Shown here piece after piece: positions 1 through 64,000 of a DNA stretch of 64,000 nt. This stretch comes from Deltaproteobacteria bacterium (lineage in GTDB: Bacteria; JAGRBM01; JAHCIT01): assembly GCA_026129095.1 (NCBI GenBank), contig JAHCIT010000007.1:62001-126000 (forward strand), given 5' to 3'. The notes under the pieces are model-generated. The model had not been told where the DNA came from, searched no databases, and saw only the letters and a list, made by a program, of their open reading frames with translations. Numbering within the stretch: position 1 is the stretch's first letter; each line of letters opens with the position of its first letter. The position numbers and the translations under genes were made by a program.

Positions 1-286
1 CCCGGGCCAGCCGTATGTGGCCTATCTGGCTTTCCTCGGTGAGATCAAAGAGGTCGCTGGCAACGGGATTTCCCGACAACGTTTGGAATGTGAGTGGACG
101 GACGAATTCCTGGGCGCTGCGTGTCATCATTACCTGCACCGATGCACCAGCCTTCTGGATAAGCCGCATGATTTCGACCGCCTTGTAGGCGGCAATACCG
201 CCCCCCACGGCGAGCAGTATCCTCTTCCCCCGGAGTGCGGGATCACCGGTAATGGCAGCGGCCGGGGAAGCTGGCTTGGATTTCAT
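1..286 (-). CDS. coaBC: Phosphopantothenoylcysteine decarboxylase / phosphopantothenate-cysteine ligase, N-terminal fragment
   Basis: This is the first 95 codons of a leftward gene cut by the window edge. Reading from the ATG at 286-284, residues 22-50 give the flavoprotein opening of CoaBC/Dfp ([17 protein letters not shown] followed by the helix with MRLIQKAG), and residues 52-68 match the [17 protein letters not shown] stretch that follows. In the family this N-terminal domain decarboxylates 4'-phosphopantothenoylcysteine using FMN, and the missing C-terminal domain ligates cysteine to phosphopantothenate, both for coenzyme A synthesis in the cytoplasm. The start lies 10 bases downstream of the stop of the membrane-protein gene at 297-773, so the two are probably cotranscribed. 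The active-site residues of the later part are outside the window. Confidence 0.88.
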
Positions 287-296
287 CGGGCCCCGG

Positions 297-773
297 CTAG
301 CTCTTCACCCGTTCGGCGATGGAGTCGAAATAGCTTTGCACATGGTCGGTGCTTTTCTGTTCCAGCGCACGGCGTATCTGTGACACCGGAAAGATGAAGC
401 CCTCCTGGGGATGGGCAATACAGAGTTCCTTGAAACCCTCGTTATACCGCCAATCACCGCCGAAGGTCCGCCTGATCACTTCGCCCAGGTAGAAACCCAT
501 TTCCTCAATTGTCGGATCTGAAAGGGTATTCTTGGCATAGTTGCGTTCCAGCACGGTGTCGATCGCTTTCAGGGTCGCCCGGCCGAAGTCGAGTTTTTCA
601 CCTGTCGCCTTTTCGTGATCCCGGGCGTAGGCATCGGCTTTCTCTTTCGCATGGGTGGCAAGCCGTTCCGGGCTGGCGGAGGCGAGATCATGCGACTTGC
701 GGCTGAACATGACTGCCAAAACAGCCACTACCGCTACAATTCCAACCAGGACCAACAGGGTCGTCATGTCCAT
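297..773 (-). CDS. Membrane-anchored protein of unknown function
   Basis: I do not recognise this 158-residue protein with certainty. Residues 4-23 form one hydrophobic helix ([18 protein letters not shown]) followed by basic residues, which suggests a single N-terminal anchor with the rest in the cytoplasm. The soluble part has a conserved-looking core near residues 90-125 ([22 protein letters not shown]) with a Gly-Gly-Asp-Trp turn. This resembles small DUF3806-type domains, but I cannot confirm the family. It lies 10 bases upstream of coaBC on the same strand, and a GGGAGAG sequence precedes the ATG. Its only functional hint is probable cotranscription with coenzyme A synthesis. Confidence 0.7.
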
Positions 774-904
774 AACGGCGAGTTACTCTCCCTCAACTCC
801 TTGTATCACTGGCCATTTTCACGGGCAATGGGCGTTGGCTACCATGGGCGGGCACCAAAACCGGCCTACCCGCAACTCGGCATGGGAGGCCAGGAGATAC
901 AACC

Positions 905-1726
905 ATGCCTGAATCCATACCGTTTGCATCCACAGTGGTTCTCCTGAGACCGGGAATGGATGTGTTCCTGATGAAGCGGCACGGCAAAAGCGGCTTCATG
1001 GGCGGGGTGCATGTATTTCCGGGCGGCAAGGTGGATGAGGATGACCGCGCTGCGGACTGGACTGAAGTCATCGGGGCGGCAGCCGTCAGCCCGCTCACCA
1101 CAAAAGTTCCCGGCCTCACTGAAACCGACGCACGGGCACTCATTGTCGCCTCCATACGGGAAACCCTGGAGGAAGCGGGAGTGATTCTGGGCGGACCGGC
1201 TCCGACGGGACTGGAGGCAGTCCAGCAGAAACTGAACGCCAGCGAAATGCGGTTCCTGGACTGGGTACGCGAGACAAATGTCCGCCTCGACACTGATCGA
1301 CTGGCCTTTTTCGACCACTGGATCACACCACCCATTGAAAAAAAACGGTTCGATACATTCTTCTTCGCCGCTGCCATCCCTGAAGGCCAGACGGCGACAT
1401 CGGTCAGCCGGGAAACCACCGAAGGAGTCTGGATGCAGCCAGCCGAGGCCGTGGACCGCTATCGCGCCGGAGAGATCACGCTGGCACCCCCCACCTGCAC
1501 GACACTGCTGAGACTCTCCAGGTTCCGTGACCCCGGCGAGGCCATTGAAAGCCTCCGCCGCCGCCCCGTCGCCACCATGCTCCCCAAGGTATCGCAGGAA
1601 AATGGCCAGATGATTCTCATGCTGCCGGGCCACCCCGGCTATGGCCCACATGAAGGCGAACTGGATCCCGAAGGGCCATCCTGCGTCCGCATGAACGGCG
1701 GGAAGTGGTTCCCGGAAACCCGATGA
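905..1726 (+). CDS. Nudix hydrolase, NUDT19-like (large-insert type)
   Basis: This 273-residue protein starts VVLLRPGMDVFLMKRH, the usual first Nudix strands, followed by FPGGKVDEDD at residues 38-47. The Nudix box is split: the glycine-rich half is at residue 40, and the RETLEEAGV half is at residues 85-93, with about 35 residues between them. That spacing is typical of the NUDT7/NUDT19-like group, which cleaves CoA esters or nucleoside diphosphate derivatives, releasing products such as 3',5'-ADP and phosphopantetheine. Glu86, Glu89 and Glu90 would bind magnesium. Substrate is inferred only from the architecture. A GGAGATAC ribosome site lies before the ATG. Its TGA overlaps the ATG of the next Nudix gene (ATGA), implying translational coupling. 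Confidence 0.85.
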   Translation: MPESIPFASTVVLLRPGMDVFLMKRHGKSGFMGGVHVFPGGKVDEDDRAADWTEVIGAAAVSPLTTKVPGLTETDARALIVASIRETLEEAGVILGGPAPTGLEAVQQKLNASEMRFLDWVRETNVRLDTDRLAFFDHWITPPIEKKRFDTFFFAAAIPEGQTATSVSRETTEGVWMQPAEAVDRYRAGEITLAPPTCTTLLRLSRFRDPGEAIESLRRRPVATMLPKVSQENGQMILMLPGHPGYGPHEGELDPEGPSCVRMNGGKWFPETR

Positions 1727-2376
1727 AGCTCCAAAAACTCCGGGTGGCACGGAAACCCCATCCGCTCACAAGGCCCGGTTCCTTTTTCACCGTGGAAGGC
1801 TACCGCCTCGTGAACGACTACGGCGGCGGCAAGCGGTCGAAAAGTTATAATTGCGAAAGCGTCCACCGGCGGGGGACCGACGGTGTCGCGATTCTTATCT
1901 ATCGCCGGGGCCGCCGTGGTCAGACCGAAATTCTCCTCAAGGAATGCATCCGGCCGCCAATACTGCTTCGCGCCCCGCGCGTTAGGAAGAACCGACCCAA
2001 TCCCCCGCTCCTTCTGGAAATTGTGGCTGGCTCAAGGGAACCGGGCGACCAGACACAAACAGATCTGAAAAAGCGGGCCGCCGCCGAAATTCTCGAAGAG
2101 GCAGGCATACGGGTAAAGCCGGCGCTGGTTATGCCTATGGGGTTACCGGTTTTCACATCTCCCGGCGGCCTCTCCGAGGAAGTCCACATCTTCCAGTGCG
2201 ATGTGACGGGTCTTCCTCAATCGGGAGCGCAAATGCACGGTGCCCATCCGCTCGAACTCCACGCCCCACTACACTGGATTCCCCTGGAAACCGGACTCCA
2301 GTGGCTCAGGTCCGGAAAAGTCACCGACGCCAAGACCGAAATTGCAATCAGACGATTTGTGGAATGGGCGAGGTAA
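1723..2376 (+). CDS. Nudix hydrolase, ADP-ribose pyrophosphatase-like
   Basis: The protein has 217 residues from the ATG at 1723, chosen because it overlaps the previous stop as ATGA; a GTG at 1705 is the alternative. The central part carries LLLEIVAGSREPGD (residues 97-109) and AEILEEAGI (121-129), the two halves of a Nudix box. Glu122, Glu125 and Glu126 are in place, but the usual Arg before the first Glu is Ala121. The length, the N-terminal strands and the EIVAG stretch resemble ADP-ribose/nucleoside-diphosphate-sugar pyrophosphatases, which hydrolyse X-diphosphate-Y compounds. The pairing with a second, distantly related Nudix gene suggests the two act on related metabolites. The exact substrate cannot be read from the sequence. 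Confidence 0.82.
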   Translation: MKLQKLRVARKPHPLTRPGSFFTVEGYRLVNDYGGGKRSKSYNCESVHRRGTDGVAILIYRRGRRGQTEILLKECIRPPILLRAPRVRKNRPNPPLLLEIVAGSREPGDQTQTDLKKRAAAEILEEAGIRVKPALVMPMGLPVFTSPGGLSEEVHIFQCDVTGLPQSGAQMHGAHPLELHAPLHWIPLETGLQWLRSGKVTDAKTEIAIRRFVEWAR

Positions 2377-2420
2377 CTGATCCGTCGCCTTTATAACCGC
2401 CTCCGGTTATTAGGTACGGA

Positions 2421-4340
2421 ATGGACCTGATCGTCGGGATGTTCCGGCTACTCCGAACACCGTCGGCTTGGCTGTTGGCGGCAGCCTTGGGGCTTACTGC
2501 CCATGCGATTCGCTTCAATCCGGCATCCGGGTTTGTCACCGGCATTGACAACAATCACCAGATTGCCATTCTCGAATGGTTCTACCGGTCGGTCGCCCTC
2601 AGTGCCGGTCCGCTTCACTCGCCCGACTTCTACTATCCTGAACCGGGGATGCTCCTGACCTCGGAAGTCCCGGTGGTGCAGGGACTGGTTTACACAGCCC
2701 TGCGGACTGCAGGCGCCAACAATTTTCTTGCGTTCAATCTGGCACTTGCATTGCTGCTGTACGGAACAATGGCCGCCGCCTATGCGGCCTTCCGCTACGA
2801 GCGGTTTTCCCCCGAAGCATCAATTATCGCGGCGATATTCTATGCGAATTACGATGCCTGGCTGGTCTATCTTCCGGGGTCCATGTGGTATGGAGGCGGA
2901 TTTGGTCTGCCGCTCGCCTGGATGGGTCTGACCTGTTACCGGCGAGGCGACCACCGCGGAGCGTGGTGGCTCGCCGCATCTCTGGTAGTCCAGTTCCTTG
3001 CAAGCATGACGCTGGCCATGGCGGCCCTTCTGCTTGCCGGCACCAGGGCAGTTTCAGACCCGTATTTGCGCCGCCGTTTCCCGGCATTTTGCGCCGCCTG
3101 CATCCCGGTCGCCTGGTGCGGGCTCGCTTATGCCAACGCAGCCAGCCAACTGGCGCCATACCCTGCAAGGCTCGGCCTTGGCTTTCTCCTTTCCCAGCAG
3201 TTCTTCTACCGGCTCGATTTGTCCAATTTCGTCCCGTGGATTGGCGACTGCTTCGCCTCCGGGTTCAGTCACTTCATTCGCTGGCCCAGTTCCCACGATG
3301 CCTTCTCACCGTTCCTTATTCTCTGGACGGCATTTGCATCCATCGCGTGCTGGCAACACCGGACAAGCCGGCAAGCGACCAGCCATACGCTGCGAGTAAC
3401 AGCCGTAGCCCTAGCCTGCCTGATCGCATTATCTGTGACCGTGCTGATACACTGGAAGCTGTCTGCACAGTTTGGCCTCCCGATCTGGTTCTGGATTGCG
3501 ACGTTTTGTTTCTGGACCGGCATTCTCTGGACTAGCAAGCGGCTAACAGCTGCGGCGACAACCGGTCCTGCCAGTGAGCTTCTTACACTGAACACAATAA
3601 TGGGACTGTCGTTTCTCACAGCATTGGGCCCAGTGATTTTCGTGTCGGGTGCGCCGGTCGCAGCCGGACCGGCTGCATTCCTTGATCTTGTGGTTCCGGG
3701 CTTTGCCCAGATGCGTGTCACAGCGCGCACATTGCTGGCCGGCGGCTTTGCCCTGTGCATGTTGCTGGCGATGGCCGTGCACAGGTTCTTGTCCCATCGT
3801 GACTGGGCCAAAACAGTCGCCACACTCTTGGCCACCGGGCAACTGCTCATGGTTACCCACCGGCTACCATGGCCTGACCCTGCTGGCCGGACGACTGATA
3901 TTCGTATTCATGCAGAAGCCTGCCCAAGCTGCTCCGATATCGCACTCGGCACCGTACCGCTTCCGTACCAATGGATACTGGCGCACGGGAAAGCCCCACT
4001 GCTGGAACTTCCCGCCAGCCAAGGATTCGTGGATGATCCTGATCTCAACCATGACACCATCTACCTGTTTTACTGGCTTCTTGATGGAATACCCCGGCTC
4101 AATGGTGTCACTTCAAAAGCGCCTCTGTCTTACCGGCGTTTCGCTGAACAACTGGGCCATTTCCCAGACACCACGACCCTCTCCAGTATCCGCGAACGTG
4201 GCGCACGCTGGCTGGTCGTTCATGGAGACCGGTATCCACTGAATGAATGGAAACGGATTCAGGCCGCACTCGATCCGCCGCCTGAAGGGCTCCGCGTGGA
4301 ACAAAAATGGGGACCGGTCTGGCTCTTTCGGGTAGATTAG
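2421..4340 (+). CDS. Large polytopic membrane protein, possible GT-C-fold glycosyltransferase
   Basis: This 639-residue protein has roughly a dozen hydrophobic helices spread over residues 1-480 and a soluble C-terminal region. An acidic/polar loop after the first helix (GIDNNHQIAILEWFY, residues 40-54) sits where GT-C enzymes place their catalytic aspartate. The C-terminal part (around residues 520-639) contains PLLELPASQGFVDD and a final WLVVHGDRYP segment, as seen in uncharacterised membrane proteins related to dolichyl-phosphate-mannose-type transferases. The function is inferred from topology only. The stop codon overlaps by four bases with the stop of the convergent gene at 4337-4732. 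It follows the Nudix pair by 44 bases and may be cotranscribed with it. Confidence 0.65.
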   Translation: MDLIVGMFRLLRTPSAWLLAAALGLTAHAIRFNPASGFVTGIDNNHQIAILEWFYRSVALSAGPLHSPDFYYPEPGMLLTSEVPVVQGLVYTALRTAGANNFLAFNLALALLLYGTMAAAYAAFRYERFSPEASIIAAIFYANYDAWLVYLPGSMWYGGGFGLPLAWMGLTCYRRGDHRGAWWLAASLVVQFLASMTLAMAALLLAGTRAVSDPYLRRRFPAFCAACIPVAWCGLAYANAASQLAPYPARLGLGFLLSQQFFYRLDLSNFVPWIGDCFASGFSHFIRWPSSHDAFSPFLILWTAFASIACWQHRTSRQATSHTLRVTAVALACLIALSVTVLIHWKLSAQFGLPIWFWIATFCFWTGILWTSKRLTAAATTGPASELLTLNTIMGLSFLTALGPVIFVSGAPVAAGPAAFLDLVVPGFAQMRVTARTLLAGGFALCMLLAMAVHRFLSHRDWAKTVATLLATGQLLMVTHRLPWPDPAGRTTDIRIHAEACPSCSDIALGTVPLPYQWILAHGKAPLLELPASQGFVDDPDLNHDTIYLFYWLLDGIPRLNGVTSKAPLSYRRFAEQLGHFPDTTTLSSIRERGARWLVVHGDRYPLNEWKRIQAALDPPPEGLRVEQKWGPVWLFRVD

Positions 4341-4732
4341 CCGTTGCCAGGACCGGGGCCGAGCCGCCGTTCCAGCGCTTCGATCCGCTCCAGAATCCGC
4401 GTCATAACGGCCCGATCAAGGCGAGGTTCCTGAAAAACATTACGGATATCCTTGATCGTACGCTGAAGCTCCAGCGCGTCTTCCTCGAACCGGACGACGT
4501 GACGGGCCGTAAGATCGTTCTGGTTCATGACGTGCCGGAGCTGGCCGAGCACATCGTCGCGGATTCCTTCGGTAGTGGTGTGATATTTTTCAAGCCGCTG
4601 CTCAACCCCATCCAGCCGGGCGTTAAGGCGCGTCTCGGCCCGGCCGATACGGGAGATCGCCCACAATGCCGCTCCCGCTGCCACAACCGACATGGCCCCA
4701 ACCGACGCCCCCAGCAGAAATCCAGCCTCCAT
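4337..4732 (-). CDS. Membrane-anchored coiled-coil protein, companion of radical SAM enzyme (copy 2)
   Basis: This 131-residue protein has one N-terminal transmembrane helix (residues 4-26), then the charged linker AISRIGRAETRLNARLDGVEQRLE and a long heptad-patterned helix ending in ERIEALERRLG. It is a close paralogue of the preceding gene product (4741-5175): the two align along their whole length apart from a 13-residue insertion in the other copy. Both share the ISR-[IV]-GR-x-ET-R linker with the radical SAM protein upstream. The start is 8 bases after the previous stop, so the three genes are one operon. The function is unknown. A membrane scaffold or hetero-oligomer partner of the enzyme is my inference. 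The stop overlaps that of the convergent membrane-protein gene. Confidence 0.8.
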   Translation of the reverse strand: MEAGFLLGASVGAMSVVAAGAALWAISRIGRAETRLNARLDGVEQRLEKYHTTTEGIRDDVLGQLRHVMNQNDLTARHVVRFEEDALELQRTIKDIRNVFQEPRLDRAVMTRILERIEALERRLGPGPGNG

Positions 4733-4740
4733 TTGTTTCC

Positions 4741-5175
4741 CTATCGTTCCGGAGAATGGTCATCCGGGTCGAGACGCCGCTCAATCACTTCAATGCGCTC
4801 AAGAATCCGGTTCATAACAGCCCTATCCAGACGGGGTTCCTGGAACCCATTGCGTACATCCTTGATCGTGCGTTGCAGGGCTACCACGTTTTCCTCGAAT
4901 CTTGTGACGTGCCGCAGAGTCTCTTCTTCCAGCTGGCTGATCCGACCGACAATCAGGTCATTCTGACCCATAACATGGCGAAGCTGGCCAAATACATCAT
5001 CGCGAATACCCTCGGTCGTGGTGTGATACCTTTCGAGCCGCTGTTCGACACCATCCAACCGGGCATTCAGACGTGTTTCAGCCCTGCCGATCCGGGAGAT
5101 CGCCCACAGTGCCGCTCCTGCTGCCGCGGCAGCGAGCGAAACCAGAACGATGAATATCATCGTGGCCAGGCTCAT
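4741..5175 (-). CDS. Membrane-anchored coiled-coil protein, companion of radical SAM enzyme (copy 1)
   Basis: The protein has 144 residues from the ATG at 5175-5173, chosen because it overlaps the radical SAM stop as ATGA; an in-frame start at 5217 lies inside that gene and is unlikely. A transmembrane helix (residues 3-26, alanine-rich) is followed by ISRIGRAETRLNARLDGVEQ and a helical region with heptads (residues 35-138). Compared with copy 2 it carries an extra 13 residues (around IVGRISQLEEETL) in the middle of the helix. It has no enzymatic motif. Translational coupling to the radical SAM gene and the shared membrane-linker module suggest it assembles with that enzyme at the inner membrane. 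This is inference from arrangement and sequence similarity. Confidence 0.82.
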   Translation of the reverse strand: MSLATMIFIVLVSLAAAAAGAALWAISRIGRAETRLNARLDGVEQRLERYHTTTEGIRDDVFGQLRHVMGQNDLIVGRISQLEEETLRHVTRFEENVVALQRTIKDVRNGFQEPRLDRAVMNRILERIEVIERRLDPDDHSPER

Positions 5176-6608
5176 ACGCGCCCCCGGAAAATACACACAG
5201 TCGGCGCAGTGAGACACGGGTCAGCAAATACCCGGTCCAGCATCTGCTGGCGGACCTGGATCGCTTTTGGTGAATTCCACACCGTCTCGAATGGATCACG
5301 CGAGAGGTCCCCGATATATTCGCTCAGTTCGTCATGGTAGTAACACATACGAACCTGCCCATCCTCGGCCACCACCGCTCTGGACCACGGAACCATGCAT
5401 TTCTCCGGGTGCTGGTGGCGCTCGTTCATATGGGCGGAGATTACCTTCTGTTCATCAGTCAACTGCTTTGAGAGAAACCCCTGCCCCACGAAATTGACAG
5501 GCAGCGAGTAAAGCTTGGCCCGGCGATAGGCCTCAGTCAGCAAACGATCATGTTCGACAGGATCAATTTTCAGCTGGGCTGCATAATCGAATACATATTC
5601 GCCGCCGCCCGGCATCACCCGGCTGGCAGTCCAATCGAAGGTGGGGCCGGGGTTCATGTGAAACAGGTCGACACCGTCCACACCCAGCCGGGCGGCCAGA
5701 TCAATAAACTCGGGCAGTTCAGGCAATGCCTCGCGCGTAATACACATGTTGACTATGAGGGTCGGATACTTCCGTCCCATGCTTTTCTTCAGCTGCTGAA
5801 GATTCCCTATGTTTTCGACAATCTTGGCGAACCCGGGCCCCCGGAGTTTCGCATGTGTTTCGGCGCGGGCAGCATCGAGACTGACATTGATGCAGTCCAC
5901 ACGGCGGCCTTCGATGAGGCGCCGGGCCAGTGGTTCGTCCAGCGTGATGCCATGAGTATTGAACCGGACTTTCGTGGGAGGATCTACCAGCCCTAGCACG
6001 TCATCAAAGTAGCGCGCATAAGTCGGCTCGCCCCCACAATGAAGGTACAGGATGTCCAGGTGCCGGAAGACCGGCACGAGATTCACCAGCACGTTCGGAC
6101 TCATGTCGAATTCATCGTTTTGAGTTCGCTTGTTCCGCTCGCAGATGCCGCATGGGGGATTGATGTTGCAGCGGGTGGTAAGCGCCAGCGTCATTTCTTC
6201 CGGATACGAGGTGACACGCGTGATGCCAGCCTCGAACTCTTCCCGCAACCGGCGCCGGTTCTGTTCAGGAGCGGCCAGGCGGGATTCTGCGCTCACCCCG
6301 ATGCTGCCAGCACGGGTCTGCCAACCGGCAGTTTCATCCAGCTTCTGCTCCAGCTGGTCCAAACGTTCCATCATCTTGGCCAGATGTGGCCGCAGGAAGG
6401 CACCCGGTTCGTCTGGTCGTGTGCCGGTTTCCGCCGCCACTGAACTACCAGTATGATTCAGGGATTCCCTAACCTGCTGATGGACCTGATCGAACCGGTC
6501 GTGCATCCGGGTTTCAAACCGCCCCACGCGTGAAATGATGAACAGCGCGGTCCCCAGGATCAGGAGCACCAGTCCGAAACCGGCAGTAACGATCAGCAAC
6601 TCGTTCAT
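5172..6608 (-). CDS. Membrane-anchored radical SAM/SPASM-domain protein
   Basis: The protein has 478 residues from the ATG at 6608. A transmembrane helix (residues 5-25) leads into ISRVGRFETRM and a coiled-coil stretch to about residue 95. The radical SAM domain starts at TTRCNINPPCGIC, with cluster cysteines 147, 153 and 156 in a CX5CX2C pattern, unlike the usual CX3CX2C. The SAM-binding GGEP motif is at 192-195. The C-terminal SPASM/twitch region has Cys404 (KCMVPW), Cys422 (DGQVRMC), Cys465 and Cys472, enough for an auxiliary iron-sulfur cluster. Such enzymes modify peptides, proteins or small molecules by radical chemistry. The substrate here is unknown, and no short precursor-peptide gene is visible nearby. 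It is operonic with the two coiled-coil companions. Confidence 0.88.
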   Translation of the reverse strand: MNELLIVTAGFGLVLLILGTALFIISRVGRFETRMHDRFDQVHQQVRESLNHTGSSVAAETGTRPDEPGAFLRPHLAKMMERLDQLEQKLDETAGWQTRAGSIGVSAESRLAAPEQNRRRLREEFEAGITRVTSYPEEMTLALTTRCNINPPCGICERNKRTQNDEFDMSPNVLVNLVPVFRHLDILYLHCGGEPTYARYFDDVLGLVDPPTKVRFNTHGITLDEPLARRLIEGRRVDCINVSLDAARAETHAKLRGPGFAKIVENIGNLQQLKKSMGRKYPTLIVNMCITREALPELPEFIDLAARLGVDGVDLFHMNPGPTFDWTASRVMPGGGEYVFDYAAQLKIDPVEHDRLLTEAYRRAKLYSLPVNFVGQGFLSKQLTDEQKVISAHMNERHQHPEKCMVPWSRAVVAEDGQVRMCYYHDELSEYIGDLSRDPFETVWNSPKAIQVRQQMLDRVFADPCLTAPTVCIFRGRV

Positions 6609-6692
6609 CTGTAGCAAAGCGTAACGCCCCCTGCACAGCCGAAACAACCGGATTGGTGCAGACCCCGCTTTGACAACATTGTGATACGTGAT

Positions 6693-7193
6693 TCAGGGGG
6701 TCGAAGCGCCTTCGGGACTGTCCTGGCTAGTAGCATTCGCGGCCTTTTCCGCTGCCTGGGCGAACTCCTCCGCCGTGCCGCTCAACGAGCGGATAAAGTG
6801 GATGATCGACCATGTCTCCCGGGGCCGCAAATGCTTCCAAGAGGGCATCCCCTTCATGGGACGGCCCATCTGGATCGTGAGATAAAGTTCCGTGTCGGAT
6901 CTCGATCGGCTCCACTCCGGCCGGTTGAAGTGTGGAGCCGTCGGCCGCATGGCGATCGTCGGGCCAGGTGCTCCAGTGGCGCTGTGGCAGGCCATGCACG
7001 CAAGCTGATACGTTTTCTTCCCGGCATCGAGGCTTTCCTGCGTAAGGGGCACGGGATTGTAGCTGCTGCCCAATCCCTGCGATGGAACTCCATGCTCCGC
7101 AGCATCCCCCGAAGCTAAAGGCTCAGGGCGAGGCTGGCAGGCGAAGAAAAGGGAAGCCGCAATCAAGAAACCAAGAGAGGGGAACCGGTTCAT
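6693..7193 (-). CDS. Lipoprotein c-type cytochrome (class I, monoheme)
   Basis: This 166-residue protein has a signal peptide ending in the lipobox LFFAC (Cys19), so it should be lipid-anchored on the periplasmic side of a membrane. The haem-binding CMACH motif is at residues 66-70. A GRPMKGMPSW segment after residue 109 supplies the probable axial methionine. The closing helix ETWSIIHFIRSL is typical of class I cytochrome c. It probably carries electrons in the periplasm. It lies 84 bases upstream of the radical SAM gene on the same strand. That arrangement could mean cotranscription, but the gap is too wide to be sure. Confidence 0.88.
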   Translation of the reverse strand: MNRFPSLGFLIAASLFFACQPRPEPLASGDAAEHGVPSQGLGSSYNPVPLTQESLDAGKKTYQLACMACHSATGAPGPTIAMRPTAPHFNRPEWSRSRSDTELYLTIQMGRPMKGMPSWKHLRPRETWSIIHFIRSLSGTAEEFAQAAEKAANATSQDSPEGASTP

Positions 7194-7274
7194 GGCACAT
7201 TTACATAAAGCCTGACTGTTATCCCGTCAAAACAGGTATGGCCCTGCCCAGCGGGATTTGATACGTTAACGCCC

Positions 7275-9068
7275 ATGTCCGGAACCCTTACGGAACTGAT
7301 CATCGAACGGCACTCGAAGTCGGGCGAGCAGCCCGCCATTCGTTTCTGGAACGGCAAGGAATGGATCTCTCTTACCTGGTCGGAATTTATCTGGCGGGTG
7401 GCAGAGATCGGTCTCGGCCTTGAGGTGACAGGTCTCAAGCGCGGCGAAGTAGTGAATATCCTCGCGGCCACCGGCTTCGACTGGGCAGCCATTGATCTGG
7501 GAACGCTGGTCGCCGGAGGAGTTAGTGTCGGCCTGTATCCGACCCTCACTCCTGAACAGGTACGCTATCAGCTCGATCATTCGGATTCCGTCTGCCTGTT
7601 TGTCGAAAACCAGGCACTCTATGACCGGATCAGGCCCATCCTCAGGGAGCTTACCAAGCTCCGTTACATCATCGCCATCAATCCTGTCACCGATCCTGCC
7701 GAATCCCGGCTCATGCCGCTGGAAGCGGTGCTCAGCAAGGGCGCGAACATGAATGCCCGGGACTCAACAACCTGGATGCACCGGGCCAACCAGGCATCAC
7801 CCGACGATCTGGCTGTCCTGGTCTACACGTCAGGAACCACCGGCCCGCCCAAGGGGGCGATGCTCACGCACCGGAATATCCGGGCCTTCGTGGACCGGAT
7901 TCCCGAAATGCTGCCAATCAAGGGAACCGATCACACAGTCGCTTTCCTGCCAATGGCACATGTGGCCGAACGCGTAGTGGGCCACTACGGCCGGCTGAAT
8001 ACCGGGGCATCGGTCACCTTTGCCCGTTCGCCGGAGACACTGGTGGAAGATATCGGCCTCGCCAAACCGGACTTCTTTGGATCAGTCCCGCGCATATTCG
8101 AGAAAATCCATGGGAAATTTGTCGAGGGACTGGAACGGATGCCACCGGAAAAACGGCGGCTTGCCGAATGGGCCGTGGATATGGGCCGCCAGCACAGTCG
8201 CGTTATCCAGCGGCGGGGAAAGCCGGGCTTGTGGCTCTCGATCCGTCACCGGGTCGCCAAGGCTCTCGTTCTCGGCAAGCTCAAGGACAAGCTGGGCGGC
8301 CGGGTCCGGTTCCTGATCTCAGGAGCCGCTCCCATCAGTTACGACCTGCTCGAGTTTTTTCATGCTTTCGACCTCTTGCCACTGGAGGTTTATGGACTGA
8401 CCGAATCGTCGGCCATTTGCACCGCCAATACTCCGGATGCCTACCGGTTTGGATCCGTTGGGAAGGCCATACCAGGCATCGAAATACAGATTGCCCCGGA
8501 CGGTGAAATCCTCATCAAGGGCGATCTGGTATTCAAAGGATATTTCAAGGAGCCCGGAGCGACAGCCGAAACGTTTCGTGACGGATGGCTCTGCACGGGC
8601 GACATCGGTGAGCTGGATTCAGATGGTTTTCTGAAGATCACCGATCGCAAGAAAAACATCATCATTACCGCTGGCGGCAAGAACATAGCCCCGGCGGGCA
8701 TCGAGAACCTTCTGAAATCCCATCCGCTGGTGGGACAGGCCCTCTACCACGGCGACCGGCGCAAGTTCCCGAGTGCGCTTATCGTCCTGGACCCGGAAGC
8801 TGCTCCGGCCTGGGCGAAATCCCGGAACCTGCCTCCCACTCTAGCCGAACTTGCCCGCCACCCCGATCTGCTGGCCGAAATCGGCACACACGTCGAAAAG
8901 GTGAACCAGTCGCTTGCCCAGTACGAACAGGTCAAAAAATGGATGGTTGTCCCCGAAGAGTTTACCGTTGACAACGGCCTGCTTACCTCGACCCTCAAGG
9001 TCAGGCGCAAGGAAGTGGAAACCCGGTACCGGGAAGTGCTGGACGGCTTCTATCAGGGCGAACACTGA
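7275..9068 (+). CDS. Long-chain fatty-acid--CoA ligase (AMP-forming)
   Basis: This 597-residue protein is a complete adenylate-forming enzyme. The phosphate-binding P-loop YTSGTTGPPKG is at residues 184-194. YGLTESSA follows in the middle, then CTGDIGELDSDGFLKITDRKK, and ITAGGKNIAPAGIE near the hinge. The length and the last two motifs fit the long-chain acyl-CoA synthetase group (FadD15-like), which activates fatty acids to acyl-CoA with ATP. The next gene starts directly after its TGA, so this gene heads a rightward operon with the YihY and epimerase genes. The chain length preference cannot be read from the sequence. Confidence 0.92.
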   Translation: MSGTLTELIIERHSKSGEQPAIRFWNGKEWISLTWSEFIWRVAEIGLGLEVTGLKRGEVVNILAATGFDWAAIDLGTLVAGGVSVGLYPTLTPEQVRYQLDHSDSVCLFVENQALYDRIRPILRELTKLRYIIAINPVTDPAESRLMPLEAVLSKGANMNARDSTTWMHRANQASPDDLAVLVYTSGTTGPPKGAMLTHRNIRAFVDRIPEMLPIKGTDHTVAFLPMAHVAERVVGHYGRLNTGASVTFARSPETLVEDIGLAKPDFFGSVPRIFEKIHGKFVEGLERMPPEKRRLAEWAVDMGRQHSRVIQRRGKPGLWLSIRHRVAKALVLGKLKDKLGGRVRFLISGAAPISYDLLEFFHAFDLLPLEVYGLTESSAICTANTPDAYRFGSVGKAIPGIEIQIAPDGEILIKGDLVFKGYFKEPGATAETFRDGWLCTGDIGELDSDGFLKITDRKKNIIITAGGKNIAPAGIENLLKSHPLVGQALYHGDRRKFPSALIVLDPEAAPAWAKSRNLPPTLAELARHPDLLAEIGTHVEKVNQSLAQYEQVKKWMVVPEEFTVDNGLLTSTLKVRRKEVETRYREVLDGFYQGEH

Positions 9069-9959
9069 ATGAGGCTGGTCTCATTTGATGTAAAACGCCG
9101 GGCAGCACTCAGGCGGGCTGGCTTCTGGAAGGATTATCTGGTCGCCGGGCACCGCAACGATCTGGTGGGCGAATCAGGCAAACTGGCATTCTTCATGGTT
9201 CTGGCTTCGCTCCCGTTCGCGCTGCTGGTATTCACCGTCATCAGCCTTCTCCCCACCGAGGGGATGGAAACCGTGCTCGTCGACACGCTTGCCCGTCTGG
9301 TCCCCCGCCCGGCAGTGCCCGTTCTCAAGCAGAACCTTGTCAATACGCTGTCAACGAATGCGGGAGCTACTGTCTGGGTAGGGGCTCTTGGGTCAATCCT
9401 GATCGCCGCACGTGGAGTTGCTGTCTTTGAAACCAACATCAACCGCGCCCGCGGAACCACCGACGAGCGTTCCTATCTGCGGGCCTGGTTTGAGCGCATC
9501 GTCATTTCCGCAGTTCTCGGAATGCTCATGTCTGCGGCACCCTTGATCCTGCTCTCCGGCTGGCGGATAACGGAGTTTCTCGCTTCCCAGCTTCATACAC
9601 CCCAGCTCACGCTGACACTCTGGCATGTGACACGTTATGCGGTCGTCATCCTGATGGTGACACTGGCAGCGTCGGTCCTGTATGCCGTCGGTACTGCCAA
9701 TGACCGGCCCTGGCGATGGTTTACCGCCGGGACACTGATGGCTACTGCCGGCTGGCTTTCGGGTTCACTGATATTCAAGGCCCTGCTCGGCCGCTTCCGC
9801 GACTATAACGTGATCTACGGATCGCTGGGCTCGATATTCATCACCATCACCTGGATATACATGAGTTGCCTGTTCTTCATTGCTGGCGCCTGGCTGGATG
9901 GTTCGCTCGACAAGGCCGTCAACGGCGAGACGGCCCCGACCCCGGCGGCAATTGCCTGA
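9069..9959 (+). CDS. YihY/BrkB family inner-membrane protein
   Basis: This 296-residue protein has about six transmembrane helices, including KLAFFMVLASLPFALLVF early and the final GSIFITITWIYMSCLFFIAGAWLDG. That arrangement and the ITWIYMSC segment are characteristic of the YihY/virulence factor BrkB family, once mislabelled ribonuclease BN. The family's transport or envelope role is not settled. The ATG follows directly on the stop of the acyl-CoA ligase gene, and the epimerase starts 22 bases after its end. It is therefore part of a three-gene rightward transcription unit. Confidence 0.88.
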   Translation: MRLVSFDVKRRAALRRAGFWKDYLVAGHRNDLVGESGKLAFFMVLASLPFALLVFTVISLLPTEGMETVLVDTLARLVPRPAVPVLKQNLVNTLSTNAGATVWVGALGSILIAARGVAVFETNINRARGTTDERSYLRAWFERIVISAVLGMLMSAAPLILLSGWRITEFLASQLHTPQLTLTLWHVTRYAVVILMVTLAASVLYAVGTANDRPWRWFTAGTLMATAGWLSGSLIFKALLGRFRDYNVIYGSLGSIFITITWIYMSCLFFIAGAWLDGSLDKAVNGETAPTPAAIA

Positions 9960-9981
9960 CGGGTATGCTATCGGAACCACC

Positions 9982-10953
9982 GTGGCCAGAAACCATTTCG
10001 TCACCGGCGCGGCCGGTTTCATCGGGTTCCATGTCTGCGAGCGGCTGCTCAGGCGCGGCGACCGCGTGATCGGTTTTGACAATCTGGACCCGTTTTATCC
10101 GCGGATCGTCAAGGAAGAAAACCTCAAGACACTCGAGCGGCTCGGGGACTTCCACTTCTGCGCAGGTGATATCCGAAGCCACGAGGATCTCGACGACGCC
10201 ATTCGCGGCCAGCCCAAGATCGATACCATCGCCCATCTGGCCGCCCGTCCCGGCGTGTCCAATTCGATCCTGAACCCGGCCGAATGCATGGATATCAATG
10301 TGCAGGGCACGGTTCAGGTATTCGAGCTGGCCCGACGGGTCCGCCCGGATGTTTGCGTGGCGGCCTCCTCGTCCTCAGTTTACGGCAACCAGACGAAAAT
10401 GCCGTTCGAGGAAGAGGATACCGTAGACCGTCCCATTTCGCCCTACGGTGTCTCCAAACGGGCCTGCGAACTGCTGGCCTATACCTACTGGCTCAATTTC
10501 GGGATTCCCTTCACGGTCATCCGCCCGTTCAGCGTGTATGGCCCGCGTGGACGGCCCGATATGGTGATATACAAGTTCGCCTGGCGGATGCGTGAAGGAA
10601 AGCCCATTCCGGTCTGGGGCAATGGCAGCCAGAAGCGGGATTTCACCTTTATCGGCGACTTCGTCGACGGATTTGTGGCAGCCCTCGACAAGCCGCTCGG
10701 CTATGAGATCATCAATCTCGGCGAAAACCGGCAGGTCGTATTGAACGATCTGATCACGGACATGGAGAAGGCCCTGAACGTGACAGCCATACGCGAGCAC
10801 CAGCCAGCCCGGACTTGGGACATTCCGGCTTCATGGGCATCGGTGGACCGGGCCCGGAAGCTACTCGGTTACGAACCCAAGACAGGCATCCGCGACGGCC
10901 TCCAGCAATTTGTTGACTGGTTCGCTACACTCAAAGAACCGGTCCGGATATAG
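9982..10953 (+). CDS. NAD-dependent nucleotide-sugar epimerase (UDP-glucuronate 4-epimerase-like)
   Basis: The protein has 323 residues from the GTG at 9982. This start is chosen because the Rossmann motif VTGAAGFIG must lie close to the N-terminus; the longer reading from 9880 would overlap the YihY gene. SSSSVYG precedes the catalytic YGVSK (Tyr-x-x-x-Lys), the usual SDR-extended arrangement, followed by FTVIRPFSVYGPRGRPDM for sugar-nucleotide binding. The length and the AARPGVSNSI motif resemble UDP-glucuronate/UDP-glucose 4-epimerases that interconvert sugar nucleotides for envelope polysaccharides. The exact sugar is uncertain. It ends the operon begun by the acyl-CoA ligase. Confidence 0.88.
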   Translation: MARNHFVTGAAGFIGFHVCERLLRRGDRVIGFDNLDPFYPRIVKEENLKTLERLGDFHFCAGDIRSHEDLDDAIRGQPKIDTIAHLAARPGVSNSILNPAECMDINVQGTVQVFELARRVRPDVCVAASSSSVYGNQTKMPFEEEDTVDRPISPYGVSKRACELLAYTYWLNFGIPFTVIRPFSVYGPRGRPDMVIYKFAWRMREGKPIPVWGNGSQKRDFTFIGDFVDGFVAALDKPLGYEIINLGENRQVVLNDLITDMEKALNVTAIREHQPARTWDIPASWASVDRARKLLGYEPKTGIRDGLQQFVDWFATLKEPVRI

Positions 10954-11073
10954 CAGTCTGTGGCCTCCCCATTGCCTCCTAATGCTTGATTTCTGACCAC
11001 ACTGGACCGGCTACGCCTCGGATTTAGGCACGCCCGGGACACTTCTTCAAGTAGCCACTTCGTCACTATTTAA

Positions 11074-11103
11074 TTTACATCAATAAATTCAGAGTGTTAT
11101 AGA
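11074..11103 (+). promoter_or_regulatory. Candidate sigma-70 promoter for the porin gene
   Basis: TTTACA (11074-11079) and TATAGA (11098-11103) are separated by 18 bases inside an AT-rich patch, about 85 bases before the porin start. The 233-base gap 10954-11186 otherwise shows no gene. The porin start has an AAGGAGG ribosome site. No start-site evidence exists. Confidence 0.45.
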
Positions 11104-11186
11104 CATCAGGGGGCTATCGAACTGTTGGTACCGGTTTTGTAACAGAGCCTGAACCAACGTGCCTGAAGGAGGCAAAAGGGAAACAC

Positions 11187-12452
11187 ATGAAGAACAGAAA
11201 CACATTCCTAACGATCCTGACCGCCGCGTGCCTGTCGCTCGCGGCTACCGTGCATGCCCAGGAGACAAAATCTCATAGCGACGCAATGGCCGCCGCCGGC
11301 CACACTCAGCACAGCGCATCGGTATCTGGAGGCGAAGGCCTTGGGGGCTTTACCTTTACCGGATATGTCGATGCCCTCGCCGCTTATTCGACGGCTAGCC
11401 CCAACTTTCGTGGCGGCACCCGAATTGGGAACCCGCTGCTGGCAGGTTCGTCAGGTGGGCTCAACCTGATGAGCCCTACAGGGCTTCGTCCATGCCGTGC
11501 TAACACTAGTACCTGTCGTGACAACGACCTGACATTCCTGGCGGGTGAAGTCCTCCTGCAGATGCAGAAAGACTTTGGTGGCAAGGGCATCGCCGCAGCG
11601 ACATTGTCCTTCGCGGAAGCCGGATCCGGAACCGCTGGGCCCAATGAAACCGGTAGCACGGCCTTTGCTCTGACTGTCGAAGAGGCATATGCCGGTATCA
11701 ATATCGCGGAGAACCTGAACTTCTACATGGGCCGGTACATCGCACCCATCGGAATCGAATCGGTATGGTCCAATGCCCGGAAAAACATCACCATGTCGAA
11801 CCTGTTCGCCGGTTCCCTGCCATTCTACTACACCGGCGCCATGCTGGCCTACGAGCCTGAGTCCGGGCCGTTCTTCAAGGCGATGATCTTCAACGACGCC
11901 CTCGGCACCAACGATGATGGTGGAGTCGACAAAGGGTTCAGCTTTCTTGCCGGCATTACCCAGGAGAATATGTACGCCGGTCTGACCTGGGTGGCGAGTC
12001 CATCCACGCAGGCGGGAACCCGGAAGACCGACTGGTGGCATCTGTTCAACCTGGATCTCACCTTCACGGCCGACAAGGCATCCATCGCATTCGAGACGGT
12101 TTATTCGCGCAACTTTGTATCCGGATCTGACCAGCAGTGGATCGGTGCGATGGCAATCGTTGGATTCAAAGCTACAGATGCAGTCGAAGTCGGTCTGCGA
12201 GCCGAGTATAATTACCTGGATCCGGAGTTTGCTGCTGCAGTTGGCGTGGATCCGGCCACTTTTGGTGGTGCCCCGCTGGGATCATTCAAGGGTATGGGGC
12301 TTTCGCCATTCGTGATCTACACGGTAACGGACGGCCTCTTCGTCCGCGGTGAATACCGCTATGACGTCGAAAACCCGTTTGGGGGCAGCAAGAAGGGTGC
12401 GGAATACGGTCACGCGCATCTTCTTGGCCTGAACCTGAACGCCACGTTCTAG
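11187..12452 (+). CDS. Outer-membrane beta-barrel porin (BBP2/OmpL-like)
   Basis: This 421-residue protein has a clear signal peptide (MKNRNTFLTILTAACLSLAA, cleavage near VHAQ) and then alternating amphipathic strands throughout. It ends in phenylalanine (LNLNATF), as outer-membrane barrels do. FYMGRYIAPIGIESV (near residues 180-195) matches the strand-turn seen in OmpL-like putative beta-barrel porins. It would form a diffusion channel in the outer membrane. A short histidine-containing stretch follows the signal peptide (KSHSD...AAGHTQHS) and could bind metal, which is speculation. It is transcribed alone, with a strong AAGGAGG site in front and a strong terminator behind. Confidence 0.85.
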   Translation: MKNRNTFLTILTAACLSLAATVHAQETKSHSDAMAAAGHTQHSASVSGGEGLGGFTFTGYVDALAAYSTASPNFRGGTRIGNPLLAGSSGGLNLMSPTGLRPCRANTSTCRDNDLTFLAGEVLLQMQKDFGGKGIAAATLSFAEAGSGTAGPNETGSTAFALTVEEAYAGINIAENLNFYMGRYIAPIGIESVWSNARKNITMSNLFAGSLPFYYTGAMLAYEPESGPFFKAMIFNDALGTNDDGGVDKGFSFLAGITQENMYAGLTWVASPSTQAGTRKTDWWHLFNLDLTFTADKASIAFETVYSRNFVSGSDQQWIGAMAIVGFKATDAVEVGLRAEYNYLDPEFAAAVGVDPATFGGAPLGSFKGMGLSPFVIYTVTDGLFVRGEYRYDVENPFGGSKKGAEYGHAHLLGLNLNATF

Positions 12453-12474
12453 CCTGACCTTTACGGCCAAAACG

Positions 12475-12504
12475 AAACCCCGCCCGGCAACCCGGGCGGG
12501 GTTT
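12475..12504. terminator. Bidirectional rho-independent terminator
   Basis: A perfect 13-base-pair stem (AAACCCCGCCCGG paired with CCGGGCGGGGTTT) closes a CAAC tetraloop. The A-rich 5' side and T-rich 3' side make it usable from both directions. It sits between the convergent porin and MBL-fold genes. Confidence 0.93.
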
Positions 12505-12522
12505 CTGTTTTCGACACATCGT

Positions 12523-13380
12523 TCAGATGGTTTTCAGGAAATCCTCGAGCTGGCGGCGCATCGAGCATGCGGGCAACTGCATCCTGTCCCCATGCCCCGG
12601 CAGTACCCATTCAAAGGAATAGTCCAGCAGTTTCTTCAGCGACCGTTTCTGCTCGGCCCAGGAATACCAGGCGACGCCGGGCGATGCTCCAAGACCATTG
12701 CGTTCACGGCTCCACCAGAGATGATCGCCGGAAAACAGGTATTTGCCGTCAACCAGCAGTGCGAGATGCCCTTTGCTGTGCCCCGGCACCGGAATGGCCA
12801 CAAATCCCGGGGCCAGATCAACGTCGGCAGTTCCTTCCAGCACCCGCTCGGCGTCCGGCTGGGCTGAAAGATCATCATGATGGATGGTGCGCTCCGCTCC
12901 GAACTGACGTGCGTATTTCCCGGCATCGGCCACATCGTCACGATGGGTCAGGAAGATGTGACGCACACCACCCGCCTCCTCAAACTTTTTGACCAGATGG
13001 GGAACAAACCGCGGCGCGTCCACCAGCCAGTTTCCCCTTGGGTGCTGGATGAAATAGCTGCTGCCACCAAACGAATCTTTTGAAGTAAATCCGCAGTAAG
13101 ACACCGGTCCATCAATGGGGAGCGGGAAATCCCCGATCACCTCGCGGGATTTGTTCTTGCCCAGTGTGCCAATGGAACCTGTCGGACAGGCCAGCATGGC
13201 CCGCGTGGCAGCGCGGGTGTCCGTTTCCCGCGACGGCTGCATGCATACGAAGGAATGGTCAGCCACCTCGTCAAAGGTTTCCGGTGCAAGCTGCCGGCAG
13301 GTGTCGCAGTTGATGCAGGTCGAGTCTACGAAAAAGTCGCCGGGGATATTCTCCGCCACGGCCCTGGCGCGGCTGGCCAT
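12523..13380 (-). CDS. Ferredoxin-metallo-beta-lactamase-fold fusion protein
   Basis: This 285-residue protein joins two modules. Residues 15-75 form a ferredoxin-like [4Fe-4S] domain (Cys22, Cys25, Cys28 and a CP motif at Cys65). Residues 90-285 form an MBL-fold hydrolase with THRDDVAD (145-152), VPGHSKGH (198-205), FSGDH and LPGHGD. The first motif replaces the canonical HxHxDH with HRDDVA, a variant I recall from a group of MBL proteins also found in plants. Metal ligands remain at His146, Asp149, His201 and Asp219. The ferredoxin could supply electrons for a redox reaction on the substrate, but the reaction is unknown. The coding end faces the shared terminator. The next gene lies 6 bases upstream, suggesting one leftward operon with the lipoprotein and RlmN. 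Confidence 0.85.
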   Translation of the reverse strand: MASRARAVAENIPGDFFVDSTCINCDTCRQLAPETFDEVADHSFVCMQPSRETDTRAATRAMLACPTGSIGTLGKNKSREVIGDFPLPIDGPVSYCGFTSKDSFGGSSYFIQHPRGNWLVDAPRFVPHLVKKFEEAGGVRHIFLTHRDDVADAGKYARQFGAERTIHHDDLSAQPDAERVLEGTADVDLAPGFVAIPVPGHSKGHLALLVDGKYLFSGDHLWWSRERNGLGASPGVAWYSWAEQKRSLKKLLDYSFEWVLPGHGDRMQLPACSMRRQLEDFLKTI

Positions 13381-13386
13381 GGTTTC

Positions 13387-13842
13387 CTAGCCCCCGCTGC
13401 CTTGACCGCCACCTGCCCCCTTCACGACGAACTCGGTGAACGCGACACGGGCATCCCCGGTCCACAACTCCATCTGGTAACGGCCGGGCCCCTGTATCCC
13501 GAACTGCCGGGGAGTCAGCTTCGGCCCCGCTATGCACACAACAGAACGGTTTGGGTCCACATCAATGGTCGTGGAGTTGATTTCTTCCCTTGCTGTCTGT
13601 CCATCGGGCCCGCTGATCACCGCGAGATAAAGCTTGTGAACCTCGCTGCTCCCGAACGGGGAAGGACGCCGAATTGCCATGCTCATGGGTTCATCAATGG
13701 CGAATTCGCTGCGCACATTATCCAGTTCGCACATGGGATTCCGGAATGTCCCGAATTCAATCACGACACGGGAATCCACGGCCGGTCTGGAACACGAAGG
13801 AAACACCAGCCCCGCCAGCACCAGTAACCAGTATCTTTTCAC
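13387..13842 (-). CDS. Lipoprotein of unknown function
   Basis: The protein has 151 residues from the GTG at 13842, which overlaps the RlmN stop as GTGA. This start places a hydrophobic signal (YWLLVLAGLVF) directly before the lipobox FPSC (Cys17), while the longer ATG start would put 16 extra residues in front. The mature part is beta-rich with an SRVVIEFGTFRNPMCELDN opening and a GPGRYQMELWTGDARVAF end, suggesting an immunoglobulin-like or similar sandwich. I recognise no family. It lies between rlmN and the ferredoxin-MBL gene. Confidence 0.7.
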   Translation of the reverse strand: MKRYWLLVLAGLVFPSCSRPAVDSRVVIEFGTFRNPMCELDNVRSEFAIDEPMSMAIRRPSPFGSSEVHKLYLAVISGPDGQTAREEINSTTIDVDPNRSVVCIAGPKLTPRQFGIQGPGRYQMELWTGDARVAFTEFVVKGAGGGQGSGG

Positions 13843-14993
13843 CGCGGCACCTTCACTTTTCCCGTTTCGATACCCTTCAACATGCCGCAAGCGGCCGAAA
13901 TATCCCGCCCCCTCGGCGTCCGGACACGGGCGTTCATGTGATGGGCGATCAGGTAGTTCTGGAACTCCTGAACCTGTGCCGGTTCTGGCGTTTCAAGATC
14001 GGGACCAGGAAAAGGATTCCACGGCAACAGGTTGATCTTGCATGGAATATCTGCGAGCAGCGCGGCGAGCCGCCTGGCATCGTCAAGTGTGTCATTCAGT
14101 CCCTTAAGCATGACGTATTCTATCGTGATCTTCCGGCGGCCATCGAGCGGCACTTCGCGGAGCGCCTCGATCAGCCTAGCGATCGGCCATTTCCGGTTGA
14201 TCGGCATGATCCGGTCGCGAACCTTGTCGGTGGTCGCATTGAGCGACACGGCCAGATTTACATTCGTGATCTGGCCGAACTTGCGAATCTGGGGGACGAG
14301 GCCCACGGTCGAAACCGTCACCTTGCGCGCCGATATCTTGAAGCCGAAATCATCGGTCAGCACCTCACAGGCTTTGGCCACCTTTTCCAGGTTCTGGAGC
14401 GGCTCGCCCATGCCCATGAACACGATGTTGGAAAGCCGCCGCTCGGGAAACAGCTCTCTCATGGCAAGCTTGACATGAAGCACCTGTCCAAGGATTTCCC
14501 ACACTTTCAGGTTCCGCCGAAGCCCCATCCGCGCCGTCAGGCAGAATTCGCAAGCCATCGCACAGCCCGCCTGGGAGGAGACACACAGTGTCATCCGGTC
14601 GTCTTCGGGGATGAGTACCGATTCGATGAACTCCCCGTCGTCCATCCGGAACAGGAACTTGGTTGTACCGTCCACCGATTGTTCGCGCCGTGCTTCCTCC
14701 GGCATGCGGATTTCCGCCAGTTCTGCCAGCCCCTCACGAAACCCCTTGGCAAGGTTCGACATCTGGCCAAAATCAGTAATCCCCCGGTCATAAATCCAGA
14801 GCATCAACTGCCGGGCCCTGAACTTTTCCTTGCCCAGCCGGGTCAAATACGCCTCCAGATCGGAGGGGGAAAAATCGAGCAGATTCACCCGGCCCTCTTC
14901 AGGTTTAATGCCGGTAGTAGCAGGTGGTTCGGCCAGTTCGTTCAGAAACGTGGCATCGACCACCGCTGGGGCCCCGGGGCGAGTTTTCAACAT
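13839..14993 (-). CDS. rlmN: 23S rRNA (adenine2503-C2)/tRNA A37 methyltransferase RlmN
   Basis: This radical SAM methyltransferase has CAMACEFC (the CX3CX2C cluster motif), FMGMGEPLQN, the substrate region NLAVSLNATTD, a C-terminal LLPWNPFPG, and the resolving cysteine in ISAACGM. It transfers a methyl group to C2 of A2503 in 23S rRNA and A37 in some tRNAs, through a methylated cysteine. The chosen ATG at 14993 gives 384 residues, within the family's usual range; a GTG at 15014 is possible, and the reading from 15092 would add a tail not seen in the family. A lipoprotein gene overlaps its stop. Confidence 0.93.
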   Translation of the reverse strand: MLKTRPGAPAVVDATFLNELAEPPATTGIKPEEGRVNLLDFSPSDLEAYLTRLGKEKFRARQLMLWIYDRGITDFGQMSNLAKGFREGLAELAEIRMPEEARREQSVDGTTKFLFRMDDGEFIESVLIPEDDRMTLCVSSQAGCAMACEFCLTARMGLRRNLKVWEILGQVLHVKLAMRELFPERRLSNIVFMGMGEPLQNLEKVAKACEVLTDDFGFKISARKVTVSTVGLVPQIRKFGQITNVNLAVSLNATTDKVRDRIMPINRKWPIARLIEALREVPLDGRRKITIEYVMLKGLNDTLDDARRLAALLADIPCKINLLPWNPFPGPDLETPEPAQVQEFQNYLIAHHMNARVRTPRGRDISAACGMLKGIETGKVKVPR

Positions 14994-15335
14994 CTGGTCG
15001 GTGGTCGCACTCACGTTACGGTTACCCGGACTCCCATAAATCCTGCCAGAAGGCCACTTGGAACATTTTGGACATTCCCCTGTGGAAAACAACCTGATTG
15101 GAAGAGTTGCCCGCCAGCATACCAGAATGGTTTCCGACGACGTAGATCACTTGTACCTATTGGCCCAATTGCGTAGCGTTCTTCGCACTTTACGGTTCTT
15201 CTTTTCGCCCGACAGGAACCTTGACCGGCGAGTCAAGCGGCGGTTATTGACGCGGGCCGTCGGCGGGGTATTCCGGGTTCCATCCCGGGCGGCCAACGTC
15301 GCGCAATCCATCATTCCGGCAGAAAGAGATTCCCC
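14994..15335. other. Intergenic region between divergent rlmN and carboxylase genes
   Basis: These 342 bases separate divergent genes. I see no gene or RNA in them. They contain the palindrome at 15220-15237 listed separately and probably both promoters, although no convincing -35/-10 pair stands out. Confidence 0.6.
15220..15237. promoter_or_regulatory. Palindromic operator candidate upstream of the acyl-CoA carboxylase operon
   Basis: CTTGAC and GTCAAG form a perfect inverted repeat with a 6-base centre (CGGCGA). It lies 98 bases before the carboxylase start, in a place suited to a repressor or activator. The regulator is not identified in the window. Confidence 0.4.
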
Positions 15336-16886
15336 ATGACAATGGAAGCGAAACTGAAACTCCTGCGCGAGCGCGAGGCTTTGGCCGAGGCCGGCGGCGG
15401 CAAGGATCGGATCGAGAAGCAGCACAAAGCCGGGAAGCTGACAGCCCGGGAACGGATCGAGTTTTTCTTCGATCCCGGTACCTTCGTCGAACTGGACAAG
15501 TTCGTCGTCCATAACTGTTCGGATTTCGGCCTCGACAAGGAAAAATACTACGGCGATGGCGTCATCACTGGCTACGGCCTCGTGAACGGCCGGCTAACCT
15601 ATGCTTTTTCCCAGGATTTCACCGTATTCGGAGGCTCACTCTCCGGTGCCTTTGCCCGCAAGGTCTGCAAGATTATGGACCTCGCCATGCAGAATGGCGC
15701 CCCTTTTGTGGGCCTCAACGATTCGGGCGGCGCCCGCATCCAGGAGGGAGTTGATTCGCTTGGCGGATATGGCGATATCTTCACCCGGAACGTCCACGCC
15801 TCGGGCGTCGTTCCCCAGATCAGCGCCATCATGGGTCCCTGCGCCGGCGGTGCGGTCTACAGCCCGGCTATGACCGATTTCATCCTGATGACGGCCAAGT
15901 CGGCCTATATGTTCGTGACCGGCCCGGATGTCATCAAGACGGTAACTCATGAGGAAGTCACCAAGGAGGATCTCGGCGGCGCGCGCGCCCATTCGACACG
16001 CTCAGGCGTCTGCCACCTGACGGCGCCGGACGACAAACAGCTTCTCGCCCTGATCCGCGAACTGCTATCCTACATGCCTCAGAACAACCGCGAGGACCCG
16101 CCGGTAAAGCCCACCCGTGATGACCCCAGCCGGGCAACGACGGAAATCAGCCAGATCGTGCCAGATGAGGCGAATATCCCCTACGACATGAAGCAGATCA
16201 TCCGGGCGGTGGTTGACGACGGCGAGTTTCTGGAAATCCAACCGGACTATGCCCAGAATATCATCGTCGGCTTCGCCCGCGTGAATGGCCGACCGATCGG
16301 AATCACTGCCAACCAGCCCGATCATCAGGCAGGCGTCCTCGATATCAACTGCTCGATCAAGGGAGCGCGGTTCGTCCGGTTCTGCGACGCGTTCAACATC
16401 CCTCTCGTCACTTTTGTGGACGTCCCCGGCTTCCTGCCCGGCACTACCCAGGAATACGGCGGAATCATCAAGCACGGAGCCAAGCTCCTGTATGCCTTTA
16501 TCGAGGCCACGGTACCCAAGATCACCATCATCACCCGCAAGTCTTATGGCGGTGCGTACGTCGTGATGGCCTCAAAGCACTCGCTTGCCGACGTAAACTA
16601 TGCCTACCCGACGGCCGAAATCGCCGTGATGGGGTCGGACGGCGCTGTGAACATCATCTTCCGTGACGAGCTGAAGAACGCCAAGGACCCTGTTGCCGAA
16701 AAGAACCGGCTGGTGGAGGACTACAAAGATAAGTTTGCCAGCCCCTACAAAGCAGCTGAGAAGGGCTTCATCGACGAGATCATCCATCCGGCCGACACGC
16801 GCAAGAAGATTGCCCAGGCGCTTGAGATGCTGAAGAACAAGGTGCGCGTCAATCCTCCCAAGAAGCACGGGAACATCCCGCTCTGA
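15336..16886 (+). CDS. Acyl-CoA carboxylase carboxyltransferase subunit (propionyl-CoA carboxylase beta-like)
   Basis: This 516-residue protein is a full-length carboxyltransferase of the PccB/AccD5 type. [22 protein letters not shown] and [16 protein letters not shown] form the N-terminal crotonase-like half with its oxyanion glycines. VDVPGFLPG and [13 protein letters not shown] form the C-terminal half. It moves the carboxyl group from biotin to acyl-CoA (propionyl- or acetyl-CoA) in the cytoplasm. The biotin carboxylase and biotin carrier genes follow in order, so all three subunits of one enzyme are encoded together. The substrate is most likely propionyl-CoA by similarity, but acetyl-CoA cannot be excluded. 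Confidence 0.92.
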
Positions 16887-16914
16887 ACCGGATACTGGAG
16901 CCAAACCACGAGTC

Positions 16915-18426
16915 ATGAGCACCAAGAAAATAAAGAAACTGCTGGTCGCCAATCGCGGCGAGATTGCCATTCGCGTCATCCGGGCGGCGCGGGATCTTGG
17001 TATCCCCACGGTAGCGGTCTATTCCGATATCGACAGGACCGCCCTCCATGTGCGCATGGCCGACGAGGCGTACCACATCGGTCCCACCGAGAGCGCCCAG
17101 AGCTACCTCAGAGCGGACAAACTGATTGACGTAATGAAAAAGTCGGGCGCGAATGCCGTTCACCCCGGCTACGGCTTCCTTTCGGAGCGGACCCACTTTT
17201 CCCGCGCCGTGATCGACGCCGGGTACATATGGGTCGGCCCCCCACCAGATGCCATCGATGCCATGGGTTCCAAGACGGCCGCCCGCCAGCAGGCGACCAA
17301 GGGTGGCGTGCCGGTGGTTCCGGGAGACAAGGAGCCTATTCGCGATGCTACCGATGCCCGCAAGACTGCCAAGACCGTCGGCTATCCGATCATGGTCAAG
17401 GCCGTAAACGGCGGCGGCGGCAAGGGGATGCGTGTCGTACGATCTGACGCCGAACTGGACGGCGCATTGGCGCTCGCCCAGAACGAGGCCCAGGCATTTT
17501 TCGGCGACAGCTCAGTGTATATCGAAAAGTACATTGAAAACCCCCGCCACATCGAAATCCAGATCATTTTCGACGAACATGGGAATGGCGTTCACCTGTT
17601 TGAGCGCGAGTGTTCCCTCCAGCGGCGCCACCAGAAGGTTGTCGAGGAGTGCCCCTCTCCGTTTGTCCGGCCCGATGTGGCCGCCAAAATGGGCGAAGAC
17701 GCCCTCAAGGCCGGCCGCGCCGTTGGCTACACGAATGCCGGGACGGTCGAGTTCATCATGGACGCGAACCAGAACTACTACTTCCTGGAGATGAATACCC
17801 GCATCCAGGTCGAGCACCCCGTGACCGAAATGGTGACGGGGGTCGATCTGGTGAAAACGCAGCTTCTGGTTGCCCAAGGCGAAAAATTGCCGTTCAGGCA
17901 ATCCGATATCGTCAAGCGCGGGCACGCCATTGAGTGCCGTATCTGCGCCGAGGATCCCGCAAACAACTACATGCCGTCACCAGGCCTCATTACCCACCTC
18001 CAGAATCCGGAGGGTCCCGGTGTCCGGGTGGACAGCGGTGTCTATGAAGGGTGGGAAGTCCCCATGTCCTACGACCCGATGATCGCCAAGCTCATCACCT
18101 GGGGCAGCGACCGCCGGGAAGCCACCCAGCGCATGCGCCGGGCCCTGCTCGAGTATAAGATCGGCGGCATCACGACCAACATTCCCTTCCACCTGGCGCT
18201 GCTGGAGCATCCCGATTTCGGCACCGCCGCCTTCGATACGCACTGGCTGGACAACAAGTTCAAATTCCAGGCCCAGCCGGCGCCAAGCGACGAAATGCCC
18301 CTCGCCCTCGCCGCCGCGGCCCTTGCGCGCAAGGATTCAGCCGTACCCGCAGCACAGCCTGATGGGGGCTCCAGCGGGAGCATGTGGAAGATCGTAGGGC
18401 GCGAGGCCCAGCTCCGCCGGCTCTAG
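16915..18426 (+). CDS. Biotin carboxylase subunit of acyl-CoA carboxylase
   Basis: This 503-residue protein has the biotin carboxylase ATP-grasp architecture. KKLLVANRGEIAIRVIRAARDLGI is at the start, the glycine-rich ATP loop VNGGGGKGMRVV lies near residue 162, and EMNTRIQVEHPVTEMVTG carries catalytic Glu and Arg residues. It carboxylates the biotin on the carrier protein using ATP and bicarbonate. It ends soon after the BC domain and has no biotinyl domain of its own; that is supplied by the next gene. The gap to the carboxyltransferase gene is 28 bases, and to the carrier gene 36 bases. Confidence 0.93.
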   Translation: MSTKKIKKLLVANRGEIAIRVIRAARDLGIPTVAVYSDIDRTALHVRMADEAYHIGPTESAQSYLRADKLIDVMKKSGANAVHPGYGFLSERTHFSRAVIDAGYIWVGPPPDAIDAMGSKTAARQQATKGGVPVVPGDKEPIRDATDARKTAKTVGYPIMVKAVNGGGGKGMRVVRSDAELDGALALAQNEAQAFFGDSSVYIEKYIENPRHIEIQIIFDEHGNGVHLFERECSLQRRHQKVVEECPSPFVRPDVAAKMGEDALKAGRAVGYTNAGTVEFIMDANQNYYFLEMNTRIQVEHPVTEMVTGVDLVKTQLLVAQGEKLPFRQSDIVKRGHAIECRICAEDPANNYMPSPGLITHLQNPEGPGVRVDSGVYEGWEVPMSYDPMIAKLITWGSDRREATQRMRRALLEYKIGGITTNIPFHLALLEHPDFGTAAFDTHWLDNKFKFQAQPAPSDEMPLALAAAALARKDSAVPAAQPDGGSSGSMWKIVGREAQLRRL

Positions 18427-18462
18427 AACGTACTCCCCACGGGAAGGACAGGTTTCAACAGC

Positions 18463-18981
18463 ATGCAACTGCAGATCGAATGGAACGGCAAACCGGTCAC
18501 CGTACAGCTCCGGCCAAGGGACAACGGCACATGGGAAATGGAAAGCGGCGGCAAGATGTTCGCCGTGGATGTCCGCGCGATCACCCGCAACCTTTATCAC
18601 CTCATCCTTGATGGCCGCAGCTACGACGTTCAGGTGACCAGTTCCGGATCCGAAGTGATCCTGAGCCGCCGGGGCGGGAATATCACCCTCAAGACACCAG
18701 ACGAACGCAAATGGTCCGGGTCGGCTGCCGGTGGCGGCGCATCGGACGGCACCATAGCCGCCCCCATGCCCGGCAAGGTCGTGAAGTATCACATAAAGGT
18801 TGGCGATACAGTTCAGGCCGGACAGGGTGTTGTCATCGTCGAAGCAATGAAGATGCAGAACGAACTGAAAAGCCCTGTGAATGGCAAGGTCGTGAAACTG
18901 GGCCCCGCCGAGGGAACCGCCGTCGAATCGGGTATTCTGCTGATTCAGATTGAGCCGGACTCTGCATCCAGTCCCTCCTAA
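18463..18981 (+). CDS. Biotin carboxyl carrier protein of acyl-CoA carboxylase
   Basis: This 172-residue protein has a C-terminal biotinyl domain (residues 97-167) with the biotinylation motif EAMKMQNEL, the target being Lys130. The N-terminal 80 residues (beta-rich, with RNLYHLILDGRSYDVQV) resemble the BT-type linker domain that holds the carboxylase and transferase parts together in propionyl-CoA carboxylases. That resemblance favours a PCC-type complex over a plain acetyl-CoA carboxylase. It closes the three-gene operon. Confidence 0.92.
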   Translation: MQLQIEWNGKPVTVQLRPRDNGTWEMESGGKMFAVDVRAITRNLYHLILDGRSYDVQVTSSGSEVILSRRGGNITLKTPDERKWSGSAAGGGASDGTIAAPMPGKVVKYHIKVGDTVQAGQGVVIVEAMKMQNELKSPVNGKVVKLGPAEGTAVESGILLIQIEPDSASSPS

Positions 18982-19133
18982 AATATATTATTCCCAATAA
19001 TTACAGCGGCTTATAAGCATCTCCCATAACATTCTTGCAAATCGGGTAGCCTCCACTACTGTCATTTGCACGAGAGAACCGGCTTCCATACATACAGGGA
19101 TGTCCGGAAAGAAAGAGGAGGTCTATACGACCA

Positions 19134-19403
19134 ATGAAAGCACGTTCGACTGCAACCATCCTGTCACTTCTCGGCGCAGGCCTGATGGTACTGCCGGGCT
19201 GTCCGCCCAAATCCGAAGAAGCCGCCCCGCAACCGGCAGCGGTCCCGACACCGCCGCCTCCGCCACCCCCGGTTGAAGCCCCGCCACCCGCTGAGGAAGT
19301 TGTTCCAGCTGAGAGCGCCCCGGCAGAAGGCACTGCACCCGCAGAAGGTGCCGCTCCGGCGGAAGCCCCCGCCGGCAATCCGGCTGGCGGACTGACCCCC
19401 TGA
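19134..19403 (+). CDS. Small proline/alanine-rich lipoprotein
   Basis: This 89-residue protein has a signal peptide ending at VLPGC (Cys23) and a low-complexity mature part made of Pro-rich (PTPPPPPPP) and Ala-Glu-Gly-Pro repeats of the EGTAPAEGAAPAE kind. It would be lipid-anchored and extended, perhaps as a periplasmic spacer. No domain is present. An AGGAGG ribosome site precedes the ATG, and a terminator hairpin follows the stop. The 152-base gap before it starts with an AT-rich patch and may hold its promoter (TTATTC, 18-base spacer, TATAAG at 19012-19017). Confidence 0.75.
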   Translation: MKARSTATILSLLGAGLMVLPGCPPKSEEAAPQPAAVPTPPPPPPPVEAPPPAEEVVPAESAPAEGTAPAEGAAPAEAPAGNPAGGLTP

Positions 19404-19436
19404 TCCCACACGGTTTCCTGAAACAGGAATCCCGGA

Positions 19437-19475
19437 AGAACGCTCGACTCTGCAAGGAGCCGGGCGTTCTGTTTT
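19437..19475 (+). terminator. Rho-independent terminator after the small lipoprotein gene
   Basis: AGAACGC pairs with GCGTTCT, with CTC/GAG pairing inside the loop, followed by GTTTT. The position 33 bases after the stop supports termination of the lipoprotein transcript. Confidence 0.6.
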
Positions 19476-19487
19476 CTGGCCATTCTT

Positions 19488-20093
19488 TCAGGTGAAGTGG
19501 AACTCGTTCTGCTGGGAAACGGGAAGTCCCGCGCACCGCTCACGTATGACCGTCAGCCGTGTCCCCGTTTCCTTCCGGAGCACAGCCAGCTTGCTGCTCA
19601 CCTCGCCGCTCTCGCCAGCCGCACCGCCCGCACTTTCCCGAAGCTTGACGAGAATCGGCCCGGTCAGCTCCGCCGAGCGGATCAGGCCATCCAGAAGCAC
19701 CTGGCGGAATGACTCCACCAGTTCCACGGCCTCCTGCGGCTTGTCATGCCCGCTGTCCAGCCATGTCTTGATCTGGACCATCGCACGCGACGACCAGGCC
19801 CGGTTGAGGCTGCCTGTACTTTCAAGGGCTTTTTCGGTCTCGATCATCCACTCGGCAAGGCGGTCCCGGTCACCGATACTGAGCAGGGGGCCCGAAACGG
19901 CAGTATCGGCTGGCTCAGCCGCGGCATCCCCGCCGCCAGTCCGGGGCCTACGCTGGCGTGGCCGCTTGGCGGCCGGGACCGTCCCGGCCGGAAGAGTTTC
20001 CTTGCCCCTAGCCCATAGCCGATAGCCCAGAATGCCGGTTACAACGCCGCCGGCAAAACTCATCAACAAAAAATATCCAACCGGTGTCAGCAC
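19488..20093 (-). CDS. Membrane-anchored protein of unknown function
   Basis: This 201-residue protein has one N-terminal transmembrane helix (residues 4-25, YFLLMSFAGGVVTGILGY), a basic linker (KRPRQRRPR) and a mostly helical soluble region with no recognised domain. The linker suggests that the soluble part is cytoplasmic. It is transcribed leftward, ends 13 bases beyond the lipoprotein terminator, and starts 66 bases from the end of the geranylgeranyl-reductase-like gene on the same strand. I do not recognise the family. Confidence 0.6.
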   Translation of the reverse strand: MLTPVGYFLLMSFAGGVVTGILGYRLWARGKETLPAGTVPAAKRPRQRRPRTGGGDAAAEPADTAVSGPLLSIGDRDRLAEWMIETEKALESTGSLNRAWSSRAMVQIKTWLDSGHDKPQEAVELVESFRQVLLDGLIRSAELTGPILVKLRESAGGAAGESGEVSSKLAVLRKETGTRLTVIRERCAGLPVSQQNEFHFT

Positions 20094-20159
20094 GGATAAA
20101 GGGTTCCCGCACGCATCCTGTTAACCGGCAGCGGCGCGAAAAGTCCACCACCGAACCGG

Positions 20160-21359
20160 CTAAAATCCCAGAATCACCTTCCGGTACAGACTGAGCGGAA
20201 GGCCCCGTCCGTCGCCGATCAGGACGCTGGCGAACTGGTTCCGGATTTCCTCGTTCTCGACGGCCAGCTTCATGCTTCGTTCAACCAGTCGCGGGAAGCG
20301 GAACATCCGCTGCATCCGGTAGCCCATGGACATGGTATGGCCAAACCGGCGCATGCATTCCTTCCCGTAAGGATCAAGCTCCTTCTTTGTGTAGTTTCCC
20401 CCGGCTCCGTGTACCGTCAGGATCATCCCGGCGGCCGCCTCGCCGGACTCCAGAGCGTATTCGATCCCCTCACCCGTGAGCGGGTGAATGAATCCCGCCG
20501 CATCGCCCGCAAAGATCACCCGGTCGGCGGTGAACGGGTCGTAGTAGGATCCGAACGGGAGATAGTGTCCGCGAGGCTTCCCCTCACAGGTGGCGTTCTT
20601 CAGTTCCACCTGCATGCGGGGATTGAGCTTCACGAAGTCGTCGAACAAGTCCGGGAGCTTGCGACCCGACTCCTTCAGATAGTCCTCACGGATACCGAGC
20701 CCGACATTCGCCCGGCCGCCCTCCAGCGGAAACAGCCAGCCGTAGGCCGGCAGAAGCTGCTTGTCCCAGGATATTTCGAACGCCCCCGCCGAATCGGGCG
20801 CGACCCCCGAGTAGTACGCCCGGATCGCCCAGGCCCCATGCTTCGCTGTCCTCTTGTCCAGTTTCAGCTTGCGGCGGATGATGGAGTTCGCCCCGTCGGC
20901 TGCAACCAGCACCTTTGCGGCGTATTCATCCCCGCCCTCGGCTGTACAAATGATCTTGCCATCCTCGCGCCGGACTCCGGTCACGCGGCAACCCGACTGG
21001 AGCCTGGCGCCGGCATCAAGCGCGTTCTGGAGAAGCATGCTGTCCAGTTCGTAGCGGGGAACCACGAAACCCTGCCCGCCAAAGCACTCCTTCGGCATCT
21101 CCAGTTCGGCCAACGTACCAAATGGGGAAATCATCCGGACGGAGGTAATGCGGCGGTATTTCCCCTCGATTTTCTCGCGTAGCCCGAGCCGCTCGATCAT
21201 CCGTGTCGAACGCGGCGTGAGGCCATCGCCACACACCTTGTCACGGGGAAAGCGGGACTGATCCAGCAGGAGCGGGCGCAATCCGGCCCTCGCCAGAAAG
21301 TACGCTGCCGAGCTGCCAGCAGGACCGGCACCGGCAATCAGCACATCCACTTCAGGCAT
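20160..21359 (-). CDS. Geranylgeranyl-reductase-family FAD-dependent oxidoreductase
   Basis: This 399-residue flavoprotein opens with DVLIAGAGPAGSSAAYFLARAG (the dinucleotide-binding GxGxxG) and DKVCGDGLTPRS (residues 40-51), and later has FAGDAAGFIHPLTGEGIEYALESG, the second FAD-contact motif. The combination DKxCGxG and GDAAGxxxPxxGEG is diagnostic of the geranylgeranyl reductase family, which saturates isoprenoid chains or hydroxylates aromatics. In bacteria the substrate could be a quinone or lipid side chain, but the sequence does not settle this. The histidine phosphatase gene lies 21 bases upstream on the same strand, so the two are probably cotranscribed. Confidence 0.88.
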   Translation of the reverse strand: MPEVDVLIAGAGPAGSSAAYFLARAGLRPLLLDQSRFPRDKVCGDGLTPRSTRMIERLGLREKIEGKYRRITSVRMISPFGTLAELEMPKECFGGQGFVVPRYELDSMLLQNALDAGARLQSGCRVTGVRREDGKIICTAEGGDEYAAKVLVAADGANSIIRRKLKLDKRTAKHGAWAIRAYYSGVAPDSAGAFEISWDKQLLPAYGWLFPLEGGRANVGLGIREDYLKESGRKLPDLFDDFVKLNPRMQVELKNATCEGKPRGHYLPFGSYYDPFTADRVIFAGDAAGFIHPLTGEGIEYALESGEAAAGMILTVHGAGGNYTKKELDPYGKECMRRFGHTMSMGYRMQRMFRFPRLVERSMKLAVENEEIRNQFASVLIGDGRGLPLSLYRKVILGF

Positions 21360-21380
21360 TTCCCCTTCCCTTCCGGTCCC

Positions 21381-22097
21381 TCACCCTACCTTAAGATGCC
21401 GGGCAGCGGCGAACTCCCTCAGAACAAGCGACCCATCGGGGCGCACGTCGGTAGTGGTGATAGAGCCGTTCCGGACGTACCGGGTAACACGCACCGGCGG
21501 CCCGGTCCGGCAGAACCGGTCGGCCAGATAGGTGATGACATATCCATGACAGAATACCGCTATTGAATCGCCAGGATCGTGACTTTTGATGATGCCGCTG
21601 ACCGCACGGGTGAGGCGTGCGTGGAACTCCGCAGGAGTCTCTCCGCCGCGGGTAAGGCCCCGCTCCCACCGGTAATACATGGTGGGAATAACTGTCGCGC
21701 CGAGCACAAGAACCTTTACTCTATCCGGCAAAAGCGGTGCACCCGTCACCCCACGGATAAACCGCCAGGTCAGTTCGTCCTCCGAGAGTTTCCCCGCACG
21801 CACCTCCCGTAGGTCATCGGTGACCGTGATTTTATGGCCGGTAATGCCCGCCAGCGCCTCGGCCGTCTCGCGGGCGCGAATCATCGTGGAAGACCAGACC
21901 GACTTGATCGGTCGGCGGGCCAGCACCTGGGCGGCGGCCTCGGCCTCCCGGCGGCCCTTTCCCGAAAGCGGGCCCTCTTCCTCCTGTCCCAGCACCCGGT
22001 TCAGGAGGGCAAGGTCTGGGCCTCCTTTTGTTGTGCGAAACTGGTCACGCAGCCGCGCCGATTCCATCTCACCATGCCGGATCCAGTAGATACGCAA
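21381..22097 (-). CDS. Histidine phosphatase family protein
   Basis: The phosphoglycerate-mutase-fold motif RIYWIRHGEME lies at the very start, with the catalytic His in RHGE. VWSSTMIRARETAEAL and IAVFCHGYVITY follow, the latter with the second catalytic His. Such enzymes dephosphorylate phosphoesters through a phosphohistidine. I choose the TTG at 22097 (238 residues), because a GGAGG ribosome site lies 9 bases upstream and the motif must be near the N-terminus; an ATG at 22181 would add a 28-residue tail reaching into the start of the divergent gene. It precedes the geranylgeranyl-reductase-family gene. The substrate is unknown. Confidence 0.75.
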   Translation of the reverse strand: MRIYWIRHGEMESARLRDQFRTTKGGPDLALLNRVLGQEEEGPLSGKGRREAEAAAQVLARRPIKSVWSSTMIRARETAEALAGITGHKITVTDDLREVRAGKLSEDELTWRFIRGVTGAPLLPDRVKVLVLGATVIPTMYYRWERGLTRGGETPAEFHARLTRAVSGIIKSHDPGDSIAVFCHGYVITYLADRFCRTGPPVRVTRYVRNGSITTTDVRPDGSLVLREFAAARHLKVG

Positions 22098-22106
22098 CGG
22101 ACGCCC

Positions 22107-22111
22107 CCTCC
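22107..22111 (-). promoter_or_regulatory. GGAGG ribosome-binding site fixing the TTG start of the histidine phosphatase gene
   Basis: GGAGG on the minus strand is followed by 9 bases and then TTG at 22097-22095. This spacing is the main argument for the short start. Confidence 0.6.
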
Positions 22112-22179
22112 GGCTGCCATCCTGACCGCCGGTGCGGGGAATTCTCAAGAGCGGCGAACGTGTTAGACTCCCGCCATCC

Positions 22180-24033
22180 ATGCCACCCGATCTTTCACCC
22201 CATCCCAAGACCGTCTCCGCCCTGCAGGCGGTGGAGCGCATCCAGCCGGGCGAACGGGTCTACCTGGCCACGGGGGCGGCCGTGCCGGGGGCTATCGTGC
22301 AAGCCATCGTCGAAAGTCCCCGTCTCGCACCGGATATCGAAGTGGTTCAGCTCTTTACGCTTGGCGATGCTCCCTACCTAGGACGTCCCGGCCTCCGGTC
22401 GTCGGTTTTCTTTGTTGCCAGGAACAGCCGGGATGCAGTGAACAGCCAGGCTACATCTTTTTTCCCGGCACATCTTTCGGAACTGCCCGCCCTCATGCGC
22501 CACGGGCCGCTGGCCCCGGACGTGGTGGCCGTCTCGGTGACACCGCCCGACCCGCACGGTTTCGTCTCGCTCGGACCGTCGGTGGATCTCTCGCTTGCCG
22601 CCATGGAACCGGCCCGCCTCATCATCGGTCAGGTCAACCGCTTCCTGCCCCGTACCCGCGGCGCGGCGCTACTACCGGTACAGAGGTTTCACCTGCTGGT
22701 GGCGGCCGATGCTCCCCTCCCCGAGTACCAGGAACAGAGCGATCCCCGAATTGTCGCCGATGCCCGGAAGATTGGCGCGATCCTGGCTGACCTTGTACCC
22801 AAAGAGGCGACTATCCAGTGTGGCATCGGAAGCTGGATCGGCCATTCACTGAGAATGCTCGCCTCACATAAGAGCCTGTCCATCCACACGGAGCTGTTCT
22901 CTGACGGGCTCACGTCACTAGTCACGGCGGGAACCGCCGTGTCAGGAACCGCCAGTTTCGCCATCGGCTCGGCAGAACTGTACCGGTTCATCGGAACTCC
23001 GGACGGACCGGAGTTCGAGCCGTCGGATGATGTGTGCAGTCCGAAACGGATTGCCGCAATACCGAAAATGACCAGCATCAATACGGCTCTCGAAATCGAT
23101 CTCACCGGCCAGGTCTGTGCCGACTCCCTTGGTGGATACTTCTATTCCGGTCCTGGCGGATTTTCCGATTTTCAGCGGGGAGCGGCCCTTTCCCCCGGCG
23201 GCTGCCCGATCATTGCCCTGAGGTCCACTGCCATCGGCGGCCGTCACAGCCGGATCGTACCGTCGCTGGCCGCTGGCGCAGGTCTCGCCGCCGCACGTGC
23301 CGATATCCACTGGATCGTGACCGAGTGGGGTGCAGCCAATCTGCACGGAAAAAGCATCCGCGACCGGGCCCTGGCACTTACCGAACTGGCCCATCCCGAC
23401 TTCCGCCGCGAGCTGATGAACACCGCCCGCGAGCGGCGGCTGGTTTATGTCAAGGACCAGCTCCCGGCCGGTACCGAACGACGCTATCCGCACGAGCTGA
23501 TCGAGAAAGTCCTCCTGAAGGACGGCAGCACGGTGCGGATCCGTCCCCTCCGCCAGTCGGACGAGGAACGGCTGCGCGAACTTTTCTATTCTGGCTCCGA
23601 AAACTCCATATACCGCCGCTTCCACACCGCCCTACGTTCGTTTCCCAGTGACCGGCTGAGGCTGTTCTTCGACCAGGACTATCACAGCCGCCTGAGCCTT
23701 GGTGTGTATGAGACTGAAGACTCCGACGAAGCCCTCATCGGACTTGCCAGCTACGCCCTCGACCGCAAATCCCGTTTTGCCGAGATGGCCGTGCTGGTCC
23801 GTGACGACCGGCAGAAGCTGGGACTGGGTCCGATTCTCACCGAACGGCTCATCCGGATAGCCCGAAGCAAGGGATTCAAGGGACTCACCGCCTATATCCA
23901 AGCCGATAACCGGCCGATGATGCGTCTTGTGGAAACCTCCGGCCTGCCTTTCCGCAAGGAACTCAGCAGCGGTATCTATGAAGTCTGGATGCCATTCGCG
24001 CCGGAGCCGCCGGCAAAGGAGACACGCGGCTGA
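22180..24033 (+). CDS. Acetyl-CoA hydrolase/CoA-transferase fused to a GNAT acetyltransferase
   Basis: The protein has 617 residues from the ATG at 22180, chosen because the reading from 22132 adds a tail with no family resemblance. Residues 1-430 form a CoA-transferase/hydrolase domain: HTELFSDGL supplies the catalytic glutamate region, and YSGPGGFSDFQRGA the glycine-rich motif. Residues about 450-610 form a GNAT domain, beginning LKDGSTVRIRPLRQSDEERL and with the acetyl-CoA loop in VLVRDDRQKLGLGPILTE. The first domain would hydrolyse or transfer CoA thioesters. The GNAT domain may act on the transferase itself or another protein. The fusion is intact, with no frameshift. The next gene starts at its last base. 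Confidence 0.9.
   Translation: MPPDLSPHPKTVSALQAVERIQPGERVYLATGAAVPGAIVQAIVESPRLAPDIEVVQLFTLGDAPYLGRPGLRSSVFFVARNSRDAVNSQATSFFPAHLSELPALMRHGPLAPDVVAVSVTPPDPHGFVSLGPSVDLSLAAMEPARLIIGQVNRFLPRTRGAALLPVQRFHLLVAADAPLPEYQEQSDPRIVADARKIGAILADLVPKEATIQCGIGSWIGHSLRMLASHKSLSIHTELFSDGLTSLVTAGTAVSGTASFAIGSAELYRFIGTPDGPEFEPSDDVCSPKRIAAIPKMTSINTALEIDLTGQVCADSLGGYFYSGPGGFSDFQRGAALSPGGCPIIALRSTAIGGRHSRIVPSLAAGAGLAAARADIHWIVTEWGAANLHGKSIRDRALALTELAHPDFRRELMNTARERRLVYVKDQLPAGTERRYPHELIEKVLLKDGSTVRIRPLRQSDEERLRELFYSGSENSIYRRFHTALRSFPSDRLRLFFDQDYHSRLSLGVYETEDSDEALIGLASYALDRKSRFAEMAVLVRDDRQKLGLGPILTERLIRIARSKGFKGLTAYIQADNRPMMRLVETSGLPFRKELSSGIYEVWMPFAPEPPAKETRG
24015..24021 (+). promoter_or_regulatory. AAAGGAG ribosome-binding site in front of a CTG start
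   Basis: AAAGGAG is followed by 8 bases and then CTG at 24030, which overlaps the previous TGA as CTGA. It supports initiation at the CTG codon. Confidence 0.55.
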
Positions 24034-26366
24034 AACCGCTGAATACACTGATCCTTGTACTGGCCGTTTTCTGGCTGTTCGCCCCGGCCTTCGTGAACGG
24101 CGAAACCCTCTGGTCGCGGGATATCGCCGTCAACCACCTGCCGAATCTCGGCTACTGGATGCACCGGGTAGCCGGGGGAGAACTTCCCCACTGGAACCCC
24201 TATTCCGGAGGCGGCATGCCCTATGCCGCTGACCCGGTGCAGGGGACATTCTACCCGCCAAAGCTGCTCATCCTGGCGACGAGCGACCCCGTAACCGCCT
24301 ACAACTGGATCATTGCGCTGCACATGCTGGTTGCGGCGCTGGGCCTTGAACGGCTCCTTCGGGGTGCCGGTCTTGGCGCATTCGGAGCACTGGCCGGGGC
24401 GCTCATCTTCCTGTTCAGCGGGCCTATGGCAGCCGATACCCGGCAAACCCAGTTCATGTTCGCCCTTGCCTGGATGCCCTGGATGCTGGATGCTGCCCGG
24501 TGCCATCTTGCGGCCGGCGACTGCCTTTCGGGCCCGCTGCTTTCTGTATACGGCGGCCTGATACTCCTGGCTGGCGAACCGCAAACTTTCCTTGTCGCGT
24601 GGGGCACCGTGCTCCTTTACTGGTTCTGTACACCCGCTCCTATAGAACCGGGATCTCCGCGGAAAACACTCGCCACCAGCATTGGCAGCGCAGCCCTGTG
24701 GGGATCGCTCGGTATTGGGCTCAGCCTCATCCAGTGGGTTCCGGCCTGGATCATCGCGCAGGAGTCATCCCGTGCGACAGCGGGACTTGGCTATGCGGCG
24801 GCCGCCGAATGCTCCTTCCATCCGGTACGGCTCATGGAACTGTTCCTGCCACAGGTATTCGGCAGCGACATACGGGAGATGACCGCCTGGAGTCCGAAAT
24901 TCTCCTGCAGCGAGCAGATGCCGGTGTTCTATTTCCATTCGTTGTACACCGGCATTGCTACCCTTGCTCTCCTGCCGCTGGTATTCGTGAAAACACGCGA
25001 TGCGCGGCCGGTGGCCGTCCTCAAAACTTTAGCCCTCTGGCTCACGGGGCTGTCACTGGTGATCTCGATGGGACCATCCAGTCCCATTGATCTCTACCGT
25101 ATCCTTTACGACTGGTTGCCATCATGGAACCGGCTCCGGTTCCCGGAGCGGCTACTCCCATGGACGGCACTGGGGTTATCGGTCCTCGCAGCCATCGCCG
25201 CGAACCGATGGGAGACATCGCTCCGACTTCGGGACAGGCGGCGGTGGTACCCGGCTGTGGCTGCGGCAATTCTTCTGGCAATCATTGTTCTGCCTCCCTG
25301 GACGGCGATTTTCTCCAAACTGGACCCCCGTGCCTTCACATGGGCCGAGCCGGTGATCCTCCATGCGGCTAGAGACGGCCTCGCCGCTGCCCTCCTCTCC
25401 CTCGCAGTGTTTGTGATCACCGCCTTACGCTGGCCCGGCACGGCGGGCTTGCTGCTACCGGTTCTGCTGTTCATGGACGCTGGCAAACAGGCGGGGCGGA
25501 CGATGGACTTCTGGCCCGACCCGGCGTTCATCCGGACCGAGCCGGAACTCGCCTCTCATCTCCGCATCCTGAACAGTTCCGGCCCGGCACCGCTCCGGTA
25601 CGGTCCTCCCGGTGTACTGGTTACCCCTGCCAACCAGTATCGGGTGGCCGATCCGGTCACTCTGGCCGCCGCCAAGAACGCTGCCCTCGCCATCGACCAG
25701 GGGATTCTGTACCAGGTATCGGCCACCGCCACCGGCAACACACTGAAGTCGGCACGGCTGGAACTCGCCGAGCATTTTCTGGATCCTGTCCTTTACGAAC
25801 GGCTCCACGGGGCGTCGGTCATCGTCGCCGACCGGCAGTTTCCGCTGGAGAGCAAACAGTTCCACGCCGTTCATGAAACCCCGCAGGTAACAGTCTACCG
25901 GAACGGCGGGAACTCTTCCCGCGTGATCTGTCCCAGCTGGTGGGACAGCCTTCCCGATAACGAGGGAACTGTGCGGTTCATGGCTACCCCCGCCAGCCAG
26001 TTCGATCCCGACACAATGGCCGTCGGTCCGTTTGCCTCGGCCGGCACACGGGACACGCCAGCCGTAACCTGCCGTCTCGTCTCCTGGTCGGAGGAGCGGT
26101 ACGAGATAGAGGTGACACAAACTGACGATGCGCCGGTTGTCCTGCGTGAACTGTTTACCTCCGGATGGACGGCAAGGCTCGAAAATGTCCGCCCGCTCGA
26201 CATCCTGCCTGCCAACCATCTCCACCAGGCGGTGGTGGCTGGCCCCGGTAAGCACCGGATCATTTTTGAATACCGGACGCCGGGGCTTCTGGCGGGGGCC
26301 GCCGGAACGCTACTATCGCTCGTTCTCTTGGGACTGCTTGCCGTCCGACCGCGCCAGACGCACTGA
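24030..26366 (+). CDS. YfhO-like polytopic membrane protein with CTG start
   Basis: This is a 778-residue membrane protein with about a dozen helices and a soluble C-terminal domain. The loop LPHWNPYSGGGMPYAADPVQGTFYPPKLL near residues 55-85 is the signature of the YfhO family, which in Gram-positives is linked to glycosylation of cell-envelope polymers. I choose the CTG at 24030 because AAAGGAG lies 8 bases upstream and because residues 4-22 then complete the first transmembrane helix (NTLILVLAVFWLFAPAFV); the next in-frame start is a GTG at 24093, which would remove that helix. CTG is rare, so this needs care. It overlaps the CoA-transferase gene. Its role is probably sugar or lipid transfer, from family only. 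Confidence 0.72.
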   Translation: MKPLNTLILVLAVFWLFAPAFVNGETLWSRDIAVNHLPNLGYWMHRVAGGELPHWNPYSGGGMPYAADPVQGTFYPPKLLILATSDPVTAYNWIIALHMLVAALGLERLLRGAGLGAFGALAGALIFLFSGPMAADTRQTQFMFALAWMPWMLDAARCHLAAGDCLSGPLLSVYGGLILLAGEPQTFLVAWGTVLLYWFCTPAPIEPGSPRKTLATSIGSAALWGSLGIGLSLIQWVPAWIIAQESSRATAGLGYAAAAECSFHPVRLMELFLPQVFGSDIREMTAWSPKFSCSEQMPVFYFHSLYTGIATLALLPLVFVKTRDARPVAVLKTLALWLTGLSLVISMGPSSPIDLYRILYDWLPSWNRLRFPERLLPWTALGLSVLAAIAANRWETSLRLRDRRRWYPAVAAAILLAIIVLPPWTAIFSKLDPRAFTWAEPVILHAARDGLAAALLSLAVFVITALRWPGTAGLLLPVLLFMDAGKQAGRTMDFWPDPAFIRTEPELASHLRILNSSGPAPLRYGPPGVLVTPANQYRVADPVTLAAAKNAALAIDQGILYQVSATATGNTLKSARLELAEHFLDPVLYERLHGASVIVADRQFPLESKQFHAVHETPQVTVYRNGGNSSRVICPSWWDSLPDNEGTVRFMATPASQFDPDTMAVGPFASAGTRDTPAVTCRLVSWSEERYEIEVTQTDDAPVVLRELFTSGWTARLENVRPLDILPANHLHQAVVAGPGKHRIIFEYRTPGLLAGAAGTLLSLVLLGLLAVRPRQTH

Positions 26367-26466
26367 ATCGCCCTTAAGGGCACGCCTCAGGCAGCCGATT
26401 TTGACGCCGTGCGGCCATCGGCTACGTTAGGCGGCCTTACGGTACGGCCCATGGGCTGGAAATTAC

Positions 26467-26482
26467 AGGGCTTTGAAGCCCT
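26467..26482 (+). promoter_or_regulatory. Hairpin in the aroF leader
   Basis: AGGGCTTTGAAGCCCT is a perfect palindrome ending 21 bases before the aroF start. It could affect translation or transcription of the leader. No terminator-type T-run follows. Confidence 0.3.
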
Positions 26483-26503
26483 CAGAGGACGGTAGCGACC
26501 CAC

Positions 26504-27520
26504 ATGATCGTAGTATTCAAGCCGGATGCGACCCAGGAACAGGTTGACCAGGTGGCCGAACAGGTCACAGGCATGGGGCTCCGGGTCCACTTCAACAAAG
26601 GCGCGGAGCGGACGATCATGGGAGCGGTTGGCGACGACCGCAAGCTCCAGAGCGCCAACTGGCAGAGCTGGCCAGGCGTCGAGCAGGTGATCCCGATTCT
26701 TGCCCCGTACAAGCTGGTGAGCCGCGACTTCCAGAAGCACGATTCATCCATTGACGTGCGCGGCGAGCGGATCGGCGCGAAGGACAAGATGCAGGTGATG
26801 GCGGGTCCGTGCTCGGTGGAGAGCGTCGAACAGATGATGCACCTGGCCGATGTGGTGAAGACCGAGGGCCTGGGGTTCATGCGTGGCGGCGCCTACAAGC
26901 CCCGCACCTCGCCCTATGCCTTCCAGGGACTGGAGAGCGAGGGACTCGACATCCTCATGGAAGCCAAGAAGAAGACCGGCCTCCGCATCGTAACCGAACT
27001 GATGGACCCGCGCGACATTCCGCTATTCGAGGGCCGGGCCGACGTGATCCAGATCGGCGCACGAAACATGCAGAACTTCCGGCTGCTGAAGGAAGTGGGG
27101 CAACTGAAGACCCCGGTGCTCCTGAAGCGGGGCCTCGCCAATACGCTGAAGGAACTGCTCATGGCAGCCGAATACATCGCCGCCGGCGGCAACCTGAACA
27201 TCATCCTGTGCGAGCGCGGCATCCGCACGTTCGAGACCGACACCCGCAACACCTTCGATGTGAGCGCCATTCCGGTGCTGAAGGAAAAGACGCATCTCCC
27301 GGTCATCGCCGACCCCTCGCACGCCGGTGGGCGCTGGGATCTGGTGGAGCCTCTGGCACTGGCTGCCGTCGCCGCCGGAGCCGACGGCCTCATCGTCGAG
27401 ATTCACCACCAGCCGGAGAAGGCCCTCTGCGACGGCGACCAGGCGCTAAAGCCACCCAAGTTCGTCAAGCTGATGGAGAAGATCCGCGCCGTCGCCAAGA
27501 TCGTCGGCCGCGACGCCTGA
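26504..27520 (+). CDS. aroF: 3-deoxy-7-phosphoheptulonate synthase (DAHP synthase, type I beta)
   Basis: This 338-residue protein opens with a ferredoxin-like regulatory domain (residues 1-70, MIVVFKPDATQEQVDQVAEQ), then the TIM-barrel catalytic core. The core has AGPCSVES (101-108), RGGAYKPRTSPYAFQG, RDIPLFEGRADVIQIGARNMQN, LLKRGLANTLKE and ADPSHAGGR. It condenses phosphoenolpyruvate and erythrose 4-phosphate, the first step of aromatic amino-acid synthesis. The order and the short N-terminal domain match the Thermotoga-type enzymes, in which the small domain mediates feedback inhibition. It stands alone, 137 bases after the previous gene, with a small palindrome in its leader. Confidence 0.95.
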   Translation: MIVVFKPDATQEQVDQVAEQVTGMGLRVHFNKGAERTIMGAVGDDRKLQSANWQSWPGVEQVIPILAPYKLVSRDFQKHDSSIDVRGERIGAKDKMQVMAGPCSVESVEQMMHLADVVKTEGLGFMRGGAYKPRTSPYAFQGLESEGLDILMEAKKKTGLRIVTELMDPRDIPLFEGRADVIQIGARNMQNFRLLKEVGQLKTPVLLKRGLANTLKELLMAAEYIAAGGNLNIILCERGIRTFETDTRNTFDVSAIPVLKEKTHLPVIADPSHAGGRWDLVEPLALAAVAAGADGLIVEIHHQPEKALCDGDQALKPPKFVKLMEKIRAVAKIVGRDA

Positions 27521-27618
27521 GGATACGCCGCTTCCCCTCCCGAAGTGGAGTAACTGGCGAGCCGAAAGGCCACTTCCCCGCCTTGCCCCCTGCCCTTCCT
27601 CTCCGGAATACTCCCGCC

Positions 27619-28161
27619 GTGAGCGCCGATCCCGAGTCGAGGAATCCGCCGGTTGAGCTCTCCCGCATGCGGGAACTCGACCTCGACGAGATCATGCGGG
27701 TCGAAAGGCTGTCGTTCAGCTCCCCCTGGAAACGGGACATGTTCCTGGAGGAGCTGAACCGGCACCACTCAGTCACCTGGGTGGCGCGGGCAGCGGGACT
27801 TTCCGCCAGACCCCTGATCGGTTATGTGATGTTCTGGCTGATCGCTGATGAACTGCATATCCTCAACATCGCCGTCGATCCCGACTGGCGGCAGATGGGG
27901 ATCGGCACCAGGCTCATGGAAACGGTGCTCACCGCCGCCAAGGGGCATCAGAGCGCGCTCATCGTGCTGGATGTCCGTCCGGCCAACCGGGCGGCCCGGA
28001 AACTCTATGAGAGATTCGGTTTCAGGACCGTGGGCGTCCGGCCGCAGTATTATTCGGACACCGGCGAGGATGCGCTGGTGATGGTGCGCGAGGCCCCGTT
28101 CGAGCCCATGTGCCCCGGCAAACCGGCCGGCGGCAGTCCAGCAAGCGAAGGGAACCCATGA
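27619..28161 (+). CDS. rimI: Ribosomal-protein-S18-alanine N-acetyltransferase-like GNAT protein
   Basis: The protein has 180 residues from a GTG at 27619; an ATG at 27667 (164 residues) is equally possible. The GNAT fold is clear: the ERLSFSSPWKRDMFLEEL opening of RimI enzymes, HILNIAVDPDWRQMGIGTRLM with the acetyl-CoA pyrophosphate loop, and LDVRPANRAARKLYERFGF. RimI acetylates the N-terminal alanine of ribosomal protein S18, and this protein retains the E-x-x-SF-x-x-PW start. The stop overlaps the pyrK start as ATGA, an unusual pairing of RimI with pyrimidine genes. Confidence 0.85.
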   Translation: MSADPESRNPPVELSRMRELDLDEIMRVERLSFSSPWKRDMFLEELNRHHSVTWVARAAGLSARPLIGYVMFWLIADELHILNIAVDPDWRQMGIGTRLMETVLTAAKGHQSALIVLDVRPANRAARKLYERFGFRTVGVRPQYYSDTGEDALVMVREAPFEPMCPGKPAGGSPASEGNP

Positions 28162-28955
28162 CCGTCGAAACTCCTGTTACCGCAAGCTTCCAGTCGGCCC
28201 GTCGTCTTTCGCCGGGCAATGACCCAGCCGGAGCCATGTACGAGATCAGGTTCCGGATGCTATCCGGCCACCAGCCGGCCCGTCCGGGCCAGTTTTATAT
28301 GGTCCGCCCGGCCATCGGCTCTGCGCCGCTGCTTCCCCGCCCGCTTGCGCCGTTTCTGGACACCAGGGACGAGATCGCCTTCGGCATCCGGGTGATAGGC
28401 GACGGCACACGGCGCATGATCGCTGCGATGAAAGGCGAGCCGTGGACCGTACTGGGGCCTTACGGCAACGGATTCGACGCGCCCGTCACTCCCAGGGAAA
28501 AGATATGGCTCGTGGGTGGCGGCATCGGCGTGCCCCCGCTCGTTCACCTGGCCAGCCAGTATCCATCTGACTACACGGCGATCATCGGCGCGAAAACCGG
28601 TGGTGAACTCCACTGGACCCGGCAGTTCGGCGGCGCGGGGGTGTTCCTCTCGACCGACGACGGCTCGGAAGGTTTCAGGGGGACGGCGGCAGACCTGCTG
28701 CGCCATCTTCTGTCCAGGGCCACCAAGCCCGACCGGATCATCACCTGCGGTCCCCACCCGCTCATGGCGGCCACGGCTGCCATTTGCCGCGCCGCCAACA
28801 TCCGGTGCGATGTATCGCTTGAGGAACGGATGGCCTGTGGTACCGGAATCTGCATCAGCTGCGTTTGCCGTATCCGCACGCCAGACGGTAACTACCGCCA
28901 TGCCCGCGTCTGCGCGGAAGGCCCTGTTTTCCCCGCCGAGGAGGTTCACTGGTGA
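28158..28955 (+). CDS. pyrK: Dihydroorotate dehydrogenase electron-transfer subunit PyrK
   Basis: The protein has 265 residues from the ATG at 28158 (ATGA overlap with rimI). The N-terminal half binds FAD (RPGQFYMVRP), followed by an NAD-binding region with WLVGGGIGVPPL. The C-terminal cluster motif ACGTGICISC...ARVC provides Cys227, Cys232, Cys235 and Cys252 for a [2Fe-2S] centre. PyrK passes electrons from PyrD's FMN to NAD in the class 1B enzyme of pyrimidine synthesis. Its stop overlaps the GTG of pyrD (GTGA), so the two subunits are translationally coupled, as expected for a heterotetramer. Confidence 0.93.
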   Translation: MTVETPVTASFQSARRLSPGNDPAGAMYEIRFRMLSGHQPARPGQFYMVRPAIGSAPLLPRPLAPFLDTRDEIAFGIRVIGDGTRRMIAAMKGEPWTVLGPYGNGFDAPVTPREKIWLVGGGIGVPPLVHLASQYPSDYTAIIGAKTGGELHWTRQFGGAGVFLSTDDGSEGFRGTAADLLRHLLSRATKPDRIITCGPHPLMAATAAICRAANIRCDVSLEERMACGTGICISCVCRIRTPDGNYRHARVCAEGPVFPAEEVHW

Positions 28956-30061
28956 GCCCGAAGAAAAAAGCCAAGGCCCCTGCCCGCAAGGCGGCATCCA
29001 AAGCCAGAGGGAAAAGACCGGCTACGAAGTCCGTCAGCCGCCCGAAGACACGGATCACCGTGAAAGCAGCCCACCGGCCTGCCGAAAAGCTCCCGCCGGT
29101 GGATCTCACCGCGCAGGTCGGAACCCTGGTGTTCAAGAACCCGGTCATGCTCGCCTCCGGGTGCGGCGGCTACGGCCCGGAACTGAAGGAGTTCTACGAG
29201 CCGTCCATCCTGGGCGGCATCGTCGTCAAGAGTCTCTCGCTGAAGGCCCGGCTGGGGAATGCTACTCCCCGCACCGTGGAAACGGCCTCTGGCATGCTGA
29301 ACGCCATCGGTATCCAGAGCGGCGGTATTCATGACTTCATCGAGACAAAGCTCCCGGCGCTCACCGGCGCCCGGACCGTCGTCATCGCCTCGATCTTCGA
29401 GGAAACCATTGGCGGCTATGCTGAACTGGCAAAAGTTCTGGACCATGTGGAGCGCGTGAACGGGATCGAGGTGAATCTTTCCTGCCCGAACGTGGAAAAG
29501 GGCGGGATCGTGTTCGGCACCGACCCCTCACAGGCGGCACTGGTCATCGAGGCGGTCCGCCGGGCCACCACCAAGCCGGTCTGGGCGAAGCTCTCGCCGA
29601 ATGTCACCAGCGTGGTGGATATCGCCAAGGCGGTGGAGAGCGCAGGTGCCGACGCCGTGACCGCCATCAACACCCTGCAGGGGATGGCCGTTGACTGGCG
29701 CGCCCGGAAGCCGGTCCTCGCCAACCGGACAGGTGGCCTGTCAGGCCCGGCCATCAAGCCTGTGGCTCTCAGAATCGTGGACGAACTGAAGCGCTCCGAC
29801 CTCGGGATTCCGATTGTTGGCGCTGGGGGAATCTCCAGCGCCGAGGATATTTGCGAGTTTCTGGCGACGGGGGCTTCGGCGGTGCAACTCGGTACGATCA
29901 ACTATCTGGACCCCAAGGCCGCGCCCCGGCTCATCACCGACCTTAACCGGCTGCTGGCGAAGGAAAATATCCCCAGTGCCCGGAGCCTCGTCGGGGCAAT
30001 CTCCGGGGGCTCGATGAAACAGATGTCCCGTGATCTCGCCGAATTTTTCAAGAGCTTTTAG
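28952..30061 (+). CDS. pyrD: Dihydroorotate dehydrogenase, class 1B catalytic subunit, with basic N-terminal extension
   Basis: This 369-residue protein begins at a GTG overlapping pyrK. Residues about 50-365 form the usual TIM barrel: NPVMLASGCGGYG, VVKSLSLKARLGN, NAIGIQSGG, VNLSCPN (catalytic Cys region), and GAGGISSAEDICEFLATGASAVQLGT. It oxidises dihydroorotate to orotate. Class 1B PyrD proteins are usually about 305 residues, and here roughly 48 extra N-terminal residues are rich in Lys, Arg and Ala (SPKKKAKAPARKAASKARG), resembling nucleic-acid-binding tails. A later start would remove the overlap with pyrK, and no ATG lies before the barrel. Confidence 0.9.
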   Translation: MSPKKKAKAPARKAASKARGKRPATKSVSRPKTRITVKAAHRPAEKLPPVDLTAQVGTLVFKNPVMLASGCGGYGPELKEFYEPSILGGIVVKSLSLKARLGNATPRTVETASGMLNAIGIQSGGIHDFIETKLPALTGARTVVIASIFEETIGGYAELAKVLDHVERVNGIEVNLSCPNVEKGGIVFGTDPSQAALVIEAVRRATTKPVWAKLSPNVTSVVDIAKAVESAGADAVTAINTLQGMAVDWRARKPVLANRTGGLSGPAIKPVALRIVDELKRSDLGIPIVGAGGISSAEDICEFLATGASAVQLGTINYLDPKAAPRLITDLNRLLAKENIPSARSLVGAISGGSMKQMSRDLAEFFKSF

Positions 30062-30064
30062 CAA

Positions 30065-31015
30065 ATGAAGAACGGCCTCTACGGATCACGGAAACGGCTT
30101 CCACCACCGAAGCTCATCCCCGTTCCGGCCGCCAAGCCCGAGGATGTTGTCGTCGATACCGACGGTTCGCTCATCACCGGCACCGAGGACGGCCAGATAT
30201 TCCGGCTGGACCCCGTCACGGGCAAGGCAGTCCGGATCGCCCGCACCGGCGGACGGCCCCTGGGGATTGAATTCCTTCCGGACCGAAAGCTTCTTATCTG
30301 CGACAGCAAGCGGGGACTGCTGGCGGCCGATCCGGCCACCGGCAAGGTCGAGGTTCTACTGGACAGGGTGGGTGGCCGCCAGATGCGGTTCTGCAACAAC
30401 GCCGCCGTCGCCAGCGACGGGACTGTCTACTTCAGCGATTCATCGCTCCGGTACGGCATCGACCACTACCGCCGCGATGTGATCGAGAACCGGCCGAGCG
30501 GCCGGCTCCTCCGGTTCACACCTGCAAAAACAGTCGACGTGTTGATTGAAAATATCCCGTTTGCCAATGGCGTGGCACTGGCACCTGACGAATCGTTTGC
30601 CGTCGTTGCGGAAACCGCCGGATACTGTCTGACCCGTTACTGGCTGAAGGGCCCCCAGACCGGCCGGAGCGATACCTTCGCCGCCGACCTGCCGGGGATG
30701 CCGGACAATCTCTCCACCGGCTCGGACGGACTGCTCTGGGTGGCGCTCGCCTCGCCACGGGATCGCCGGCTCGAATCGATCCTGAAGCTCCCCTATCCCT
30801 TGAGAAAGCTGCTCTCACGGATACCGGAATCAGTCGGTCCGGCTGTGGCGCGCAGCGTCCTGATGATGGCGTTCGATTTTTCGGGCCGCTGTGTACACAA
30901 CCTTGAAGGTGATGCCGGTTCCTTCCATATGGTCACTGGTGTGCGTGAATATCAGGGAACGATCTACGCTGGCAGCATTGTCGAAAGCGCCATAGCGGCG
31001 TTTCGGTTCGCCTAA
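30065..31015 (+). CDS. SMP-30/gluconolactonase/strictosidine-synthase-like beta-propeller protein
   Basis: The 316 residues show the repeat pattern of a six-bladed propeller: EDVVVDTDGSLITGTEDGQIFRLD, LLICDSKRGLLA, AVASDGTVYFSDSSLRYG and FANGVALAPDESFAVVAET. These match the SMP-30/strictosidine synthase group, which contains lactonases and paraoxonase-like hydrolases. There is no signal peptide, so it should be cytoplasmic. It starts 3 bases after pyrD and is probably cotranscribed. The substrate is unknown. Confidence 0.8.
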   Translation: MKNGLYGSRKRLPPPKLIPVPAAKPEDVVVDTDGSLITGTEDGQIFRLDPVTGKAVRIARTGGRPLGIEFLPDRKLLICDSKRGLLAADPATGKVEVLLDRVGGRQMRFCNNAAVASDGTVYFSDSSLRYGIDHYRRDVIENRPSGRLLRFTPAKTVDVLIENIPFANGVALAPDESFAVVAETAGYCLTRYWLKGPQTGRSDTFAADLPGMPDNLSTGSDGLLWVALASPRDRRLESILKLPYPLRKLLSRIPESVGPAVARSVLMMAFDFSGRCVHNLEGDAGSFHMVTGVREYQGTIYAGSIVESAIAAFRFA

Positions 31016-31140
31016 TTCCTCAAGCATTTTTAATAGTTACATCCCTTGCCGCCTCCGCCAGCCGTGCAAATATTCAAGCGGCGGAGCGGGTTCACTGGCT
31101 GGCTACCAGTTGTTGTACCGCTACCCGGAGGACTACCCTG

Positions 31141-31995
31141 ATGTTCGCAAACCGGCTCAAGACCTTTCTTCTTCTGGCAGGACTGTCGGCGCTGCTCATC
31201 TATGTAGGCGCGCTGCTCGGCGGAGAGACCGGCCTCATCATGGCATTCGGCATGGCCATCCTGATGAATGTGGGAAGTTACTGGTTTTCCGACAAGATCG
31301 TCCTGCGTATGTACCGGGCCCGCCCGGTTACACCGGAACAGGCACCGCGCCTCTATGCGCTCTGCGAGAAACTGGCAAGGAACGCGAAGATTCCGATGCC
31401 GCGCATCTACATCATCCCCGAACAGACGCCCAATGCCTTTGCCACGGGCCGCAATCCCGAGCATGGCGTCGTGGCGCTCACCGAAGGCATCATGAACATG
31501 CTGAACGAGCGTGAACTGGCTGGCGTGATCGCCCACGAGATGGGGCACATCAAGAACCGGGATATCCTGGTACAGACCGTGGCGGCCGTCATCGCAGCAG
31601 CGCTCCAGTTTCTCGCCCACTTCGCCATGTTCTTCAGCGGCGGCCGCCGCGACGAGCGGGGAACGCATCCGGCCATTGCCATCATCATCATGATCCTGTC
31701 GCCGATTGCGGCCCTGCTGATCCAGTCCATGATTAGCCGTACCCGCGAATACATGGCCGATTCGACTGGCGCGGCCATCGCCCAGGATACACAGGGACTC
31801 CAGAGCGCGCTGATGAAGATCGACAACTACGCCCGGGGCGTCCCGATGCAGCATACCCATGAGGCGACCGCCCACATGTTCATCATCAACCCGCTCGCGG
31901 GGGGTGGCCTCGTCAAGCTGTTCTCCACCCACCCCGCCACCCAGGAGCGGGTGAAGGCCTTGCAGGAGCTCGATATCCGTACTGTGCAATTGTAA
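31141..31995 (+). CDS. htpX: Membrane zinc metalloprotease HtpX
   Basis: This 284-residue protein has two N-terminal transmembrane helices (residues 8-27 and 30-48), then the cytosolic catalytic region with the zinc site HEMGH at residues 132-136. PNAFATGRNPEHGVVALTEG and SRTREYMADSTGA follow, the latter supplying the third zinc ligand. HtpX degrades damaged membrane proteins in envelope stress. The sequence is intact. It follows the SMP-30 gene by 125 bases, and a weak hairpin (GAGACG paired with CGTCTC at 31999-32017) follows its stop. Confidence 0.95.
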   Translation: MFANRLKTFLLLAGLSALLIYVGALLGGETGLIMAFGMAILMNVGSYWFSDKIVLRMYRARPVTPEQAPRLYALCEKLARNAKIPMPRIYIIPEQTPNAFATGRNPEHGVVALTEGIMNMLNERELAGVIAHEMGHIKNRDILVQTVAAVIAAALQFLAHFAMFFSGGRRDERGTHPAIAIIIMILSPIAALLIQSMISRTREYMADSTGAAIAQDTQGLQSALMKIDNYARGVPMQHTHEATAHMFIINPLAGGGLVKLFSTHPATQERVKALQELDIRTVQL

Positions 31996-31998
31996 GAG

Positions 31999-32017
31999 GA
32001 GACGCCGGGCACGTCTC
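31999..32017 (+). terminator. Weak hairpin after htpX
   Basis: GAGACG pairs with CGTCTC around a 7-base loop, immediately after the htpX stop and before a short TTAT. The stem is short and has no real T-run, so termination is uncertain. Confidence 0.3.
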
Positions 32018-32106
32018 TTATGCCCCGCCGCGTCAAATATTTTTCGGATTGCGAGCCGATGCCCCGTAGCCGCTGAGGCTGCTTCAGGGGTAAAATACCT
32101 CGACGT

Positions 32107-33219
32107 ATGCCTCCGGTGACGCCACCCACCCGGCCTGCGCCGCCACAGCGGCCCGCCCCTGTACAGCTCACGCCACGGCAGATATATACCCACCTCGACC
32201 GGTTCGTAATCGGCCAGGACACGGCCAAGAAGGTCGTCGCAACCGCTGCCTATAATCACTACAAGCGGCTCTTCCACTCCGACCGGCGCCCCGAATACCC
32301 CATTCGCAAGTCGAACATATTGCTGATCGGCCCTACTGGTTGCGGCAAGACACACATCGCCCGCAACCTGGCCCAGATACTCGACGCACCTTTCACTGTC
32401 TGTGATGCCACCGAATACACGGAAGCCGGATACTATGGAAAAGACGTGGAGGTGATGGTCGCCGAGCTGCTGTTCAAGACCGGCGGCAATGTGGATGCAG
32501 CCCAGCGCGGAATCATCTTCATCGACGAAATCGACAAGATCGCCCGGCGGACCGGGAATATGCGTACCGGGGCGGGCTCCCGCGACATCGGCGGTGAGGG
32601 AGTCCAGCAGGCTCTGCTCAAGATGCTGGAAGGGCAAAAGATGTTCGTCCCGATGAACGTGACGCAACACTGGAACCGGCATGATTTCGTCGAAGTGGAC
32701 ACAACCAACATCCTCTTTATCTGCGCGGGTGCATTCAGTGATCTCCGGCCGGAACTGGAAGCCCGGCCCATCGGGTTCAGCACCGGCGGCAACGAGCAGG
32801 CACCCCAGACGTTACGCCGCAACCGGATAACAAACCGGGAACTCTCCAACTACGGGCTTATCCCCGAACTGCTGGGGCGCCTGCCGGTGGTGGTAGAAAT
32901 GGACCCGCTGACCCGGGACGAGATGATCCGGGTCGTCACGACTCCACCAGACTCCATCCTGAACGAATACACCCAGCTGCTTGCCATGGATGGTGTCACG
33001 CTGGATATCCGGCCCGAGGCAGTAGAAGTGGTTGTGGACTGCGCGATAGGGCAGCGGGTGGGTGCCAGAGGCATCAGATCCATCATGGAAGTGCTGTTCC
33101 GGGATGTACTATTTGAGGCGCCCGAACGGACCGGAGAGACATTTGTTGCGACGGGTGAATGGGTCAGGGAGCGAATCGCCGGAATGCAGGGACCGGATGG
33201 CGGATTATCCGTGTCCTGA
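32107..33219 (+). CDS. ClpX paralogue lacking the N-terminal zinc-binding domain
   Basis: This 370-residue AAA+ protein matches ClpX from about residue 20 on: Walker A GPTGCGKT (75-82), Walker B IIFIDEID (136-143), GLIPELLGRLPVV and the sensor-2 segment GARGIRS. The four-cysteine zinc domain that opens normal ClpX is replaced by a short proline-rich stretch. The pore-1 loop is GYYG (108-111) instead of GYVG, and the RKH loop aligns with QHW near residue 188. The ClpP-docking IGF tripeptide is retained (222-224). It would therefore still unfold substrates for ClpP but select different ones. It precedes a hybrid kinase gene by 34 bases. A second, standard ClpX elsewhere is likely. Confidence 0.85.
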   Translation: MPPVTPPTRPAPPQRPAPVQLTPRQIYTHLDRFVIGQDTAKKVVATAAYNHYKRLFHSDRRPEYPIRKSNILLIGPTGCGKTHIARNLAQILDAPFTVCDATEYTEAGYYGKDVEVMVAELLFKTGGNVDAAQRGIIFIDEIDKIARRTGNMRTGAGSRDIGGEGVQQALLKMLEGQKMFVPMNVTQHWNRHDFVEVDTTNILFICAGAFSDLRPELEARPIGFSTGGNEQAPQTLRRNRITNRELSNYGLIPELLGRLPVVVEMDPLTRDEMIRVVTTPPDSILNEYTQLLAMDGVTLDIRPEAVEVVVDCAIGQRVGARGIRSIMEVLFRDVLFEAPERTGETFVATGEWVRERIAGMQGPDGGLSVS

Positions 33220-33253
33220 TCCCCTCGCTTCGCAGTACAACGGAGAGAGACAA

Positions 33254-34501
33254 GTGACGGGGCTGGAGGGCAAGCGGATTCTGTGCGTCGATGACGAGCC
33301 GGCGAACCTGCAGCTTCTTGAGCGGGTATTCCGCCGGGCTCAGGCCGATGTACGTACGGCGGCAGATGCTGGCGCAGCACTGGACCTGCTCGGCCAGTTT
33401 GAGCCGGATATCGTCGTCACCGATCTCAGGTTACCGGACCTTCAGGGGAAGGATCTGGCTCTCCGGATCCGTGCGTCGCGTCAGATGCAGAACGTCCCTA
33501 TCGTTGCGATTACGGCCTATGACGACCCGGTTGCCCGTGCCGAAGCCCTCGCCGCCGGATGCAGCGGTTATCTGACCAAGCCGATCGATGTTCGCACCAT
33601 TACTGCACAGCTTGCGTCGTTCCTGCCTGGACAGCCGGGCGCATCCCCCCCACCTCCACCGACCAGCGAGGAAGTTCAGAGCCTGCGCCGGATGGGTGGG
33701 GATCTCGTGGATCGTCTCTATGCAAACATTTCCGAACTACGGGCCAAGAACGCGGAACTGTCGGCCCTCCAGGACCGGCTGGTTGAAGCCCGTACCCGCA
33801 GTGCCTTGGGCGAAATGGCGGCCGGCATCGTCCATGAATTCCGCAATCCGCTGTCCTCGATTTCCGGACTGGCCGGTGTGGTCGCCCAGGATCTGGCCAT
33901 TGCCGGCAGGGACACCAAGTTTGCGGATCTGATCCGCGATCAGGTGTCGCGGCTGGAGCGGCTCTGCACCCAGCTTCTGGGGTTTGCACGCCCGGAAACT
34001 CCCCGCACGGAACAGTTCGACATTACGGACTGGCTGGGGCGGGAAATTGAACGGCTCAGGCCCGGATTCCCCGCCCGGTGGACACCCCAGAGCCCGGTGA
34101 TACCGGGCAAGATGCTGCTGGTTCAGGGTGACGTGCACCACCTGGCACAAATAGTCCTGAACCTGGTCCGCAATGCCTTCGATGCCGTGGAAGATGGCGG
34201 AGACGTTCTTATCGCTCTGGAGGCTGTGGACGGGACGGCCCGGCTGACTGTGCAGGATACTGGCTGCGGGATTGAGCCCGATTCACGGGAAAAACTGTTT
34301 CAGCCCTTCTTTTCAACCAAAGGTGGCAATGGAACTGGCCTCGGGCTGGCGGTCTGCAAGCAGCTCGCCGACCGCAACAACTGGGAACTTTCCGCAGAGA
34401 GCGAACCCCGGCGACTCGACCGTCCCGGTAGCGGCTGGACCCGTTTCACCCTGAGTCTTCCACTGGTGCAACTGCCCCGGCAGGGAGCCCGTCATGAATA
34501 A
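33254..34501 (+). CDS. Receiver-histidine kinase hybrid protein
   Basis: The protein has 415 residues from the GTG at 33254; the upstream reading overlaps the ClpX gene and carries no domain. Residues 6-120 form a response-regulator receiver (DDE at 13-15, phosphoacceptor Asp57, Lys109). A proline linker and coiled coil follow, then a HisKA domain with IVHEFRNPL (His194) and an HATPase domain with NAFDA and GTGLGLAVCKQL. There is no transmembrane segment, so it is a soluble kinase controlled by phosphorylation of its own receiver. Its stop overlaps the CheB-like gene by 8 bases. Confidence 0.9.
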   Translation: MTGLEGKRILCVDDEPANLQLLERVFRRAQADVRTAADAGAALDLLGQFEPDIVVTDLRLPDLQGKDLALRIRASRQMQNVPIVAITAYDDPVARAEALAAGCSGYLTKPIDVRTITAQLASFLPGQPGASPPPPPTSEEVQSLRRMGGDLVDRLYANISELRAKNAELSALQDRLVEARTRSALGEMAAGIVHEFRNPLSSISGLAGVVAQDLAIAGRDTKFADLIRDQVSRLERLCTQLLGFARPETPRTEQFDITDWLGREIERLRPGFPARWTPQSPVIPGKMLLVQGDVHHLAQIVLNLVRNAFDAVEDGGDVLIALEAVDGTARLTVQDTGCGIEPDSREKLFQPFFSTKGGNGTGLGLAVCKQLADRNNWELSAESEPRRLDRPGSGWTRFTLSLPLVQLPRQGARHE

Positions 34502-35093
34502 TCATGATGCCGTGGTGGTGATTGGCTCTTCCACCGGCGGGCCCCAGACGCTCCGGGCTTTTCTGGCGGCACTGAAGTCACCACTCCCCTGCCCCCTCAT
34601 TATCGTCCAACACATGCCCCCCAAATTCACATGGGGCTTCGCCCGTGGGCTCGATCGAATCTACTGTGGTCATGTAGTAGAACTTCAGCAGGATGAACAC
34701 CTGACCCCGGGCACCGCCTATGTCGCTCCTGGTGGCTACCGGGCCACCGTATGCCTCCCCGGTGAAAAGCCAAGATTTCGCATAGAACCCCCTTCGGCCG
34801 AAGACCGATTCGCACCAGGCATAGACCCCATGTTCAAGAGTGCCGCCGAACGCTTTGGCCGAAACACGCTGGCGATCATTGTTTCCGGAATTTCCACGGG
34901 ACTGGTCATTGATGGAATAGAAGGATGCCGTTCGGTCAAGGAACGCGGTGGCGCCGTCTTCGTGGAGAACCCCGATACTGCCGTGTGCGGCGGGATGCCA
35001 CGTGAATGTCTTCCCTATTCTGACCGCACCCTGGCGGGTGCAGATATGGCCCCGGCCGTCGAGGGCTGGCTGCTGGGGAGGATCACCAGTTGA
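34494..35093 (+). CDS. CheB-type methylesterase domain protein without receiver
   Basis: This 199-residue protein corresponds to the catalytic half of CheB. The nucleophile Ser13 is in GSSTGGPQ, His40 in VQHMPPKFT, and Asp140 is followed by Gly. In standard CheB the last motif is GMGxDG, whereas here it is GISTGLVIDG, an insertion of about four residues in the catalytic loop. CheB removes methyl groups (as methanol) or amides from chemoreceptor glutamates. No receiver domain, CheR or receptor gene accompanies it here. Its position between two receiver-kinase genes suggests regulation of a non-chemotaxis target or interaction with their receivers, which is inference. Confidence 0.85.
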   Translation: MNNHDAVVVIGSSTGGPQTLRAFLAALKSPLPCPLIIVQHMPPKFTWGFARGLDRIYCGHVVELQQDEHLTPGTAYVAPGGYRATVCLPGEKPRFRIEPPSAEDRFAPGIDPMFKSAAERFGRNTLAIIVSGISTGLVIDGIEGCRSVKERGGAVFVENPDTAVCGGMPRECLPYSDRTLAGADMAPAVEGWLLGRITS

Positions 35094-35154
35094 AGAAGCA
35101 GACAGAATACGGGTATTTTGGCGTCAGTATGCATGACTACGGGAGCCCTCTGCC

Positions 35155-36762
35155 ATGAACTTTCTCGTGGTTGACGACGAGGCGGTACATCGCCTTGCAG
35201 TGGGCGAAATCCTGCGCCGGGCCGGGCATCAGGTTACCGAAGCCGCCGACGGACTCCTGGCAACCGAATTTGCCACCACTCAGAAGTTCGACTGGGTGTT
35301 GATGGATATCCGGATGCCCCGGCTGGACGGTATCCAGGCGACGGAAGCTCTCCGCCAGATTGATCCGACCTCCAAGATCGTCGTTATTAGTGCCTTCGTG
35401 GATAGTGCCGTTCGCTCCCGGCTGGAGCAGCTTGGTGTTCACAAGATCCTGAACAAGCCAATTTTGCCCGAATCGCTCATCGAAACGGTCATGGGCGCAA
35501 CCGGAAAAGACCGTCCTCCGCGCATCCTTTATATTGAGGATAACCCCGAGAACCTGCTGCTCGTCCGTCGGATTCTGGAGCGGAAGGGGTACGAAATACT
35601 GGCCGCCCAGTCGGGCCTTGCAGGGCTTGAGCTGGCCGCCCAGTCCCAGCCCGATCTCATCCTTCTCGATATCAACCTTCCGGAATTGGACGGTTACGCC
35701 CTCGCTTCCCGGCTGAAAAATACGGAAGGACTGAAGGACACGCCCATTATTGCCGTCACCGCCAATGTTATGGCGGGCGACAAGGAACGTTCGCTGGTCG
35801 CTGGATGCGACGGGTACATTGAAAAGCCGATCGATGTCGCCGCCTTTCCCGAACAGGTCAAGGCATTCCTTGCCGGCAAACGCGAGAAGATTGAAAATGT
35901 GGAAACCGAGAGCCGGTTCCTCAAGGAGTTCCGCGCCAATGTTGCCCAGCAGCTGGAAAACAAGATCCGTGAACTCGGACGGGCCAACGATGAACTACGC
36001 GAACTCGACCGTCTGAAGGGCGAGTTCCTGCAGAATATCTCCCATGAACTCCGGACACCTCTCACCCCCATCAGCGGGTATCTTGAGATGATGCTCACAG
36101 GTGAAATGGGCCCTCTGACCCAAAGCCAGCGCGAGGCGCTGAATGCGATTGAGCGGTCAGCCAAGAGACTCTCGGAGCTGATCGACCGGCTTCTGGACTT
36201 CACTCGGCTGGCATCAGGCCGGGCAGAAATAGCGCTGAAACCGTTCCCCGCCACCGAATGGATCTCCCAGATCCGGGGACAGATCATGCCGCTGGCGAAC
36301 GAAAAAAAGATCTATATTGGCTTCGATAGCGGCGACGCCCCTGAAATGCTCTATGGCGACCGGGAGCGGCTGCTTCAGCTCGTGCTGAATTTGCTCCAGA
36401 ATGCGGTCAAGTTCACACCGCCGGAGCGGAAGGTATTTTTCAGAATCAACCAGGCCGAGGCTGCTTCATTACTGGCCCGGTACGGGAACTTTCTCGGACA
36501 GCCGCTTACGCCCGGAACCAAATGGGTGCATATCGAGGTCGGCGATGAAGGGATCGGGATTTCATCTGAACACCAGCGCAGGATTTTTGACCGCTTTTAC
36601 CAGGTGGATGGGTCACTTACCCGGCGGTTTGGAGGCATTGGCATGGGGCTCGCGCTGGTGCGGATGATCGCCGAATCCCACGGCGGGCAGGTCTGGGTGG
36701 AAAGCGAACCCGGTTCCGGAGCCACATTTCATGTCATTCTGCCAATAAAGAGTACAACTTGA
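35155..36762 (+). CDS. Double-receiver histidine kinase hybrid
   Basis: This 535-residue soluble protein has two receivers in tandem: residues 1-118 with phosphoacceptor Asp51 (VLMDIRMP), and 122-242 with Asp172 (LLDINLP). A coiled coil leads to the HisKA motif NISHELRTPL (His297) and an HATPase domain with NLLQNAVKF and GIGMGLALVRMI. Two receivers in front of a kinase fit an input-integrating phosphorelay. It lies 61 bases after the CheB-like gene on the same strand, completing a ClpX-kinase-CheB-kinase block. No output DNA-binding regulator is present in the block. Confidence 0.9.
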   Translation: MNFLVVDDEAVHRLAVGEILRRAGHQVTEAADGLLATEFATTQKFDWVLMDIRMPRLDGIQATEALRQIDPTSKIVVISAFVDSAVRSRLEQLGVHKILNKPILPESLIETVMGATGKDRPPRILYIEDNPENLLLVRRILERKGYEILAAQSGLAGLELAAQSQPDLILLDINLPELDGYALASRLKNTEGLKDTPIIAVTANVMAGDKERSLVAGCDGYIEKPIDVAAFPEQVKAFLAGKREKIENVETESRFLKEFRANVAQQLENKIRELGRANDELRELDRLKGEFLQNISHELRTPLTPISGYLEMMLTGEMGPLTQSQREALNAIERSAKRLSELIDRLLDFTRLASGRAEIALKPFPATEWISQIRGQIMPLANEKKIYIGFDSGDAPEMLYGDRERLLQLVLNLLQNAVKFTPPERKVFFRINQAEAASLLARYGNFLGQPLTPGTKWVHIEVGDEGIGISSEHQRRIFDRFYQVDGSLTRRFGGIGMGLALVRMIAESHGGQVWVESEPGSGATFHVILPIKSTT

Positions 36763-36769
36763 GGACTGT

Positions 36770-37252
36770 CTAACTATTTCTGCGTTTCCAGTGCCCGCTT
36801 TTCCCTCCGGATTTTTCCAGCAGTCCTATATTCTTTATCACAATTCCGCGCTCAACGGCTTTCAGCATGTCGTAAACCGTCAGCGCCGCTATTGATACAG
36901 CCGTGAGGGCTTCCATTTCGACGCCGGTTTCACCCATGGTTTTCACGGCTGATTCAATGGTGACGACACCGTCACGGCCAAGCGAGGCGTCCACCTCCAC
37001 ACCCGTGACCGCTATGGGGTGACAAAGGGGAATGATATCCGGCGTCCGTTTGACGGCCTGAATACCGGCCAGAATCGCCACCTGCAGGACATCTCCTTTT
37101 TTTGCCTGTTTCGACCGGACCAGTGCCGCCGTGGATTTCGACAACTGCACCAGAGCCTGAGCCCTTGCGACCCTGACAGTTTTCAGTTTCCCGGAAACAT
37201 CTACCATCCGGGGCTTTCCGCCGGAACTGATATGAGTGAGCTTGCGAGTCAT
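36770..37252 (-). CDS. moaC: Cyclic pyranopterin monophosphate synthase MoaC
   Basis: The protein has 160 residues from the ATG at 37252; the reading from 37489 overlaps the metH start and has no family resemblance. LTHISSGGKPRMVDVSGK, PLCHPI and MEALTAVSIAALTVYDMLK are the MoaC hallmarks. The protein converts the MoaA product into cyclic pyranopterin monophosphate, an early step of molybdenum-cofactor synthesis. No other moa gene is in the window. It converges on the hybrid kinase gene with 7 bases between the stops, and diverges from metH. Confidence 0.94.
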   Translation of the reverse strand: MTRKLTHISSGGKPRMVDVSGKLKTVRVARAQALVQLSKSTAALVRSKQAKKGDVLQVAILAGIQAVKRTPDIIPLCHPIAVTGVEVDASLGRDGVVTIESAVKTMGETGVEMEALTAVSIAALTVYDMLKAVERGIVIKNIGLLEKSGGKSGHWKRRNS

Positions 37253-37391
37253 GGCCCCTATGCGTAGTGGATTGATGCTGGTAGCGGCAAGGTGTGGAAA
37301 CCACGCCCGGAAGTGATTATAAGTTCCTCCCCGCCCGTGCTGGCCGGGCAGTTCCCGCGAAATGCCGCCAGCGAGGTAATCCGCCTTCCCC

Positions 37392-40300
37392 ATGCCCCCT
37401 GAATCCCGCTTTCTGGAAGCCCTGAAGTCTCGCGTACTTGTATTCGACGGGGCGATGGGGACGATGATCCAGACGTACCACCTCACCAAGGACGACTTTG
37501 GGGGACGGCAGGGTGCGAACGATTACCTCGTTCTGACCCGCCCTGATGTCATACGGGAAATTCATGCCAAATACCTTGAGGCGGGGGCCGATGTAGTCGA
37601 GACCTGCACGTTCCAGTCCACCCGGCCACGGCTTGAGGAGTGGGGTCTCGGCGACAATGTGGCCGAAATCAATATCCGGGCCGCCGAAATTGCCCGTGCC
37701 GAAGCTGACCGGTTCTCCACTCCGGACCGGCCGCGTTTTGTGGCTGGTTCCATGGGACCGACGGGCTTCCTCCCCAGCTCATCCGACCCATCACTCTCGA
37801 ATATCACCTTCGACCAGCTTGAGGAGATATTCCGCGAGCAGGCCGAGGCGCTGGCCAGGGGTGGCGTTGATACATTCCTGATCGAAACATCACAGGACAT
37901 CCTTGAAGTGAAGGCCGCCATCGCCGGATGCGACCGTTTCCGCCGCGAAAGTGGCCGTTCCGATATCCCCATCATGGCCCAGATCACACTCGATCCTTCG
38001 GGCCGGATGCTCCTGGGCACCGATGCTGCGACGGCACTGGCGATCCTTGAAGAACTGCCGATCGCGGTCATCGGGATGAACTGCAGCACCGGCCCGCATG
38101 AAATGCGTGAATCTGTCCGGTATCTGGGCGAGAACTCATCCCTCCCGGTCTCCGTCATTCCAAATGCCGGAATGCCCGAAAACATTGACGGGGAGGCACA
38201 CTACGGGCTGAAGCCGGATGCGCTTGCCCACGAACTGCGCGATTTCGTCGGAAAACACGGCATCAGCATTGTTGGTGGATGCTGTGGCACCACTCCGGAG
38301 CATATCCGTGCCCTGAGCGACTCCGTTCGCGGGCTTACGCCCGGCAAGCGGCCCAGGTTTCACCTTCATGTGGTTGCCTCGCCCATCAAGCCACTCCGGC
38401 TGGATATCGACAATCCCCCGGTTGTGGTGGGTGAGCGCCTGAACGCCCAGGGTTCACGCAAGGCCAAGGAGATGATGCTGGCCAAGGACATTGATGCGCT
38501 CGTCACCCTCGGCAAGGAACAGGTGGACGATGGCGCGCACATGCTGGATATCTGCACGGCCATGACCGAAGCGCCGCTCGAAAAGGAGCTGATGCTGGAA
38601 CTGGCGCGCCGGCTGTCGCAGGAGACAGACGCCCCGCTTATGATCGACTCCACCGAAGCCGACGTGATCGAGGCAGCACTGAAGGTCATTCCTGGACGTG
38701 TGATCGTGAACTCGATCAATCTCGAAGGCGACGGTTCCAGGGTAAGAAAGATTGCCCCCCTGATCCGCAAGTTTGGCGCCGTAACCGTTGCCATGACGAT
38801 TGATGACTCCGATCCCGAAGTCCGCGGCATGGCCAAAACCGCCGCACACAAGCTTCAGGTCGCCCGCAAGATCACGGATATCTGCACACGGGAATATAAT
38901 CTGGACCGGGATCAGCTCGTTTTTGACGTACTCACGTTCACACTGGCCACAGGAGAGGCGGAGTTCCGCAGGTCGGCCACAGAAACCATTGAGGGCATCC
39001 GGGCGGTAAAGAAGGAACTGCCCGGCGTATTTACCGTACTTGGTGTTTCCAACGTGTCGTTTGGCCTGACGCCTCCGGCACGGAGAGTCCTGAACTCGGT
39101 TTTTCTCTATCACTGCGTACAGGCCGGGCTCGATCTTGCCATCGTGAACGCCAAGGAGATCATCCCCTATGCCGAAATACCCAGGGACGCGCGCGATATT
39201 GCCGAAGATCTGGTATTCGACCGCGCCGACGACGCCCTGCCCCGCTTCATCAAGCACTTCGAGGGCGCGGCTGGTGCCCCTGCTTCCGATCCCCGAAAGG
39301 CAAAAATCGACCCGTCGCTTCCGGTCGAGCAGCGTATCCATGAGCACATACTAAAACGGGTCAAAGAGGGGGTGATCGAGGCGCTGGAGGAGGCCCGAAC
39401 CCAAAAGGGTTACTCCCCGGTCGACATTATCAACAAGATACTTCTTCCGGCCATGAAGGACGTCGGCGACCGCATGGCCACGGGCGAGATCATCCTGCCG
39501 TTCGTTCTCCAGTCAGCCGAGGTGATGAAGCGGGCCGTCTCGCACCTTGAGCAGTTTCTCGACAAGGACCAGTCCGTCACGAAAGGGAATGTCGTTCTCG
39601 CTACCGTTTATGGCGATGTGCATGACATCGGAAAGAACCTCGTCAAAACCATCTGGTCGAATAACGGCTACACGGTGCATGATCTGGGAAAACAGGTACC
39701 GCTCAATACAATTCTCGCAAAGGCCCAGGAGGTTGGCGCCGTTGCGATCGGGCTCTCGGCCCTGCTCGTCACCACATCGAAACAGATGCGGTTCTGCGTT
39801 GAGGAGCTGGAAAAAATGGGGCTCCCCTTTGTACTGATCGTGGGTGGTGCGGCCATCAACCGGGAGTACGTGGCCCGGATTTCGATCACCGACGGGGAGA
39901 GTCCATACCGTAATGGTGTTTTCTATTCGAAGGACGCCTTTGAGGGACTCAGGCATCTCAACGCCGTCGCTGATCCGGAAGCAAGGGTGTCCTACATCGG
40001 CGACAACGTCAGGGACAACCAGCAGCGTTACTTCCAGTCACTGAAGCGTGCCACCAGCGCCAAGGCGCATGTGGGCAGCGCCGGGAAAACGAGCAGTATC
40101 CGCCGTGATGCACCCGTTCCGATACCACCGTTCTGGGGATCGAGGGTGCTCGGCGAAATCCCGCTTGCCGAGGTTTTCCCGCTCATCGACCGGAAGGCGC
40201 TGTTCGGCCATTCGTGGGGTGTGCTCAAGCGCAAACGCAGCCAGGAGGAGTACGACCGGGATATCAGGGAGACTTTCGAGCCACTGCTCCGCGATCTCCA

Positions 40301-40883
40301 GGACCGGGCCATCCGCGAGAAGATCCTGCTACCCAAGGCTGTCTATGGCTTTTTTCCCGTCTGGTCAGACGGGGAATCGCTCGTGATTTTCGATCCCGTA
40401 GTTCCGACCCGGGAACTGGGCCGTTTCAGCTTTCCACGCCAGCCCGAAGGCGACCATCTCTGCCTGGCCGACTATTTTTCACCAAAGGATCGCGGCCAGA
40501 AGGATGTCCTTGCCCTTGATGTGGTAACTGTCGGCGACCGGGTAAGTGAAATCTGCAAGGAATATGACGCCAAAGGCGACTACTCGATGAGCCTCTACCT
40601 GCATGGACTGGGCGTACAGACCGCCGAGGCCATGGCTGAATGGGTACATCAGCGCGTGAAGGCTGATCTCGGTATTCCAGGCGGGCAACGATATTCGTTC
40701 GGCTACCCTGCCTGCCCCGATCTCACCCAGCAGGGCCTGCTGTTCAAACTGCTTGGTGCGGAACAGGCCATCGGGACCGTGCTTACCGAGGGTTTCCAGA
40801 TCGTTCCGGAAGCCTCTACAGCCGCTTTTATCGCCCACCACCCGGAAGCAAAATATTTCAGCGTCCGGGACGGAGTCGAATAG
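37392..40883 (+). CDS. metH: Cobalamin-dependent methionine synthase MetH
   Basis: This 1163-residue protein has all four modules. A homocysteine-binding barrel (1-330) has the zinc cysteines in GMNCSTGP and GGCCGTTP. A methyltetrahydrofolate-binding barrel follows (about 335-600, VGERLNAQGSRKAKE). The B12 domain (about 650-880) has DVHDIGKN (Asp742-Asn749, with His744 as axial ligand). The C-terminal AdoMet reactivation domain has RYSFGYPACPD. It transfers a methyl group from methyltetrahydrofolate to homocysteine through cobalamin. E. coli MetH is 1227 residues, so this is complete. I saw no cobalamin riboswitch in the 139 bases before it. Its stop is 3 bases from that of the convergent transaldolase. 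Confidence 0.97.
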   Translation: MPPESRFLEALKSRVLVFDGAMGTMIQTYHLTKDDFGGRQGANDYLVLTRPDVIREIHAKYLEAGADVVETCTFQSTRPRLEEWGLGDNVAEINIRAAEIARAEADRFSTPDRPRFVAGSMGPTGFLPSSSDPSLSNITFDQLEEIFREQAEALARGGVDTFLIETSQDILEVKAAIAGCDRFRRESGRSDIPIMAQITLDPSGRMLLGTDAATALAILEELPIAVIGMNCSTGPHEMRESVRYLGENSSLPVSVIPNAGMPENIDGEAHYGLKPDALAHELRDFVGKHGISIVGGCCGTTPEHIRALSDSVRGLTPGKRPRFHLHVVASPIKPLRLDIDNPPVVVGERLNAQGSRKAKEMMLAKDIDALVTLGKEQVDDGAHMLDICTAMTEAPLEKELMLELARRLSQETDAPLMIDSTEADVIEAALKVIPGRVIVNSINLEGDGSRVRKIAPLIRKFGAVTVAMTIDDSDPEVRGMAKTAAHKLQVARKITDICTREYNLDRDQLVFDVLTFTLATGEAEFRRSATETIEGIRAVKKELPGVFTVLGVSNVSFGLTPPARRVLNSVFLYHCVQAGLDLAIVNAKEIIPYAEIPRDARDIAEDLVFDRADDALPRFIKHFEGAAGAPASDPRKAKIDPSLPVEQRIHEHILKRVKEGVIEALEEARTQKGYSPVDIINKILLPAMKDVGDRMATGEIILPFVLQSAEVMKRAVSHLEQFLDKDQSVTKGNVVLATVYGDVHDIGKNLVKTIWSNNGYTVHDLGKQVPLNTILAKAQEVGAVAIGLSALLVTTSKQMRFCVEELEKMGLPFVLIVGGAAINREYVARISITDGESPYRNGVFYSKDAFEGLRHLNAVADPEARVSYIGDNVRDNQQRYFQSLKRATSAKAHVGSAGKTSSIRRDAPVPIPPFWGSRVLGEIPLAEVFPLIDRKALFGHSWGVLKRKRSQEEYDRDIRETFEPLLRDLQDRAIREKILLPKAVYGFFPVWSDGESLVIFDPVVPTRELGRFSFPRQPEGDHLCLADYFSPKDRGQKDVLALDVVTVGDRVSEICKEYDAKGDYSMSLYLHGLGVQTAEAMAEWVHQRVKADLGIPGGQRYSFGYPACPDLTQQGLLFKLLGAEQAIGTVLTEGFQIVPEASTAAFIAHHPEAKYFSVRDGVE

Positions 40884-40886
40884 GCT

Positions 40887-41531
40887 TCATTTGGGCGTTT
40901 TCCTGGCGTCGGCCAGAAACTGTGCAAGACCCGTGTCGGTCAGCGGATGCCTGGCAAGCTGCTTGATGACCTTGAGTGGACAGGTAGCCACGTCGGCACC
41001 GATCATCGCTGATTGAAGCACATGAATCGGATGGCGGATCGACGCCGCCAGTATCTGTGTTCCGAAACCGTAATTGTCGTAAATTGTCCGGATCTGTCCG
41101 ATCAACTCCATGCCGTCCTGGGAGACGTCATCGAGACGGCCGATGAACGGGCTGATGTAGGTAGCCCCCACTTTTGCAGCCAGGAGTGCCTGGGTCGGTG
41201 AAAAACACAGGGTAACGTTGGTCTTGATCCCTTCAGCAGTAAATATCTTCGTGGCCTTGATCCCTTCCTCGATCAATGGAACTTTCACAACAATGTTCTT
41301 GTGGATCTTCGCCAGTTCGCGCCCTTCCGCCAGAATCCCGGCGCAATCAACAGCCGTCACCTCGGCGGAAATCGGCCCGTCCACCAGCTTTACAATGTCA
41401 TCCAGTACATCGCGGAACTTCCGGCCGGTTTTGGCAACGAGTGACGGATTGGTGGTCACGCCATCCAGTACACCCAGCGCATTGGCTTCCTTGATCTCCT
41501 CGATATCGGCCGTATCAACGAAAAACTTCAC
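40887..41531 (-). CDS. Transaldolase/fructose-6-phosphate aldolase-like protein
   Basis: This 214-residue protein is a short-form transaldolase: [34 protein letters not shown] at the start, the Schiff-base Lys83 in [10 protein letters not shown], then [32 protein letters not shown]. The size and motifs cover both bacterial transaldolases of the MipB/TalC group and fructose-6-phosphate aldolases. The residues distinguishing the two are not clear to me, so the activity is either sugar-phosphate transfer in the pentose phosphate pathway or reversible aldol cleavage. It is monocistronic, with a GGAGGATGATGCG sequence before the ATG. Confidence 0.9.
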
Positions 41532-41643
41532 GCATCATCCTCCCCGGCATCAGGCAAAAACCCGCTGGACATTGAGCCTATGGAGCAGAAGGCTCGCCCG
41601 CAAGCGTTCATCCGATTTTTTCCGAATACAGTTTTCCACAGTT

Positions 41644-42630
41644 TCAGTCGGAACTGCCGGGGGGCGGAGCCGGTGTGTTACCCCATTCAAGCGGCTTGTA
41701 CTGCAGCGCCGCGCTCAGGCTCACCATGAAGCGCGTGGCCAGGTAATCAGCGGCCTCAGCAGTCGGCAGCCACCCACCCGGCTGGTACGGACTCGGAATC
41801 TGCACGGAAAGCTGCTTGCCGCCTTCCTGCACCTGACATCGGGCGGCCCGTGCGATCTGGTCGGCCACATGCGTATGCAGGGCTGAATCCACAGGTACCA
41901 CTACAACGCATGGCAGCGGCAACGGAAAGTTCTTTGCCAGCGTCGACAGTTCATCAATCAAGGGCGCGAGTGTCTGGCTGTTTTCATGCAGATCCGTCCG
42001 TGACTGGCGGCGCCGATCACTCCAGTAACCCCAGCGGCCTGTGAGGCGGGATCTTAATGCGCCGCCCCAGTAAGCCAGCGTAGCATTACCTGCGGGCGGC
42101 CGAAGGTCGTCTTCCGAAAGGACAAGAACCCAGTCAAAGGGCTCGCCTTTCCGGATCTGGTGCAGCAGTCTTTCCAGTGAAAGGCGGACGTTGTAACCCG
42201 GCACACCGGCATTGTGCACCCGGATCTGTTCATTGTAGGCACGAAAGTAGGCGACGCCCACATGTGCCGGAAATGTTTCGGCTGCTTCGAGACCCTCGCC
42301 AAACACCCACTCATCTCCAAACACGAACAGCCGATGAGTTACGCCGGTTTCTGTTTCTTCCGGACCCACACGGAAACCTTCGCCATCGGTAATGATCCGT
42401 ACAGGCTTTCTTCGCCTGGTAAACCCCTCAAATTGCATATCCAGATAGGGCTGGACTGCAAACCGGTATGACCGGTCCGGCTTGATCCGAAGCAGCCGCT
42501 CCTCAGGTCGCGGAGGAAGCCCGAGTCCGGCAAGCCATTCGGCTACGCCCCAAAGCAATACAATCGATGCAATCACCGCTGGCACGATGCGGCGGCGACT
42601 GGTTCTCTGCGGCACAACCACTTCAGTCAC
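41644..42630 (-). CDS. Degenerate SGNH-hydrolase-like membrane-anchored protein
   Basis: This 328-residue protein has an N-terminal signal anchor (residues 14-33) and a presumably periplasmic domain with the layout of SGNH/AlgJ-type esterases: LFVFGDEWVFGEG (101-113) and VHNAGVPGYNVRLSLERL (138-155). In active members the first block is GDSxxxG; here the nucleophilic serine is Glu107, so ordinary esterase chemistry is unlikely. The C-terminal 60 residues are proline-rich near the end. It lies 2 bases after the mnmG stop on the same strand and may be read from its transcript. It may be a binding protein or a changed enzyme. Confidence 0.65.
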   Translation of the reverse strand: MTEVVVPQRTSRRRIVPAVIASIVLLWGVAEWLAGLGLPPRPEERLLRIKPDRSYRFAVQPYLDMQFEGFTRRRKPVRIITDGEGFRVGPEETETGVTHRLFVFGDEWVFGEGLEAAETFPAHVGVAYFRAYNEQIRVHNAGVPGYNVRLSLERLLHQIRKGEPFDWVLVLSEDDLRPPAGNATLAYWGGALRSRLTGRWGYWSDRRRQSRTDLHENSQTLAPLIDELSTLAKNFPLPLPCVVVVPVDSALHTHVADQIARAARCQVQEGGKQLSVQIPSPYQPGGWLPTAEAADYLATRFMVSLSAALQYKPLEWGNTPAPPPGSSD

Positions 42631-42632
42631 CG

Positions 42633-44516
42633 CTACCGGAGCGCACCCTGCTGGTGAAGGTAAACCATGAGCACATTGATGGCTGCAGGCGTAATGCCTG
42701 ATATCCGGCTGGCTTGGCCGAGCGAGCGCGGGCGGATTCCAGACAGCTTCTGCCGGACCTCGGTCGAAAGCCCGCGGATTCCGGCATAGTCGATCCCGTC
42801 GGGAATAATGACGTCCTCATACCGGCGCGACCGTTCGACCTGTCCTTCCTGCAATTTCAGATAACCGCGGTAGGTCGCCTCGACTTCAAGGGCTGTCTCC
42901 ACCCACCGGCGGCCGGCCCCATCCAGATGACCGAGCGCATCCTCGAAATCGTCAACCAGCGCCACTGTCCTGCGGTAGTCAAACTCCTCCCGCCGGAGCA
43001 CGTCCCAGAGTGTCTGGGGCTTGCGGATATCAGCCGCGCCCAGTTCGCGGAACTGCCGCCGTATTTTTTCGCTCGGCGTGATTACAGTACGTTCCAGCCG
43101 GGCTGTCTCACGCTCCAACGCATCGCGCTTCCGGAGAAACTGCTCCCATTGGGCATCACCGACCGTTCCCAGTTTATGGCCGATTTCGGTCAGCCGCAGC
43201 TCCGCATTGTCCTCCCGGAGCAAGAGACGGTATTCGGCCCGGGATGTGAACATTCGATATGGCTCGTCCACGCCACGCGTCACGAGGTCATCAGCCATGA
43301 CACCGAGGTAAGCCTGATCGCGGCGGAGGACCAGCGGATCGTCCCCCCGGACATACTGGGCGGCGTTGATACCGGCGAGAATACCCTGACCGGCTGCTTC
43401 CTCATAACCCGAAGTGCCGTTGATCTGTCCGGCATGGAACAGCCCCGGAACCTTTTTTACCTCGTAAGTGGCCTTCAGTTCCGTCGGTGGCACGTAGTCA
43501 TACTCAACCGCATAGCCCCAGCGAACGACTTCCACATTCTCAAGACCGGGGATAGTACGCAGGAACCGTAGCTGCACATCGGCTGGCAGCGAGGTTGAAA
43601 GGCCGTTCGGATAGACCTCAATGGTATCGAGCCCGTCTGGCTCCAGGAATATCTGGTGACGGTCCTTGTCACGGAACCGCACTACCTTGTCCTCGATCGA
43701 AGGGCAGTATCTGGGCCCGATGCCCTTGATTACCCCTGTATAAAGCGGTGACTCATCCAGCCCGCCCATGATCTCCTGATGGGTCAGTTCATTGGTATAA
43801 GTAATCCAGCAGGGAAGCTGATCCCGGTCAATCCGGTCCGTCATGGCCGAAAAGGGCCGGGGGGGAATGTCGCCATCCTGACGCTCCAGAACGGCATAGT
43901 TGATCGTCCGGGTATCGAGCCGGGGGCAGGTACCAGTCTTAAGCCGTCCCACGGGGAGCCCCAGTTCCCTCAGTGAATCCGACAGCGTCCGGCAGGGTTC
44001 ATCACCCACACGGCCGCCACCTGTCTGCTGGCCACCGGTATGCATGAGGCCGTTAAGAAATGTCCCGGTCGTGACGACAACTGCGCTGGAGGCGAACGTC
44101 TCCCCGGCTTCGGTTTCCACGCCGGAAATCCTGCCGCCCCGTGTGATCAGGCGGCTCACCATCGCCTCACGTACCGTCACGTGCGGCTCGCCAGCGAGCC
44201 GCCGGGTCATTTCGTAATTATAGAGCTTGCGGCAACACTGGGCCCGAGAGCCCCAGACCGCCGGACCTTTGGAAAGGTTGAGCGTCCGGAATTGTATTCC
44301 GGCTGCATCAGTAGCGCGGGCCATCTCGCCGCCCAGTGCGTCGATCTCCTTGACGAGATGCCCCTTGCCCAGGCCGCCGATGGCCGGATTACAGCTCATC
44401 AGGCCAATCCGGTCCTTTCGTGATGTGATGACCAGGACGTTCAAGCCCATGCGGGCTGGCGCAAGTGCTGCCTCAATCCCCGCATGGCCGGCCCCTATGA
44501 CAATGACATCGAACAT
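42633..44516 (-). CDS. mnmG: tRNA uridine-5-carboxymethylaminomethyl modification enzyme MnmG
   Basis: This 627-residue protein shows the complete GidA/MnmG pattern: FAD-binding [19 protein letters not shown] at the N-terminus, [72 protein letters not shown] and the C-terminal helical domain. With MnmE it modifies the wobble uridine of several tRNAs. mnmE is not in the window. The length agrees with the family. It probably shares a transcript with the SGNH-like gene. Confidence 0.97.
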
Positions 44517-44576
44517 CGGCCCTTAAGGTTCACAATGCCGTCAGGCGGGTCAAGCTGACAGGAAACCGGTCATCCC

Positions 44577-45389
44577 CTATGGAATTTCCGGCGAGGGGGG
44601 TATTTCCTGCGGGTTTGCCGGGCCCGAAGGAGGAGGTGCTGGCTGCTTGAACGGACCAAAGTCGGGAGCATTGGGGTCCGGCAGTGGCTCTTCGGGAATT
44701 GGATCGGGGTTTACCTGCCCCGGCTTCGGCGCAGGCTGCCTGGGTTCAGCCTTCCGGGGCTGCTCGCCCTCTTCAGACGGGGCGGGAGTCGAGTGCTGGA
44801 TGCCCTCCCCAACCGGCCCCAAGGGGGCCGGGAGTGGTTCGCTCCCCGCTGGCAGAATCCGCAGGGTTGCGTCCTCGTTCTCAACCGCCCTCCGGGCCTC
44901 ATCACGGCGCTCCTGCTCACGACGTTCAGCCTCCAATTGGGCCTCGGTCTTGGCCTTGCTCGGAAGCTGCGAAGCGAACCGGAATGTGTAGATGATTCGC
45001 GTACGCGGGCAATCACACTCGGGGAACCTCATGCGGTTGACCAGCCGCATGAACTCGTCCTCGAAATCCTTCAGAACATAGTCTCGCTCGATCATGGTAA
45101 CCGATTCAACGTCACCATCCGGTGAAATGACCAGATCAAGCCGGTAGAAGTTCATGAAATGCGGGTAGTCGGCTTGCACCCGGAAATAGAGATCACGAAA
45201 TGGCTGGGCCTGTTCCTGAATTGCCTTTTCAATCGCTTCAAAGCTGCGCGGCCCGGTGATGTGCTTTGAATAGGGCGTGACGATCTGAAGCTTGCGGGAT
45301 GCACAAGAGGCACTGGCGAGCAGCAACAGGACAAGACCGAGCAAACTGCCAGCACGGCGCAAGGAAATGAAGTAAGTTACTTTATTCAC
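44577..45389 (-). CDS. Lipoprotein with AgmX/PglI-like C-terminal-type domain and proline-rich tail
   Basis: The protein has 270 residues from the GTG at 45389, chosen because a signal peptide (VTYFISLRRAGSLLGLVLLLLASASC) then directly precedes the lipobox. Residues about 75-140 (LDLVISPDGDVESVTMIERDYVLKDFEDEFMR...MRFPE and IYTFRF) fit the TonB-like fold found at the end of AgmX/PglI proteins of myxobacteria. A charged helix and a long Pro-rich tail follow (residues 160-270). It may link an inner partner with the cell wall or outer membrane, which is inference. Confidence 0.7.
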   Translation of the reverse strand: MNKVTYFISLRRAGSLLGLVLLLLASASCASRKLQIVTPYSKHITGPRSFEAIEKAIQEQAQPFRDLYFRVQADYPHFMNFYRLDLVISPDGDVESVTMIERDYVLKDFEDEFMRLVNRMRFPECDCPRTRIIYTFRFASQLPSKAKTEAQLEAERREQERRDEARRAVENEDATLRILPAGSEPLPAPLGPVGEGIQHSTPAPSEEGEQPRKAEPRQPAPKPGQVNPDPIPEEPLPDPNAPDFGPFKQPAPPPSGPANPQEIPPSPEIP

Positions 45390-45476
45390 GCCTGCATGGT
45401 GTCCAAAACCGTCCAAACCGTCAAGCGGGTATTTCCGAATGAGCGGGATTTAATGGGGATATGTGGAAAGGCCGCC

Positions 45477-45887
45477 CTACCGGATCGAAACCACTTCGAT
45501 TCCGTCTGGAGTGCTGCGAAGAAGAAACCGGATGGGATCGTCCGGATCCTTTTCAACGATGAGTTCGTCCGCCACGAACACCCCGTCCAGACCCGTTCCA
45601 AAATGCCGCTTGCCGTGACATTCCACGATGATGTCCCCCACAGGCACCATTTTGCCGCCCCGGTACGGAAGCAGCCGGACCCGATACCCGGCCCCCGGAA
45701 GGCAGTTATCTGGCCAGTGGTTTGGGCTGATCTGGACTTCCAGTTCGACTCGGCCCCGCCGTTTCATGTCTGCCGCCGCATCCCGCAACTGGTAGCGGAT
45801 ACGGGTAGCCATGTCGCTCACAAGCGTTTCGCATCCGGTCGCCATAAAGAAGCAAGCAAGGGCGACAACGGACGCGGCTTTACGCAT
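45477..45887 (-). CDS. Lipoprotein of unknown function, last gene of the isc operon
   Basis: The protein has 136 residues from the ATG at 45887; a TTG two codons earlier overlaps the HscA stop as TTGA. The signal peptide ends in FFMATGC, so it is a lipoprotein. The mature part has two cysteines (in PDNCLPGAGY and VECHGKRHF) and beta-type strands. I recognise no domain. The overlap with hscA means it is cotranscribed with iron-sulfur assembly genes, though a lipoprotein outside the cytoplasm is unlikely to act in the assembly itself. Confidence 0.7.
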   Translation of the reverse strand: MRKAASVVALACFFMATGCETLVSDMATRIRYQLRDAAADMKRRGRVELEVQISPNHWPDNCLPGAGYRVRLLPYRGGKMVPVGDIIVECHGKRHFGTGLDGVFVADELIVEKDPDDPIRFLLRSTPDGIEVVSIR

Positions 45888-45889
45888 GG

Positions 45890-47839
45890 TCAATTTGCCG
45901 GCTTTGGGGGAGTCCCTTGAGCCACTGCATGGCCGCCCAGTTCGTCTGCTTCCTTCACAAGCCTGGAACTGGCGAGCGCAGTGGCTTCCTGCCCGCCGAG
46001 TGCGTCCTGGATGGATGTGTTAATAAGTTCTTCCGCAAGTCCATGCGTGGCGAGATCAAGTTCGTCTACCATCGCCTGGAGAACCGCCCGGTCATTGCCC
46101 TGCAGGGCCGCTTTCACGGTCATCAGCGCCTGCTGGACTCGCTGCATCTCGGATTGCGAGAGCCGGACACCGCCCTTAGACAGCGCCTTCTCGGTAGCCC
46201 GGACCATTGTCTCCGCCTCGACTTTCAGCTCCACAAGCTGCCGTATTTCAAGATCCTCCTGCGCATGGGTGATAGATTCCGTGAGCATCCTCTCAATGGT
46301 ATTCTCGTCGAGCCCTGAAGCGGGCTCCACTTGGATTTGCGCCGCCCGGCCAGTACGTAACTCCTTGGCAGTAACTTTCAGGATGCCGTTGGCGTCCACG
46401 AGGAAAGACACCTCGATCCGGGGAACCCCGGCGGGAAGCGGGGGGAGATCGCTCAGCTCGAATTTTCCCAGAAGCCGGCAGTCTTGGACCAGTTCACGCT
46501 CGCCCTGGTAGATATTGATCGCTACCCTCGTCTGCCCATCCACGAATGTCGTGAAGTTCTCTTTCGCCAGGGACGGGATGGTCGTGTTCCGGTGGATCAG
46601 TTTGGCCATCGCACCGCCCATTGTCTCGATTCCGAGCGAGAGCGGGATAACATCCAGCAGCAGCAGGTCATCCCGGCCTCCGGACAGGATCTCGCCCTGC
46701 ACGGCCGCCCCAAGCGCAACCACCGCCTCGGGATTCAGTTCCGTATGCGGTTTGCGGCCAAAAACATCCTCGACGAATTTCCGTACGAGCGGGACACGGG
46801 TGGACCCGCCCACCAGCACTACTTCGTCAATTTCCTTGGGGCTCACCCCGGCATCATTCATGGCCGCCCGCACAATCACGCCAGTACGCTCCACGATCGG
46901 CCGGATCACCGCCTCGAACTGGCTGCGCGAAACGGTCTGCCGGTAACTGAAATCGCCGGTTTTCACTTCAAAAACCGCGCCCTGCTCGTCCGACAGCCTG
47001 ATTTTCACGCGTTCGCATTCGGCAGCAAGCACGGCACGTCCAACGGCCGTATCCAGCAGATTCCGGCCCGTTTCACGCTCACACTCCTCATTGATCCACC
47101 GGGCAAAGGCATTGTCGAAGTCATCTCCGCCCAGCTGAGTGTCGCCGTTGGTCGCCTTCACCTCGAACACCCCGTCCCGGAGATTCAGGATGGAGATATC
47201 AAAAGTCCCGCCACCCAGATCATAAACGGCAATGAGGCCCTGTTTTTTCTTGTCCAGGCCATAGGCGAGCGCGGCTGCTGTCGGCTCGTTGATGATACGG
47301 ATGACATTGAGCCCCGCAATCTCCCCGGCAATCTTCGTCGCCTGCCTCTGGCTGTCGTTAAAATAGGCCGGGACCGTAATGACGGCATCTTCCACCGGCA
47401 GCTTGAGGACAGATTCGGCACGGTCCTTCAGTTCAGCAAGAATGAGCGAGGACGCCTCCACAGGATTCAGCTTCCGGCCTCCGACGACAAAATTGACCAT
47501 CTCCTTGTCCGTCGGCTCGACCGAATAGGGAAGCTGCTTCGCTATCTCTTTGACTTCCTCATAGCGTTTCCCCATGAACCGCTTCACCGAAAACAGCGTC
47601 AGTTCGGGATTCAGGATCCGCTGTGCCCGCGCCCGTTCACCGACCATGATCCCGTCACCCGTGAAGGCGATCATGGAAGGCAGCAGCGGATGCCCGTCAC
47701 AGTCTACGAGTATGCGCGGTCCGCCCTGATCGGAAACCGCCACAAGGCTGTTCGTCGTTCCAAGGTCAATGCCTACAACCGGGGCCTTTTCCTTCTTGCC
47801 CTTGATGGCCGACATGTCGATCATGATGGGACGGGCCAT
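45890..47839 (-). CDS. hscA: Fe-S assembly Hsp70 chaperone HscA
   Basis: This 649-residue Hsp70 begins with VVGIDLGTTNSLVAV and has IINEPTAAALAYGLDKK, YDLGGGTFDISIL, VLVGGSTRVPLVRK and a substrate domain beginning VIPLSLGIETMGG. It follows hscB by 23 bases. IscU of the same operon has the LPPVK recognition motif, so it is the HscA partner and not a general DnaK. An AGAGG ribosome site precedes the ATG. It drives ATP-dependent release of iron-sulfur clusters from IscU. Confidence 0.94.
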   Translation of the reverse strand: MARPIMIDMSAIKGKKEKAPVVGIDLGTTNSLVAVSDQGGPRILVDCDGHPLLPSMIAFTGDGIMVGERARAQRILNPELTLFSVKRFMGKRYEEVKEIAKQLPYSVEPTDKEMVNFVVGGRKLNPVEASSLILAELKDRAESVLKLPVEDAVITVPAYFNDSQRQATKIAGEIAGLNVIRIINEPTAAALAYGLDKKKQGLIAVYDLGGGTFDISILNLRDGVFEVKATNGDTQLGGDDFDNAFARWINEECERETGRNLLDTAVGRAVLAAECERVKIRLSDEQGAVFEVKTGDFSYRQTVSRSQFEAVIRPIVERTGVIVRAAMNDAGVSPKEIDEVVLVGGSTRVPLVRKFVEDVFGRKPHTELNPEAVVALGAAVQGEILSGGRDDLLLLDVIPLSLGIETMGGAMAKLIHRNTTIPSLAKENFTTFVDGQTRVAINIYQGERELVQDCRLLGKFELSDLPPLPAGVPRIEVSFLVDANGILKVTAKELRTGRAAQIQVEPASGLDENTIERMLTESITHAQEDLEIRQLVELKVEAETMVRATEKALSKGGVRLSQSEMQRVQQALMTVKAALQGNDRAVLQAMVDELDLATHGLAEELINTSIQDALGGQEATALASSRLVKEADELGGHAVAQGTPPKPAN

Positions 47840-47862
47840 TCAGTAAACCTCTATCCGGCTTT

Positions 47863-48561
47863 TCAGCCGGCCTTTTGTGTGAGCCGTGCGATATCCTCGC
47901 GCATCCGGTACAAGTACTGACGCACCTGCCGTATCTGCGCCAGTTCCGCATGAATCGATTTGCGGAGATCCAGTGCCCCAGCTCGCCTGCCGGGATCATG
48001 CAGACCGTGTTCGTGCCAGCGCCGAACGACACGATCAACTGCTTCCTGGTTTCCGGTTTCGCTGGCTGCCAGCCGTGTCTCAAACGCCTGGAGCGCCGCT
48101 TTCGCCTCCACGCCACCTTCCATCAGGGCCTCCTGAAGCTCGAAGTAGTCCTCAGCGAGTTCCGCCGGAACCTGCCCTTTTGCCGCCGTCTTCCCCGCCT
48201 CCAGCCCCAGTTCCTTCCCTTCCAGGACAAGCAGGTAATCCAGACGGCTATCCGGGTTCCGGAGTGTCCGGTAAGCGTCATTCACCAGCGCCGAGCGATG
48301 CATGGCATTTTCGAGCTGCCCGGGCTTCCGGGTATAGCGGTCCGGATGCAACCGTCGCGACAGCTCGTAAAACCGTTTCTCACCCTGCTTCGTATCGAAG
48401 TCAGGCGACCGGGGAACCCCCATGACCGTAAAATAGTCCTCATCGCCCCGGAGCGGCTGCACGGCTTCACAGGATGGACAGAACGCGTCGCTGCCGGCGA
48501 CCGAATGGCCGCAGAACTCACAGGCATACAGGACCGTCTCGTGGTTAGTTGATGGCCTCAT
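47863..48561 (-). CDS. hscB: Fe-S assembly J-protein HscB with N-terminal zinc-ribbon
   Basis: The protein has 232 residues from the ATG at 48561; the ORF from 48771 would overlap iscA by more than 150 bases. The J-domain HPD motif is at residues 72-74 (RRLHPDRY), and NPDSRLDYLLVLEG and the C-terminal three-helix region bind IscU. In addition residues 14-31 carry CEFC and CPSC (Cys14, Cys17, Cys28, Cys31), a small zinc or iron-sulfur knuckle resembling the one in eukaryotic HSC20 and absent from E. coli HscB. HscB recruits IscU to HscA. Confidence 0.92.
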   Translation of the reverse strand: MRPSTNHETVLYACEFCGHSVAGSDAFCPSCEAVQPLRGDEDYFTVMGVPRSPDFDTKQGEKRFYELSRRLHPDRYTRKPGQLENAMHRSALVNDAYRTLRNPDSRLDYLLVLEGKELGLEAGKTAAKGQVPAELAEDYFELQEALMEGGVEAKAALQAFETRLAASETGNQEAVDRVVRRWHEHGLHDPGRRAGALDLRKSIHAELAQIRQVRQYLYRMREDIARLTQKAG

Positions 48562-48592
48562 TGGAAAGACGGCCGGCGAACCACACTTCTCC

Positions 48593-48928
48593 CTATGCCG
48601 CGAACGATTCGCCGCAACTGCAGTTCTTGCTGGCATTGGGGTTATTGAAAACAAAACCGGAACCTTCGAGTCCATCCGTATAATCGAGCTGAATCCCCTG
48701 AAGGTAGAGAGAACTCTTGGGGTCAATGAATACCTTGAAGGCACCGGTATCCTGAACCCGGTCATAGGCACCAGGCTCCTTCTCGAATGCCAACCGGTAA
48801 CTCATTCCCGAGCAGCCACCCCCGACAACAGCCACCCTCAGACCGGCCGCACCGATCTGCTCCTTTTCCATGAGCCGCTGGACCTGCTGCACGGCCTGGT
48901 CGGTCAGGGTGATAATCTGGTCGCTCAT
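48593..48928 (-). CDS. iscA: A-type iron-sulfur carrier protein IscA
   Basis: The protein has 111 residues from the ATG at 48928, the longer reading being an overlap with iscU. GGGCSGMSY and NCSCGESF provide Cys39, Cys103 and Cys105, the three cysteines of A-type carriers that deliver clusters to target proteins. It sits between iscU and hscB, the standard order. Confidence 0.95.
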   Translation of the reverse strand: MSDQIITLTDQAVQQVQRLMEKEQIGAAGLRVAVVGGGCSGMSYRLAFEKEPGAYDRVQDTGAFKVFIDPKSSLYLQGIQLDYTDGLEGSGFVFNNPNASKNCSCGESFAA

Positions 48929-48936
48929 CGCCCGTC

Positions 48937-49335
48937 TCAACTTTCCTTCTTGGTATCCTGACCCTGTTTCTTCAGGTAGTCGTTGATAGCGGCCTTGATG
49001 GCGTCCTCGGCCAGCACCGAGCAATGGATCTTCACCGGCGGCAGTGCCAGTTCATTCACGATATCGGTGTTCTTGATCTTGAGCGCATCGTCCACGGTCT
49101 TGCCCTTCACCCACTCGGTTGCAAGCGAGCTGCTGGCGATGGCGCTCCCGCAACCGAAGGTCTTGAACTTGGCATCCTCAATCCGGCCGTCTTTCACCTT
49201 GATCTGCAGTTTCATGACGTCACCGCATTCAGGCGCGCCGACGACACCCGTGCCGACGTTGTCGTCACCCTTGTCCAGGGCGCCCATATTCCGGGGGTTT
49301 TCGAAGTGGTCAATTACCTTGCTGCTGTATGCCAT
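48937..49335 (-). CDS. iscU: Iron-sulfur cluster scaffold protein IscU
   Basis: The protein has 132 residues from the ATG at 49335; the ORF could also begin 2 codons earlier at a TTG. The cluster ligands Cys37, Cys62 and Cys105 and the LPPVK motif recognised by HscA (98-102) are all present. The sequence opens YSSKVIDHFENPRNMG as in E. coli. IscU holds the cluster made by IscS before transfer. Iron-sulfur assembly for the many cluster proteins in this window would rely on this operon. Confidence 0.97.
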   Translation of the reverse strand: MAYSSKVIDHFENPRNMGALDKGDDNVGTGVVGAPECGDVMKLQIKVKDGRIEDAKFKTFGCGSAIASSSLATEWVKGKTVDDALKIKNTDIVNELALPPVKIHCSVLAEDAIKAAINDYLKKQGQDTKKES

Positions 49336-49379
49336 ATGCAATTCTCTTTCTTTGGCGTCACCTTAATATGGGTCGGAAC

Positions 49380-50624
49380 TCAATGGGCTGCCCACTGCAC
49401 CGACTTCAGATCAATCCCTTCCTTGTGCATCTCGTACAATGGCGAAAGATCCCTCAGCCGCCGCACGGCGCGGATCACTTCGTCCATCACAAAATCCGTT
49501 TCCGCTTCGGTCGTAAAACGGCCCAGGCCGAACCGGATGGATGTATGGGCGAGTTCTTCTCCCACGCCGAGCGCACGGAGCACGTAACTCGGCTCCAGAC
49601 TGGCCGACGTACAGGCTGAACCCGAACTCACCGCCACATTCTTGATCGCCATCATCATCGATTCGCCTTCCACGAAGGCGAACGAAATGTTCAGGTTGTT
49701 CGGTAGCCGGTGGACTGGATGGCCGTTCAGGTAGATCTCGTCCAGTTCCTTGCGGAAACCATCCCACATCCGGTCCCGAAGCTTGCGGAGCCGTCCGCTC
49801 TCTTCTTCCCACACCTGTGCCGCCTTGGCCGCAGATGCACCAAAACCCACAATGCCCGGCACATTCAGCGTTCCCGACCGGATGCCACGCTCGTGACCGC
49901 CGCCATGAATGACCGGCGCGACGCGCACACGGGGGTTGCGACGCCGGACATAGAGGGCACCCACGCCCTTGGGGCCATACATCTTGTGGGCCGAGAGCGA
50001 CATGAGATCAATGCCCATCTGCTGGACATCGACCCTGACCTTGCCGATCGCCTGCACAGCATCGGTATGGAAGATAACGCCCTTTTCCTTGCAGAGCCGC
50101 CCAATCGCCTCGATATCCTGAATCGTGCCGATCTCGTTGTTGGCGAAGATCACCGAAACCAGGATCGTGTCCTTGCGGATTGCCCCCGCGAGCTGCTCCA
50201 GCGAAATGCGTCCGGTGGAATCGACATCGAGGTAGGTCACCTCGAAACCCTTTTTCTCTAGGTATTTGCACGGATCAAGCACCGCCTTGTGCTCGATCTT
50301 CGTAGTAATGATGTGCTTGCCCTTCTCGCCATACATCTCGGCGGTGCCCAGCACGGCAATGTTGTCCGACTCGGTCGCCCCGGAGGTGAATATGATTTCC
50401 TTCGGGTCGGCCCCTACCAAGGCGGCAATTTCGCCGCGGGCCTTTTCGACGGCAGCCTCGGCGGCCCATCCGTATGCATGGCTACGGCTTGCCGCGTTGC
50501 CGAACTCCTCGGTGAAATACGGCAGCATCACCTTGAGCACATCGGGATCAACAGGCGTCGTTGCGTGGTAGTCCATGTAGACCGGCACGCGAACCCCGTT
50601 TTCCAGTGTCTTCATCTCCGGCAT
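49380..50624 (-). CDS. iscS: Cysteine desulfurase IscS
   Basis: The protein has 414 residues from the ATG at 50624, with an AGGTGA site in front; the reading from 50792 overlaps iscR. The PLP-binding Lys214 lies in [12 protein letters not shown], and the sulfur-carrying Cys338 in [26 protein letters not shown] is the usual N-terminus. It removes sulfur from cysteine and gives it to IscU. The stop is 44 bases before iscU. Confidence 0.97.
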
Positions 50625-50679
50625 GAGTCCAAAATCACCTTTCGCTGGCTGTCCCTGCTGGACGTCCGAAAACCCAAAA

Positions 50680-51174
50680 TCAGTCAGCGGCGGCGGCGGC
50701 CCCAGGGTTACCTGCCGCCGGCCGCTGCCCTTCCTGAACCGGGTCAGAAACGCCCGCGAAAATTTCCCCGAGCGTCGTCGAGCCGAGAACATCCTTCACC
50801 CGGCCATTCAGCCGCCGCATGGGTCCGACAATCGTGCAGTGGTTGAACTGGATGCAGGTCTGGGTACCCTTGCCATCAACCCCGCCAGGACGGGCACATT
50901 CGATCATTCCCAAAGGACCATCCATCGCCTCAATGAACCTGGCGAGGCTGACCTGGTCCAGATCCGTGGAAAGACTGTACCCGCCCAGGATTCCCTGGTG
51001 GCTCTGTACGTAGCCTTCCCGCTTCAGTTTCTGCATGATCTTTGAAACCAGATCGAACGAAAGGTGGTACCTGTCGGCTATTTCACGGGCACTGGAGTAG
51101 GTCCCTTCCGACTGGGAAGCGATATGCTTGAGCGCGATGATCGCGTATTCAGTTTTCTTGGTGAACTGAAACAT
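50680..51174 (-). CDS. iscR: Rrf2-family iron-sulfur regulator IscR
   Basis: The protein has 164 residues from the ATG at 51174; the reading from 51309 would run through the promoter. [18 protein letters not shown] starts the winged helix. Cys93, Cys107 and Cys113 follow in ECARPGG...TCIQFNHC, giving a CX13CX5C spacing wider than the CX5CX5C of E. coli IscR. It should bind an iron-sulfur cluster and repress its own operon; the operator candidate lies at 51221-51233. A GGAAAAGG sequence precedes the ATG. It opens a seven-gene operon. Confidence 0.93.
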
Positions 51175-51220
51175 TTCGCGTTCCCTTTTCCTTTCGGCGG
51201 GTCCAATTTCCTCAAAACCC

Positions 51221-51233
51221 GACCTTAATTGTC
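51221..51233 (-). promoter_or_regulatory. IscR type-1-like operator of the isc operon
   Basis: GACCTTAATTGTC has GAC and GTC half-sites separated by 7 bases, the spacing of the E. coli type 1 IscR site, with an A-rich and CCC flank (AAAACCC) matching the 5' arm. It lies downstream of the -10 element, where binding would block initiation. The gap 51175-51475 holds this operator and the promoter, and otherwise no gene before the tRNA. Confidence 0.6.
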
Positions 51234-51240
51234 CGAGATC

Positions 51241-51269
51241 AAGATGAATCCTGTGGCCAAGGTTGTCAA
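51241..51269 (-). promoter_or_regulatory. Promoter of the isc operon
   Basis: On the minus strand a perfect TTGACA (51269-51264) is followed by a 17-base spacer and CATCTT (51246-51241). The -10 is weak, but the -35 and spacing are good, and the IscR operator lies just downstream. Confidence 0.55.
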
Positions 51270-51475
51270 GATAGGACTGGATTTGTCTTTGATTAAGTGG
51301 GCAGCGCATTTATCTAAGTAATTACAGCTAGTTATATGGCCTCTGATTGACTTGAGAATAGCCCTGACAGACCATTCCGTAGGGAAGAAGCCGACACTGG
51401 ATTCCTCATGGTATTTCCCGTATTGATTAGAGGCTTTCACCGGTATCACTTGCCGACAGACGCGACAGAACATGC

Positions 51476-51560
51476 GCGAGAGTGGTGAAATTGGCAGACA
51501 CGCAGGTCTTAGAAGCCTGTGCCGCAAGGCGTAGGGGTTCAAGTCCCCTCTCTCGCACCA
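51476..51560 (+). tRNA. tRNA-Leu (anticodon UAG)
   Basis: The 85-base sequence folds as a class II tRNA. Acceptor arms are GCGAGAG and CTCTCGC, the anticodon loop CTTAGAA gives anticodon TAG (leucine CUA), and a short variable arm (TGCCGCAAGGCGT) and a T-arm AGGGGTTCAAGTCCCCT follow. The 3' CCA is encoded. It lies alone between the isc promoter and the export operon. Confidence 0.96.
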
Positions 51561-51701
51561 GCCTTAACTCTGTGTTTGCCTTGAATAGCGGGGCGTCCAG
51601 TTCAGAAAACATCCTGTTAAACCAGTCCCGCGTGGCCGGTACATGCCCGTTTATGGGTGCGCTTCGCTGGAAACCACCGGATTTTCGGCTATGAAGTCCC
51701 C

Positions 51702-52913
51702 ATGACCGATCAGCTGTCATCGGATCTCAATTCGCTGCGCATATCACGCGATACTCCCCCTCCCCGGCAACGGCGCCAGTTGGGCTGGGTCATACCCATA
51801 GCCGCCGGAATTGCCGCAATCGTCATACTGGTCCCAATCGCCCGCCGGATCGTCTTCAAGACCAATGTGGAAGTGACCGAGGTTATTTCTGCATCCCCCG
51901 CCCGGGCTTCAGTGCTGCTGACAGCGAGCGGCTATGTGGTTCCTCAGCGGGTTTCAAAGGTCGGTGCCAAGATCACCGGCCGGATTGTCAGGATCTACGT
52001 CCGCGAGGGCGACACGGTTAAGGAAGGCGACCTGATCGCCGAACTGGAAGACGCGCAGGAACGGGCGGCCATTACGGTAGCCCAGGCACGAGCGGCTTCA
52101 GCCGAGGCGCGCGTACGGACCGCAGCCGCACAACTGCTGGAGGTGGACCGCCAGACGGACCGGCAGCGCCGGCTCGCCGAAGAAGGGGTCACCGCCTATG
52201 CGACGGTCGAGGATCTGGAAGCGCGCCGCGATTCGCTTGTCGCTGCCAGGGATGCTGCACAGGCCGAACTGGATATGGCCCGTGCCGAAGTAAATGCCCT
52301 CCGTACGACGCTCTCGTACATGCGGATCGAGGCACCCCTGAGCGGTGTCGTCATCGCCAAGCCAGCCGAGCCGGGGGAACTGGTCGGGGTAATGGCGGCC
52401 AATATTGCCGAAATCGCCGACATGTCCAGCCTTATGGTCGAAGTCGATGTCCCTGAGCGGCGGCTCGCCCAGGTAGTTCCGGGCAATCCGTGCGAGATTG
52501 TGCTGGACGCATTTCCCAACCGGAGACTCCGCTGCAAGGTGCATGAGATCAGCCAGCGGGTCGACAAGGCAAAAGCCACCATCACCGTCAAGGCGGCATT
52601 CGTGGACGAACCCAAAGGCGTTCTGCCTGACATGTCGGCGCGTGTGGGATTTCTCACCGAAGAACTCCCCGAAGATATCCGGAACAAGCCCGACGAACTG
52701 CTTGTCCCCAAGTCGGCTGTTGTTGGCGACCGGAACGATGCAGCGGTGTTTGTTATCCTGGATGGCAAGGCACGGCGTACCCATATTGCTTTCGATGAAG
52801 AGCGCGGAAACTATTACCGCCTCGTCGAAGGACCGACACCCGGCACCCGCATTGTCGACAAGCCGCCGCCGGGTCTCGCTGACGGACACCCAATCAAGGA
52901 GTCACTCCCGTGA
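51702..52913 (+). CDS. Periplasmic adaptor (HlyD/MacA-like) of an ABC export system
   Basis: The protein has 403 residues from the ATG at 51702. One transmembrane helix (IPIAAGIAAIVILVPIA) precedes a barrel-sandwich region (VGAKITGRIVRIYVREGDTVKEGDLIAELEDA) and a helical hairpin rich in heptads, then the closing half (MRIEAPLSGVVIAKPAEPGELV). It should span the periplasm and join the inner-membrane ABC transporter to an outer-membrane channel. Its stop overlaps the next start by 4 bases. No outer-membrane factor gene follows, so a shared one must serve. Confidence 0.9.
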   Translation: MTDQLSSDLNSLRISRDTPPPRQRRQLGWVIPIAAGIAAIVILVPIARRIVFKTNVEVTEVISASPARASVLLTASGYVVPQRVSKVGAKITGRIVRIYVREGDTVKEGDLIAELEDAQERAAITVAQARAASAEARVRTAAAQLLEVDRQTDRQRRLAEEGVTAYATVEDLEARRDSLVAARDAAQAELDMARAEVNALRTTLSYMRIEAPLSGVVIAKPAEPGELVGVMAANIAEIADMSSLMVEVDVPERRLAQVVPGNPCEIVLDAFPNRRLRCKVHEISQRVDKAKATITVKAAFVDEPKGVLPDMSARVGFLTEELPEDIRNKPDELLVPKSAVVGDRNDAAVFVILDGKARRTHIAFDEERGNYYRLVEGPTPGTRIVDKPPPGLADGHPIKESLP

Positions 52914-53608
52914 ATGCACCCGCGCAACAGACTGACAGCAGGCCGATGGTGGAACTGCAAGGCATCACCAAGACCTACCACCGCGGAGACGAAGCCCTTA
53001 CCGTCCTGCACAATCTCGACTTCAGCCTCCCCAAGGGCGGTTACGTCGCGCTCATGGGTCCATCCGGTTCCGGCAAGTCGTCCCTCCTCAACATCATTAC
53101 CGGTCTTGACCGGCCGACTGCCGGCACAGTCCGGGTTGCTGACCATGTATTGACGGATATGGAAGATGGCGGACTGGCCAGATTCCGCGCAACGACGCTA
53201 GGGCTTATCTTCCAGACCTTCAACCTCCTCCCGGTGCTGACTGCGCTGGAGAATGTCGAGTTGCCCCTGCTCCTTACGCACCTGCCCGCAGCCGAACGGA
53301 AAAAGCGGGCTGAAACCGCTCTCCGCATTGTGGGCCTTGCCGACCGGCTTCACCACTATCCGCGCCAGCTTTCGGGCGGACAGGAACAGCGCGTCGCTAT
53401 CGCCCGTGCACTTGTCAACGATCCGGAACTGATCGTGGCGGACGAACCGACCGGCGACCTCGATCGGGATAGCGCCAACGATGTCCTTGCCCTGCTGGAG
53501 AAGCTGAACAGCGAGTTTGGCAAGACCATCCTGATGGTGACCCACGATCCGGCAGCGGCCGAGCGCGCCCATGCAATCCGCCGTCTCGACAAGGGCAACC
53601 TCGTATGA
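52910..53608 (+). CDS. ABC transporter ATP-binding protein (MacB/LolD-type)
   Basis: This 232-residue protein starts at a GTG (GTGA overlap with the adaptor gene). Walker A is GPSGSGKS (50-57), the signature LSGGQEQRVAIARAL, and Walker B VADEPTGDLD. The sequence resembles the LolD/MacB group that pairs with FtsX-type permeases. The stop overlaps the following permease start as ATGA. It hydrolyses ATP to drive substrate transfer through the two permeases. Confidence 0.95.
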   Translation: MNAPAQQTDSRPMVELQGITKTYHRGDEALTVLHNLDFSLPKGGYVALMGPSGSGKSSLLNIITGLDRPTAGTVRVADHVLTDMEDGGLARFRATTLGLIFQTFNLLPVLTALENVELPLLLTHLPAAERKKRAETALRIVGLADRLHHYPRQLSGGQEQRVAIARALVNDPELIVADEPTGDLDRDSANDVLALLEKLNSEFGKTILMVTHDPAAAERAHAIRRLDKGNLV

Positions 53609-54771
53609 GCCTGGCCCTGCTGGCACGGCGGAATATCCGCCGGAACACGGTTCGCACCGCTCTCACGATGGTGGCACTTGCCATCGCCGTCGTGGCATTT
53701 GTAGCAATTCGCACCGTGCTGACGGCGTGGAGCGTTGCCGCTGATTTTGCCGCCAAAGACCGGCTGGCCACCCGGCACAAGATGTCGTTCGTCATCAGCA
53801 TGCCCAAGCATTATGCCGATACGGTGCGCGAGGTTCCGGGTATTCAGGCGGCAACCTGGATGAACTGGTTTGGTGCGCGTGATCCGCGCCGCCCGGACAG
53901 TTTTTTCGCCACCATCGCAGTCGATACCCGGACATTTCTTGATGTTTATGATGAAGTGATGCTCCCCGAGGACCAGAAGACCGCCTGGCTGGAAACCCGT
54001 AATGGCGCGATCGTTGGTGAAGTGCTGGCCAAGGAACTCGGCGTCCAGCCCGGCGACCGGGTGACACTGCAGGGAACGATCTTTCCCGGCTCGTGGGAGT
54101 TTGCAGTGTCGGGGATATACGTGCCGACCCGGCAGACGATCGACCGGATGTCACTGTTCTTCCACTGGGACTATCTCAATGATTCGATCGAGGAAGCCCG
54201 CCGCGACCAGATCGGCTGGATCGTAAGCCGGGTGGACGATCCCACCGCCGGGACGCGGATTTCCCAGGAGGTGGACCGGATATTCGACGAACGGGAGGTG
54301 CCCACGCTTACCCAAAGCGAGCGTGACCTGAATCTCTCGTTCATGGGCATGGTTTCGGGGATACTGAAGGCACTCGATATTGTCTCAATCGTCATCATGC
54401 TGATCATGCTGATGATTCTCGGCAACACGATCGCCATGGGCGTCAGGGAACGTACCCGCGAAAACGGCGTTCTCCGGGCGCTCGGGTTTTCGCCCGGACA
54501 GATCGTCGTGCCGATCATGGGCGAGGCTGCTGCCGTGGGCATCCTGAGCGGTCTCATCGGGCTCGTCCTCGCCTATCCCATCGTGGAACTGGGAATGGGC
54601 CGGTGGCTGGAGGAAAACATGGGGGCTTACTTCCCCTATTTCCGGATCGATCCGGTTACAGCCGTCACTGCGGTCCTCCTGTGCGGGCTGCTGGGTGTGC
54701 TGGCATCCATACCACCGGCATGGGGCGCGGCAAGAATGAAGGTCACCGACGCGTTGAGGCAGGTGGGCTGA
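53605..54771 (+). CDS. FtsX/MacB-type ABC transporter permease (first)
   Basis: This 388-residue protein has an N-terminal helix (residues 15-38, TMVALAIAVVAFVAIRTVLTA), a periplasmic MacB-type domain (about 45-250), and three C-terminal helices within MVSGILKALDIVSIVIMLIMLMILGNTIAMG and the segments that follow. RTRENGVLRALGFSPGQI is the typical cytoplasmic loop. It converts ATP hydrolysis into periplasmic movement (mechanotransmission). Two different permeases follow one ATPase, so they probably form a heterodimer. Confidence 0.9.
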   Translation: MSLALLARRNIRRNTVRTALTMVALAIAVVAFVAIRTVLTAWSVAADFAAKDRLATRHKMSFVISMPKHYADTVREVPGIQAATWMNWFGARDPRRPDSFFATIAVDTRTFLDVYDEVMLPEDQKTAWLETRNGAIVGEVLAKELGVQPGDRVTLQGTIFPGSWEFAVSGIYVPTRQTIDRMSLFFHWDYLNDSIEEARRDQIGWIVSRVDDPTAGTRISQEVDRIFDEREVPTLTQSERDLNLSFMGMVSGILKALDIVSIVIMLIMLMILGNTIAMGVRERTRENGVLRALGFSPGQIVVPIMGEAAAVGILSGLIGLVLAYPIVELGMGRWLEENMGAYFPYFRIDPVTAVTAVLLCGLLGVLASIPPAWGAARMKVTDALRQVG

Positions 54772-55940
54772 TGATACCGGTTGCTTACAATATCCGGAGC
54801 CTGAAGGTCCGGAAGCGGAATACCATCGCGGCAGCGGCAGGGCTGGCAATGGTGGTCTTTGTCTTTTCCGCAGTGCTGATGCTGGCCGAAGGAATTGAGC
54901 GCACACTTGGACGCTCCGGTGAAGATGGTGTGGCGATTCTCCTCCGCAAAGGCGCGGATGCGGAACTTTCCAGTGGAATCGATGCTGCACACCTCGGAAT
55001 CGTGGCTGGTGCCGGCGAAATAGCTACTGGCTCCGGTGGCATACCGCAGGCACTGGGGGAAGTGGTGGTTGTGCTGGCACAACCAATCGCCAGGATGCCC
55101 GACCAGTTCGCCAATGTGACTGTCCGGGGCGTCCCGGACAACGTGCTTCCCTTCCGGTCATCCGTGAAGATCATCGAAGGCAGGGCTGCGACTCCCGGCA
55201 CCGACGAGGCAATCATTGGCAAGGCCATCCGCGGAAGGTTTGCAGGGATGGATCTGGGGCAGTCGTTCGAACTTCGCAAGAACCGGCCCGTCAAGGTCGT
55301 CGGTATCTTCGACGCCCAGGGCTCGGCCTACGATTCCGAAGTCTGGGCCGATATCGACGCCGTGCGGAGTGCATTCGGCCGGCTTGGCGGGCTCTCGTCA
55401 ATCCGGGTGCGCCTGCAGTCGCCCGGCCGGTTCGACGCATTCCGGGCCCGCATAGAAACCGACCGGCAGCTCAGCATGGAAGTCATGCGTGAGCGCAGCT
55501 ACTACAACAAGCAGTCCGAAGGACTTGCCCTGTTCATCACTGCCATGGGGATGATGATCGCCGTTCTGTTTTCTACTGGCGCCATGATCGGCGCCATGAT
55601 CACCATGTATGCATCCATCGCTCACCGGAAACGCGAGATCGGAACCCTGCTTGCACTCGGGTTCTCGCGTATCAGCGTCCTTGTGTCGTTCCTGCTGGAA
55701 TCGGTGCTGCTGGCACTTGTGGGAGGGGGCATCGGTGCGGTTCTGGCCCTTTCGATGCGGTGGGTCAGCTTTTCAACCCTGAACATGCGCACCTGGTCGG
55801 AGATTACTGTCTCTTTTGAACCGACGGCTGGAATCGTGATCGGATCGCTCGTATTCGCCGGTGTGATGGGAATCATTGGCGGGCTGCTGCCCGCCATCCG
55901 GGCATCCCGCATGTCTCCCGTCACCGCGATGCGGGACTGA
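54771..55940 (+). CDS. FtsX/MacB-type ABC transporter permease (second)
   Basis: The protein has 389 residues from the ATG at 54771, which shares one base with the stop of the first permease (TGATG); the reading from 54603 overlaps that gene. An N-terminal helix, periplasmic domain and three C-terminal helices match the first permease, and RKREIGTLLALGFSRISVLVSFLLESVLL is the conserved loop. It completes the adaptor-ATPase-permease-permease operon. Its stop is immediately adjacent to that of the convergent alcohol dehydrogenase gene. Confidence 0.9.
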   Translation: MIPVAYNIRSLKVRKRNTIAAAAGLAMVVFVFSAVLMLAEGIERTLGRSGEDGVAILLRKGADAELSSGIDAAHLGIVAGAGEIATGSGGIPQALGEVVVVLAQPIARMPDQFANVTVRGVPDNVLPFRSSVKIIEGRAATPGTDEAIIGKAIRGRFAGMDLGQSFELRKNRPVKVVGIFDAQGSAYDSEVWADIDAVRSAFGRLGGLSSIRVRLQSPGRFDAFRARIETDRQLSMEVMRERSYYNKQSEGLALFITAMGMMIAVLFSTGAMIGAMITMYASIAHRKREIGTLLALGFSRISVLVSFLLESVLLALVGGGIGAVLALSMRWVSFSTLNMRTWSEITVSFEPTAGIVIGSLVFAGVMGIIGGLLPAIRASRMSPVTAMRD

Positions 55941-56966
55941 CTACTGCCAAGGGTCCAGCATTACCTTGCACTGGCGGTCAGGCACCTTGAGTGCTTCGAA
56001 TGCGTCAGGGAAACCCTGCAGGCCGGTCACCCCGGTTACCATCTGAAGCGGGTCGATACGTCCTGCCGCCATCATGTCGAGCGTGAACTGGAAATCCTGC
56101 CGCCGGTAGCCCACGACGAAATCCATACGTACTTCCTTGATGACTGCCAGAAGCGGAAAGATGGTATCGTTCTGCGAGCATACCCCGACGACGACAATAC
56201 GCCCGCGCGGCTTCACGGTCTGGATACACTGCTGGATAAGCCCCGGCACGCCGACGCATTCAAACACCACGTCCGGTGGCCCGCCGGCAAGCTTCGCAAA
56301 CTCCGCTGCCGGGCTCTGGCGTGAAGCATCAATGACGCCAGTCGCACCGAATTTCGCGGCCATCTCCAGACGCCCCGGCGATTTTTCACTCACGATCACG
56401 TGACGGGCGCCGAAGAACCGGGCCCACATGGCGGTCACCAGCCCCACCGGACCGGCACCGACTACCAGTACACTGTCGCCGCGCCTGATCTCCGACCGGT
56501 TCACCGCATTCAGGCCCACGGCGACCGGCTCCACCAGCGCGCCCTGCTGGAAGCTCACGCTTTCAGGCAGTTTCAGAAGCTCGCTGGATCCGGCAATTAC
56601 ATACTCGGCGTATGCACCCGGTATCTGGCCAAGTCCCGTCGCCCGGATTTTCATACACCGGATTCCATCCCCCGACAGGCAGGCCTCGCATTTCCCGCAG
56701 GCGACAAAGGGTAGCGCACAGACACGGTCGCCTTCCTTCCATTTGTTCCCTGCATCGGCCCCAACGGCCACGATTTCACCTGAAAACTCGTGCCCCATCA
56801 CCGTCTTCGGCGGCAGGCCCGGCGGGAGTGATGCGGCATGCAGATCGGAACCACAGATGCCACAACTGCACACCTTCAGCACCACTTCGCCAGCTTTCGG
56901 CGAAGGATCCGGCACCGTTTCCACGGCGAGCGGCGCACCGATCCTGTGGAAAACTATTGCCCGCAT
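55941..56966 (-). CDS. Zinc-dependent medium-chain alcohol dehydrogenase
   Basis: This 341-residue MDR enzyme has the catalytic zinc site CSCGICGSDLH, MGHEFSGEIVAVG, the structural zinc cysteines (GKCEACLSGDGIRC) and the NAD-binding loop VLVVGAGPVGLVTAMWARFFGA. It resembles sorbitol/threonine dehydrogenase-type enzymes. The substrate is not evident. It follows a leftward gene (56988-58433) by 21 bases, and the SDR gene lies further upstream, suggesting an operon of redox enzymes. Confidence 0.9.
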   Translation of the reverse strand: MRAIVFHRIGAPLAVETVPDPSPKAGEVVLKVCSCGICGSDLHAASLPPGLPPKTVMGHEFSGEIVAVGADAGNKWKEGDRVCALPFVACGKCEACLSGDGIRCMKIRATGLGQIPGAYAEYVIAGSSELLKLPESVSFQQGALVEPVAVGLNAVNRSEIRRGDSVLVVGAGPVGLVTAMWARFFGARHVIVSEKSPGRLEMAAKFGATGVIDASRQSPAAEFAKLAGGPPDVVFECVGVPGLIQQCIQTVKPRGRIVVVGVCSQNDTIFPLLAVIKEVRMDFVVGYRRQDFQFTLDMMAAGRIDPLQMVTGVTGLQGFPDAFEALKVPDRQCKVMLDPWQ

Positions 56967-56987
56967 TTCAACCGGCTCCCGTCCATT

Positions 56988-58433
56988 TCACCCAGCCCGA
57001 AGCAGCCCCGCAGCAACTCCCGCCTCAATGATCGTACGGAGCTGGTACGGACAGGTCCATAATCCGCCATGAAACGCCCGGTCCCGCAAGATGGTTTCCG
57101 GGTGCGCCCTATTCGCCAGGGGACGATGCAGATCTTGCACAAGAAGCGCCGCCATCACGGTGTTGGTCGTGTCCGCATCGAAAGTCTCAATCCCGAGCGG
57201 TTTCGTTCCCCGGTAGCCGGCTGCATAAATACGGTTCGACAGCACCGATCTGGTCCGTGTCATAGGCGCGACATTGCAGGATACCCGGCGGCCCTCGGCC
57301 TGGGCCAGAAAAACCCGCCACCGCTGGAGCCGTTTGGCCAGCAGGTAGTTGGGCCCCTGCCGGGCCTCCACGCAATCGACCACGGCGTGCGGCGAGTCAT
57401 CCAGCGCCGCTTCTGACCGGATATTCGCTTCGAACAGCCGACCCCGCGAGAGTGAACGCAATGGCCGGGAGAGCAGTCCCCGGCCATCAAATGAGTTACG
57501 AGAGATCACTGCCGTCTTTTCCGGCACCGCAAATACTTCCGTCGGAGTCATCAGGTAGGCAACCATTGTTTCCGGATGAATGGCCGCCAGTGCCGAAATG
57601 ATCCGGTCCATCGCTATCGTTACCCGCACATGTTTTTCGCCATCCAGGTAGGCATAGGCACCGATAACGTCGATCTTCCCCTGTTTGTCCAGCCAGTCGA
57701 TGATTTCCGGCAGCTCCGCAAGAAGGTCCGCACCCGGTGCCCGGCCCGGCTTCCGTGGCAGCAGTACACGGCCAGACGTCGCCTTCGCCGTTGCAGCTAT
57801 ACGTTCAGACACTTCAGGCCTGTCCAGGTCGAGTGCCAGAACCGTCGCACCCCACTCGAGAAGAGGACGTAACGGGCCGACTTCCGCCCCGGCGCCAAGC
57901 AGCACGAATGTCCGTCCGGAGAGATCCAGTGGTGCAGGATCGCGGGCCAGCGCGAGTAGCGCTTCCACACAGGCTGGCTCCGCGAGATGCCGGTCCCGCC
58001 AGCGAATGATTTCCTGTTCCAGTTCAGCGCCTTCCAGGATACGGCCGCCGAACGGCACCCTCAGGCTGGAGAACCGCTTTCCCTCTCCGCAAATGGTTTC
58101 GGTCTCAAAGGCACCACTCAGGGCAGCCACTTCAGAAACCGGCATGGCGCGGCCGTCGCGAACAAACTGGACCTTATTGTGAGCTGCCTGAACACCCTTA
58201 CGGGCAATAGTGAGTGCTGCCTCCCGGCTCCTTAATCCTGCCAGCATCATGGGAACGCCGTACCGGGTATAGGTGGCACGCCAGTCGGACTCGCTCCGGA
58301 TTGCCCCGGCAAGCGCAGGGTCAACTGCTTCCACGGCTGATGCGAACACATCACGGGCTGCAGTAATGGTACTGGGCCTACCCGGACCATCCGGGCGGAA
58401 CTGCACGCCCTCACCAATTGTCTGCGCCATCAC
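56988..58433 (-). CDS. Uncharacterised protein with a Rossmann-like domain
   Basis: This 481-residue cytoplasmic protein starts at an ATG overlapping the SDR stop (ATGA). The middle (about 172-205) has GRTFVLLGAGAEVGPLRPLLEWGATVLALDLDRPE, a nucleotide-binding loop and acidic strand end of Rossmann type. The rest has no motif I recognise, apart from FGGRILEGAELEQEI and a C-terminal SNRIYAAGYRGTKPLGIETFDADTTNTVM block that looks strongly conserved. An unusual NAD-dependent dehydrogenase is possible, but no catalytic residue can be assigned. It is flanked by an SDR and an alcohol dehydrogenase in one operon. Confidence 0.75.
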   Translation of the reverse strand: MMAQTIGEGVQFRPDGPGRPSTITAARDVFASAVEAVDPALAGAIRSESDWRATYTRYGVPMMLAGLRSREAALTIARKGVQAAHNKVQFVRDGRAMPVSEVAALSGAFETETICGEGKRFSSLRVPFGGRILEGAELEQEIIRWRDRHLAEPACVEALLALARDPAPLDLSGRTFVLLGAGAEVGPLRPLLEWGATVLALDLDRPEVSERIAATAKATSGRVLLPRKPGRAPGADLLAELPEIIDWLDKQGKIDVIGAYAYLDGEKHVRVTIAMDRIISALAAIHPETMVAYLMTPTEVFAVPEKTAVISRNSFDGRGLLSRPLRSLSRGRLFEANIRSEAALDDSPHAVVDCVEARQGPNYLLAKRLQRWRVFLAQAEGRRVSCNVAPMTRTRSVLSNRIYAAGYRGTKPLGIETFDADTTNTVMAALLVQDLHRPLANRAHPETILRDRAFHGGLWTCPYQLRTIIEAGVAAGLLRAG

Positions 58434-59248
58434 TGCTTCCCGGCCCGCGCCGATGGGGCATCGCGGTCATACATGATCCAGTCGGCCATGAACATAAGCA
58501 ACCATCGCGGAACCAATCGCGTTGTAAAAGCAGTCAGCCAGTTACGCCAGCCAGGCAGGATATTGGACTGGCGCCGGAGCATGCCATTGATGCCTATTTC
58601 AGCCACCCGGCGGCTGGTCATGCTCACAAGCCTCACCATAAACCCCGGTTTCTGCCCCGCCACATCCATGAATTCGGTCAGTGTCCCACCGGGAGAAAGC
58701 ACCGAGACACTGACGCCACTCCCCTTAAGCTCCCAGTTCACCGCCTCGCCAAAATTGAGCACATAGCTTTTCGCTGCCGCGTAGGTGGCGTAGGTGGGCG
58801 TCGGCTGGTAGGCACCGATACTCGACACTTGAAGGATATAACCCGATCCGCGCTGGAGCATCTCTGGCAGCAGGAGGCGCGTCAGGTGCGTGAGGTTGAC
58901 GAGATTCAGGTTCAGCATCTGTTCCTGTCGCTCCCAGGGAACCGCCACAAAATCACCCTTGATGCCAAACCCGGCATTGTTGATAAAAACTTCCGGCTGG
59001 ATACCCTCTTCCTTGAGGCGGCTGCAAAGAGCCACCGGGGCTTCCAGACGGCCGAGGTCCAGCGGGATTACCCGCGCATAAACTTTGTGACCTGTTTCAA
59101 TCTCGTGTGCCAGTTCGCGGAGCCGGTCCTCACGGCGGGCGACTAGCGCGACATTCATGCCCCGCCCGGCAAGCACAAGAGCCATGTCACGGCCAATACC
59201 GCTCGATGCGCCCGTTACGACCGCCCATTTACCTCTAAGTTCCGCCAC
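58430..59248 (-). CDS. SDR-family oxidoreductase
   Basis: This 272-residue protein has the cofactor motif VTGASSGIG near residue 13, NNAG in the middle and the catalytic YAAAK motif (THATY region, YATYAAAKSY). RREDRLRELAHEIE after the first strand favours NADP. It is related to the short-chain dehydrogenases that reduce ketones or acyl intermediates (DltE/YqjQ-type). Its stop overlaps the unknown Rossmann gene, and the alcohol dehydrogenase follows, forming a three-gene leftward unit. Confidence 0.9.
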   Translation of the reverse strand: MAELRGKWAVVTGASSGIGRDMALVLAGRGMNVALVARREDRLRELAHEIETGHKVYARVIPLDLGRLEAPVALCSRLKEEGIQPEVFINNAGFGIKGDFVAVPWERQEQMLNLNLVNLTHLTRLLLPEMLQRGSGYILQVSSIGAYQPTPTYATYAAAKSYVLNFGEAVNWELKGSGVSVSVLSPGGTLTEFMDVAGQKPGFMVRLVSMTSRRVAEIGINGMLRRQSNILPGWRNWLTAFTTRLVPRWLLMFMADWIMYDRDAPSARAGKQ

Positions 59249-59338
59249 TGATGATCCCCCTGACCGTTAACTTGTCTCCCCCTGAACCCCGGCCCGGAGT
59301 TTGCGTCAAAGCCCGATGGGCCGCAAGCAGTTTTTGCA

Positions 59339-59986
59339 CTACACACTCCGGGTGTATTCGTAATAGCCGGTGACGATATCGGCCAGTTCATCGATCAGTT
59401 CGTCTTCCGTCAGGTGATCCGGTTTTTCCAGGACAATACGCAGGACAGCAGCCCGAATCATCCCGGAGACAAGAAACAGGGCAGCCTCCAGGTTCCGGTG
59501 GCTTGCGAAATGACGGTCCGTGTCCCGGGCCAGCGTCCGGCTGAATTCAATCATCTTCCGTTCGACATCACGGACCGGGGCCACTTCGTCCCATCGCGGA
59601 ACCTGCTCGACGATGATTCTCACCAGTTCCCGCCGTTCCCGCATCATTCCAACCGCCATCCTGAGCCAGCGACGGGTGGCAACCGGCAGCGATTCCGGAA
59701 GGAGCAAAGCCATTTCCTTCTGGAGCCGTTCCAGCGTTTCCCTTACCAAGGCATCCAGAAGCGCCATCACTATCGCATCCTTGTCCGGGAAATACTCGTA
59801 AACCGTACCGATACTGACTCCGGCCCGCCGGGCTATCTTGTTGGTTGATGCCTTGGCGTATCCGTGTTCCACCAGAACCTGAGCAGTTGCCTCCAGAATG
59901 GCGTTGACCGTCGCCTGCGACCGCTTCTGAATCGGACTTCTCCGGCGTATGGCAGCCGTTTTTCGCGCCTGAGCCCGCATTTTCAT
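59339..59986 (-). CDS. TetR-family transcriptional regulator
   Basis: The protein has 215 residues from the ATG at 59986. The N-terminal helix-turn-helix (IARRAGVSIGTVYEYFPDKDAIVMALLDA) matches TetR regulators. The C-terminal ligand-binding domain has no recognisable specificity. It is divergent from the LLM oxidoreductase gene, and the perfect inverted repeat between them (59998-60030) is its likely operator. The target is probably the LLM gene, its own gene, or both. Confidence 0.92.
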   Translation of the reverse strand: MKMRAQARKTAAIRRRSPIQKRSQATVNAILEATAQVLVEHGYAKASTNKIARRAGVSIGTVYEYFPDKDAIVMALLDALVRETLERLQKEMALLLPESLPVATRRWLRMAVGMMRERRELVRIIVEQVPRWDEVAPVRDVERKMIEFSRTLARDTDRHFASHRNLEAALFLVSGMIRAAVLRIVLEKPDHLTEDELIDELADIVTGYYEYTRSV

Positions 59987-59997
59987 CGTAGTCACCA

Positions 59998-60030
59998 AAT
60001 CCGAGTAGTATCTGAGCACTAGCTCGGATT
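59998..60030. promoter_or_regulatory. TetR operator candidate between tetR and the LLM oxidoreductase gene
   Basis: AATCCGAG and CTCGGATT form a perfect 8-base inverted repeat spaced by 17 bases, with inner TAGT/ACTA pairs extending the symmetry. It lies 12 bases before the tetR start and 58 bases before the LLM start. Confidence 0.6.
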
Positions 60031-60087
60031 AGTGTGATGGACCTGAAACCCCTCTGGCAAGGGATAAAAGCCGGAAACGGAGACATC

Positions 60088-61320
60088 ATGAAGTTCGGCC
60101 TGATCTACGAGATGAACACCCCGCTCCCCCACTCCGCTGCACAGGATTACCGGGTTTACTGGGAGGCACTGGAGCAGATCTGTCTCGCCGAAGACGTAGG
60201 CTTCGACTACGCATGGGAAGTCGAGCATCACTTCCTTACCGAGTATTCCCACTCCTCTGCGCCTGAGGTGTTCTTGGGTGCGGTGACCCAGCGGACGAAA
60301 CGGATCCGCATCGGTTCCGGTATCGTCCAGCTTCCGCACCGGTTCAATCACCCTGCAAAGGTCGCCGAACGTGCTGCCGTGCTCGATATTCTCAGCAATG
60401 GCCGGTACGATCTTGGCACCGGCCGGTCGATTACCGAGGCAGAACTGGGCGGATTTGAAATCAATCCAGCCGACTCCAAGGCCCAGTGGGAGGAATTCGT
60501 TTCCCTCATCCCGAAAATGTGGAAATCCACCGCGGACAAGCCTTTCTCCTTCAAGGGGAAATACCTCGACATGCCGCCGAGACATGTCCTCCCCAAGCCG
60601 ATCCAGTCTCCGCATCCGCCGCTGTGGGTCGCGGCGACGCAGCCGATGACTTTCAGACAGGCCGGAGAACGCGGCCTTGGAGTTCTGTGTTTCGGTTTCA
60701 ATGCGGCGGTAGCCCTTGGCGAGCAGAGCAGCGTTTACTGGGAGGCGCTCAAGAACCCCACACTTCAGGTCGGCGACTTTATCAACCCGAACCTCGCCGC
60801 TTCAGTACCCCTCTACTGCCATTCTGACCGACGGCAGGCCCGAATGGCGGGGATCCCCGCGTCGGCCTATTTCGCCGTCAAGGCGCTCCAGCTCTTTTCG
60901 CCCTGGTATGGCAAGGAGATCCCCGGCTACGAGTACTATACCCAGATGGCGAACCGTGGACAGGCCGACTTCGGCGTGGGCCGCGACGGGAAACCGATGG
61001 ATATGGACCGGCTCGTCTCGGAAGGAACGCTCCTCGTCGGCACGCCGGACGAAATCGGTGATGCGATCGAGAAATACGAGAAAGCCGGAGTCACACAGAT
61101 GGTGTTTCTCGTCCAGATGGGTTCACTCCCCCACCGGGATATCCTGCGTTCGCTGGAGCTGTTTGGGAAGGAAGTCATTCCGCACTTCCGGGCCCGGGGC
61201 CACCAGATTCCCTACGGGTTCAGGGAGTTCCAGACAAGCGTTCCGGTTCCGACAAAGGAGTTTGGCGCGCAAGGACTGGATGACGTGCGCCCGGCCTCCG
61301 GCACGTCCAGTGCAGCCTAA
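60088..61320 (+). CDS. LLM-class flavin-dependent oxidoreductase
   Basis: The protein has 410 residues from the ATG at 60088, with a GGAG sequence in front; the ORF also has starts at 60034/60037. The bacterial-luciferase-like fold shows in YAWEVEHHFLTEYSHSSAPEVFLGAV, RIRIGSGIVQLPHRFNHPAKVAERAAVLDILS, and GRYDLGTGRSITEAELGGF. Such enzymes use reduced FMN or F420 to oxidise aldehydes, alkanes or other compounds. The TetR neighbour and operator point to an inducible function. Its stop overlaps that of the convergent DUF2961 gene. Confidence 0.92.
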   Translation: MKFGLIYEMNTPLPHSAAQDYRVYWEALEQICLAEDVGFDYAWEVEHHFLTEYSHSSAPEVFLGAVTQRTKRIRIGSGIVQLPHRFNHPAKVAERAAVLDILSNGRYDLGTGRSITEAELGGFEINPADSKAQWEEFVSLIPKMWKSTADKPFSFKGKYLDMPPRHVLPKPIQSPHPPLWVAATQPMTFRQAGERGLGVLCFGFNAAVALGEQSSVYWEALKNPTLQVGDFINPNLAASVPLYCHSDRRQARMAGIPASAYFAVKALQLFSPWYGKEIPGYEYYTQMANRGQADFGVGRDGKPMDMDRLVSEGTLLVGTPDEIGDAIEKYEKAGVTQMVFLVQMGSLPHRDILRSLELFGKEVIPHFRARGHQIPYGFREFQTSVPVPTKEFGAQGLDDVRPASGTSSAA

Positions 61321-62372
61321 CGGTACCCAGGACGGCGCGAAGTCAGCGACGGCAGCACATGCCGTTCACTTGCTGGCGGCATCCGGTAGTTGGTGCCCGG
61401 TGGCCCTTCCTGATACCAATAGGCACATGAGCTGTAGTCGGCCGGGATGTTGTCGTAGACTCCGTGGTGAATGACGGCGCGAATGTTCTCCCTGAACGGA
61501 ATCGGATCAAGCCAGTGGTAGCGGTATGAAGCGGTCCGCCCGGTAAGGTAGCTCCGTCCAAGGCAGCCCCAGTCTGGCGAGGTGAACCGGCCATCCGCGA
61601 AATACCAGCCGGTATTGAAATACTCCTCATGCCCCGTGCCGGTATGACTGCTTTGATCAGAACCGTCGGTGAAAATCTCCTCCCATCCTTCCAGATGTCC
61701 GAGGCCGAAACCTCTCGGCAGCACGGCACCCAGAATGGGCGGCCTCAGCCACCAGTCACGATTCTGGGTGGAAAGATGCATCCCAGTATAAAATCCCCGG
61801 CCCCGGGCTTCGAGGAAGGGAAACGGCTCACCCTCGCGGCAGATCGGATCCCGCCGCCACTGGCAGGAAAACCGGAGCGGCGAAACCGCTTCCGGAGACA
61901 GTTCGTAATAACCAAGCCCATAAAAGAAGAGTGGAACCGGGAGTGAACCCTCCTGCGTGAGGGTCATGCGAAAACTTTTCCCGAACGGCATCGGAGCGCT
62001 ACAGACGATCCCCCCCGACACGATACTAAAGAGACGGGAACTGTACTGCCGGTAACGGCAGTGATGGATACCGAAAAAATCTCCGATCGGGGCTTCGACA
62101 GAAGGCTGTTCCGCTCCATCCCAGTATATTCTGAGGGCGATCTCACGGTAGAGCGCGGGCCGCCACCATGCCGGGAACCCTACAAATATCCGCGTCACGA
62201 TCCCCGCGCCTTCCACGGCAGCCGCTTCGTGGATTCTGCCCGGTTTCAGAATCACACACTTGCGCGACCAGTCGGCAAGGATGCCCGGAAGCTGTGGCAG
62301 CGGTCCCTTGTCGTAACTTGTGAGCTGAACGAACCGGCCACGAACGTCCATCGACGGATAAAGGTAATCCAT
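61317..62372 (-). CDS. DUF2961 / glycoside hydrolase family 172-like protein
   Basis: This 351-residue protein carries the DUF2961 signature: VTRIFVGF, LRIYWDGAEQPSVEAPIGDFFG, MPFGKSFRMTL and SHTGTGHEEYFNTGWYF. Members characterised as GH172 act on fructofuranose or arabinofuranose linkages and form rings of trimers, with catalytic glutamates in the last motif. Here the usual TGTEDYF motif is TGHEEYF, so a catalytic change cannot be excluded. No signal peptide is visible. It is transcribed leftward, downstream of the ASCH-containing gene. Confidence 0.85.
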   Translation of the reverse strand: MDYLYPSMDVRGRFVQLTSYDKGPLPQLPGILADWSRKCVILKPGRIHEAAAVEGAGIVTRIFVGFPAWWRPALYREIALRIYWDGAEQPSVEAPIGDFFGIHHCRYRQYSSRLFSIVSGGIVCSAPMPFGKSFRMTLTQEGSLPVPLFFYGLGYYELSPEAVSPLRFSCQWRRDPICREGEPFPFLEARGRGFYTGMHLSTQNRDWWLRPPILGAVLPRGFGLGHLEGWEEIFTDGSDQSSHTGTGHEEYFNTGWYFADGRFTSPDWGCLGRSYLTGRTASYRYHWLDPIPFRENIRAVIHHGVYDNIPADYSSCAYWYQEGPPGTNYRMPPASERHVLPSLTSRRPGYR

Positions 62373-62414
62373 TTTCTCATTAGACCGCAGGCAGGATTGC
62401 GGGGCAAGCAGGGA

Positions 62415-62990
62415 CTATTTCCGTTTCAGATAAGCCCGGCCCCTCGGGGAAAGGCCATAGCCGGTGCCAAGACTTTTGGTGAGTCCCAACTCCTTGAGCT
62501 TCCGCACATCAAGCTTGAACTTGTCCGCTTCCCCTCCGATCCGCGCCGCCAGTTCGACAGCCCGCACTCCCCGGTTTCTCCGGATGAGATCAAGGACACG
62601 GCGAGTCCAGGGGCCGTGGCGGCTGGCTGCGTCCAGACGGGCCAGTTTCCCGTCAATGACCTTCCGTTCGGCGGCCGTCATTGACGTACGCTTTCGAAGG
62701 GCGATACGCGGATCAGGGCCGGCCAGATGGAACCGGATGCGATAGATTTTTCCTTCGCGTCCTGCAGCCAGTTCCTGCCGCAGTTCATCCAGTGTTTTAT
62801 ATCCCGCCTGCTTCGCTTCGCGGTCCGTGATGGCCGCCAGCGCCATCAGATCCACAGCGAGAAACTCCAGCACACCAGCCGGAGTACGCTGCGTCCTGCC
62901 CGGGGTCACCGCTGGTTTTTCCCAGCGCCGGAAGGCGAGCGTCACCTGGCCTGTGGCGATGCCATCCAGGAACCTCTGCCGGAACAGCAC
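62415..62990 (-). CDS. ASCH-like domain fused to a winged-helix domain
   Basis: The N-terminal 100 residues of this 191-residue protein (LFRQRFLDGIATGQVTLAFRRW...AGVLEFLAV...REGKIYRIRFHLAG) have the ASCH/PUA-like pattern. The C-terminal 70 residues (VIDGKLARLDAASRHGPWTRRVLDLIRRNRGVRAVELAARIGGE) look like a winged helix. ASCH domains often bind RNA or nucleotides, so a nucleic-acid-binding regulator is plausible. It lies 3 bases after the next gene upstream on the same strand, and 42 bases upstream of the DUF2961 gene. Similar fusions occur in actinobacteria, as I recall, without known function. Confidence 0.7.
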   Translation of the reverse strand: MLFRQRFLDGIATGQVTLAFRRWEKPAVTPGRTQRTPAGVLEFLAVDLMALAAITDREAKQAGYKTLDELRQELAAGREGKIYRIRFHLAGPDPRIALRKRTSMTAAERKVIDGKLARLDAASRHGPWTRRVLDLIRRNRGVRAVELAARIGGEADKFKLDVRKLKELGLTKSLGTGYGLSPRGRAYLKRK

Positions 62991-62993
62991 GGA

Positions 62994-63527
62994 CTACTCT
63001 GGCTTCCACTCCGTCACACTGAGACGTTCGAGGATAAAGAAGTTCGAGGGGATACAGATCGGGCCAACGCGGATATAGGCCTTGCCGATGAAGAGATCGG
63101 GGTTGGCCGGATCGGGCTGAATCATGTAGTCACGCAGCACCCACGGGTCGAACAGGCCGTTCCGCTTGTTGCTGCCATAGTTGAGCAGCGTCGAGTTCGG
63201 GTAATTGCGGTCGCGCTCACTTTCCCGCACGGGATAAACATCATAGAAGCCGAACCGCTTGGGCTCCGTCGTCTTGTATTCCCACGGACCCTCAAGGCCG
63301 TTCTGCCTTACCGGGATGTTGTACCCCTCGACCTGCCCCTCCCGGTTCCGAAACATCCCCTTGATGAACTTCTGGATGCCTAGAAGGCGTGCAAAAAGGG
63401 GCGTGTTGAATCCCCGGAATTCATAGCCGGCAAACTGTTCAGGCTGTGGCTGAACGCCTTTCAGGAAAATTGCCTCCAGTTCACTGTTCGATGATTGCGC
63501 CAGTCCGTTATAGGTAAGTCCCGCCAT
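62994..63527 (-). CDS. Conserved-looking protein of unknown function
   Basis: The protein has 177 residues from the ATG at 63527, with GGAAGGAAA in front; the longer ORF upstream is antisense to the next gene and has no merit. It has no signal peptide or transmembrane segment. FRGFNTPLFARLLGIQKFIKGMF and GLFDPWVLRDYMIQPDPANPDLFIGKAYI suggest a globular beta-rich protein. I do not recognise the family. It sits next to the ASCH-winged-helix gene and divergently from an epoxide-hydrolase-like gene. Confidence 0.7.
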   Translation of the reverse strand: MAGLTYNGLAQSSNSELEAIFLKGVQPQPEQFAGYEFRGFNTPLFARLLGIQKFIKGMFRNREGQVEGYNIPVRQNGLEGPWEYKTTEPKRFGFYDVYPVRESERDRNYPNSTLLNYGSNKRNGLFDPWVLRDYMIQPDPANPDLFIGKAYIRVGPICIPSNFFILERLSVTEWKPE

Positions 63528-63638
63528 TGCACTGTTTCCTTCCAGCCTAAGCCGCTGCTCGTTTCTAACGGATAGTGGTGGAAAGGGACAAGCCGCCCCT
63601 TTCCGCGTTCCCGCCGGAATGGTAATAGGAACCCCGGC

Positions 63639-64000
63639 ATGGAAGGCACCGGCGATATCCGCAAGATTACACTGAAGGCCAGCGGCATGGATTTCCCGGC
63701 GCTGGAGACAGGTTCGGGACCGCTCGTGCTGCTGCTCCACGGATTTCCCGATCATAACCGCACCTGGCGGCTCCAGATGCCTGCACTGGCGGCAGCGGGT
63801 TTCCGCGCCATTGCCCCTGTCATGCGGGGTTACTCCCCTTCCTGCCAGCCCAGAGACAACGATTACCACGTGATCCGCATGGCCGAGGATGTGCTCGGCT
63901 GGATGGACTGCCTTGGCGAGACCAAATGCCATCTCGTCGGACATGACTGGGGTGCCATCGTCACCTATGCGAGCGGCACCATCGCTCCTGACCGGTTCCA
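63639..64000 (+). CDS. Alpha/beta-hydrolase, epoxide-hydrolase-like, N-terminal fragment
   Basis: This is the first 120 codons of a gene cut by the right edge. The oxyanion-hole motif HGFPD is at residues 35-39, and the nucleophile elbow GHDWGA has Asp as nucleophile (about residue 106), as in epoxide hydrolases and haloalkane dehalogenases. The rest of the catalytic triad lies outside the window. The Asp nucleophile makes an epoxide- or haloalkane-type reaction more likely than a serine esterase. It is divergent from the unknown gene at 62994-63527. Confidence 0.88.
   Translation, partial: MEGTGDIRKITLKASGMDFPALETGSGPLVLLLHGFPDHNRTWRLQMPALAAAGFRAIAPVMRGYSPSCQPRDNDYHVIRMAEDVLGWMDCLGETKCHLVGHDWGAIVTYASGTIAPDRF

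Follow-up and report, generated by a model that had tools for sequence, protein, structure and literature searches.

The window, the whole 64,000-nucleotide stretch of DNA analysed here, carries three adjacent genes on the minus strand that encode a radical SAM enzyme and two small membrane proteins. Translation reconfirms the reading frames, protein lengths and gene junctions that the initial annotation had given for this trio. A cytochrome gene precedes them on the same strand:

6693..7193, minus strand: c-type cytochrome with a lipoprotein-like signal (PF13442, 3.7e-10; PF00034, 7.9e-9), separated from the enzyme gene downstream by 84 bp
5172..6608, minus strand: radical SAM enzyme, 478 aa, with a transmembrane (TM) helix, coiled coil, radical SAM barrel and Twitch-type C-terminal domain (translation, SPASM PF13186, TIGR04317, AlphaFold2, Foldseek)
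4741..5175, minus strand: small membrane coiled-coil protein 1, 144 aa (translation, AlphaFold2 helices)
4337..4732, minus strand: small membrane coiled-coil protein 2, 131 aa, a paralogue of small protein 1 with 74% identity (translation)

The enzyme gene and the gene for small protein 1 share an ATGA in which start and stop codons overlap, an arrangement that suggests translational coupling. Only eight bases (4733-4740) separate the genes of the two small proteins. The order and coupling of the three genes fit a joint product, and the cytochrome c gene may be the first gene of an operon with four genes in all. A promoter scan of the locus finds no promoter-like site, and three terminator-like sites are present, a number that shuffled sequences match or exceed. 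Beyond the cytochrome gene, on the side away from the enzyme, lies a divergent AMP-ligase gene. At the other end, a gene for a 639-aa membrane protein (2421-4340, plus strand) stands tail to tail with the gene for small protein 2.

Three parts of the enzyme are central to its classification and to its relationship with the small proteins:

6465..6599, minus strand: TM helix, residues 4-22, followed by the linker/coil common to the three proteins, up to residue 48 (hydropathy, shuffle test, alignment, predicted helix 2-52)
6141..6170, minus strand: CX5CX2C motif CNINPPCGIC, residues 147-156, predicted to bind the SAM-associated cluster (alignment with the CX3CX2C motif of relatives)
5193..5399, minus strand: Twitch-type domain, C404-X12-G-X4-C422 ... 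C465-X6-C472 (motif scan, conserved columns)

The radical SAM fold proposed in the initial annotation is well supported. The enzyme has the partial (beta/alpha)6 barrel of the superfamily together with its SAM-binding GGEP motif (G192-P195), which is invariant among relatives. AlphaFold2, working from an alignment of 15 distant relatives, predicts this barrel with pLDDT values of ~84-98 across most of residues 170-320. Ahead of it, the model places a helix at residues 2-52, a stretch of low confidence around 49-65, and further helices at 70-99 and 113-134. The solved folds ranked highest by Foldseek are SuiB, DesII, SkfB, anSME, CteB and BlsE (E ~1e-11), with viperin and MoaA lower in the list. 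The Pfam radical SAM model PF04055 does not match the enzyme.

The cluster motif itself departs from the canonical three-cysteine CX3CX2C of the superfamily. C147, C153 and C156 align with the cluster cysteines of relatives, all of which (42 of 42 checked) carry CX3CX2C, so that the enzyme alone among them has CX5CX2C. The same spacing occurs in HcgA, an enzyme of [Fe]-hydrogenase cofactor synthesis (PMC10100467), and this precedent makes CX5CX2C compatible with a radical SAM enzyme. HcgA itself is similar to HydE/HydG and biotin synthase (PMC10100467), and no sequence match between it and the enzyme is seen; the shared motif is a likeness, not kinship. Across 386 genomes, the pattern CN-hydrophobic-x-PPCxxC has two other matches in DNA, neither of them inside a radical SAM gene. 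Since the cluster cysteines and the GGEP motif are retained, the enzyme is probably active.

The SPASM assignment in the initial annotation requires revision. SPASM domains hold two auxiliary clusters and follow a seven-cysteine pattern, CX9-15GX4C - CX2CX5CX3C - C, whereas Twitch domains hold one and combine CX9-15GX4C with further cysteine ligands (PMC6231123). Past the barrel, the enzyme has only C404, C422, C465 and C472, the first three invariant and the last nearly so in an alignment of relatives. This is the Twitch pattern, from which a single auxiliary cluster is predicted, and the seven-cysteine SPASM pattern is absent. Pfam SPASM (PF13186) nonetheless matches the enzyme with an E-value of 3.7e-9. 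As judged from its cysteine motifs, the protein is better named a radical SAM/Twitch-type enzyme with CX5CX2C. The best NCBIfam families over the barrel are TIGR04317, a tungsten oxidoreductase maturase (1.4e-25), and TIGR04311, Geo_metal radical SAM (3.6e-18), yet the matches fall far below both cut-offs (90 bits against 380 and 66 bits against 400, respectively). The genome lacks aldehyde ferredoxin oxidoreductase (AOR, PF01314), and this absence, together with the sub-cut-off score of 90 bits, speaks against the tungsten oxidoreductase maturase described by TIGR04317. The signs of a RiPP maturase with precursor genes are likewise missing: a TM helix and coil take the place of an RRE, and each small protein is a predicted helical rod that has neither cysteines nor a variable core.

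All three proteins share an N-terminal membrane module, as originally proposed. In each, a single strongly hydrophobic segment lies at the N-terminus, and nothing else in the sequence rises above 1.6 on the Kyte-Doolittle scale over 19 residues. When the enzyme segment GTALFIISRVGRFETRMHDRFDQVHQQ is compared with the corresponding segment GAALWAISRIGRAETRLNARLDGVEQR of the small proteins, the alignments reach scores of 79 and 76, where shuffled sequences average ~31 and not one in 5000 equals them. The linker without the TM helix still outscores all 5000 shuffles in both comparisons. The TM helix leads into a stalk with the signature ISR-[IV]-GR-x-ET-R followed by heptads, near-identical across the three proteins. 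Besides the start methionine and T54, the invariant positions (small protein 1 numbering) are G20, A22, L23, I26, S27, R28, G30, R31, E33, T34, R35, R39, D41, V43 and Q45. In a search of the whole 3.67-Mb genome, copies of the module are found only in these three adjacent genes. The enzyme's copy is short, with about 30-36 aligned residues (residues 13-49), and its linker diverges beyond that point. Its similarity to the small-protein module covers ~30 residues at 42-43% identity, with an E-value of ~0.002 for the one genome searched. Between the second helix of the enzyme and the final part of the small proteins there is a weak, suggestive similarity, equalled by 35 and 75 of 5000 shuffles.

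The distribution of basic residues around the helix, with no lysine or arginine ahead of it and four after it within residues 23-45, predicts a cytoplasmic location for the C-terminal parts according to the positive-inside rule. A cytoplasmic C-terminus is also expected because an enzyme that uses SAM and an iron-sulphur cluster must work in that compartment.

Comparison of the two small proteins indicates where selection has acted. Three segments stand out:

4954..5124, minus strand: residues 18-74 of small protein 1, under extreme constraint (dN 0.03, dS ~2.25 versus small protein 2)
4511..4681, minus strand: residues 18-74 of small protein 2, under extreme constraint (dN 0.03, dS ~2.25 versus small protein 1)
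4921..4953, minus strand: hendecad, a segment of 11 residues in small protein 1 that small protein 2 lacks (paralogue alignment)

Although the paralogues are 74% identical, their tails have nothing in common when aligned. Third codon positions account for 70 of the 120 differences between the genes, and this excess argues that the small reading frames are real. Within residues 18-74, differences occur at 31 of 43.5 synonymous sites (~71%) and at 4 of 127.5 nonsynonymous sites (~3%); the dS of ~2.25 is near saturation and is only approximate. Such a combination implies that the duplication is old and that the stalk has been kept almost residue by residue in both copies. Gene conversion would not leave this pattern, since it would have erased the synonymous differences as well. 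dN rises to 0.155 over residues 86-138 and reaches ~1.8 over the first 17 residues, where no constraint is recognisable. These first residues, which include much of the TM helix, vary freely between the small proteins. Because the N-terminal half of the helix is not conserved, the stalk is the constrained element, and constraint of this kind is expected if the two copies have to go on matching shared partners. The initial annotation had named a generic low-complexity membrane segment as the finding that would undo its proposal, an objection that fails given the shuffle tests, the dN/dS values and the uniqueness of the module in the genome.

The small proteins also have features of coiled coils, in agreement with the original description. 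Both show a hydrophobic periodicity close to the heptad value of 3.5, and the 11-residue insertion or deletion keeps the coil in register, as this reading would have it. For small protein 1, AlphaFold2 predicts a helix at residues 3-111 followed by another at 118-135 (two sequences in the alignment, pLDDT 70). Each small protein contains one tryptophan and no cysteine. The stalk also contains a conserved block, YHTTTEG, whose role in a coiled coil is not obvious.

Relatives of the enzyme are distant. The best among 386 genomes from across the domain are 29-30% identical over residues 108-454 and come from open frames of 816-829 residues; those inspected (one, L017, in full) lack the TM/coil module. 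The enzyme profile detects no orthologue in these genomes, in plasmids or in viral contigs. A pattern scan with the enzyme across 84,980 species also returns no orthologue, although it registers only near-exact peptide patterns and distant orthologues could escape it. A second scan, based on the aligned enzyme core with six synthetic rows added to mark positions judged conserved and again restricted to near-exact patterns, yields 20 generic radical SAM enzymes, all from the single pattern SLDAAxxETH. Profiles of the small proteins find no homologue outside this genome at an E-value of 1e-4 among the 386 genomes, and none in plasmids or viral contigs. Small protein 1 has two weak matches elsewhere, with E-values of 0.007-0.009 and internal stops in one of them, which are judged to be chance.

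The initial annotation had proposed checking whether small membrane coiled-coil genes recur beside homologous radical SAM genes. Within the data searched they do not: none of 46 loci of radical SAM relatives has a small TM-plus-coil gene in the flanks examined, many of which span only 1.5 kb, with a filter that passes small protein 1 and narrowly rejects small protein 2. This result does not refute the proposal, because no true orthologue is among the relatives. Two genomes of the phylum were examined. The second, from the same order, gives only a generic radical SAM match (27% identity) and has no homologue of the small proteins, no cytochrome and no convergent 639-aa gene. Since the cytochrome and the 639-aa gene are both missing there, it offers no empty site for comparison. 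Among the data searched, the trio is an orphan of one genome in a phylum that is hardly sampled, and it need not be rare in nature. No description of such a radical SAM layout was found in the open-licence literature.

These observations can be accommodated by a model in which co-assembly with its two paralogous companions keeps the enzyme at the cytoplasmic face of the membrane, an arrangement to which we assign an even chance of being right. Each of the three proteins would enter the membrane through its single N-terminal helix, with its C-terminal end on the cytoplasmic side. Enzyme and small proteins would then pair with one another through their almost identical stalks, giving mixed coiled coils. 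The small proteins, as long single-helix rods, would form a platform that the enzyme joins through its shorter copy of the same stalk. From there the chain would run through a flexible segment, roughly residues 53-69, and additional helices to the catalytic barrel. The catalytic domain might thus be kept beside a substrate associated with the membrane, possibly a lipid-linked molecule or a segment of a membrane protein; nothing but the membrane setting hints at what the substrate is. Counting against co-assembly are the shortness of the enzyme's overlap with the module, the weakness of the similarity between its second helix and the small proteins, and the restriction of the trio to one genome, in which conservation of the association is not demonstrable.

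The main rival treats the module as a membrane address only. Tandem duplication would have given the same anchor to all three proteins, which would share a zone or partner with no mutual contact. The early divergence of the enzyme linker after its short module copy is in keeping with this idea, and neighbouring genes alone are no proof of contact. However, a simple address would not obviously call for extreme constraint over 57 residues that run past the TM helix and take in all of the coil's first part, nor for a conserved stalk below a helix whose N-terminal half is free to vary. We regard an address as a real possibility, but less likely than co-assembly. A more radical objection, that the N-terminal similarity reflects convergence of membrane-anchored basic coiled coils, draws on the modest length, identity and E-value of the match. 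It is highly improbable given that the linker without the TM helix surpasses every shuffle in both comparisons, and that the similar genes are adjacent in one operon with no further match in 3.7 Mb.

Two other explanations concern what the enzyme acts upon. The small proteins could be its substrates, with the stalk uniting enzyme and target in the way that leader peptides meet their recognition domains in RiPP systems. The peptide-modifying enzymes SuiB, SkfB, CteB and anSME are among the nearest solved folds, the enzyme gene is coupled to the candidate substrate genes, and the YHTTTEG block lacks an evident coiled-coil function. Yet the relatives are too broad for fold similarity to predict a substrate, no RiPP recognition domain is seen at the enzyme N-terminus, and the small proteins, with unlike tails, a lone tryptophan each and no cysteine or variable core, make this role unlikely. 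It is very unlikely that the enzyme is a maturase for an enzyme with a metal or tungsten cofactor or acts on the adjoining cytochrome. The TIGR04317 and TIGR04311 matches and the cytochrome gene 84 bp upstream point in this direction, but both scores are far under their cut-offs, the genome has no AOR, and the cytochrome resembles a lipoprotein that is exported, while the enzyme should face the cytoplasm.

Under co-assembly, the full picture would be a novel type of radical SAM membrane complex, with a CX5CX2C Twitch enzyme docked via a copied stalk on two paralogous rods. The enzyme would perform radical chemistry on a substrate embedded in the membrane, and its lineage has no known related system. 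That all of these parts hold together is fairly unlikely. Like the Twitch/SPASM enzymes SkfB, BtrN, MoaA, SuiB and anSME, this enzyme has a partial barrel, GGEP, and CX12GX4C with two later cysteines. It differs from them in having CX5CX2C in place of CX3CX2C, a terminal CX6C, an N-terminal TM helix and coil, companion membrane proteins and no visible RRE. Viperin is a radical SAM enzyme fixed to the face of the ER by an N-terminal helix. It resembles the present enzyme in that an N-terminal extension holds it at a membrane, and its barrel is a Foldseek match, but its helix is amphipathic rather than a TM segment with a coiled coil, and it has no paralogous companions.

Two features of this system are unusual: a membrane stalk common to the enzyme and its paralogous companions, and CX5CX2C in an enzyme of the Twitch/SPASM type. 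The significance of the trio is limited by the absence of a second example. The cluster motif is relevant to the question of how fixed the cluster loop is in this family. Radical SAM enzymes are mostly regarded as soluble, and a membrane platform that arose by copying the enzyme's own anchor would, if the co-assembly model is true, represent a new way to position radical chemistry.

Other genes lie around the membrane-tethered radical SAM enzyme and its two small companion proteins in the window:

905-1726 and 1705-2376, plus strand: two adjacent genes of Nudix-like appearance
2421-4340, plus strand: polytopic membrane protein of 639 residues
6693-7193, minus strand: c-type cytochrome lipoprotein, encoded on the same strand as the enzyme and 84 bp upstream of it

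Within the pair of apparently Nudix-like genes, the Pfam cut-off is reached by the first gene only and not by the second. The 639-residue membrane protein has no Pfam or NCBIfam matches; a paralogue that is 44% identical to it is encoded on a different contig of the same genome (C10, 132377-134170). A second large membrane protein occurs in the window at 24093-26366. The cytochrome lipoprotein has no homologue in the order's other genome.

Plasmids of Brachyspira hyodysenteriae (32-36 kb; matches H1 and H3-H9) encode a radical SAM protein that is 25% identical to the enzyme. At locus L046 (2885-5056), from a Planctomycetia MAG, the enzyme domain of a radical SAM/SPASM-type protein is followed by a long repetitive coiled coil of ENAALKGHA-type repeats.

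The best relatives of the enzyme come from other genomes, at locus L017, where the open frame spans 816 residues, and at locus L064, where it spans 829. In the L017 frame, a long N-terminal half precedes an intact radical SAM domain, and this half may represent a first radical SAM unit that has degenerated.
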